Of a DNA stretch of 32,737 nucleotides, positions 1-32,737 are shown in pieces. Below the pieces are notes generated by a model that saw only the letters and a list, made by a program, of their open reading frames with translations, ran no database searches and had not been told where the DNA came from. The stretch is from an uncultured Verrucomicrobiota bacterium (GTDB taxonomy: Bacteria; Verrucomicrobiota; Verrucomicrobiia; Limisphaerales; UBA9464), in contig CAIMMI010000158.1 in NCBI GenBank assembly GCA_903842505.1, positions 1 through 32,737 on the forward strand, given 5' to 3'. Position numbers and translations under genes: made by a program. Position 1 is the first letter of the stretch; every line of letters starts with the position of its first letter.

Positions 1-77
1 AGCTTGGCGTCCGCGAGGGCGTGGGTGGATCCGGCGACGAGGAGCAGGGAGAGCAACGGCGACAGGATGCAGCGCAT
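1..77 (-). CDS. N-terminus of a secreted protein, cut by left edge
   Basis: Reading the minus strand from the ATG at 77 gives 25 codons before the window ends. They encode a classic Sec signal peptide: a short basic start (M-R-C), a Leu-rich hydrophobic core (LSPLLSLLLVAG) and an Ala-x-Ala-like cleavage site (HALA followed by DAK). Only the leader is visible, so the function of the mature protein cannot be said. The gene follows the ABC-2 permease genes on the same strand but is separated from them by a 381-bp repeat-bearing gap, so it probably has its own promoter. I see no Shine-Dalgarno, which is common in this window. Confidence 0.7.
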   Translation of the reverse strand, partial: MRCILSPLLSLLLVAGSTHALADAK

Positions 78-210
78 TGGGTTGGAGGGTGGGGGTGAAG
101 GGCGTGGCTGGCAAACTCCGGGTGGGCAGTGGAAATCGAAGTTTCTCATGGAGCGGCTTGAAGGCTGGGACCTCGAACTGGGGAGCAATTGCGTAGGCGG
201 GGATCTGTCG

Positions 211-265
211 CCCCTCCGGGGCTGGTTGTTCCTTCCTACGGTCAACCCACCGCTTACGCGGTGGG
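211..265. repeat. REP-like paired hairpins
   Basis: Two inverted repeats lie close together: CCCC-TCC-GGGG (211-221) and CCCACCGC-TTAC-GCGGTGGG (246-265, perfect 8-bp stem with 4-nt loop). Neither is followed by a T-run on either strand, so they do not look like intrinsic terminators. A similar hairpin pair occurs at 2504-2558, which suggests a dispersed extragenic palindromic element. Confidence 0.5.
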
Positions 266-345
266 CTACGTTCTTTCGGTGCTCCGCACCTTCGAGGCTC
301 TGTTCTGGGAACTGGGAACTGGAAACCGGGAACTCCGCATTGGAC

Positions 346-410
346 CCGCCTCCTGACGTTGGCGGCTACGGTGTGAGAGGGAGATCCGCCTCCTGACGTT
401 GGCGGCTACG
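346..410. repeat. 25-bp direct repeat, 40-bp period
   Basis: The 25-bp word beginning CCGCCTCCTGACG and ending GGCGGCTACG occurs at 346-370 and again at 386-410 without mismatch, separated by 15 bp. Its first part (CCCGCCTCCTGACG) reappears on the minus strand at the rrf2/iscU junction near 10562-10575. This suggests a dispersed repeat family rather than a local duplication only. Confidence 0.65.
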
Positions 411-420
411 CGGCTGCCGG

Positions 421-455
421 GCTTCAAACTTGAATCTTGAACCTTGAAACTCCGC
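421..455 (-). repeat. TTCAAG-rich dispersed repeat, copy 1
   Basis: On the minus strand this block reads as irregular iterations of TTCAAG (GGAGTTTCAAGGTTCAAG and onward). It begins just 3' of the ABC-2 permease stop codon. Related blocks lie at 2430-2457 and 30399-30443. All three are intergenic or at the edge of a gene. Confidence 0.6.
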
Positions 456-458
456 CCC

Positions 459-1286
459 TCAGGCGCTGGCGCTGGAGTAGCGGCGGAGGGAGAGGCGCCA
501 GACCCACTCGGAGACGGCGAAGCAGGCAAGGCTGAGGCCGATGAGGAGGAAAGGGTGGGTCGGGGAATGGAGGGTGCCTAGGAGCGTCTGGGCGGGGACG
601 TTCGACACGAGGAGCATGGGGAGGACGAAGGTGAAGACGCGTCGGTAGATTCCCTGGGGGATGGCGCCTTCGGGGATGCGGGCGATGTTGAAGAGGTTGT
701 AGTAGCCCCAGACGACGCCTTGGGCGCGGACGATCCAGAACGCCGCGGAGGACAGGAGGAACATCAGGGAGTAGTGGATGATGAGTCCGGCGACGCAGAG
801 TCCGAGGAAGGCGGCGATCTCCAGGGGAGAGGGAGTGTGGTGCAGGTTGCGGAGCGCCCAGACCATGACCCCGACGGCGGAGGCGGCGTTGACGAAGGCG
901 CCGAGGTCGACCTTGCGGAACGAGATGAGGAACCGGGTGTTGACCGGCAGGAGCAGCATGAAGTCGAGGCGGCCGGTGCGGATGTGCTCCGAGATGTCCG
1001 AGATGTTGGTGAGGAAGAAGGCGGTGAAGACCTGCTGGATGAAGTGCGAGCAGCCGACGAGGAGGATCACCTGCCAGCGGTTCCATCCGGCGATGGATTC
1101 GGTGTGTCCGTAGACGACGGACATGAAGGCGAGTTGGAGGGCGAACCAGAGGGCCTCGACGAGGATCCAGAGGAGGAAGTTCGTCTTGAACTGCATTTCC
1201 CGGGTGATGCTGTTGCGCCACAGGGCGGCGAACAGGGCCGGGTAGCGGCGCCAGGCGGGTTGCAGCGGGGGCATCGGGTCGTTCAT
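459..1286 (-). CDS. ABC-2 type transporter permease (PF06182-like), second of pair
   Basis: A 275-aa integral membrane protein with about six hydrophobic segments, resembling the ABC-2 permease family typified by PF06182 (formerly DUF990). The segment around NISDISEHIRTGRLDFMLLLPVN carries the conserved (I/L)RxGxLD...L..P pattern seen also in its upstream neighbour (IKDGHISQFLIRPIN), so the two likely form a heterodimeric permease. In this family the pair normally works with an ABC ATPase to export drugs, peptides or polysaccharide. No ATPase is adjacent: the gene is preceded 12 bp upstream by the partner permease and followed by a repeat-bearing gap. The start is the ATG at 1286. Substrate unknown. 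Confidence 0.85.
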   Translation of the reverse strand: MNDPMPPLQPAWRRYPALFAALWRNSITREMQFKTNFLLWILVEALWFALQLAFMSVVYGHTESIAGWNRWQVILLVGCSHFIQQVFTAFFLTNISDISEHIRTGRLDFMLLLPVNTRFLISFRKVDLGAFVNAASAVGVMVWALRNLHHTPSPLEIAAFLGLCVAGLIIHYSLMFLLSSAAFWIVRAQGVVWGYYNLFNIARIPEGAIPQGIYRRVFTFVLPMLLVSNVPAQTLLGTLHSPTHPFLLIGLSLACFAVSEWVWRLSLRRYSSASA

Positions 1287-1298
1287 GGCGGGGTGGCT

Positions 1299-2105
1299 TC
1301 AGCCGCCGACGGCGGAGTAGCGTTTGATGCCTCGGGACCAGACCCACCTCAGGAGGAAAAATCCACCGATGACCCAGGCGGTCTGGATGGTGAGGCCACG
1401 CCAGAGGTCGGGTCCTTCGATTCGGCCGAGGTAGACCCCGACGGGGAAGTAGAGCAGGTAGGGGTAGGGCGTCAGCATGAGGAGCTGGGCGGCCCAACGG
1501 GGAAGGATGTCGATGGGGAACAGGTGGCCGCTGGCGATGTATTCGAAGGCGAACTGGATGAAGATGAAGGTGGAGACGTCGAGGACCCAGAACGCGAGCA
1601 GGGCCATGGTGCAGGCGATGAGGAACTGGAGGAGGCCGGCCATGAGCACGGAGAGGACGAACGCGGCTCCGGCGAGGGGCGAGGCGGGCAGGACGAGGTG
1701 TTCGCGGAGGAAGAAGACGAAGAGGCTGACCGGGACGAGGGCGACGACGGTGTAGATCGAGCGTCCGGAGAGGTAGAGGGAGAAGCGGTAGCCGAGGTAG
1801 TTGATCGGGCGGATGAGGAACTGGGAGATGTGGCCGTCCTTGATGTCGGCGGCGATCTGCCAGTCATCCTCGGCGACGGCGGTGAAGGCGTCGACGAGCG
1901 TGGTCAGCAGGTAATAGCTGATCATCTGCGACAGGGCATAGCCGGCGACATCGGCGCCGGCGGCCTTGCCTGCGTAGATCGACTTCCAGAGGTAGAGGGT
2001 TCCGGTGAGCGGGACGAGGGCGATGGCGGCGCGGAACAGGAAGTTCACGCGGTACACCAGGGTGTTCTGGATCCCGATACGGAAGACCTGAAGGTACTTG
2101 CCCAT
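1299..2105 (-). CDS. ABC-2 type transporter permease (PF06182-like), first of pair
   Basis: A 268-aa inner-membrane protein with about six transmembrane stretches. It shares topology and the mid-protein IKDGHISQFLIRP motif with the gene immediately downstream. It belongs to the ABC-2 / PF06182-like permeases, which usually come as a two-permease, one-ATPase exporter. It starts 8 bp after the DUF1844 stop and ends 12 bp before the second permease, so all three are probably co-transcribed. The missing ATPase must be encoded elsewhere, or be the orphan ATPase at 11232-12284, whose family (importer-type with a C-terminal TOBE-like region) does not fit well. Confidence 0.85.
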   Translation of the reverse strand: MGKYLQVFRIGIQNTLVYRVNFLFRAAIALVPLTGTLYLWKSIYAGKAAGADVAGYALSQMISYYLLTTLVDAFTAVAEDDWQIAADIKDGHISQFLIRPINYLGYRFSLYLSGRSIYTVVALVPVSLFVFFLREHLVLPASPLAGAAFVLSVLMAGLLQFLIACTMALLAFWVLDVSTFIFIQFAFEYIASGHLFPIDILPRWAAQLLMLTPYPYLLYFPVGVYLGRIEGPDLWRGLTIQTAWVIGGFFLLRWVWSRGIKRYSAVGG

Positions 2106-2113
2106 GGATTGGG

Positions 2114-2416
2114 CTAGTGGGGGTCGTTGAGGATCTCGGCGAAGGCGGTGTGGACGGCACCGAGAGCCCGGGTGAGGGCCTCGGATTCCTCGGGCGAGAG
2201 GTTGCCCTGGGTCTTGGCCTGGAGCATCTCGAGCTGGTCGATGAAGACCTTGGCGCCCTCGGGTTGGACGGACTCGAACTCGCCGGAGTGCGGATTTTCG
2301 AGCCGTCCCATGAGCATGAGGGCCATCTGGGAATGCCCCACCACGAGCTGCTGGAACAGCATCGAGTGGATCTGGTCGAGGGAGGCGTCGTCCATGGGAT
2401 CGGTTGCCGAGGGCAT
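2114..2416 (-). CDS. DUF1844 family protein
   Basis: A small acidic protein of 100 aa that matches the DUF1844 pattern: a helical segment SLDQIHSMLFQQLVVGHSQMALMLMGRL, a short loop, then a second helix around VFIDQLEMLQAKTQGNLSPEESEALTRAL. The family is widespread in Verrucomicrobia, Planctomycetes and Acidobacteria and has no assigned function. The frame stays open to 2518, but the extra N-terminus is the translation of a TTCAAG repeat and a hairpin element, so I place the start at the ATG at 2416 (a second ATG at 2395 is possible). It is tightly followed by the two ABC-2 permeases. Without a Shine-Dalgarno the exact start is uncertain. Confidence 0.8.
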   Translation of the reverse strand: MPSATDPMDDASLDQIHSMLFQQLVVGHSQMALMLMGRLENPHSGEFESVQPEGAKVFIDQLEMLQAKTQGNLSPEESEALTRALGAVHTAFAEILNDPH

Positions 2417-2429
2417 GGGGGGAGGGAGA

Positions 2430-2457
2430 TTCAAGTTTGAAGATTCAAGGTTCAAGC
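2430..2457 (+). repeat. TTCAAG-rich dispersed repeat, copy 2
   Basis: The block ATTCAAGTTTGAAGATTC and its continuation lies 14 bp upstream of the DUF1844 ATG. It is related to the blocks at 421-455 (opposite orientation) and 30399-30443. Confidence 0.6.
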
Positions 2458-2503
2458 CAGGGCCAGCCTCGTGACCTCGTTTGCTACCTGTTCCTGATGG
2501 TAG

Positions 2504-2558
2504 GCCGCGTGCCCCCACGCGGCGGAATTCCAGGCTTCGCCGGGTGAGGTCACCCGGC
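2504..2558. repeat. REP-like paired hairpins 3' of the fusion gene
   Basis: Two strong stems: GCCGCGTG-CCCC-CACGCGGC (2504-2523) and GCCGGGTGA-GG-TCACCCGGC (2539-2558). They follow the stop codon of the PTP-RpiB-SHMT gene on the minus strand. No T-run follows, so Rho-independent termination is doubtful, but they could stabilise the mRNA 3' end. The arrangement matches the hairpin pair at 211-265. Confidence 0.55.
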
Positions 2559-2565
2559 TACAGCA

Positions 2566-4722
2566 TCAATAAGGCAACGGGAAGCGGGCGGTGAGGTCGT
2601 GGACGCGGGCGCGCACGTTGTGGGCGGTGGCGGGGTTGGCGATGTCGAGGAGGACCTCGGAGATCATGTCGGCGATCTCGGCCATCTCGGCTTCCTTCAT
2701 GCCGCGGGCGGTGACGGCGGGGGTCCCGAGGCGGATTCCGGAGGCCTCGAAGGGCGAGCGGGTCTCGAAGGGGATGGTGTTCTTGTTGGTGGTGATGCCG
2801 GCTTCGTCGAGGGCGAGCTGGGATTGCTTGCCGGTGATGCCGCGTGCGCCGACGTCGACGAGCATGAGGTGGTTCTCGGTGCCACCGGAGACGAGGCGGA
2901 AGCCGTTGCGGGTCATGCCGGCGGCGAGGGCGGCGGCGTTGCGGACGATCTGCTCCTGGTAAGTCTTGAAGGAGGGTTGGAGGGCCTCGTGGAAGCAGAC
3001 GGCCTTGGCGGCGATGACGTGCATCAGGGGGCCGCCCTGGATGCCGGGGAAGACCTGGGAGTCGATGCCTTTGGCGTACTTCTCCTTGCAGAGGATCAAA
3101 CCGCCACGGGGTCCGCGGAGCGTCTTGTGTGTGGTGGTGGTGACGAAGTCGGCGTGGGCGACCGGACTGGGATGGACGCCGGCGGCAACGAGGCCGGCGA
3201 TGTGGGCGATGTCGGCGAGGAGCAGGGCACCGACTTCGGCGGCGATCTCGCCCATGCGCTTGAAGTCGATGATGCGCGGGTAGGCGGAGGCGCCGACCGT
3301 GATCATCTTCGGGCGATGCTCGCGGGCCATGGTGGCGAGCTGGTCGTAGTCGATGCGTTCGTCACCGGGGCGGACGCCATAGTGGACGATCTCGAAGAAC
3401 TTGCCGGAGAAGTTGGCCTTGTTGCCGTGGGTGAGGTGTCCGCCATGGGACAGGTCCATGGTGAGCAGCTTGTCGCCGGGTTTCAGGACGGAGAAGTAGA
3501 CCGCCATGTTGGCACCGGAGCCGGAGTGGGGCTGCACGTTGGCGTGCTCGGCACCGAAGAGCTGCTTGGCGCGGTCGATGGCCAGCTGTTCGGCCACGTC
3601 GACAAATTCGCAACCACCGTACCAGCGGCGCTTGGGGTAGCCCTCGGCGTACTTGTTGGTGAGGACGCTGCCCTGGACCTCCATGACGGCCGGGCTGGTG
3701 AAGTTCTCGGACGCGATGAGCTCGATGTTTTCGAGCTGGCGGCGGCGTTCGTTGGAGATGACTTCGGCGATGGCGGGGTCGACTTGGGCGAGACGGAGCG
3801 ACATGGGAGTTTCGAGTTTGTTGACGCGGCGTTCGTGGCGGCCGCCTTCGAAGGAGGCCTGGGTGAACGCTTCGAGAATCTGGGATGCCTGCTCCGGGGT
3901 GCTGGTCCTGGCGCCGAGGCAGAGGACGTTGGCGTCGTTGTGCTGGCGGCACAAGGCGGCGACCTGGGGATCGGTGACGAGGGCGGCGCGGATGCCGGGG
4001 ACCTTGTTGGCGGCGATGCTGATGCCGACGCCGGTGGAGCAGACGAGGAGGCCGAACCGGGCTTCGCCAGCGGCGACGCGATGGGCGACGGCCTGACCGA
4101 AGTCCGGGTAATCGATGGAATCCGTGGAGTGGGTACCGAGGTCGACGAAAGAGAGACCGAGGCGCTGGAGGACCGGTTTGAGGGATTCCTTGAGATGGAA
4201 TCCGGCGTGGTCGGACCCGAGGGCGAAGTCGGGCGGGGCTGCGTGGGCGGCGGCTGTCTCGGCGGCGTGACGTTCGATGAAGGCGATGGCGGTGCGGACG
4301 CCCTGTTCGATCTGGTTCCGGGTCTCGACGTATCCGGGCAGGGGGCCGCCGATGGGATCGGCGATGTCCTTCTCGTAGGATTCGACCGAGTCATCGAATT
4401 CGCGGAGGAGGAAGAGTTTTTCGGCCGACTCGGGATGGTAGTAGAGGATGCCCTCGGCGTGGCTGTGGGTGAGGGCGAAGATGTAGTCGGCCTCGCGGAC
4501 GAGTTGGGCCGTGACCATCTGGGAGCGGTGGCTGGAGATGTCCCCACCGATCTGGCGCATGGCGGTTACGGCGTGGGTGCTGGCGGGCTGGCCGTTGATG
4601 GCGCCGACGCCGGCGGACGCGATTTTCCAGCCGGGTTTCCCGGCGAGGACGAGACGGGCGATGCCCTCGGCCATCGGGGAACGGCAGGTGTTGCCAGTGC
4701 AGACAAACAGGAGCGACTTCAT
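2566..4722 (-). CDS. glyA: Fusion: YwlE-like phosphatase / RpiB / serine hydroxymethyltransferase
   Basis: One uninterrupted frame of 718 aa contains three enzymes. Residues 1-150 are a low-molecular-weight phosphatase with the P-loop CTGNTCRSP (Cys8, Arg14) and the general acid in DPIGG (Asp122). The Thr in the loop is the residue tied to protein-arginine phosphatase activity in Bacillus YwlE. Residues 166-303 are ribose-5-phosphate isomerase B (GSDHAG start, catalytic Cys228 in [13 protein letters not shown]). Residues 307-718 are serine hydroxymethyltransferase (ELIASEN; PLP lysine Lys533 in [11 protein letters not shown]), which makes glycine and 5,10-methylene-THF from serine. The RpiB-SHMT linker is only three to four residues. 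An internal ATG at 3804 (Met307) has no Shine-Dalgarno, so a separate GlyA product is possible but not indicated. The same activities are neighbouring genes in Bacillus (ywlE, ywlF/rpiB, ywlG, glyA). Confidence 0.93.
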
Positions 4723-4793
4723 GCCAACGCGGGGCGAAGGTGGGAGGCGGGTTGAAGAGCGTCAACGCGGAAGTCCCGCCCGGGATCCGGGAC

Positions 4794-5282
4794 TTACCAG
4801 AGGAAGGATTGGGTGGAGGCGAGTTCGCGCCCTTCGCGGAGGAGGGTGGCACGCCAGGCGGTGACATCGCCGACCTGACGGCGGGCGGCATCATCGAGGG
4901 TGATCTGGGTCCAGCGGGAGCCGAACCGGGGAGGTTCGACGGTGCGGGTGATCACGAAGGCATTGGTGGAGGACGCCGTACCATTGGTGCTGGCGGAGGT
5001 GGCGTAACCCCGGAGTTCGAGTCGCAGTTCGAGGGGAGGCGTGCCGGTCTTTGGGGCGCTCCACTGGATGTCGAACCGCAGGCCGCCGACTTCATCGGGT
5101 TTCTGGCGGAGATGGGCTTGGTAGGCGTCGCGCTCGTAGAGGCTGGGGTGGAGTGAGGCGCGGCCTTCGCGGTCGAGGAGGGACGGGAGGACCTTGCGGA
5201 CCTGGGCGTCGGCGGCGTGCAGGGTGGAGGCGGCAGCCAGAGCGGCTGCGAAGGCCATGGGGAGGATCAGGTGCCGGACCAT
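4794..5282 (-). CDS. Secreted protein of unknown function
   Basis: A 162-aa protein with a clear signal peptide (MVRHLILPMAFAAALAAAS, then a cleavage site near LHAADA). The mature part is mixed alpha/beta-looking, with regions such as LRFDIQWSAP and LELRLELRGYA that read like beta strands, and no catalytic motif that I recognise. It begins 12 bp after the stop of the upstream secreted protein, so the two are very likely co-transcribed and may act together in the periplasm or at the cell surface. A short inverted repeat (AAGTCCCG / CGGGACTT, 4771-4795) overlaps its stop codon but lacks a T-run. Confidence 0.75.
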   Translation of the reverse strand: MVRHLILPMAFAAALAAASTLHAADAQVRKVLPSLLDREGRASLHPSLYERDAYQAHLRQKPDEVGGLRFDIQWSAPKTGTPPLELRLELRGYATSASTNGTASSTNAFVITRTVEPPRFGSRWTQITLDDAARRQVGDVTAWRATLLREGRELASTQSFLW

Positions 5283-5294
5283 CGAGCGGGTGGA

Positions 5295-6356
5295 TTAAAA
5301 GCCGCGGGTGGGAATCTGGAGCAGGGCCGGGCGCGGTTCGAGGCGGATAGGGGGTGCCTTGGGGGCGATGGGGGCCGCGACCGGGGCGATCGCAGTGCTG
5401 GGCCGCTCGGCGAGCGAGCCAGCGGCGGCGCGGGGTGCGGCTGCCGCATTCAGCGGGCTGGAGAACAGGCCGACAGTCGGCGCTGCGGGGGGTGCGGAGA
5501 GCAGTGACTGAAACTGCTGGGAGCGGGTGGGAGGCGTCTTCGTCATGCCGAGGGAACCAACGATTGTGGAGTCCTGGGCACCGCTGGACGACTGGGAATT
5601 GTTGGACAGGAGGCGGTCGAACACGGCGGAGCGTTCCTCGGCAGCGGACTTGCGGGCGTCGTCGAGCGCGGAATGCCCGGGGTTTGCCAAGGCGCGAGGA
5701 TCGCTGAATGCCCCCTTCCGTTCGGATGGGGAGCCTTCGGAGTTCCGGGCGGAGTTGGCATCGCCCGTCATGGTACGGAAGGGAATGGCCCGTGAGGACT
5801 CCTCACGGGTGGCGACGTTGTTGTGGCGATCTTCCGCGGTCTCGGATCCGATGGGTTGGGAGGGGTCGTTGGCCTGGGCGGCCGGGTGGGGCCGGGTGGA
5901 GTCGGTGGCCCGAAGGTACCGTTCGCCGGTACCGGGTGCATTGAGGGAGCCACCGGGTTGGCTGAAGCGGGGGGTGGGGTCCAGATCCACTTCGCGGAGT
6001 TGTCCCTGGGAGTCGACCTGAGCGGCGTTTTCGAGCAGCCAGTTCCGGCGTTTGTCGGCACGGAGGCCCAGTTGTCGCTGCAGGTTGGGATCCATCCCGG
6101 GGCGGGTCTGGGGAATCCCGGGGACCACGGGCATGGCGCCCGGATTGAAGCTGGAATTGGCGCCCCCGGGATTGAGGACGCGGTCCAGGAGGGGGTCGAT
6201 GGGAGTGGTCTTGCTGGGGAGCTTCGGGCGTTCCTTCGAGGGGGCGCTTTCGACCATCTTCTCACCGCCGAGGGCGGTCACTGCGAGCGCTACGGTCAAG
6301 GCGGCCCCGACCCGATGGGCGAATCCGGGGCTTACCCTGATGTGGTGCAGTGACAT
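5295..6356 (-). CDS. Secreted Pro/Ser/Ala-rich protein of unknown function
   Basis: I take the ATG at 6356 as start because it opens directly into a signal peptide (hydrophobic core VGAALTVALAVTALGG). The open frame upstream to 6629 is Arg/Pro-rich and lies antisense-like within the mrp gene. The resulting 353-aa protein is low in hydrophobic core residues and rich in Pro, Ser, Asn, Arg and Ala, which suggests a largely disordered periplasmic or surface protein. It shows no domain I recognise. The C-terminal third has proline-alanine segments (APVAAPIAPKAPP). It sits 47 bp downstream of mrp and 12 bp upstream of another secreted protein, in a probable operon. Confidence 0.7.
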   Translation of the reverse strand: MSLHHIRVSPGFAHRVGAALTVALAVTALGGEKMVESAPSKERPKLPSKTTPIDPLLDRVLNPGGANSSFNPGAMPVVPGIPQTRPGMDPNLQRQLGLRADKRRNWLLENAAQVDSQGQLREVDLDPTPRFSQPGGSLNAPGTGERYLRATDSTRPHPAAQANDPSQPIGSETAEDRHNNVATREESSRAIPFRTMTGDANSARNSEGSPSERKGAFSDPRALANPGHSALDDARKSAAEERSAVFDRLLSNNSQSSSGAQDSTIVGSLGMTKTPPTRSQQFQSLLSAPPAAPTVGLFSSPLNAAAAPRAAAGSLAERPSTAIAPVAAPIAPKAPPIRLEPRPALLQIPTRGF

Positions 6357-6403
6357 GACTTCGATGGTGCTAGCTGAGGCGCCGGGTTCCGTCAAAGGAA
6401 AGG

Positions 6404-7453
6404 TCAGCCCAGTCGTTCCCGGAGGGACCGTGCAACGGCCAGGAAGGCCTTGGATGCGGGGTTGTCCGGGTTGGCAATGACGACGGGGATCCCGAGGTCG
6501 CCCCCTTCGCGGATGGTGGTGTCGAGGGGGATCTCGCCGAGGAAGGGGAACTGGCGGCGTTCGGCTTCGCGGCGGCCGCCGCCTTCGCCGAACGGGTGGA
6601 GGCGGGAGCCGTCGGGGGCGATGAACCAACTCATGTTCTCGATGATACCGAGGATGGGAACCTGGACCTTCTCGAAGAGCGTGATGCCCTTGCGGACGAC
6701 GCCGACGGAGGCTTCCTGAGGGGTGGTGATGACGACGCCGCCATCGAGGGCGACGGTCTGGCAGAGGGAGAGTTGCGCGTCGCCGGTTCCCGGGGGGAGA
6801 TCGACGAGGAGGTAGTCGAGTTCGCCCCAGTCCACCTGGGAGACAAACTGCTGGATCGTCTTCTGGATCATGGGGCCGCGCCAGATGACGGCTTGGTCGG
6901 GTTCGAGGAGGAAGCCCATGCTCATGAGCTTCACGCCATGGGCGGTGGGCGGAATGAGTCGGTCGTCGTCGGTGACGGACGGACGTTCCTGGATGCCCAT
7001 CATCAGGGGAATGGAAGGGCCGTAGATGTCGCCGTCCATGAGACCGACGCGGGCGCCCAGGGCCTGGAGCGCACAGGCGAGGTTGACGGAGCAGGTGGAC
7101 TTGCCGACGCCCCCCTTGCCGGAGGCGACGGCGATGACGCGGCGGATGCGGGGGTCTTTCTGGCGTTGGAACTGGGTAGGAGGCTGGGCAGCGGCCGAGG
7201 TCGGCGAGGGGACCTTGACCTGGATGTGCGCGTCCGCGAGGCCGGGGAAGGAATCGCGGAGGACAATCCGGGCGGCATCCGCGATCTGGCGGCCGAGATC
7301 GGGGTTGGGCGAGGTCAGTTCGATGAGGACGCCGATGGCGGGTCCATCGACCTGGATTTCCTTCACGAGGCCGAAGGAGACGATATCGCGGGAGTAGCCG
7401 GGGTACTTGACGGCGCGGAGGGCGGAGAGGACGGCGTCCTGGGTGGGGTTCAC
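6404..7453 (-). CDS. mrp: Mrp/NBP35-family P-loop ATPase (Fe-S carrier type)
   Basis: A 349-aa cytosolic protein with an N-terminal MIP18/DUF59 domain (about 1-80) and a SIMIBI P-loop ATPase domain. The deviant Walker A is GKGGVGKST (112-120), followed by DGDIYGPS and the switch region DLPPGTGDAQL. Members of this family bind and hand over Fe-S clusters. The C-terminal CxxC pair that binds the bridging cluster in many Mrp/ApbC proteins is absent: the equivalent stretch reads ENMSWFIAPDGSRLHPFGEGGG. Some alphaproteobacterial Mrp proteins also lack it. Its position next to an Fe-S biogenesis island fits the role. The ATG at 7453 follows the peroxidase terminator, so this gene probably has its own promoter. 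Confidence 0.93.
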   Translation of the reverse strand: MNPTQDAVLSALRAVKYPGYSRDIVSFGLVKEIQVDGPAIGVLIELTSPNPDLGRQIADAARIVLRDSFPGLADAHIQVKVPSPTSAAAQPPTQFQRQKDPRIRRVIAVASGKGGVGKSTCSVNLACALQALGARVGLMDGDIYGPSIPLMMGIQERPSVTDDDRLIPPTAHGVKLMSMGFLLEPDQAVIWRGPMIQKTIQQFVSQVDWGELDYLLVDLPPGTGDAQLSLCQTVALDGGVVITTPQEASVGVVRKGITLFEKVQVPILGIIENMSWFIAPDGSRLHPFGEGGGRREAERRQFPFLGEIPLDTTIREGGDLGIPVVIANPDNPASKAFLAVARSLRERLG

Positions 7454-7498
7454 GGGAGTGGGGTGCGAGTCGAGGGTGGGAGTCGAATCTGACGGTTC

Positions 7499-7537
7499 AA
7501 AAAATCAGCCGCGGCGGTCGGTGAGACGCGCCGCGGC
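7499..7537 (-). terminator. Intrinsic terminator after the cytochrome c peroxidase gene
   Basis: On the minus strand a perfect 9-bp GC stem (GCCGCGGCG ... CGCCGCGGC, 12-nt loop) is followed at once by TGATTTTTTG. It lies 32 bp past the peroxidase stop codon and ends the Fe-S/peroxidase block before mrp. Confidence 0.75.
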
Positions 7538-7569
7538 GGTGGTACGGTCTGAAACTGGAGGGGTGCTCG

Positions 7570-8619
7570 TCAAGGCATGGCAGGCTCACCCTGGCCCGAG
7601 GTCGGGGCGAGGGTGGCGGTGACGGATTCCTTGCCTTGGATACCCTTGCCGTTCAAGGCGCGGAGGAAGGTGGTGATGGATGACACCTGTTCGTCCGTGA
7701 GCTTCTGACCGAGTTGGAGCCAGGCCATCTGCGAGACGGCGCTGGAGAGCGACGTCACGCCGCCGTCGTGGAAGTAGGGGGCGGTGGCGGCGATGTTGCG
7801 GAGGGAGGGAACCTTGAACACCAGGAGATCCTCCTCCTCCTTGGTCACGGCGATGCGGCCCTTGTCGCTGGTGTTGGCATAAGGATTCACGGCGCCGACC
7901 TTGCGGTAGCTGTTGCCGCCGATGACGGGCCCGTTGTGGCAGGTCGTGCAACCGACCGAGAGGAACTCATGGAGGCCCTTTTGTTCGGCGGCGGAAAGGG
8001 CCTTGTCGTTGCCCTTCAGGAAGTCGTCGAAGCGGTCGTGGGTGACGAGGGTTCGTTCGAAGGCGGCGATGGCCTTGGCGAGATTGTCGTAGGTGAGGGG
8101 GTTGGTCTCACCGGGGAAGGACTTGGCGAACGCCTTCTTGTAGGAGGAGATCCCGCCGAGCTTGGCGATGACATCGACGTCCTTGGGCATGGCCATCTCG
8201 ATGGGATTGAGGATGGGCCCCTTGGCTTGGTCGGCGAGGGTTTCCGCGCGGCCGTCCCAGAACTGGGCGAGGTGGAATCCGGCATTGAGGGTGGTGGGCG
8301 AATTGCGGCCACCGCGTTTGCCGAAGGCTCCCGGGGAAGTGGGCTGATGATCAACCCCGGCCTTGCCGCCGTCGACCTGATGGCAGCTATTGCAGGACTG
8401 GCTGTCGTTGGCGGAGAGGCGCTTCTCGAAGTAGAGCTTCTTGCCGAGCGCGACCATGGCCGGGGTGTCCTTGTCCGACCCGGGCATGCGGTCCGGCAGC
8501 GGGGTCACGACCTCCAGGGCCTTCTTGCGGAGTTCGGCAGGAGCCGGGGTCTGGGCGTTGAGGGTGCCGGCGAGCAGGCCGGCCACGGCGAGGGCTGGGA
8601 TGAGATACTTGGACATCAT
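7570..8619 (-). CDS. Di-haem cytochrome c peroxidase
   Basis: A periplasmic protein of about 349 aa of the bacterial CCP/MauG family, which reduces hydrogen peroxide using electrons from small c-type cytochromes or performs related oxidations. It starts at one of two adjacent ATGs (8619 or 8616), opens with a signal peptide (YLIPALAVAGLLAGTLNAQ) and has two haem c sites: CNSCH near residue 75 and CTTCH near residue 223 (numbering from the second Met). The family landmarks LGKKLYFEKRLS, FWDGRAETL and the late APYFHDGG are present. The frame upstream to 8850 runs over the preceding gene's 3' end and is not coding. It lies 91 bp after the IscS-like gene on the same strand and may belong to the same Rrf2-controlled unit. 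A terminator follows. Confidence 0.93.
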   Translation of the reverse strand: MMSKYLIPALAVAGLLAGTLNAQTPAPAELRKKALEVVTPLPDRMPGSDKDTPAMVALGKKLYFEKRLSANDSQSCNSCHQVDGGKAGVDHQPTSPGAFGKRGGRNSPTTLNAGFHLAQFWDGRAETLADQAKGPILNPIEMAMPKDVDVIAKLGGISSYKKAFAKSFPGETNPLTYDNLAKAIAAFERTLVTHDRFDDFLKGNDKALSAAEQKGLHEFLSVGCTTCHNGPVIGGNSYRKVGAVNPYANTSDKGRIAVTKEEEDLLVFKVPSLRNIAATAPYFHDGGVTSLSSAVSQMAWLQLGQKLTDEQVSSITTFLRALNGKGIQGKESVTATLAPTSGQGEPAMP

Positions 8620-8710
8620 GGGCGGGAAGGATGTGCGAAGTTGCGGAGTCTGCAACCCACTCTGTTTGTAAAGATTTTGGTATTTGGAGCAGGAGGGCCT
8701 GGGCGGCGGT

Positions 8711-9976
8711 TCAATGGGCCGCCTTGCCCGAGACTTCGGCGGCATGCTGGCTGAAGGATTTGCCAATGCCACGGGGGGCGATGACGGAGTCGATGACGCC
8801 CTTCTCGAACTCATCCCACATGGGCGACATGGCGCGGAGCTTGGTGACAATCCGGGCGAAGGCCTCGACCACGTAGTCCATGTCTTCCTCGGAGTTGTCC
8901 TTGCCGAGGCTCAGGATGAGGTTGCCTTGCGCGAGGGCGTGGTCGAGTCCGATGGCGGACAGCACGTGGGAAATCTTGAGGGACTTCGACACGCAGGAGG
9001 AGCCTGAGGCGACGGCGATGCCGTTCATGTCGCAAAGCAGGAGTTGGCCCTCGCCCTCGATGAATTCGGTGGAGATGTTGATGTTGGTCGGGGCGCGGTC
9101 AGGACCGGGCACGGGGCCGTTCAGCTTGATGAAGGGGATCCGAGTGCTGAGGCCGTCCCAGAGGCGTTTCTGGAGGTGGGCGACATGGGCGGCGCGGCTG
9201 GGCAACTCGGTGCGGGCGATCTCGGCGGCGACGCCGGCGCCGACGATGGCGGGGATGTTCTCGGTTCCGGCGCGACGACCGCCCTCCTGGACGCCTCCGT
9301 GCAGGATCGAGACGATGCGGGCGCGCTTGTTGCGGTACAGGACACCGACGCCCTTGGGGCCGTAGAACCGGTGGGGTGAGAAGCTGACGAGGGCGGCACC
9401 GAACTGGCGGACGTCGATGGGGAGCCAGCCGGCGCTGGCCTCACAGTCGACGTAGAGGGGGACTCCAGCCTGGGCGCAGATCCGGCCGGCTTCGATGACG
9501 GGTTGGATCGTGCCGATGTCGTGGTTTACGTGGTGCAGCGCGACCAGGACGGTCTGTGGGGTGAGAGCGGCCTGAAGGGCGGCAAGGTTCACGCGGCCTT
9601 CGGGATCCACCGGGACGCGGGTGCAGGTCCAGCCCTGCTTTTCGAGGAATTCGACGGAGTTGACCACCGCAGGATGTTCGGTGGCGGAGATCACCAGGTG
9701 CTTGCCCTTCCGTTCATTGGCGTAGGCCACACCCTTGATCGCGAGGTTGGAGGATTCGGTGCCGTCGGACGTGAAGAAGATCTCCTCCTCGGATTCCGCG
9801 TTGATCAGTGCGGCCATCTGCTGGCGGGCTGTCTTGAGCGCGTCACGGACCCGGAGTCCGTGCTGGTGGAGCGAGGATGCGTTGCCAAAGAAGTCCGTGA
9901 AGTAAGGCCGCATGGCCTCGAACACCTCGGGCAGGAGTGGCGTGGCAGACTGATGATCCAGGTAGACCTGTCGCAT
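8711..9976 (-). CDS. IscS/NifS-like protein lacking the PLP lysine
   Basis: A 421-aa fold-type I aminotransferase-like protein clearly homologous to cysteine desulfurase. Retained are the N-terminal YLDHQSATP, TEHPAVV (His101), Asp177, the GGVQEGGRRAGTEN loop and the sulfur-carrying Cys328 in SGSSCVS. However, the lysine that forms the Schiff base with PLP (Lys206 in E. coli IscS, in SGHKIYGPKG) is Arg203 here (SPHRFYGPKG; codon CGG). The PLP-ring Gln183 is Ala180, and the substrate-binding Arg of IRFSLGR is replaced (LILSLGK). A 30-residue C-terminal tail follows the usual end. Homology and context (rrf2, iscU upstream) put it in Fe-S assembly, but ordinary PLP chemistry is doubtful. A precedent is Archaeoglobus fulgidus IscS, which has Asp at the same position. 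I chose the ATG at 9976 because the family N-terminus begins there. Confidence 0.9.
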   Translation of the reverse strand: MRQVYLDHQSATPLLPEVFEAMRPYFTDFFGNASSLHQHGLRVRDALKTARQQMAALINAESEEEIFFTSDGTESSNLAIKGVAYANERKGKHLVISATEHPAVVNSVEFLEKQGWTCTRVPVDPEGRVNLAALQAALTPQTVLVALHHVNHDIGTIQPVIEAGRICAQAGVPLYVDCEASAGWLPIDVRQFGAALVSFSPHRFYGPKGVGVLYRNKRARIVSILHGGVQEGGRRAGTENIPAIVGAGVAAEIARTELPSRAAHVAHLQKRLWDGLSTRIPFIKLNGPVPGPDRAPTNINISTEFIEGEGQLLLCDMNGIAVASGSSCVSKSLKISHVLSAIGLDHALAQGNLILSLGKDNSEEDMDYVVEAFARIVTKLRAMSPMWDEFEKGVIDSVIAPRGIGKSFSQHAAEVSGKAAH

Positions 9977-10011
9977 GATGGGATGAGGTTTAGTTCCGGG
10001 TGCAGGCGCGC

Positions 10012-10055
10012 AAAACCCCGCGTTCACACGGCGCGCCGGCGAACCGCGGGGTTTT
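10012..10055. terminator. Terminator-like hairpin between iscU and the iscS-like gene
   Basis: A perfect 11-bp stem AAAACCCCGCG (10012-10022) / CGCGGGGTTTT (10045-10055). Read on the minus strand it comes 17 bp after the iscU stop and ends in TTTTG; read on the plus strand it ends in TTTTC. The T-run is short, so partial termination (attenuation) is more likely than a full stop. It would leave more iscU than iscS-like mRNA. Confidence 0.55.
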
Positions 10056-10072
10056 CGACCGGCGGGTTTGGG

Positions 10073-10501
10073 TCAGGCGCCGACGGTCTCGGCGGCGGCA
10101 ACGCGTGCGGCGAGTTCCGGGTGCCGCTTGACGTAGTCTTCGAGGGCGGCCTTGAGGGCTTCCTCGGCGAGCACGGAGCAGTGGATCTTCACCGGAGGCA
10201 GACCGCCGAGGGCGCTGACGACCTCCTGATTCGAGAAGCTCATCGCTTCCTCGATCGTGCGGCCCTTGATCAGTTCCGTGGCCATGCTGGAGCTGGCGAT
10301 CGCGGAGCCGCAACCAAAGGTCTTGAAGCGGGCGTCCTCGATCTTCCCGTCGCGGATCTTGAGGCTGATCTTCATGATGTCGCCGCAGGCGGCGGCTCCG
10401 ACCTCGCCGATGCCATCGGCGTCCTTCAGGTCGCCCATGTTGCGGGGGTTCATGAAGTGGTCCATGACCGTAGGGTTGTACAGCGTGTAGGTATCGCTCA
10501 T
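10073..10501 (-). CDS. iscU: Iron-sulfur cluster scaffold protein IscU
   Basis: A 142-aa IscU-type scaffold on which Fe-S clusters are built before transfer to client proteins. All ligands are present: Cys39 and Asp41 in AACGDIMK, Cys64 in FGCGSA, and His107-Cys108 in KIHCS. The chaperone-recognition motif LPPVK (101-105), read by HscA/DnaK in the ISC system, is intact, although no hscA or hscB lies in the window. The start is the ATG at 10501, preceded by AAGGA at a 6-nt spacing, one of the few clear ribosome sites here. It lies between the Rrf2 regulator and the IscS-like gene. The C-terminal 20 residues are an Ala-rich extension. Confidence 0.95.
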   Translation of the reverse strand: MSDTYTLYNPTVMDHFMNPRNMGDLKDADGIGEVGAAACGDIMKISLKIRDGKIEDARFKTFGCGSAIASSSMATELIKGRTIEEAMSFSNQEVVSALGGLPPVKIHCSVLAEEALKAALEDYVKRHPELAARVAAAETVGA

Positions 10502-10555
10502 GACTGGTCCTTCTTCCTCGGTTCTTGTCTAAATTCGATGTGTTTGCGTTGCCTG

Positions 10556-10571
10556 CCTGACGTCCGTCAGG
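10556..10571. repeat. Inverted repeat at the rrf2 stop / iscU leader
   Basis: CCTGACG-TC-CGTCAGG is a 7-bp palindrome overlapping the rrf2 stop codon. Its minus-strand context CCCGCCTCCTGACG matches the direct repeat at 346-410. It has no T-run. It could be a dispersed element or a local regulatory hairpin in the iscU leader. Confidence 0.45.
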
Positions 10572-11073
10572 AGGCGGGCGCCGGTTGCACCGGCACGGGA
10601 TCCAGCGGCATTACGGGCGCCGCAGTTTCTGAAGATCGGTTTCGGGCCTGGCGGACCAGGCCGTTGGGGATATGCCGACCGGTGAGGTCGGACAGCGTGG
10701 TGCGGCCAAAAACCTCCCGGACCTGTTCCTGGGCTTCGGAGAGCAGGGCGCACAGGGCACAACCGCCGCTGTGTTCGCAACCGAGGTCCTCATCCAGGCA
10801 ACGCTGGAAGGCAATCGGCCCCTCGATGGCCTCGATGATTTCGAGGGCGGTTACTTCAGTGGGTGTGCGGGCGAGGCTGAAGCCGCCACCGGAGCCGCGG
10901 GCGGACTTCACGATGCCTGCCTTGGCGAGACTCTGAAGGATCTTCCCGAGGAAACTGTTGGGAATGTCTTCCTCGGCGCAGAGCGTCTCGATCATGACGA
11001 CCTCACCCAATGGACGGCGGGCAAGGGCGGTGAGGCCCAGGACTCCGTACTCTGCTGCGCGGGTGATCTGCAT
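10567..11073 (-). CDS. Rrf2 family regulator, IscR-like with Cys cluster
   Basis: A 168-aa winged-helix regulator of the Rrf2 family. The N-terminal MQITRAAEYGVLGLTALAR and the wing ILQSLAKAGIVKSARGSGGGFSLAR are typical. A cysteine cluster, Cys92, Cys99, Cys105 and Cys108 (RCLDEDLGCEHSGGCALC), resembles the Fe-S ligand loop of IscR, NsrR and CymR-like members, so it probably senses Fe-S status, iron, NO or peroxide. The C-terminus ends in a Pro-rich tail of about 20 residues. I start it at the ATG at 11073 (upstream GAGAA), which matches the family N-terminus; the longer frame to 11157 reads through the predicted promoter. It heads the iscU/iscS-like block and is likely autoregulated through two dyads around its promoter. 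Confidence 0.92.
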   Translation of the reverse strand: MQITRAAEYGVLGLTALARRPLGEVVMIETLCAEEDIPNSFLGKILQSLAKAGIVKSARGSGGGFSLARTPTEVTALEIIEAIEGPIAFQRCLDEDLGCEHSGGCALCALLSEAQEQVREVFGRTTLSDLTGRHIPNGLVRQARNRSSETAAPVMPLDPVPVQPAPAS

Positions 11074-11098
11074 GTTCTCGAGCGTGCCGTGGTTCAAA

Positions 11099-11117
11099 CC
11101 GGACAGATCCGGTCTGG
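11099..11117 (-). promoter_or_regulatory. Candidate Rrf2 operator, promoter-proximal copy
   Basis: The minus strand reads CCAGACCGGATCTGTCCGG, a near-perfect dyad (CCAGAC / GTCCGG, 7-nt centre). It agrees at 14 of 19 positions with the dyad at 11166-11184 and lies just downstream of the predicted -10, in the 5' leader of rrf2. That position suits a repressor. Confidence 0.55.
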
Positions 11118-11129
11118 AATCTGCCGGCC

Positions 11130-11157
11130 AAGCTATTCGGGTTGGGTGAATCGTCAA
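11130..11157 (-). promoter_or_regulatory. Predicted sigma-70-type promoter of rrf2-iscU
   Basis: On the minus strand TTGACG (11157-11152) is followed after 16 bp by TAGCTT (11135-11130). The -35 is close to consensus and the -10 weak, as expected for a regulated promoter. Transcription would start near 11122, about 50 bp ahead of the rrf2 ATG. Confidence 0.45.
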
Positions 11158-11165
11158 AGGCTTTT

Positions 11166-11184
11166 CCAGACGAATTTGGTCTGG
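11166..11184 (-). promoter_or_regulatory. Candidate Rrf2 operator, distal copy
   Basis: The minus strand reads CCAGACCAAATTCGTCTGG, a perfect 6-bp inverted repeat with a 7-nt centre. Its centre is 67 bp from that of the second copy at 11099-11117, and it lies just upstream of the predicted -35. Confidence 0.55.
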
Positions 11185-11231
11185 TTCGCCGATTGAGGGC
11201 GATTCGTTGGTGAATCCTTACTTTTCCGGGG

Positions 11232-12284
11232 TCAGGGCGTCTCGACGCCCGGATCGAACTGAAGGATGTCCTCCGACCGGAAGGTCAGCCAACCGGTGTC
11301 ACCGATGGATCCGGTGCGGGCCTCCGGTGGAACGGGAATCTCGATGCGGCTGCCGTGGCGCCAGCGGCATTCGATCCAGGTTCGGGGGCCGGTCAGCGCG
11401 ATCCGGTGAATGCGGATGGGGCCGATGAACGGACTCTGTGCCGGTGGGGTGGCGTGGAGGGTGATGGATTCGGGGCGAACGCCGAGACGTTGGGTGGGTG
11501 GGCCGGATGCGAGTTCGGGAGGCAGGTGGAAGTCGAGGGATCCGGCGTCCTGGCGACGGCAGGTCCAGACCGGGCAATCCCCGAGCAGGTCAGCGAGCCA
11601 GGGGGTGCGGGGTTGTTGGTAGAGGGATTCGGGAGAACCGGACTGGAACAGGCGACCGTTGGCGAGTGCGCTGATATGGGAAGCGTCGGCGAGGAGTTCT
11701 AACGGGTGATGGGTGACGTGGAGGAGGGTGAGGTTGTGGTCCTGCTGGAGTTCGCGAAGGAGGAGGCGAAGTTGACGGCGGAGGGTGGGATCGAGGTGGG
11801 CGAATGGTTCGTCCAGGAGGAGCAACGCGGGTTGTGCGACGAGGGCTCGGCCGAGGGCGGCGCGGGCCGCTTCGCCGGCGGAGAGGGCAGCGGGCAGGTG
11901 TTGGAGGCGATGCGTGAGGCCGAGTCGGTCGGCCATGACCTGAACCCGAGCGATTCGATCGGCTGGGGAGACGCCGTGGAGGCGGAGTGGAAGTTCGAGT
12001 TGGGATTGCAGGTCGAGGTGGGGCAGGAGACCGGGTGACTGGGCGACCCAGCCGCAATGGCGGCGTTCCGGGGGCAATGGTGCGATGTCCGTTCCGTCGA
12101 TGAGGATCCGGCCGGCATCTGGAGTTTCGAGGCCGGCGATGAGGCGGAGGGTGGTGGACTTGCCACTGCCGGAGGGGCCGGTGAGCAGGTGATGGCTGCC
12201 GGGTTGGACTTCGATGGTCAGGTCCCGGACGGCCTGGATGGATCCGAACCGTTTGCTCAATCCCTGGAGGTGGATGCGCGGCAC
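11232..12284 (-). CDS. ABC transporter ATP-binding protein (PotA/ModC/FbpC-type)
   Basis: A 350-aa importer-type ATPase with Walker A GPSGSGKS (36-43), Q-loop Gln82, Walker B LLLLDEP (154-160), H-loop His192 and a C-terminal TOBE-like region containing GVRPESITLH. Such proteins energise uptake of polyamines, sugars, molybdate or ferric iron. The signature is LSAGE rather than LSGGQ, a tolerated but less usual variant. No permease or binding protein is nearby, so the substrate is open. The neighbouring rrf2/iscU block makes iron a guess only. The start is set at the GTG at 12284, where the family begins; the frame open to 12527 runs into the divergent gene and contains no fitting ATG. Confidence 0.88.
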   Translation of the reverse strand: MPRIHLQGLSKRFGSIQAVRDLTIEVQPGSHHLLTGPSGSGKSTTLRLIAGLETPDAGRILIDGTDIAPLPPERRHCGWVAQSPGLLPHLDLQSQLELPLRLHGVSPADRIARVQVMADRLGLTHRLQHLPAALSAGEAARAALGRALVAQPALLLLDEPFAHLDPTLRRQLRLLLRELQQDHNLTLLHVTHHPLELLADASHISALANGRLFQSGSPESLYQQPRTPWLADLLGDCPVWTCRRQDAGSLDFHLPPELASGPPTQRLGVRPESITLHATPPAQSPFIGPIRIHRIALTGPRTWIECRWRHGSRIEIPVPPEARTGSIGDTGWLTFRSEDILQFDPGVETP

Positions 12285-12394
12285 GGGGGGAAAGGGACAG
12301 GCTCCGAGGCAAACTGGGGAGGGAATTCTGCGACTGGGAAGGGCAGGGGATTTCCAACTCTGTTCGGGAGCCGTACCAGCGCCAAGCCAGCGGT

Positions 12395-12408
12395 AACCTT
12401 TCAAGGTT
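12395..12408. promoter_or_regulatory. Short dyad between divergent genes
   Basis: AACCTT-TC-AAGGTT is a 6-bp inverted repeat in the 142-bp gap between the divergent ABC ATPase and Rpn-like genes, 18 bp ahead of the latter's GTG. It may be an operator, but it is short and could be chance. Confidence 0.25.
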
Positions 12409-12426
12409 TGCGGCGTAGCAGGGAAC

Positions 12427-13440
12427 GTGACCCCGAGAACCGAATATGATGCTGCCTGGAAGGCTACGTTGGAGGCGTTTCTCCAGCCATGCCTCGCGAT
12501 GACATTCCCGGGATTGGCGGAATTCATAGACTGGAGTGTGACGCCGAAGTTCTTGGATACGGAACTTCAGGAAATCGTCCGCGATTCAGAATCGGGTCCG
12601 ATGCGGGTGGACAAGCTGATCGAAGTCCGTCGGTGGGATGGTGGGAACGAGTTGTTGCTCCTGCATGTGGAGGTTCAGGCGCAACGTGACGACGATCTGG
12701 CCCGGCGGATGTTCCGGTACTTTGCCAGGATCCTCGAACGGTTTGGGCGGGAGCCAGTGAGCCTCGCGATTCTGGCGGATCCGGTGAAGGGATGGCGGCC
12801 GACGCATTACGAGCAGTCGAAGCTGGGTTGTTCGGTTCGGTTTGGGTTCCTGACGTGCAAGTTGATCGAATTGGAAATCGGTCCTTGGCTGGCGGCGGGG
12901 AATCCGGTGGCGCAGGTGATTGAAGCCCACTGTCTGGCGTTGGGAACGGGCAAGGACATGAGGGCGCGGCGTGGTGGAAAACTGGCGATGGTCCGGCGGT
13001 TGCGTGAATCCGGGATGGGCGAACTCGAAGCGCGGGAGGTGATGCGGCTGGTGCACTGGCTGCTGGCGTTGCCGAGGGAGGAGGAGTTAGCTTTTCGTCA
13101 GGATGTAAAGGAAATGGAGGCCAGCATGCATATGCCGAGACGCAGTACGTACGAGCAGATCGTTTGGGAAGAGGGTCTGGAACAAGGCCTCGAAAAGGGC
13201 CGGGACGAAGGCCGGGTGGAAGGGCGGGTGGAAGGCCGGGTGGAAGGGCGGGTGGAAGGGCGGATCGCGGGTGCTCAGGAAGTGCTGGTCGATTTGGTTG
13301 CCGAGCGGTTTGGGGGTGTTGGGCCTGGGCTTCGAGGTCGGATTGAATCGATCGTGGACGGGGTGCGGCTCCGGCAACTGGCGCGGGCGGCCGTCACGGT
13401 TTCGTCCCTTTCCGAATTCGAGCAGCGCGTCGGGCAGTAA
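12427..13440 (+). CDS. Rpn/PD-(D/E)XK nuclease-like protein with GRVE repeats
   Basis: A 337-aa protein of the Rpn / transposase-31-like PD-(D/E)XK group common in cyanobacteria, Planctomycetes and Verrucomicrobia. The nuclease signature is visible as Asp62 (RVDKLIEV), then the beta strand [11 protein letters not shown] with Glu82 and Gln84, followed by RMFRYFARI. Family members include recombination-promoting DNases such as RpnA. Near the C-terminus the G-x-x-E repeat typical of the group is encoded by four 12-bp units (GRVE repeated). The start is a GTG at 12427 with GGGA just upstream. The gene diverges from the ABC ATPase. Such genes often occur in many copies per genome; no terminal repeats of a transposon were found. 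Confidence 0.85.
13210..13257 (+). repeat. Four 12-bp tandem units (GRVE) in the Rpn-like gene
   Basis: Units of GGCCGGGTGGAA and GGGCGGGTGGAA alternate four times, with one variable base per unit. The 12-bp length keeps the frame, so copy number can change by slippage without breaking the gene. Confidence 0.85.
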
Positions 13441-13522
13441 TCCGCGTCGGGCTGTGCCGGTGCCGCAGGGAGGCCTCACTCGCCGCTTGGCACATCCGTC
13501 GGAGGGCCGCATCCTTTTGACG

Positions 13523-14650
13523 ATGCAAGCTCGTGGTCTTTTGGCTGGCGGATTCCTCTTCCTGACCTTGGGTGGTGCCCTGCAGGCCGGAGTGCCGGCA
13601 CGCCTTGAGGGACCGGTGCAGGTCCTGAAGGCGGTTGGGCCCGAAGGCAAGGGCAACGCCGAGGCCAGTGCCGCGTGGAAGCAGGTGGCATCGGCGCCGC
13701 TGCCGGTGTTGCCGGGCCTGTTGGAGGCGATGGATGGCGCGAACGATTATGCGCTGAACTGGCTGCGATCCGCGGTTGAGAGCGTCGAGGAACGGGGTCG
13801 GAAGTCCGGCGGGAAGATTCCGGTGGCCGCGGTGGAGGAGTTCCTGCGGGACACCCGGCATCATCCCCGGGCGCGGCGGTTGGCCTACGAGATCCTCCAG
13901 CGTGCAGAGCCGGAGCGTGCGCGACGGTTGCTCCCGGGATTTGTGAAGGATCCGGCGAATGAACTTCGGCGGGACGCGGTGCAACTGCTGGTGGTCGCGG
14001 CCGGTGAAAAGGTAACTGGAGACCGAGCGGCGGCGGTGGCGGGTTACCGCGAAGCGCTTGGCCATGCTCGGGAGGCGGACCAGATCGATGACCTTGCGAA
14101 GAAGCTGGGTGAATTGAAGGAGAAGGTCGACCTGCAGAAAGTGTTTGGCTGGGTGACGCGTTGGAAGATGGTCGGGCCCTTCGACAACACGGGTGGTGCC
14201 GGGTTTTCGAAGGCATTCCCGCCGGAGGAGAAGTTGGATGTTGCGGCGGAAATGGACGGCAAGTCAGGCAAGGTCCGGTGGGTGGATTTCGAATCGAAGG
14301 ACGACTATGGGTTGATCGATTTCAACAAGCCCTTCTCCGACCTGAAGGAGGTCACGGGGTATGCGATGGCCGAGTTCTGGTCGGACACGGCGCGCCCGGT
14401 GCAGCTGCGTCTGGGATGCAAGAATGGTTGGAAGGTCTGGGTGAATGGCAAATTGCTCTTCGGGCGTGACGAGTATCACCGGAACATGGAGATCGACCAG
14501 TATCGCCTGGCGACGGAGCTGAAGCCGGGCCGGAACGTCCTCCTCGTGAAGTGCTGTCAGAACGAGCAGAAGGAGGACTGGACCAAGGAGTGGGAATTCC
14601 AGCTTCGGCTGACGGATGAGCAGGGAACACCGATCGTTTCCACGAAGTGA
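13523..14650 (+). CDS. Secreted helical-repeat protein with C-terminal jelly-roll-like domain
   Basis: A 375-aa exported protein. The ATG at 13523 begins a signal peptide (GLLAGGFLFLTLGGALQAG). The longer frame to 13271 lies over the Rpn-like gene and is not used. The N-terminal part is rich in Ala, Leu and Arg helices (LPGLLEAMDGANDYALNWL, HHPRARRLAYEILQRAEPERAR) resembling HEAT/TPR-type repeats. The C-terminal part (about 220-375) looks like a beta-sandwich of the kind found as a sugar-binding module of glycoside hydrolases: KVWVNGKLLF, LATELKPGRNVLLVKCC. I do not recognise a catalytic site. It sits 47 bp upstream of the PQQ-propeller gene and the two probably work together at the cell surface or in the periplasm. 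Confidence 0.75.
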   Translation: MQARGLLAGGFLFLTLGGALQAGVPARLEGPVQVLKAVGPEGKGNAEASAAWKQVASAPLPVLPGLLEAMDGANDYALNWLRSAVESVEERGRKSGGKIPVAAVEEFLRDTRHHPRARRLAYEILQRAEPERARRLLPGFVKDPANELRRDAVQLLVVAAGEKVTGDRAAAVAGYREALGHAREADQIDDLAKKLGELKEKVDLQKVFGWVTRWKMVGPFDNTGGAGFSKAFPPEEKLDVAAEMDGKSGKVRWVDFESKDDYGLIDFNKPFSDLKEVTGYAMAEFWSDTARPVQLRLGCKNGWKVWVNGKLLFGRDEYHRNMEIDQYRLATELKPGRNVLLVKCCQNEQKEDWTKEWEFQLRLTDEQGTPIVSTK

Positions 14651-14697
14651 TCCCGAAGATCGAGAGCGCAGGCCCCATCCCCTTTTTCGCGAAAACC

Positions 14698-15936
14698 ATG
14701 AAGACCCACCCCATCGTCGCTGCCGTGCTGTTGGCCCTGGCAGGCGGACTCTCCAACCAGGCTGCCGACTGGACCCAGTTCCGCGGTCCGGGTGGGGACG
14801 GGATTGCTCCGGACACACGTTTGCCAACCTCGCTGGATGCCGGAGCGGTGGCGTGGAGCGTCAACCTTCCGGGGCGCGGGATTTCATCGCCGGTGATCGT
14901 CGGGAAGCGCGTCTTCGTGACGGCGTCGAGTGGGGCGCGGCAGGACCGGTTGCACGTCCTGTGCTTCAACCTGGCGGATGGGGTGCTCCTGTGGGAGCGG
15001 CAGTTCTGGGCGACGGGTCGGACGCAGACGCACGAGAAGATCAGTGCGGCGACCCCGTCTCCGGCATCGGATGGCCAGCGGATCTACGCGATCTTCTCGT
15101 CGAATGACTGTGCGGCGTTGGACCTCGACGGCAATCTCCTGTGGTTCCGCGGTCTGGGTCGGGACTATCCGAACGCGAGCAATTCGCTGGGCATGTCGTC
15201 TTCGTTGGTGGTGGCGGACGGGGTTGTCGTGGCGCAGGTGGAGAATGACAGCGAGTCGTTCACGGCCGGGTTGGATGCGAAGACCGGGTTGAACCGGTGG
15301 AAACTCGATCGGCCGAAGAAAGCCAACTGGACTTCCCCGGTGGTGATGAAGGGCACGGACGGCAAGCCCGTCCTGGCGCTGCAATCTTCGAAAGGCGTGA
15401 CCGGCGTGGAGCCGGCGACGGGAAAGGTGCTCTGGAACTATGATCAGGGCGCTTCGACGGTGCCCTCGGTGACGGTGGCTGGTGGTCGGCTGTATGTGCC
15501 TTCGCAGGGTTTGACCGTGTTGGAACCGACGTCGGACGGGCAGGCACCGAAGCAGGTCTGGCGGGCCGCGCAATTGCGTCCTGGAACGCCGAGTCCGGTG
15601 GTGGTGGGCGACCGGGTGTTCACGCTGAACGACGGTGGCATCCTCTCGTGTGCGGACGTCGCGGATGGCAAGCGCCTCTGGCAGTTGCGCCTGAAGGGAC
15701 CTTTCAGTTCGACTCCGGTGATTGCCAGCGGGGTCCTTTACTGCGTCAACGAGAAGGGCCTGATCCAGGTGGTGGACCCGGCCAAGGTCACGGATCCCGC
15801 GAAGCCGGAATCCGCCGTGACGAGCGAGTTCGATCTGGGGCAGACGATCGTCGGGACGCCGTCGATTGCGGCCGGGTCGCTGTTTGTGCGGAGCGACGGC
15901 AAGCTCTGGCGCATCGGTCGCGACAGTGCGCTGTGA
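14698..15936 (+). CDS. Secreted PQQ-like beta-propeller protein
   Basis: A 412-aa exported protein with a signal peptide (HPIVAAVLLALAGGLSNQAA) and then WTQFRGPGGDGIAP, the hallmark opening of PQQ-like propellers in Planctomycetes and Verrucomicrobia. Repeats of the form ...G.vLW.... occur through the chain (LDLDGNLLWFRG, VEPATGKVLWNYD, ADVADGKRLWQLRL), giving a BamB-like eight-bladed propeller. PQQ-dependent dehydrogenase residues are not evident, so it is more likely a binding or scaffold protein than an enzyme. The start is the ATG at 14698; an upstream GTG at 14647 would put extra residues before the signal peptide. It is co-directional with the preceding secreted repeat protein. Confidence 0.85.
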   Translation: MKTHPIVAAVLLALAGGLSNQAADWTQFRGPGGDGIAPDTRLPTSLDAGAVAWSVNLPGRGISSPVIVGKRVFVTASSGARQDRLHVLCFNLADGVLLWERQFWATGRTQTHEKISAATPSPASDGQRIYAIFSSNDCAALDLDGNLLWFRGLGRDYPNASNSLGMSSSLVVADGVVVAQVENDSESFTAGLDAKTGLNRWKLDRPKKANWTSPVVMKGTDGKPVLALQSSKGVTGVEPATGKVLWNYDQGASTVPSVTVAGGRLYVPSQGLTVLEPTSDGQAPKQVWRAAQLRPGTPSPVVVGDRVFTLNDGGILSCADVADGKRLWQLRLKGPFSSTPVIASGVLYCVNEKGLIQVVDPAKVTDPAKPESAVTSEFDLGQTIVGTPSIAAGSLFVRSDGKLWRIGRDSAL

Positions 15937-16091
15937 CGCTGTCCTGACCTCGGTGAGTCCGACGGCGTGACTGGCGGGTGACGGCCGGGTCATGAAGGCG
16001 TGACGGACGTGATGGTCCTTGAGCGAGGGAGGTCAGTTGTGGTGAAGACTGGCGTGTCGGCCCCGGAAGCTGCGGTTGGTCGGCAAGGGCC

Positions 16092-16961
16092 ATGCATTAC
16101 CGCGCCATCTGGATCTCCGATGTTCACCTGGGCAGCCGCCATTCCCGGACGGAATCGTTGCTGGAGTTCCTGCGCGACGCGGAGTGCCGCCATCTCTACC
16201 TCGTTGGCGACATCGTGGATGGGTGGGAACTTCGGCGGAAGTGGGCCTGGAGCGAGGACGCGAACACGGTGATCCAGAAGATCCTCCGGAAGAACCGGAA
16301 GGAGACCAAGGTCACCTATATCTACGGCAACCACGATGAGTTCCTCCAAGGCTTCGTGGGGATGTCGCTCGGCGGGGTGCGGTTGGTGGAGCGGGCGATC
16401 CATGTCACGGCGGACAAGCGCCGGTTCCTGGTGCTGCACGGGCACCAACTGGACGGGTTGGTCCACTTCAACCGATTGCTGGAGCGCGTGGGTTCCCGGC
16501 TCTACACCGCGATCCTCGACTTCAACCTGTACTTCAATCGGATCCGGCGCCGCATGGGTTTTGGCTACTGGTCCGTCTCGGCCTGGCTGAAGTTCCAGGC
16601 CAAGTCGGCGGTGAAGTACGTGACGCAGTTCGAGGAAGGCATGGTGCGGTTGGCGGCGGATGCCGGCGTGGACGGGGTCATCTGCGGGCATATCCACCGG
16701 GCCGAGATGCGGAAGGTTCAGGGCCTCGACTACTTCAACTGTGGTGACTGGGTGGAGAGTTGCTCCGCACTGGTCGAACACTGGGACGGTTCATTCGAAC
16801 TCATCCGATTCCATGAAGATCGCATTTGCAGTGCAGGGCGAGGGGCGGGGTCACATGACGCAGGCCCTGGCGGTGCGGGATTGGTGCCGTCGACGGGGAC
16901 ATCAGGTGGTGGCGGTGATGGCGGGGGCCCATCCCAACCGGAGTTGGCCGGACTTTTTTGA
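16092..16961 (+). CDS. LpxH-like UDP-2,3-diacylglucosamine diphosphatase-family phosphoesterase
   Basis: A calcineurin-type metallophosphoesterase of 289 aa. Metal ligands are visible in order: DVH (Asp10, His12), GD.VDGW (Asp40), GNHDE (Asn80, His81), HGHQLDG (His116) and GHIH (199-202). The GDxVDGW...GNHD...HGHxxD arrangement is that of LpxH-like proteins, which cleave UDP-2,3-diacylglucosamine in lipid A synthesis or act on related lipid/sugar diphosphates. AAGG precedes the ATG at 4 nt. The family normally ends near ELIRFHE; here the frame runs 49 residues further into the next gene as a Gly/Pro/Ser-rich tail with no structure, ending at 16961. The stop codon seems to have been lost, giving a 149-bp overlap with the glycosyltransferase gene. 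Confidence 0.88.
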   Translation: MHYRAIWISDVHLGSRHSRTESLLEFLRDAECRHLYLVGDIVDGWELRRKWAWSEDANTVIQKILRKNRKETKVTYIYGNHDEFLQGFVGMSLGGVRLVERAIHVTADKRRFLVLHGHQLDGLVHFNRLLERVGSRLYTAILDFNLYFNRIRRRMGFGYWSVSAWLKFQAKSAVKYVTQFEEGMVRLAADAGVDGVICGHIHRAEMRKVQGLDYFNCGDWVESCSALVEHWDGSFELIRFHEDRICSAGRGAGSHDAGPGGAGLVPSTGTSGGGGDGGGPSQPELAGLF

Positions 16962-17958
16962 GCGGGGATTCGAAGTGCCGGTGACGCCCCTGCGGAGTCC
17001 CGGGTTCGTGTACCGGGCACAGCGGCGCGTGAATGTGACCGCGACGCTCTGGCAGTTGATTTCGCGGATGGGGGCCTATCGGCGAAGCCTGCGGACCGTG
17101 GGAGAGGTGCTGGGCAAGACCCAACCCGACCTGTTGATCAACTTCCTCGAACCGCTGGTCGGCTGGCATCATCAGCGGGGCGGAACCGACGTGCCCGTGC
17201 TTGCCGTGGGGCACCAGTACATGCTGAACCATCCGGACTATCCACGTCTGCCGACGATGCGTTCGGCGCAGTGGGCGTTGCGCCGGTTTGTAGCGGCTTC
17301 CGGGGGCGCAACCCTCCGGTACGCGCTCTCCTTCTACGAGGCGAAGCCGATGGATGATCGGACGGTGGTTGGGCCGCCGCTTCTCCGGGACGACCTTCTG
17401 CGATTGGAAGGTCGGAGAAATGAGGGGCACGTCCTCGTCTATCTCCTGAATGCGGGATACCTGCGCGAATTGGTCGCGTGGCAATCGCGGTTCGGGGATG
17501 GCCCGGTGCACGTCTTCTGCGAACGGCCCGGTGCTCCCGAGGAGGAAGTGCTGGGCAATGGCGTTGTGGTACACCGCCTCCATGCGGGCCGGTTTCTACG
17601 AATGATGGCGACGGCCCGGGCGGTGGTTTGCAGCGCCGGGTTCGAATCGCTTTCCGAGGCGGCGTGGTTGGGCAAGCCGGCATTGGCCGTGCCTGTCGAA
17701 GGGCATATCGAGCAGTTGCTCAACGCCATGGACATGGAGCAGACCGGATTGGGTGTCGCCTCCAGCCAGTTTGATCTGTCCCGGCTCACGGGACTCGAGG
17801 CGGGGCAACCCCACGAGCGGTTCCGTCGATGGGTGGGAGAATCCGATGCCCGTCTGGATCAGGCGGTCAGTCGGATCCTGAGTCTGGTGGGCCGTGAGGC
17901 GGGTGGCGAGGGGCTCGGCGGTCCGGAGCTGGCTTCAGGGCGATTGCTTCAGACGTAA
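16813..17958 (+). CDS. GT-B glycosyltransferase (MJ1255-like family)
   Basis: A 381-aa protein with the GT-B architecture. The N-terminal Rossmann half starts MKIAFAVQGEGRGH, whose GxGRGH matches UDP-GlcNAc-type (MurG-like) and MJ1255-type transferases. The C-terminal donor-binding half carries VVCSAGFESLSEAAWLGKPALAVPVEGHIEQLLNA, a classic nucleotide-sugar motif. It probably moves a sugar to a lipid or surface acceptor. The start at 16813 lies inside the end of the phosphoesterase gene in another frame, so translation may be coupled. Its stop is 13 bp from the converging nucleotidyltransferase stop. Donor and acceptor are unknown. Confidence 0.88.
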   Translation: MKIAFAVQGEGRGHMTQALAVRDWCRRRGHQVVAVMAGAHPNRSWPDFFERGFEVPVTPLRSPGFVYRAQRRVNVTATLWQLISRMGAYRRSLRTVGEVLGKTQPDLLINFLEPLVGWHHQRGGTDVPVLAVGHQYMLNHPDYPRLPTMRSAQWALRRFVAASGGATLRYALSFYEAKPMDDRTVVGPPLLRDDLLRLEGRRNEGHVLVYLLNAGYLRELVAWQSRFGDGPVHVFCERPGAPEEEVLGNGVVVHRLHAGRFLRMMATARAVVCSAGFESLSEAAWLGKPALAVPVEGHIEQLLNAMDMEQTGLGVASSQFDLSRLTGLEAGQPHERFRRWVGESDARLDQAVSRILSLVGREAGGEGLGGPELASGRLLQT

Positions 17959-17971
17959 GCGCCGCGCCGGC

Positions 17972-18736
17972 TCAAGCCCGATGACTGGCGGCAGCCGCGA
18001 GGGCTGGCATGACCACGTCGCGTGCGCAGGCCACATCGTGAGGAAAATCGATCTCCGTCCAAGGTTGGCCGGTGATGTCCTCGAACCCGAACAGGCCTGC
18101 CATCGTCATGGCGCGCAGGACCTCATCCAGGGAATCGCGCCGGTGGATGCCAATCGTTCGGGCCCGGGTCTGGCAGGTGAGGAACGGGATGTGGTCGGCT
18201 GCGATCTTGAAGAATCCGACGGATTCACCCACACGGTCGGCGGTACCGGTCCACTTCTTGACGAGTTCGAAGGGGCGCCCATCGCGGATGGGCACGAGGA
18301 CCGGGTCGTCATCCTGCGCCTCGACGCCGAAGTCGACCAGCATGGTGGACGGCGAAGGCGAATCGATGAGGCGACGGAGGAGTGCGGCTCCGTAGAGGAC
18401 GTCCCCGTCCATCACGAGGACATCCTGCCCGGCGGTTTCAATGGCGGCGAGGGAGACGTGCATGCTGATGGCACTGCCCTCGGTGAAATCCGGGTTGTGG
18501 AGTTCGTAGATGCGGATGCCGTGGCGGGCAGAAATCTCCGGCAGGACGGCGGCGATCTGGTCGCGGCAATGGCCGGTGACGAGGAACAGGTTCTTCACGC
18601 CGACGCGGGCGAGGTTCTCGGCATGGCGATCGAGCAGCGTCCGGCCTGCCACGGGGAGCAGGATCTTGGGCGTGTTCGCAAAGGAGGGTCCAAGGCGCGT
18701 TGCCCGCCCGGCTGCGTAGATGACAGCGGATTCCAC
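17972..18736 (-). CDS. NTP transferase for a phospho-alcohol/sugar (LicC/IPCT-like)
   Basis: A 254-aa single-domain nucleotidyltransferase. The N-terminal signature AAGRATRL (8-15) with PK (23-24) departs from the usual AAGxGTRL by Ala for Gly, while the Mg-binding DGD in VLVMDGDVLYG is intact. The size and pattern resemble CTP-dependent enzymes that make CDP-choline or CDP-inositol (LicC, IPCT) as much as sugar-1-phosphate nucleotidyltransferases. With a CDP-alcohol phosphotransferase two genes upstream on the same strand, it plausibly supplies the activated head group for a phospholipid or compatible solute. It uses a GTG start at 18736. A 175-bp gap separates it from the gene before it. 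Confidence 0.85.
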   Translation of the reverse strand: MESAVIYAAGRATRLGPSFANTPKILLPVAGRTLLDRHAENLARVGVKNLFLVTGHCRDQIAAVLPEISARHGIRIYELHNPDFTEGSAISMHVSLAAIETAGQDVLVMDGDVLYGAALLRRLIDSPSPSTMLVDFGVEAQDDDPVLVPIRDGRPFELVKKWTGTADRVGESVGFFKIAADHIPFLTCQTRARTIGIHRRDSLDEVLRAMTMAGLFGFEDITGQPWTEIDFPHDVACARDVVMPALAAAASHRA

Positions 18737-18911
18737 GTCAGGACCCTACGCATGACGTCACGGTTTGGCTACAACGGCGTTTCGGGAGAATGACAGACGG
18801 TGCATCCGGACGCCCGTCGGGAAGAGGATGGGGTGAGACTCCGTCGAGCCGTGTGTGGGATCGGCTCGTGCGGACATTCGCCCCACCCCGAGGCGGGCAG
18901 CAGCGGAGTAC

Positions 18912-19901
18912 TCAGCGGGCGGTGGGACGCCTGCCGCCGGCGTAGAAAAGCAGCCAACCCGTGGCGACGAAGACCACCTCGCGGGCCCGCCTCAGGACCG
19001 CGTAGGCGAGGCAGAGGGGCTCCGGCAAGCCTGCCGTTCGGCCAATGAGGAGGATGCCCCCTTCCTGAACCCCCAAGGCGCCGGGCACCCACATGCCCAT
19101 GACCTTGGCGACGCCCACGAAGGCCTCGACGACGAGGGCCTGGGGGATGGTGACGGGTTGGCCGAGCAGGCGGGAGACCAGGTAGATCTCGGTCGAGTCG
19201 AGCAGCCATCCCGAGAAGTAAGCGAGGGTACTCGCGAAAAAGCGGCGGCGGTGGTTCCGGTAGAATTCGGTGATGGTGCGGTCGGTCCGTTCGAGTCCTT
19301 CGCGGCGGGCCTCCAGCCATTGAGGTTTCCAGGCAAACCAACCGGTCACCTGCCGTACCGATCCGAACACGCCGCGACTCTGGATCCAGAACAGCACGCC
19401 GACGGCGGTGAGGCCGCCTCCGAGAACGACCGCGATTCCCTGTTTCAGACCGGGGGCATCCGGTGCGATGCGGAGGAACAGGGAGGCAGCGGTGCAGATG
19501 AAGAGCAGTTGGGCGAGCGTCTGGGCGGTCTTCGAGATGACGGCGGCGGTCGTGGCCGTGGTGGCATCCACGCCGCGCTGCGTCAGCAGGTAGACCTTGA
19601 GGGCCTCGCCTCCGATGTAGGCGGAGGGGATCACGTTGTTCACCGCCTCGCCGATCCATCGGATCCGCCAGAATGCGGGAAACCGGACCGGCATGGTGCC
19701 GAGAAACGCCAGGCGCCAGCCGACGGCATCGACGAGGTAGACCAGGAAGTACGGGATCAGGACAACGGGCGCGAAGGGACCCAGCTTGCGGAAGGCGTCG
19801 ATGACCTCGTGAAGCCCGGCGCGGCCGAGGTACCAGGCGAAGGCGCCCACTCCGCCGGCGAGCAATGTCAGCCGCAGGATCGTCCGGGTGGATGGCTTCA
19901 T
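18912..19901 (-). CDS. Lysylphosphatidylglycerol synthase TM / AglD-like membrane protein
   Basis: A 329-aa polytopic inner-membrane protein with about eight hydrophobic segments, matching the LPG_synthase_TM family (PF03706; the flippase-like part of MprF and archaeal AglD). Typical sequences are the early GWRLAFLG, AVNNVIPSAYIGGEALKVYLL and the late VPGALGVQEGGILLI. Members act on lipid carriers or flip modified lipids. The ATG at 19901 overlaps the stop of the CDP-alcohol phosphotransferase by 4 bp (ATGA), so the two are translationally coupled. The frame open further upstream to 20465 is the shadow of that gene. Together with the neighbours it suggests synthesis and translocation of a decorated lipid. 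Confidence 0.9.
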   Translation of the reverse strand: MKPSTRTILRLTLLAGGVGAFAWYLGRAGLHEVIDAFRKLGPFAPVVLIPYFLVYLVDAVGWRLAFLGTMPVRFPAFWRIRWIGEAVNNVIPSAYIGGEALKVYLLTQRGVDATTATTAAVISKTAQTLAQLLFICTAASLFLRIAPDAPGLKQGIAVVLGGGLTAVGVLFWIQSRGVFGSVRQVTGWFAWKPQWLEARREGLERTDRTITEFYRNHRRRFFASTLAYFSGWLLDSTEIYLVSRLLGQPVTIPQALVVEAFVGVAKVMGMWVPGALGVQEGGILLIGRTAGLPEPLCLAYAVLRRAREVVFVATGWLLFYAGGRRPTAR

Positions 19902-21067
19902 TTCCGGGAAGCGGCCTTCGGGTCCAACCTCAGTTGGAGGGTCAGGGCCAGGATCCAGAACACGTGGCTTCCGATGGCAGCCAGCCAGAGGAACCAGCCC
20001 AGTCGGTCCACGATCGACAGGATCAGGACCAGTACCGAGAAGTCGCGGTTGGTGGCGCCGTCTATCAGCTTCTGGAGGGGGCCATCCGCGCCTCCCGGTT
20101 GGCGCATTCCACGCAGCACGACGACAAAGGAGATCAGTCCTCCGAGCACGGCGCTGCCGCCCAGCCAGAGGAACGGTGCAGCGGAAGAAGCGCGCCAGAG
20201 GCCGACCGCGATCCCGATGAACACCGATGCGTGAACGACCTGATCGCCGACGATGTCGAGCCACTTGCCGAGCGGCGATTCCTTGTAGACAGCGCGGGCG
20301 ACGTCGCCGTCGACGCAGTCGATGATTGCCGAGATCTGGAACAGGACGGCCGCCACGATCGACATGGGCTTGGAGCCAAGGGCGAACCCTGCGCCTGCCA
20401 ACACGCCGAGGAGGGTGGCACCGACGGAGATCTGGTTGGGGGTGATGGGCGTGTGGACCAGCCATCGCGAGAGCAACCGTCGACCCACAGGCCGGTTGAA
20501 ATGGCGGTCGACCGTGCCGTCTGCGGAACTGTTCAGCGAGGCCCAGAGCGCTTCACCGGCAGCGATCGCGGAGGATTCGTCATGGACGGGGTGCGCGACG
20601 CCGAGGGTTTTGACGGGGCGAAGGTTTTTCCAGGGATCTGTTTCGCCCGCGGGTGTGGACTCGATGCGTCCGGCGGGCAGTACGGTTCCGTCGCGGGCGA
20701 CGAGTCGCCCTCCGTGAGTGGCGATCTGGCGGATGTCCCCGGCGAGGACGAGTTGACGGGTGTTGGCGACGAGCGTGCCTGGGGCGAGGGGAGGAACCTG
20801 CGTTGCGACGTTGAACGCGATTCCCAAGGCCTGGGTTCGGCGCAGGTCGGGGAGCGGGCCGGTGGCGACCACCGTGATGGGGTGGCATCCGCCGCGGTGT
20901 GCGGCGACGAGCAGGCGATCCAGCAACGTCAGGGCAATCACCCGGAGCCCGGCGGTGCCGGGATCGGCGATCAGGACGGCAGGAATTGCAATGCGGGTGG
21001 GTTCCACAGCGGAATGGAGACGCAGGGTTCCGTCTCCGGACGGAAACTGCAAGGTGATGGAAACCAA
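19898..21067 (-). CDS. CDP-alcohol phosphotransferase with N-terminal nucleotidyltransferase-like domain
   Basis: About 389 aa in two parts. Residues about 24-150 resemble a degenerate MobA/IPCT-like nucleotidyltransferase (LTLLDRLLVAAHRGG, LAPGTLVANTRQLVLAGDIRQ) with no intact AAGxGTRL loop. Residues about 185-389 form the membrane enzyme with the full signature D-G-x2-A-R-x8-G-x3-D-x3-D (Asp253, Arg258, Gly267, Asp271, Asp275), which moves a phospho-alcohol from a CDP carrier to an acceptor alcohol or from CDP-diacylglycerol to a head group. The layout recalls archaeal/thermophile IPCT-DIPPS. The frame stays open to 22837 antisense to another gene. I start it at the TTG at 21067 or, equally possible, the GTG at 21007. 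It couples into the LPG-synthase-like gene. Confidence 0.82.
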   Translation of the reverse strand: MVSITLQFPSGDGTLRLHSAVEPTRIAIPAVLIADPGTAGLRVIALTLLDRLLVAAHRGGCHPITVVATGPLPDLRRTQALGIAFNVATQVPPLAPGTLVANTRQLVLAGDIRQIATHGGRLVARDGTVLPAGRIESTPAGETDPWKNLRPVKTLGVAHPVHDESSAIAAGEALWASLNSSADGTVDRHFNRPVGRRLLSRWLVHTPITPNQISVGATLLGVLAGAGFALGSKPMSIVAAVLFQISAIIDCVDGDVARAVYKESPLGKWLDIVGDQVVHASVFIGIAVGLWRASSAAPFLWLGGSAVLGGLISFVVVLRGMRQPGGADGPLQKLIDGATNRDFSVLVLILSIVDRLGWFLWLAAIGSHVFWILALTLQLRLDPKAASRK

Positions 21068-21118
21068 AAACTGGGGACTGGTAACTTCTCCCTGAGCCCG
21101 CCTATCCTGCGGGAACGT

Positions 21119-22999
21119 ATGGGAGTTCGAAGCACCGGGGTTGGTCCAGTTTGGCAACGGGTGTGGGCATCGATGGGGGTGGCGTGTTGCCTGTTCGGCT
21201 CGGTTGGCTGTGCGGTTTCGGGCGGGCGGACGGACGGGCGGAAGGCGGACACCATCTACGTCGGGGGAGAAATCCTTACGATGGCCGGGGAAAAGCCGGC
21301 TTACGTCGAGGCCTTGGCGGTACGGGATGGAAGGATCCTGCACACGGGATCGAGGTCGGCGGCGATGAAGCGGGCAGGAGCGGATACCCGGGTGGTGGAT
21401 CTGGAGGGCAAGGTCCTGTTGCCGGGGTTCATCGACGGTCACGGTCATATCGCGGACTACATCCAGCAATGGACGCTGCCCGTGCTGAATCCCCCGCCGG
21501 TCGGGGATGTGAATTCCATCGAGGACATCCGCCGGAAATTGACGGCCCACCTGCGGGAGCAACCGCCGGCTCCGGGTCGGTTGGTGGTCGCGGTCGGTTA
21601 CGACGACAGCCTCCTGAAAGAACGTCGGCACCCGACCCGGGTGGATCTGGATGCCGTGAGCCCGGACATTCCGATCGTCATCCTGCACACGTCGGGTCAC
21701 CTGTTGGTGGCGAACAGCGCGGCCTTGAAGTTGGCGAAGCTGACGAAGGATTCGGAGGAAGTGCCGGGTGGAGTGATCCGACGGGATCCGGCAACCGGCG
21801 AACCGAACGGCATCATCGAGGAGCAGGCGGCTTATGCCTTCCTTCCCTATTTTCCCCGGCAGACGCGGGAGGAGCAGGTGCGGATCTTCGCAGAGGTCCA
21901 GAAGCTCTGGGCCAGTCACGGGATCACAACCGCGCAGGACGGCATCGCCAATCCGGACAACGTGAACTTTTTGCGGGAGGAGGCGCGCCAGGGGCGGCTG
22001 ATGCTCGACGTGGTCAGCTATCCGATGTGGAAGGTGCTGACCAAGGTCATGCGCGGGGAGGTAAAGCTCGAGGGGGTCGAGGTGTACGCCCCGGGATCGC
22101 AGGTGTCGAACGCCGGTCGGGCCCATCCCGGGCGTGGCGGGATGGAGTCGGTGCCGGTGCCGGGTGCGCTTGCGACCAACCGGATCCGGGTGGGAGTCTA
22201 TGAGAATCACCTGAAGATTGGCGGCGTGAAGATCACGGGGGATGGTTCGCCGCAAGGGAAGACCGCCTTCATGACCTTGCCCTATACCCGGCCGCCGGCG
22301 GGTGTGTCTTCCGACTACCGAGCCTATCCTTCGATTGAACAGGCCGAGCTTAACGAATGGGTGGAGTGGGCCTACCGGAACGACCTGCAGCTTCTCGTGC
22401 ACTCGAATGGCGATGCCGCCGTGGAGGCCTTCCTCAAGTCCGTCGAGCGGGCGCGGCGGATCGTTGGACCGAAGGATCTGCGGCCGGTCGCCATCCATGC
22501 CCAGTTTGCGCGGCATGAACAGGTCGACCGCATGAAGGAGCTCGGCATCGTCCCCAGCTTCTTCACGGCGCACACCTTCTTCTGGGGAGACACGCATATC
22601 GAGACGTTCGGCACCGAGCGGGCGTTTGGAATCAGTCCCCTGGCGCATGCCCATTCCATCGGATTGAAGTTCTCCAACCACAACGACTCGCCTGTGGTGC
22701 CTCCTGACATCCTGATGCTGACCTGGACGGCGGTGAATCGCGTGAGTCGAAGCGGCGTGGTGGTGGGACCGAAGGAACGGGTGAGTCCGTATGTGGCGTT
22801 GAAGGCGGCTACGGATTGGGCGGCGTACCAGTATCACGAGGAGAGCGAGAAGGGCACGCTGGAGGTCGGCAAGTTGGCTGATCTGGTCGTGCTCGATCGC
22901 AATCCACTGAAGGTGGATCCCATGCAGATCCGCGACCTCCGCGTCCTCGAGACGATCAAGGAAGGGAAGACGATCTTCCGACGGGGCGGCGCACGCTGA
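21119..22999 (+). CDS. Amidohydrolase family 3 lipoprotein (YtcJ-like)
   Basis: A 626-aa metal-dependent hydrolase of the amidohydrolase-3 group. It contains the metal HxH in LPGFIDGHGH (His108, His110), the mid-protein GGVKITGDGSPQGKTAF with its Lys, LLVHSNGDAAVEAF (His), IHAQF and the C-terminal LEVGKLADLVVLDRNPL. It should hydrolyse a C-N bond in an amide or carbamate. The N-terminus has a hydrophobic stretch ending in SVGC (Cys31), a plausible lipobox, so the enzyme is probably anchored in the envelope; an alternative ATG at 21173 gives a tighter lipoprotein signal. The frame continues open 418 codons upstream, but that part is antisense to the CDP-alcohol gene. The porin gene follows after 29 bp. 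Confidence 0.88.
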   Translation: MGVRSTGVGPVWQRVWASMGVACCLFGSVGCAVSGGRTDGRKADTIYVGGEILTMAGEKPAYVEALAVRDGRILHTGSRSAAMKRAGADTRVVDLEGKVLLPGFIDGHGHIADYIQQWTLPVLNPPPVGDVNSIEDIRRKLTAHLREQPPAPGRLVVAVGYDDSLLKERRHPTRVDLDAVSPDIPIVILHTSGHLLVANSAALKLAKLTKDSEEVPGGVIRRDPATGEPNGIIEEQAAYAFLPYFPRQTREEQVRIFAEVQKLWASHGITTAQDGIANPDNVNFLREEARQGRLMLDVVSYPMWKVLTKVMRGEVKLEGVEVYAPGSQVSNAGRAHPGRGGMESVPVPGALATNRIRVGVYENHLKIGGVKITGDGSPQGKTAFMTLPYTRPPAGVSSDYRAYPSIEQAELNEWVEWAYRNDLQLLVHSNGDAAVEAFLKSVERARRIVGPKDLRPVAIHAQFARHEQVDRMKELGIVPSFFTAHTFFWGDTHIETFGTERAFGISPLAHAHSIGLKFSNHNDSPVVPPDILMLTWTAVNRVSRSGVVVGPKERVSPYVALKAATDWAAYQYHEESEKGTLEVGKLADLVVLDRNPLKVDPMQIRDLRVLETIKEGKTIFRRGGAR

Positions 23000-23028
23000 T
23001 CACGGCACTACCAAGGGAAGCACCTGTG

Positions 23029-24294
23029 ATGAGGAACCGAATCGAGATCGGCGGGATCATTGGGCTGGCCGGGAGCCTGATGGGAACGGGCGGCGGGTTG
23101 ATTGCGGCGGATACGGCCGCGCTCGGTGGGTGGGATCGGCCCACCTTGACCGGTGACTTGTTTGGACAAGGTCCTGCGCTGCGGGAGCGGGGTGTGTCCT
23201 TGCGGGGTTCGCTGACGCACTTCCTGCAGGGACTCGCGGAGGGTGAGGACCGGCGGGAGTGGGATTTGGGGGGCAAGCTGGATGGTTTCCTCGACCTCGA
23301 TGGGGCGAAGCTGGGTGGCTGGAGTGGGCTGTCCATCCATTCCCACGCGGAGTTGAACTACGGGGAGGCACTGAACGCTCCCGGAGGAACGTTTCTTCCA
23401 ACCAACGTGGGAATGGCCTTTCCGGGATCCGCGTCGGCGAGTGGAGATCTTGCGCTGTTCCTGTCGCAGCAACTTCCTGGCGGGGTGCGCGTGATGGCGG
23501 GAAAGATCAACACGGTGGACCTGTACTCCGCAGGGCGGGAGTTCAGTGGCGGACGCGGGGTGGAGCGCTTCCATCACCTGGAGTTTGCTGCACCCGCGAG
23601 TGGCATTACCCCCTCCATGATCCTGGGCGGGGTCGTGTCGGTGGCGGCCGACCCGGCGAAGTTCACGCTCATGGTCTACGATCCGGACAGCAAGATCGGG
23701 CAGACAGGGTTCGATCGGCCGTTCGAAAAGGGGACGAGCCTCAACGGTTCGGTGGAGTTGGGAGGCTCGCTCCTGGGACGGAAGAGTCGTCACATCTTTT
23801 CGGCGGCCTACAGCACGCAGGATGGCGTGGATTTCGACGACATCCCGGACCTGGTGTTGCCGCGCTCGACGCCGCCCGGCAATCGCGACAATCGCTGGTA
23901 CCTGTCGTATGCCCTGGAGCAGACCTTGTGGCGGGATGAGTCGATGCCCGGGAAGGCCATCGGCGTGTTCGGGCAGGCGGCGATCTCGGATGGCAACCCG
24001 AACCCAATCGGATGGTCGGCGCTGCTGGGCGTCGGCGGGACTGGGATGATCCCGGGGCGGGACAGGGATCGCTTGGGTCTGGGTGTGTTCTGCCTCGGGT
24101 TCAGTGAAAGCCTCAAGGAAGGCCTGGATTCGGTTGGAATCCCGATCCGCAACGAGGTGGGCATCGAAGCGTTCTACAACCTCGCCGTCACTCCGTGGCT
24201 CTATATGACGGGCGACGTCCAACTGATCCGTCCGCCCCAGACCGGTTCGGACACGGCAGTCATCGCTGGCGTCCGGGCGCAGGTGGTTTTCTGA
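23029..24294 (+). CDS. OprB-like carbohydrate-selective porin
   Basis: A 421-aa outer-membrane beta-barrel. After a signal peptide (GGIIGLAGSLMGTGGGLIAA) it shows alternating hydrophobic strands and OprB-like features: GVSLRGSLTHFLQG early, then KLDGFLDLDGAKLGGWSGLSIHSHAELNYGE, and a strand ending in the aromatic C-terminal residue (QVVF) needed for BAM insertion. OprB porins admit sugars and other small solutes. It lies 29 bp behind the amidohydrolase, so uptake and hydrolysis of one substrate is a reasonable inference. ATG at 23029, with GGGAAG about 10 nt upstream. Confidence 0.85.
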   Translation: MRNRIEIGGIIGLAGSLMGTGGGLIAADTAALGGWDRPTLTGDLFGQGPALRERGVSLRGSLTHFLQGLAEGEDRREWDLGGKLDGFLDLDGAKLGGWSGLSIHSHAELNYGEALNAPGGTFLPTNVGMAFPGSASASGDLALFLSQQLPGGVRVMAGKINTVDLYSAGREFSGGRGVERFHHLEFAAPASGITPSMILGGVVSVAADPAKFTLMVYDPDSKIGQTGFDRPFEKGTSLNGSVELGGSLLGRKSRHIFSAAYSTQDGVDFDDIPDLVLPRSTPPGNRDNRWYLSYALEQTLWRDESMPGKAIGVFGQAAISDGNPNPIGWSALLGVGGTGMIPGRDRDRLGLGVFCLGFSESLKEGLDSVGIPIRNEVGIEAFYNLAVTPWLYMTGDVQLIRPPQTGSDTAVIAGVRAQVVF

Positions 24295-24336
24295 CGAAGG
24301 CGCGTCCCGGTGTCGGGGAGGGCTCCCTTCCGGAAC

Positions 24337-24780
24337 TCAGGCCGTCTGGTTGGCCCGGTCGAGGACGAAGCCGAGCGGGAGCAATTCGCGGGGCGTGTAC
24401 GGGCGTGCGACACCGTCGAGGTGGACGGTGGCGTCGGGAGCAAGTTCCAGGAGCCACTGGCGGCAGGCACCGCACGGTGAACGGCCTTCGGGACCGAGGG
24501 TGGGATCGGCATCCAGGCAGGTGACGGCGACGGCGGTGAAGCGTCGGGCGCCGGCAGCGATGGCGGTGGAGAGGGCGTTGCGCTCGGCGCAGAGGCAAAG
24601 CCCGTAGCTGGCGTTCTCGACGTTGCAACCGGCGAACTGCCGGCCGTCTTCGCAGACGACCACCGCGCCCACCCGGAACTTCGAGTAGGGCGCGTAGGCG
24701 GCGAGCGCGGCCGCACGGGCGGCCGCGAGGAGAATCTCGCGATCCGGGATCGGACCGTTGTGGGGAGAGCCGTGGCTCAC
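24337..24780 (-). CDS. cdd: Cytidine deaminase
   Basis: A 147-aa homotetrameric-type cytidine deaminase, which converts cytidine and deoxycytidine to uridines in pyrimidine salvage. The active site is complete: CNVENASYG, then CAERNA with zinc ligand Cys64 and catalytic Glu66, and PCGACRQ with Cys103 and Cys106. The start is a GTG at 24780 whose last two bases overlap the thioredoxin stop codon (GTGA), so translation is probably coupled. The longer open frame upstream (to 25074) lies inside the thioredoxin gene. It converges on the porin gene across a 42-bp gap. Confidence 0.95.
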   Translation of the reverse strand: MSHGSPHNGPIPDREILLAAARAAALAAYAPYSKFRVGAVVVCEDGRQFAGCNVENASYGLCLCAERNALSTAIAAGARRFTAVAVTCLDADPTLGPEGRSPCGACRQWLLELAPDATVHLDGVARPYTPRELLPLGFVLDRANQTA

Positions 24781-25226
24781 TTGGCCGGCGCCTTCTTCCA
24801 CGTCTCGATCTTGCTGACGAAAGCGGAAGGTCCGCCCTTGAGGTAGCCGACCTGACGGCCCAGTTCCTTGCCGTCGGCATCGACGAGCACAAAGGTCGGG
24901 AAGCCGCCGACGTCGTACTTCTTCTTGAGCGCTTCGTTCTGCTTCTTCACTTCCGGCGTCTGGGGCTTCTTGTTCGGGAAGTCCGCCTCGAACAGGACCA
25001 CGTTCTTGGCCGCGTAGTCCGTGAACTCCTTCAGGTCCAGCGACTCTTTCTTCATCTTGATGCACCAACCGCACCAGTCGGATCCGGTGAAGTCGATGAG
25101 GATGACCTTGCCGTCCTTCTTGGCCTGGGTCTGGGCGGCGGCGTAGTCCGTGCCCCAGGCTTCGGCGGCAATGACTGAGAACCCGACGGCAACCGTCGTG
25201 GCGAGAGCGAGCATGAGCTTCTTCAT
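24777..25226 (-). CDS. Exported thioredoxin-family protein
   Basis: A 149-aa periplasmic thioredoxin-fold protein with a signal peptide (LMLALATTVAVGFSVIAAEA) and the redox motif WCGWC (Cys52, Cys55) preceded by DFTGSD. The cis-proline loop GGFPTFVLVDADGKELGRQVGY is present. It resembles the DUF899/thioredoxin-7-like small proteins common in Bacteroidetes, Planctomycetes and Verrucomicrobia; it probably reduces or forms disulfides of exported proteins. The ATG at 25226 is the first in a signal peptide context; the open frame above it reads through the GATC repeat. It overlaps cdd by 4 bp. Confidence 0.92.
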   Translation of the reverse strand: MKKLMLALATTVAVGFSVIAAEAWGTDYAAAQTQAKKDGKVILIDFTGSDWCGWCIKMKKESLDLKEFTDYAAKNVVLFEADFPNKKPQTPEVKKQNEALKKKYDVGGFPTFVLVDADGKELGRQVGYLKGGPSAFVSKIETWKKAPAK

Positions 25227-25297
25227 GTGGGTTTCATAGACACCGGAACCCGCCCGGCGTTTCAAGGAAGGTTTTGGGAGGGGGTGGGGATGGGATC

Positions 25298-25342
25298 GAT
25301 CAGGCCGATCAGACGGATCCGTCCGATCGGTCTGATCCGGTG
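25298..25342. repeat. 9-bp GATCNGNCN-type tandem repeat spanning the helicase stop codon
   Basis: Five units of nine bases beginning GATC lie head to tail: GATCAGGCC, GATCAGACG, GATCCGTCC, GATCGGTCT, GATCCGGTG. On the minus strand the helicase stop codon (25309-25311) falls inside the array. The 18-bp word GGATCCGTCCGATCGGTC is identical to one at 28679-28696 in the same orientation. Confidence 0.8.
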
Positions 25343-28300
25343 GATAGGATGTTGGCCAGGGCGCTGGGGGTGTCCCGGAACAGGCCCGGGGACCACACGC
25401 GGTGGAGGGACCAGCCGAGGGCTTCGAGGGTCTGGGTGCGGAACTGTTCCCAGGCGATGGGGTCTGGGGCGCGGGTGTAACGGTTGAAGTCGGTGAGGAT
25501 GCCGAGGGTGTGGGTGGCGTTCGGCGTGCGGTGTTCGAGGGCGACGTCGACGCAGAAACCATCGTTGCCCCAGTGGACGGTGGTGTCGCGCTGGAGTTTC
25601 TCGTGGAGCACCGGGCCGAGGGCGGTAGCGACGGACGAAGGGCGTCGGGTCTGCTGGATCGTGCAGGACGTCTCGGAGGTGACGGATCCTGGGGCTAGGG
25701 TGTCGGGGAACTCGTAGGCGCCATAGCAGGCCTCGGCGTAGCGGAGGTAGGCGTAGAGGTAGTGGCGTCCGGTGATGCGGGAATCGGAATCCGAGCCGGG
25801 TGCGACAGCGTATTCGGCGCGAGGGATGGAGGTCAGGATGTGGACGGCCTCGCGGGCGCGGGTGACGAGGACGTTGAGGCGGCGTTCACCCCCGGCTCGG
25901 GAGAGGGCACCGAAGTTGCGGCGGAACTTCCCGTCGGAGTCGGGTCCGAACGTCGTGCAGAGGATCAGGTGATCGCGTTCGTCGCCCTGGACGTTTTCCA
26001 GATTCTTGACGAAGAGCCCCTCGAAGGAGCCGGAACCCTGGCGGGCGCGGGCGGTGGTCAGGCGATCGGCGAAGATCGGGTCCGCTGTGGCGCGTTCGTC
26101 GAGGGCGTCGAGGATCCGGTCGCGCTGGGGGAGGTTGAAGCAGGCGATGCCGATGGACGGGGGTTGGGGCAGGGCAAGGAGGCGGGCGACGATGTCGACG
26201 GCCGCCTTGGCCTCGGCTTCGTTGCCGCGGTCGGCGTAGGTGCCGCCCACATGCTGCAGGAGGATGGGCGAGTGCGGTGCGATCCGTTCGGGATGGCCGG
26301 GGAGCGGGATGAGTCGACCCTGATAGAAGGCCTCGTTGGAGAATCCGATCAGGGCGGCGTCGCGGGAACGGTAGTGCACGTCGAGGAACGATTCCTGGAC
26401 GGCGAGATTGAGTGCGGCGGAGAGGAGGTCCTCGGCCTCCGATTGCTGACGGTCGAAGACCTCGGCGGCGGTCTCGGCGGCGGTGTCGTCGCTCTCCGTG
26501 TTGGCGGCCTCGAAGAATCGCGTGGGTGGGAGTTGGCGGGGATCGCCGGCGATGACGACGCGACGGGCGCGGAGGAGGACGGGGAGCGCCTCCTCGAGGC
26601 GGCATTGGCTGGCTTCGTCGAAGATGACGACATCGAACAGGACCTCGCGCGGGAAGACCTGGGCAACGGTGGCGGGGCTGGCCATCCAGACGGGGCAGAG
26701 GTCGAAGAGCGGATCGCCACCCTCGGTGCCGGCGCCGGTGGCGATCATTTGACGGAGTTTGAGGGCGCGCTGGCCACGGACGAAAAGGCGTTGGCGGAGG
26801 GAGGCGCCGAGCGAGTTCAGCCGACTGCCGGTGCCGGCGAGGAGCCGTTCGCGCCAGCACTTTTGCCAGCGGTGGAGGATGAGGGTGCGGACGATGGCAG
26901 CCTTCTGCGTGCCGAGGCGGCCGAGTTCGGCGATGGCGGCGTCCACGCGGGCCGAATCAATGCGCGCGAGGTCCGGGCTCGAACGGAGGCGACGTCGCAT
27001 CTCGTGGGCGAGTGCGGCGGACCGCAGCAAAGGCTGGGCGATCTCCCACGGATGTCCGGCGACCGAGACCGCTCGCAGGGCGGCGATTACCGGCGTGGGA
27101 AGCGAGTGAAGCCGGGCGATCAGGCGGACGACGTCCTCGAGGGTAGGCGAGGCGGCGGCGAAGGCGTTGGCGAGCGTTTGGGCGGGTTCACCCTGGCAGA
27201 GCGCGGCGGACCATTCCTGCCAGGCGGGACCCGTGAGGAACCGGGACCCGAGCCAGTGATGGCCGAAGTTTTCGAGGCTCGTGGCGAAGGTGGCGGACTC
27301 GCGCAGGGTTCGGATCAGCGCGGGACGTGAACCGGCGTTGCAAAGGGATTCAAAGACCGCGTCGCGAACCGTGCCGGTCGCGTCCGCGGCGAGTGCGCCA
27401 TGGAGACCGGCGAGTTCGGGTAGGCCATCGCGGACGGCGACCAGTTGCGTGTCGGAAGCGAAGGCGGGCCCGGGGTGACCGAGGATTTCGGCGCGGACCT
27501 CGGACCATTGCCAGCGGACTTCAATCGACGTGAGGAACTGGATCGCGCGCGTGGTCGACGCGGGACCCATGGGCAGGGCGAGCCGGTCGAAAACGGGCTT
27601 GGCGGCCTTGCGGCGGCCGAACGAGAAGAAACGCGTCCAGGAACCGGCGACTTCGGCCCATTGCTGGAGTGCGAGCTTCTGGCGTCGGAGTTCGGCGAGT
27701 CCTGGGATTTGCTCGCGCACCTGGGGCCAGAGATCGCGGTCGATCGGGGTATCGAGGGTGGCGGCGGACGGGGCGAGATCGGCGGCGAGCTTGAGCCAGC
27801 GGGCGGGATCCGAGCCGTCGGAGAATCCGGTGGCGAGGTCGGGATCGGCGCGGCGATCGATCTTCTCGAGCCATGCGGCCGCGTCCTGACGGAGCGTGGC
27901 TTGGGCCGGGAAGGGTTGGTCCCGCGAAAGAAAGGGAGCTGTCGGGCGCGGGAGCGAGTCGAGTTGGGATGCGAGCTGGATGCCGGTATCGAGGAACTGC
28001 CGCCAGGCGGCGGGTTCGCGTCCCTGGAAGGCCTCGGGAGAAAGGGCGAGCCGATCCCGGAACGGGTTTGTGGGCCAATGGGCCCGGCCCGCGCGGCGGA
28101 TCACCTCCTCGCAATCGGCGTCGATGCCGTTGAGCCGTTCCGGAGTGAAACCTTCGATGTCGGGTAGGTCGGGAATGGCGGGGTCGCGGAGGGCGAGCCA
28201 TTCGCCGCAGAGATCGTGGAAGGAATGGGTGCCGACGGGCGTGTGGAGTTGATTGAAGGCGGAGGTCAGTTCGGAGTGGAGCGCGGTGAGACGGGTGTTG

Positions 28301-29616
28301 ATGCGGTCCAGTTCGGCGGTGGGATCCGGGAGGAGGGGTGTCTCGGCCAGGCCGTCGATGATCGAGCGCAGGTGCAGGTAGAGGTCGCGTCGGTCGCCCT
28401 GGGCATCGTGGACGACACCGCACAGGCCGCCGAGACCCAGGGCGTCCAGCCGGTAGTGGACGACGTCGAGGGCGGTGCGCTTGTCGCAGACGAAGAGCAC
28501 ACGCTGCCCCCGGGCGAGGTGGTCGCCGATGACGTTGGCGATGGTCTGGCTCTTGCCGGTGCCGGGCGGGCCGTGGATGACGAGGGCCGGGGCGCTGCGG
28601 GCATGGGCGACCGCGAGCGCCTGGCAGGGATCCGCCTGCGCCACCGGGAACTCCGTCGTGAAGGAGGCCTTGTGCGAGGGATCCGTCCGATCGGTCGGAT
28701 CGGTCGGATCCGACCGATCAGTCTGATCCGCAGCAGGCGCGTTGAGCGCCTCCGGCTTGAGGAAGCCGGAGACGGGGACCGTCAGGGAGGCTTCGTTCTC
28801 GCGCATCCAGGCTGTGTCCCGGAGGAGGCCTGGGTTGGTGGTGGGGAAGAGACCGAGGACGGCGCTGGGCAGCAGGGTGGCCTTGGCAGGGAGGTTTTCG
28901 GTGCGGGGTACGGGTTGGAGCGGGGTGTCGGCGGTGAAGGAGGGAACCGGGCTGGTCTCGGCGGCCTTGGCGACGAGGGCGATCAGGGAATCCAGTTCGC
29001 GCCAGGGGTCCTCGCCAGCGTCGTCGGTGAAGAGCCCTTCGGTGGACTTCCCGGTCTGCTGTTCAAGCCACGCCAGCAGGGCGGGATTCGGGATGAGGCG
29101 ATCCGCACCCTCACCGACGGCTTCGAGGGTGATCCCGCTGGAGGCGCCGCGTCGGACATGGAGGTGGACGGGAATGAGGCCGACCGGCGCGAGGACTCGA
29201 CGCGAGGCACGACCGGATCGGTCGTTGGAAGGTGGAAGGGAGAGCAGCGGCAGGCCGATGTAGAGGGCGGATTCGCCGTGGTCGTTGAAGTAGTCGGCAG
29301 CATCGGCGGCGATGTCGCGGAGCTTGTCGAGGAGTTTGACCTGGCGGTTGGCGGATTGGTGGGCGGAGCGCTGGGATTCCGTCCATTCGCGTTCGGGTCG
29401 GTCCGGCGCTTCCCAGGCGGAAGTGCGGATGGGGAAGTCGATCGAACCGCGGGCGGGATCGAGGAGGGCACCCAGGATGCGGGCTGGGTCTGGACCGCCG
29501 AGAAGGTGGAGTTCGGCGAGGTCGAGCCGCTGGCGGCTGTGGTGGGGGCGGGCGTTGAGGCCGGGTCCGTCGGCAAGGCCGGCGTAGAGGCGTTGGAGGA
29601 GGGCCTTGAGGATCAT
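25309..29616 (-). CDS. Large SF1 (UPF1-like) helicase with C-terminal MTES_1575-like REase domain
   Basis: A 1435-aa protein. After an N-terminal region of about 290 aa and a TD-rich repeat (about 294-313) comes Walker A GPPGTGKSQT near 349. Roughly 640 residues of inserted, mostly helical sequence follow before motif II (VIFDEASQ, near 997), then motif III (GDPRQLPP), LDVHYRSRD, NVQGDERD and motif VI (RRLNVLVTRARE, near 1244). The end (about 1335-1425) resembles the restriction-endonuclease-like MTES_1575 domain (FCVDVALEH, LEALGWSLHRVWSPG), but the acidic residue of its usual gIEcDG strand is replaced (LGILTDF). Proteins of this build occur in DNA repair and antiphage loci (for example DUF4011-helicase-Vsr types). 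ATG at 29616 with GAGG at 5 nt; the exonuclease gene ends 7 bp before. Confidence 0.9.
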   Translation of the reverse strand: MILKALLQRLYAGLADGPGLNARPHHSRQRLDLAELHLLGGPDPARILGALLDPARGSIDFPIRTSAWEAPDRPEREWTESQRSAHQSANRQVKLLDKLRDIAADAADYFNDHGESALYIGLPLLSLPPSNDRSGRASRRVLAPVGLIPVHLHVRRGASSGITLEAVGEGADRLIPNPALLAWLEQQTGKSTEGLFTDDAGEDPWRELDSLIALVAKAAETSPVPSFTADTPLQPVPRTENLPAKATLLPSAVLGLFPTTNPGLLRDTAWMRENEASLTVPVSGFLKPEALNAPAADQTDRSDPTDPTDRTDPSHKASFTTEFPVAQADPCQALAVAHARSAPALVIHGPPGTGKSQTIANVIGDHLARGQRVLFVCDKRTALDVVHYRLDALGLGGLCGVVHDAQGDRRDLYLHLRSIIDGLAETPLLPDPTAELDRINTRLTALHSELTSAFNQLHTPVGTHSFHDLCGEWLALRDPAIPDLPDIEGFTPERLNGIDADCEEVIRRAGRAHWPTNPFRDRLALSPEAFQGREPAAWRQFLDTGIQLASQLDSLPRPTAPFLSRDQPFPAQATLRQDAAAWLEKIDRRADPDLATGFSDGSDPARWLKLAADLAPSAATLDTPIDRDLWPQVREQIPGLAELRRQKLALQQWAEVAGSWTRFFSFGRRKAAKPVFDRLALPMGPASTTRAIQFLTSIEVRWQWSEVRAEILGHPGPAFASDTQLVAVRDGLPELAGLHGALAADATGTVRDAVFESLCNAGSRPALIRTLRESATFATSLENFGHHWLGSRFLTGPAWQEWSAALCQGEPAQTLANAFAAASPTLEDVVRLIARLHSLPTPVIAALRAVSVAGHPWEIAQPLLRSAALAHEMRRRLRSSPDLARIDSARVDAAIAELGRLGTQKAAIVRTLILHRWQKCWRERLLAGTGSRLNSLGASLRQRLFVRGQRALKLRQMIATGAGTEGGDPLFDLCPVWMASPATVAQVFPREVLFDVVIFDEASQCRLEEALPVLLRARRVVIAGDPRQLPPTRFFEAANTESDDTAAETAAEVFDRQQSEAEDLLSAALNLAVQESFLDVHYRSRDAALIGFSNEAFYQGRLIPLPGHPERIAPHSPILLQHVGGTYADRGNEAEAKAAVDIVARLLALPQPPSIGIACFNLPQRDRILDALDERATADPIFADRLTTARARQGSGSFEGLFVKNLENVQGDERDHLILCTTFGPDSDGKFRRNFGALSRAGGERRLNVLVTRAREAVHILTSIPRAEYAVAPGSDSDSRITGRHYLYAYLRYAEACYGAYEFPDTLAPGSVTSETSCTIQQTRRPSSVATALGPVLHEKLQRDTTVHWGNDGFCVDVALEHRTPNATHTLGILTDFNRYTRAPDPIAWEQFRTQTLEALGWSLHRVWSPGLFRDTPSALANILSTGSDRSDGSV
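28680..28730. repeat. 9-bp GATC tandem repeat inside the helicase coding sequence
   Basis: Five full units and part of a sixth: GATCCGTCC, GATCGGTCG, GATCGGTCG, GATCCGACC, GATCAGTCT, GATCCG. Read in frame on the minus strand they give an Asp-Arg/Pro-Thr/Ser pattern (DQTDRSDPTDPTDRTD), just ahead of the helicase core. The same repeat type spans the 3' end of the gene. Confidence 0.85.
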
Positions 29617-29623
29617 CTCGACC

Positions 29624-30343
29624 TCACTTTACCCCGGCGAGGCGTTCCTTCCAGAGCTTGTAGAGTTCGACGGTGGCGCGGACGTCGCGCAGGCAGTACT
29701 CGGCGATGTCGCGATGCCGGCCCTCGGCGAGCAGGTCGTTGATGTCGCGGCCGGTGATGCCTTCGGCCTTGGGCGACGGGATGCCGAAGGCGCGGCAGTA
29801 GAAGTCGAGGTTGAACCGGCGGGCGGCGCCGTCGCGGCCCGAGACGTTGTAGAACGTGAACTGCTCAGCGAGGTCGCAGTGGGGTTCGGTAGCGAAGCGG
29901 TAGCCGAGCCAGTCCTTGCGGCTGATGGGGACGTTGAGCAGGGCGGAGCGGAGGTAGAGGAACGGGACGTCGAATCCGCGGCCGTTGAAGGTCACGACCT
30001 CGTCGTAGCGGCGTGCGATATCCCAGAAGGCGGTGAGCAGTTCCTGCTCGTCCACCTGCGGGGCGAACTCGACCCCGCCCGAACCGCCACCTTCCTCCTC
30101 GAAGTCGTCCGACTGGAACAGCACCTGGCCGCGGCCGGTATCGGCATTGACCATGGCGATGCAGACAACCTGCGCGGTGAAGGGCCAGAGGCTGAACTGC
30201 TGCTGGATCTCGACCCGTTTCAGGGCCTTGGCGGTGTCGTCGGGCTGCTTCTCCGCGTCCCGGAAAAGGTACTCGAGCTGGGCTTCATCGAAGTTCTCCA
30301 GGCCGAGGGCGGAAGTCTCTATGTCGAACACCAGTTTGGCCAT
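29624..30343 (-). CDS. DEDDy 3'-5' exonuclease, PolB-exonuclease-like
   Basis: A 239-aa RNase H-fold exonuclease related to the predicted 3'-5' exonucleases of DNA polymerase B type (PF10108 group). Motif Exo I is FDIETS (Asp7, Glu9), Exo II is VTFNGRGFDVPFL, and Exo III is YCLRD (Tyr216, Asp220), the DEDDy form. An acidic insert FQSDDFEEEGGGSGG interrupts the middle. It should degrade single-stranded or mismatched 3' ends. I start it at the ATG at 30343, where Exo I begins six residues later; the frame to 30406 is repeat-derived. It directly precedes the large helicase-nuclease gene, and its stop overlaps that gene's ribosome-site region, so the two are one operon and probably act in the same DNA-processing pathway. 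Confidence 0.9.
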   Translation of the reverse strand: MAKLVFDIETSALGLENFDEAQLEYLFRDAEKQPDDTAKALKRVEIQQQFSLWPFTAQVVCIAMVNADTGRGQVLFQSDDFEEEGGGSGGVEFAPQVDEQELLTAFWDIARRYDEVVTFNGRGFDVPFLYLRSALLNVPISRKDWLGYRFATEPHCDLAEQFTFYNVSGRDGAARRFNLDFYCRAFGIPSPKAEGITGRDINDLLAEGRHRDIAEYCLRDVRATVELYKLWKERLAGVK

Positions 30344-30398
30344 GTGCTTGGGGCCGGACCGTAGCGGGGGGAGAGGCAGGACGGAAGGGGGAGATGCG

Positions 30399-30443
30399 AG
30401 TTTCAAGATTCAAGTTTCAAGGAGGGGAGTTTCAAGGAGGGGA
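30399..30443 (+). repeat. TTCAAG-rich dispersed repeat, copy 3, with 15-bp tandem
   Basis: A TTTCAAGATTCAAG block runs into two perfect copies of GTTTCAAGGAGGGGA (30414-30428 and 30429-30443). It is related to the blocks at 421-455 and 2430-2457. It lies in the 271-bp gap between the divergent exonuclease and serine hydrolase genes, where I see no other gene. Confidence 0.65.
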
Positions 30444-30614
30444 GTCCGAAGATTCGCCTCCACGCCATCGCATCGGCGTCGGCGTCGGAATCGGTATCGA
30501 GTCCCAGCCTCCTTCCCGAAGGCTGCGATCCGGTGGGGCGAGTGTCCCACGAGCCGTTCGGAATCTGAAAACTTCGAACTCCCCCGCGGACCGGGGGGCT
30601 GCTTGGATGGACGC

Positions 30615-31883
30615 ATGCTTCCCCGGTTTGATGGCGTGCGTGCGCGCCTCTGGATCCTTCCATCGCGCCCGCTGTGGTTTGGTTTGCTGCTGTGCGTGAC
30701 CGCAGCGGTTCGTGGCGCGGATTACTTCCCGCCGCCGGACAGCGAGGGAGGATGGCGGACGGTGTCGGGTGAGGCAGCGATCCGGCGCAAGGCGGGGATG
30801 GATCTCGCGCAACTGGATCGGGCGTGGGAATTCACGCAGCGGTGCAGTCAGAACGGCGGGTTGCTGGTGGTGCGGAAGGGTTACCTCGTGTTCGAGAAGT
30901 ACTACGGCCGGGCCCAGCGCAACGGGAACCCGGACATGGCCTCGACGGGCAAGGCCTACACGGCGATCGCCTGCGGGGTGATGTTGAAGGAGTACGCGAA
31001 TCGCTTCCCCGATGGGCTCAACCAGAAGGTTTTCACGCCGGAGTACCTGCCCGAGGCATTCCCGCTCGATGACCCAAGGAAGTCCGAGATCACGCTCGGG
31101 CAGTTGCTGTGCATGACGGCGGGTTACCACGGCGAGGGAACAAGCCCGGGTGTGACGATGGGACAGGTCGTGCCGTTGCAGCCGGTGCCGGGCCAGAACA
31201 TCCGCGACCTCGACGGTTCCTCGTTGCGCACCGTGCTCTGGACCAATGCGGGCGCGGGTTATTCCTATTCGTCCCCGGCCCCGCACATCGCCTCGATGGT
31301 GTTGCGTCGGGTGACGGGCATGGACCTGCGCGCGTACATCGATGAGAAGCTGGCGCGTCCGATGGGTTGGGGCGCGTGGAGCTACTGCCTGCATCGCGGG
31401 GACTACACCATGCCGAATGCGAATGGTGCGGGGAGCATCGCGGTGCACGCGACCGACGCGTTGCGGTTCGGCTACTGCCTGTTGCACCGGGGCCGATGGA
31501 AGGATCGGCAGTTGGTGCCGGCGTCGTTCGTCGACCTGTGCAACAAGCCGTCGCCGCACAACCCGCACACGCCGTACACGCTCATGTTCGAGCACAACGC
31601 CGACGGTCACGTTGCCGGGGCGCCGCGCGATGCCTTCTACAAGTCGGGTGCGGGCGGATTCGGGATCTTCGTGGTGCCGTCGCTGGATCTCGTGATCTAC
31701 AAGCTCGGCGGGAACAACGGGCAGTACGATCCCGCGCTGACGGGGTTGCCGCAGCCGGCTCCGACGGACCTGTCGCGGGACAACTGGAAGCCGATTCCGC
31801 GGACGCCGTTCAATGAGGGTAGCCTCGGCGGGGACGACGGCCTGCGCCGGGTGCTGGAGATGGTCTGTGCCGCGGTGAGGTGA
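30615..31883 (+). CDS. Exported serine hydrolase, class C beta-lactamase fold
   Basis: A 422-aa protein of the beta-lactamase/transpeptidase-like family (PBP4*/esterase group). A membrane-spanning signal (PLWFGLLLCVTAAVRGA) is followed by the nucleophile motif STGK (Ser110, Lys113) in MASTGKAYTAIA, the Tyr motif in GYSYSSPAPH and the late KSGAGGFGIFVVPSLDL. Members are D-aminopeptidases, esterases or penicillin-binding proteins; substrate cannot be assigned. Several in-frame starts exist upstream in repeat sequence; the ATG at 30615 gives a plausible export signal, although a long hydrophilic N-terminus precedes the core. It diverges from the exonuclease-helicase operon and converges on the secretin-like gene. 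Confidence 0.85.
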   Translation: MLPRFDGVRARLWILPSRPLWFGLLLCVTAAVRGADYFPPPDSEGGWRTVSGEAAIRRKAGMDLAQLDRAWEFTQRCSQNGGLLVVRKGYLVFEKYYGRAQRNGNPDMASTGKAYTAIACGVMLKEYANRFPDGLNQKVFTPEYLPEAFPLDDPRKSEITLGQLLCMTAGYHGEGTSPGVTMGQVVPLQPVPGQNIRDLDGSSLRTVLWTNAGAGYSYSSPAPHIASMVLRRVTGMDLRAYIDEKLARPMGWGAWSYCLHRGDYTMPNANGAGSIAVHATDALRFGYCLLHRGRWKDRQLVPASFVDLCNKPSPHNPHTPYTLMFEHNADGHVAGAPRDAFYKSGAGGFGIFVVPSLDLVIYKLGGNNGQYDPALTGLPQPAPTDLSRDNWKPIPRTPFNEGSLGGDDGLRRVLEMVCAAVR

Positions 31884-32073
31884 GGGCGACCCAGCCGTAT
31901 CCCTGCGGTAAGGAACTCACGCGGAGCCGCGGAGCCCGCGGAGAGATCGAGTCTGAACTTTTCGACGCCGGCACGCCCCTCACCAAAAGGTGACTGGCTG
32001 GCCTGCCATTCTAGTGGCGTTTCTCCGCGCCTCCGCGTGAACCTTCCCCCGCTCTCAACCGCATGGAGACGGC
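31884..32073. other. Intergenic region between convergent genes with inverted repeat
   Basis: No gene is seen in these 190 bp. An 18-bp imperfect inverted repeat (17 of 18 matching) has arms at 31917-31934 and 32023-32040, of the form TCACGCGGAGNCGCGGAG, with 88 bp between. A small hairpin CACC-AAAA-GGTG (31981-31992) lies inside. The arms lack T-runs, so the element is probably a dispersed palindromic repeat rather than a terminator. Confidence 0.6.
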
Positions 32074-32737
32074 TCAAGGCTGTCCGGTGCCTTCGGTGCG
32101 CTCGACCTTGATCCGGAGGTCGACGTTGCCGTCGGGGGCGAGGTTCGGGACGACGGACAGATTCAAGTGGCCGCCGGTGTCGTTGCCGATGCTGACCTGG
32201 GCCTCGGTGCCACCGCCGGTGACGATCCGAGGGGCGGAGAGCACATCAATGCCGTCGGTCTTCTTGAGGCGTTCGAGGAGCGTCTTGGAATCCTCTGCGC
32301 CGAACGAGGTGAAGCCAGATGCCTGGCCCCCGGAGGAGTTGCCGATGCCGAGGTTGGCAAGGACTTCGGGAGCGCCCTCGAAGATGTGTTGCTGGAGCAG
32401 AAACGCCCCGCGGCCAGAAGTGGCGTCCGCCTCCGGGTCGTCGGCCGACGGAATGGCGAGAACCCAGGCCTGCTTGCCGTTGGCGCTGGTCCAGGCTGGA
32501 AAGAGCGCGCCGCCGTTGAGTGGGACCCGGCTGGCCATCCAGCCCGGGCCGGTGCCGGGGGTGTGATCGGCGGGAGGGGCTGCTGCGGCGCCCGCGCTGG
32601 GCTGTGCCGCCCGCCGTCCGGCATTGGCGCTGGCCTGACCCTTGCGCAGTTGGCTGACCTCGCCGCGCAATCGGAGGACCTCGGCCTGAAGGGCGTCCTG
32701 CGCCCGCCTGCTGGCCACGGCGGCGTCGGGATCCGGC
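32074..32737 (-). CDS. Secretin-like domain protein, cut by right edge
   Basis: The frame is open through the right end of the window, so the true start is outside; the GTG at 32718 is only one possible start. The visible part begins with a coiled-coil-like segment (QDALQAEVLRLRGEVSQLRKG), then a low-complexity linker. It ends with DVLSAPRIVTGGGTEAQVSIGND followed by LNLSVVPNLAPDGNVDLRIKVE, a pattern shared with the secretin/GspD-PilQ beta-domain (lsaPrv.t..g..a.i..g ... v.P.i..dg.v.l.i). About 215 codons are present, too short for a channel-forming secretin, so it may be a secretin-fold accessory protein. It converges on the serine hydrolase gene. Confidence 0.65.
   Translation of the reverse strand, partial: PDPDAAVASRRAQDALQAEVLRLRGEVSQLRKGQASANAGRRAAQPSAGAAAAPPADHTPGTGPGWMASRVPLNGGALFPAWTSANGKQAWVLAIPSADDPEADATSGRGAFLLQQHIFEGAPEVLANLGIGNSSGGQASGFTSFGAEDSKTLLERLKKTDGIDVLSAPRIVTGGGTEAQVSIGNDTGGHLNLSVVPNLAPDGNVDLRIKVERTEGTGQP

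Follow-up and report, generated by a model that had tools for sequence, protein, structure and literature searches.

The window analyzed here, positions 1 to 32,737 of contig CAIMMI010000158.1 (assembly GCA_903842505.1) of an uncultured Verrucomicrobiota bacterium, carries on its minus strand, in order, an Rrf2-family regulator, the scaffold IscU, an IscS-like protein that lacks the PLP lysine (hereafter IscS*), a di-haem MauG/CCP-type protein and an Mrp/ApbC-type carrier (Table 1). Synteny among relatives shows a conserved cluster of the form Rrf2-IscU-IscS*-(MauG)-Mrp, and Mrp adjoins IscS* even in some relatives without an ISC-type IscU. The MauG/CCP-type insertion is present here and in a small number of relatives (L071-L073, L075) and is missing at that place in others.

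The sequence-only reading had described the IscU partner as carrying all of its ligands. This was confirmed, with C39, D41, C64 and H107-C108 present together with the LPPVK motif. The best solved-structure match of this IscU is the IscU of Archaeoglobus fulgidus, by a slim lead. Co-transcription of iscU and iscS* is uncertain, because a terminator-like hairpin separates the two genes in the window; such a hairpin may raise the expression of iscU above that of iscS*. At the same spot, several relatives carry another hairpin, rich in G+C and with T after it, and in others the genes are separated by a 4-base gap or overlap.

Table 1. Position, strand and basis of the features at the iscS* locus (coordinates of the window)
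Feature	Coordinates	Strand	Basis or remark
Rrf2-family regulator (IscR-like)	10567..11073	-	PF02082, TIGR00738; start codon inferred
IscU scaffold	10073..10501	-	All ligands and LPPVK; sole NifU_N protein found in the genome
Terminator-like hairpin between iscU and iscS*, 11-bp perfect stem AAAACCCCGCG/CGCGGGGTTTT	10013..10056	-	
IscS-like protein (IscS*), fold-type I PLP-enzyme fold without PLP lysine	8711..9976	-	Intact ORF, 421 aa, Pfam Aminotran_5
Codon 152, His at the Asn155 site	9521..9523	-	Alignment
Codon 180, Ala at the Gln183 site	9437..9439	-	Alignment
Codon 203 (CGG), Arg at the E. coli Lys206 site	9368..9370	-	Alignment and codon reading
Codon 328 (TGC), sulfur-accepting/cluster-ligand Cys on flexible loop 327-333	8993..8995	-	Alignment; pLDDT < 50
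Codon 354, Ile at the substrate Arg354 site	8915..8917	-	Alignment
C-terminal tail SFSxHAAxVSGKxAH of IscS*	8711..8797	-	Conserved in most IscU-bearing relatives
Di-haem cytochrome c peroxidase/MauG-type protein	7570..8619	-	PF03150; between IscS* and Mrp
Mrp/ApbC-type Fe-S carrier ATPase with N-terminal FeS_assembly_P domain	6404..7453	-	PF10609 and PF01883

Active site, fold and conservation of IscS*

Active-site residues were numbered by reference to E. coli IscS from NC_000913.3. In the alignment, IscS* carries the changes K206R, Q183A and R354I and retains C328, within the motifs SPHRFYGPKG (Arg203), VDCEASAG (Ala180), NLILSLGK (Ile354) and SGSSC (Cys328). These three losses, the kept cysteine and the kept fold had already been read from the sequence, and both the alignment and a structural model bear them out. 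A fourth change, absent from that reading, places His152 (HVNHDIG) at the site of Asn155, a PLP contact by the E. coli annotation. Thr73, His101, Asp177, Ser200, His202 and Thr238 are retained at the sites of E. coli T76, H104, D180, S203, H205 and T243, respectively. As judged from the aligned residues, four catalytic or cofactor contacts are gone from IscS*, and the frame of the phosphate- and ring-binding pocket is intact.

In E. coli IscS, the substitutions K206A and Q183E each abolish desulfurase activity, and R354K stays active (PMC9978102). Because IscS* has lost both the lysine and the glutamine, and Arg354 and Asn155 are replaced by Ile and His, an ordinary desulfurase reaction is very unlikely, and the earlier proposal that this is not an ordinary desulfurase is well supported. 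E. coli IscS and human NFS1 share with IscS* the fold, the Cys328 loop and the IscU-binding C-terminal helix region, but have the catalytic Lys, Gln, Asn and Arg, all four of which are missing from IscS*.

By profile and by fold, IscS* is an IscS homologue in both structure and descent. It matches PF00266 (Aminotran_5, class V) with an E-value of 1.2e-66, and the AlphaFold model, built from 48 aligned sequences, has the complete IscS fold (mean pLDDT 92, pTM 0.90) with a low-confidence Cys328 loop. This model matches human NFS1 complexes and E. coli IscS (TM 0.85-0.90 to IscS/NFS1), as well as A. fulgidus IscS (4HVK/4EB5) at 1.2-1.3 Å, with a TM of 0.97 on the target. Among the features of class I (IscS/NifS) enzymes, IscS* has the Cys in SGSxC on an extended flexible loop, and lacks the Schiff-base lysine, the Gln183 and Asn155 contacts and the substrate Arg354. 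In addition, it scores under every NCBIfam desulfurase equivalog cut-off (NifS, 419 bits vs 530.75; IscS, 353.6 vs 643.2), a test that is weak by itself because, of two lysine-bearing enzymes of the same genome, the canonical L001 clears the NifS cut-off (564.8) and L002 also fails it (422.1).

Homologues of IscS* are 80-93% identical throughout the family; identity is 71-82% in several other families of the same order and 41-63% in still others; a scan of viral contigs returned 70 distant relatives at 45% identity or less. The main set comprised 65 sequences, 46 from genomes with an ISC-type IscU and 19 related sequences without one. A search among relatives for the same arginine, suggested by the sequence-only reading, found it in 45 of the 46 IscU-bearing homologues, together with Ala at the Gln site in 43 and with His at the Asn155 site and Cys328 in every one. 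The equivalents of T76, H104, D180, H205 and T243 are likewise present in 46/46, and that of Ser203 in 44/46, and conservation of the pocket outside the K, Q, N and R sites amounts to 0.98. Cys328 is invariant in all 65 homologues counted. Lysine stands at the site in two homologues, L040 (G059; AAG) and L051 (G060; AAA), in which the Gln183, Asn155 and Arg354 equivalents are still gone.

The arginine is encoded in several ways among the 65 sequences (27 CGG, 17 CGC, 12 CGT, 4 CGA, 1 AGG and 1 AGA). A misread CGG codon, which the earlier reading had named as its possible undoing, is excluded by these six codons, since all four CGN and both AGR forms are used, and the pattern lies far beyond chance. 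As far as codon comparisons can tell, retention of Arg is codon-independent and purifying selection is strong, with a dN/dS of about 0.03-0.17 that is rough for distant pairs, whose synonymous sites are near saturation. Sequencing error and a decaying pseudogene were thus both ruled out, by identical residues recurring in tens of species despite different codons and by full-length frames with this low dN/dS; nothing was found in favor of either, and together they retain a negligible probability.

Iron-sulfur assembly genes and the distribution of IscS*

The host genome (5.2 Mb, 362 contigs, 95.6% complete) was searched for a second, canonical desulfurase, as the sequence-only reading had proposed, and two class I enzymes with Lys, Gln and Arg were found elsewhere (C348, or L001, and C8, or L002). 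IscS* as the only desulfurase of the genome is ruled out by this pair. A single NifU_N protein, the IscU of the window, was found; neither a second scaffold nor a SufB/D-type protein of the SUF system was detected in the 95.6% complete genome, with a small chance that a Fe-S gene was missed in the contig gaps. HscB, a component of the full bacterial ISC system (IscRSUA-HscBA-Fdx), was likewise not found in this genome as an HSCB_C match, using a profile that in the control matched only E. coli among 14 genomes. Two A-type carriers are encoded, as are three haem-copper oxidase genes, and the bearer of the genome therefore probably respires oxygen.

Across 96 genomes, this one and relatives, ISC-type IscU (called at E < 1e-40) and SUF are complementary: IscU is present in 59, with SUF missing in 55 of the 59, and SUF is present in 35 of the 37 genomes without ISC-type IscU, counts that share ancestry and do not represent independent events. 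In a class-wide draw, SUF was found in 165 of 188 genomes, so that the system has probably been lost here. Furthermore, nine SUF-less genomes from this draw served as a fresh test. Seven of them carry IscS* at 60-69% identity, all with PHR at the Lys motif and an adjoining IscU, and most also with Rrf2 or Mrp; in the remaining two, one of which is 75% complete, only distant homologues were found.

The 19 related sequences that keep IscS* without an adjoining ISC-type IscU often lie beside Mrp and come from SUF-bearing genomes where this was checked. In these, the pocket is looser, with H205 kept in 14/19 and T243 in 15/19. The segments of E. coli IscS that contact IscU are Glu309-Ala316, Glu347 and Arg379-Lys391 (PMC2854127), and conservation at the corresponding sites exceeds the background among IscU-bearing members (0.91 vs 0.81), but not among members without ISC-type IscU (0.61 vs 0.62). 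The C-terminal tail SFSxHAAxVSGKxAH occurs in nearly all IscU-bearing members, except a few branches (L050, L046, L270), and was not seen in the relatives without ISC-type IscU; it may represent a single event on the tree. In one SUF-bearing relative (G093, L044:6043-8116), the IscS* without IscU adjoins a TauE/SafE sulfite-exporter-type gene.

Lysine-less IscS in other lineages

The comparison with Archaeoglobus IscS drawn in the sequence-only reading proved apt. The sequence of A. fulgidus IscS has lost the equivalents of K206, Q183 and R354, as has IscS*, and the two share the fold, the Cys loop and the pairing with IscU (4EB5, 4EB7, 4HVK; D199K variant 4R5F), with the cysteine retained and an intact IscU adjoining IscS*. 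The archaeal protein is reported to be without desulfurase activity (PMC7585200; Pagnier 2015 as cited in PMC8617193), and its Cys321 is described as the fourth ligand of a [2Fe-2S] cluster in complex with the D35A variant of IscU (PMC7585200; PMC9769115; Pagnier 2015 as cited in PMC8617193). The two proteins differ in that A. fulgidus IscS has Asp rather than Arg at the Lys site and keeps Asn155, where IscS* has His. They also differ in setting, A. fulgidus being an archaeal sulfate reducer of sulfide-rich anaerobic surroundings whereas the genome of IscS* carries haem-copper oxidases. A second archaeal example, IscS1 of Methanosarcina acetivorans, has no catalytic Lys and is encoded with IscU in one of three iscSU clusters (PMC7585200); by this description it resembles IscS* in being Lys-less and IscU-paired, but it is archaeal.

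A scan of named genomes further identified Lys-less homologues in Chloroflexota, Deltaproteobacteria, Acidobacteriota/Aminicenantota, Nitrospirota and Bathyarchaeota. The residue at the Lys site is mostly Gln in these, with Asp in Bathyarchaeota and Ala or Leu in single cases, and Gln183 and Arg354 are lost too. IscU adjoins seven of the ten bacterial genes of this kind, in one of the seven with an Rrf2-like match between. Those seven (L085, L121, L135, L094, L109, L105 and L108), with Gln or Ala at the site, are likely annotated as desulfurases. The Gln-type members (L085, L121, L135, L094, L109 and L105) resemble IscS* in having lost the K206, Q183, N155 and R354 equivalents, in keeping the Cys and in lying beside iscU. 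Unlike IscS*, they have Gln at the Lys site and changes at His205 and often Ser203, and the gene order is IscS then IscU, with no Mrp neighbor seen.

Bacterial Arg- and Gln-types may form one clade, as a tree in which they were constrained together lies 4.9 log units above the free search (p-AU 0.74). A. fulgidus IscS pairs with a Bathyarchaeota protein (94-95% SH-aLRT), and the pair lies within Lys-bearing archaeal IscS. The best tree separates it from IscS*, and a single clade of all Lys-less forms is not rejected (p-AU 0.227). Taken together, these tree results leave two options for how K, Q and R were lost together, a few parallel events or one old event. Lys-less IscS beside IscU was already known in archaea. 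As far as could be checked, the strongly conserved bacterial Arg-type, its near exclusive pairing with SUF loss, its occurrence in oxidase-bearing bacteria and the presence of Lys-less IscS-IscU pairs across several bacterial phyla are new.

Possible roles of IscS*

The reading preferred here, to which we assign about an even chance, is that IscS* no longer works as a desulfurase and is retained as a docking partner of IscU, offering Cys328 as a cluster ligand while sulfur arrives in trans. As in the A. fulgidus (IscS-IscU)2 complex, each end of an IscS* dimer would take up one IscU, and the Cys328 loop would swing into the IscU site to serve as an extra ligand while a [2Fe-2S] cluster is built. 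Sulfur would be supplied by a canonical desulfurase (C348 or C8), by free sulfide or by a low-molecular persulfide, and the finished cluster would pass to the A-type carriers and the neighboring Mrp ATPase. The IscS*-IscU pair would thereby act as the main Fe-S assembly center of the SUF-less lineage.

Support for a docking role comes from the four active-site changes, two of them at sites where one substitution is enough to abolish E. coli IscS activity, from the strong purifying selection with Arg retained whatever its codon, and from the conserved Rrf2-IscU-IscS*-Mrp linkage around the sole scaffold found in a genome in which no SUF was found. The complementarity of ISC-type IscU and SUF across the 96 genomes, and the cluster with PHR in seven of the nine further SUF-less genomes, also count in its favor. 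In addition, the extra conservation of the IscU-contact sites in IscU-bearing members only, the A. fulgidus precedent with the Lys-less M. acetivorans IscS1, and the slim lead of A. fulgidus IscU as best match point in the same direction. Counted against it are the haem-copper oxidases, the lysine in the IscU-bearing relative L040, the hairpin between iscU and iscS*, the 19 IscU-less sequences, and the near-complete retention of the remaining pocket, in which PLP or PMP may still be bound and used. That retention favors a bound ligand of structural use, perhaps PLP or PMP. The earlier suggestion of a structural partner for IscU thus stands in part: the conserved linkage and the contact conservation seen only with IscU favor it, but SUF-bearing relatives keep IscS* without an adjoining ISC-type IscU. 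Because of those 19 sequences, IscU binding is not the sole possible role, and part of the function may be IscU-independent.

An unlikely alternative is that IscS* acts as a persulfide relay, in which Cys328 would take persulfide sulfur from C348, C8 or a rhodanese and hand it to IscU, in the manner of SufE or TusA but on an IscS fold. The invariance of Cys328, located on a flexible loop, and the presence of canonical K/Q/R desulfurases in the genome would suit such a relay, as would the altered TusA/ThiI-contact patch of IscS (W45 to L), which fits a role dedicated to IscU. However, conservation of the cysteine is equally explained by the ligand role, the sulfur donor has no conserved gene linkage to IscS*, and we know of no precedent for sulfur transfer from desulfurase to desulfurase.

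Residual or altered PLP chemistry, judged somewhat less probable than a relay, would involve PLP or PMP bound non-covalently and a reaction, either slow or of another kind, in which Arg203 or His101 acts as base. A cofactor of this kind may still be bound and used, because the rest of the pocket is so highly conserved, with the T76, H104, D180, H205 and T243 contacts held throughout the IscU-bearing set; Lys has also returned in two relatives (L040, L051), and intermediates still form slowly in E. coli K206A, which retains some PLP (PMC9978102). On the other hand, a Schiff base is impossible with Arg, E. coli K206A and Q183E are both inactive, IscS* is additionally without Asn155 and the substrate Arg354, and A. 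fulgidus IscS is reported as inactive.

The least probable of these alternatives, at a low likelihood, takes the Mrp/ApbC carrier as the primary conserved partner of IscS*, IscU having joined later; it draws on SUF-positive relatives without an adjoining ISC-type IscU that keep IscS* beside Mrp (L045, L055, L056, L057, L082, L166), but in several other relatives of that kind no Mrp lies in the stretch (L044, L047-L049, L052-L054), conservation of the pocket and of the IscU contacts falls without IscU, and the Lys-less genes of other phyla adjoin IscU, not Mrp.

With IscS* as an IscU docking partner, a wider scenario can be put forward tentatively, with somewhat less than an even chance: a Verrucomicrobiota lineage with haem-copper oxidases may have swapped SUF for a minimal ISC system whose dedicated IscS cannot make persulfide, all Fe-S assembly then taking place on IscS*-IscU fed by free sulfide, persulfide or an unlinked desulfurase, and the multi-phylum family of Lys-less IscS-IscU pairs may work alike. 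It has been questioned in the literature whether the A. fulgidus IscS-IscU complex, with its desulfurase-dead IscS, has physiological meaning (PMC8617193). A pair of this type is conserved here in families of bacteria that lack SUF and in which no other ISC-type IscU was found, and this conservation makes the doubt testable. The docking model predicts that IscS can serve Fe-S assembly without any desulfurase chemistry, and that IscU binding and the offering of a cysteine are separable from sulfur mobilization. It also counsels caution against annotating genes of the IscS* type as cysteine desulfurases.

Two further features of the window, both on the minus strand, lie apart from this cluster. 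A 718-aa frame (2566-4722) fuses a low-molecular-weight phosphatase, RpiB and serine hydroxymethyltransferase, an unusual triple fusion, and a 1435-aa DUF4011 helicase with a C-terminal MTES_1575 nuclease-like domain (25309-29616) is possibly a defence-type protein.
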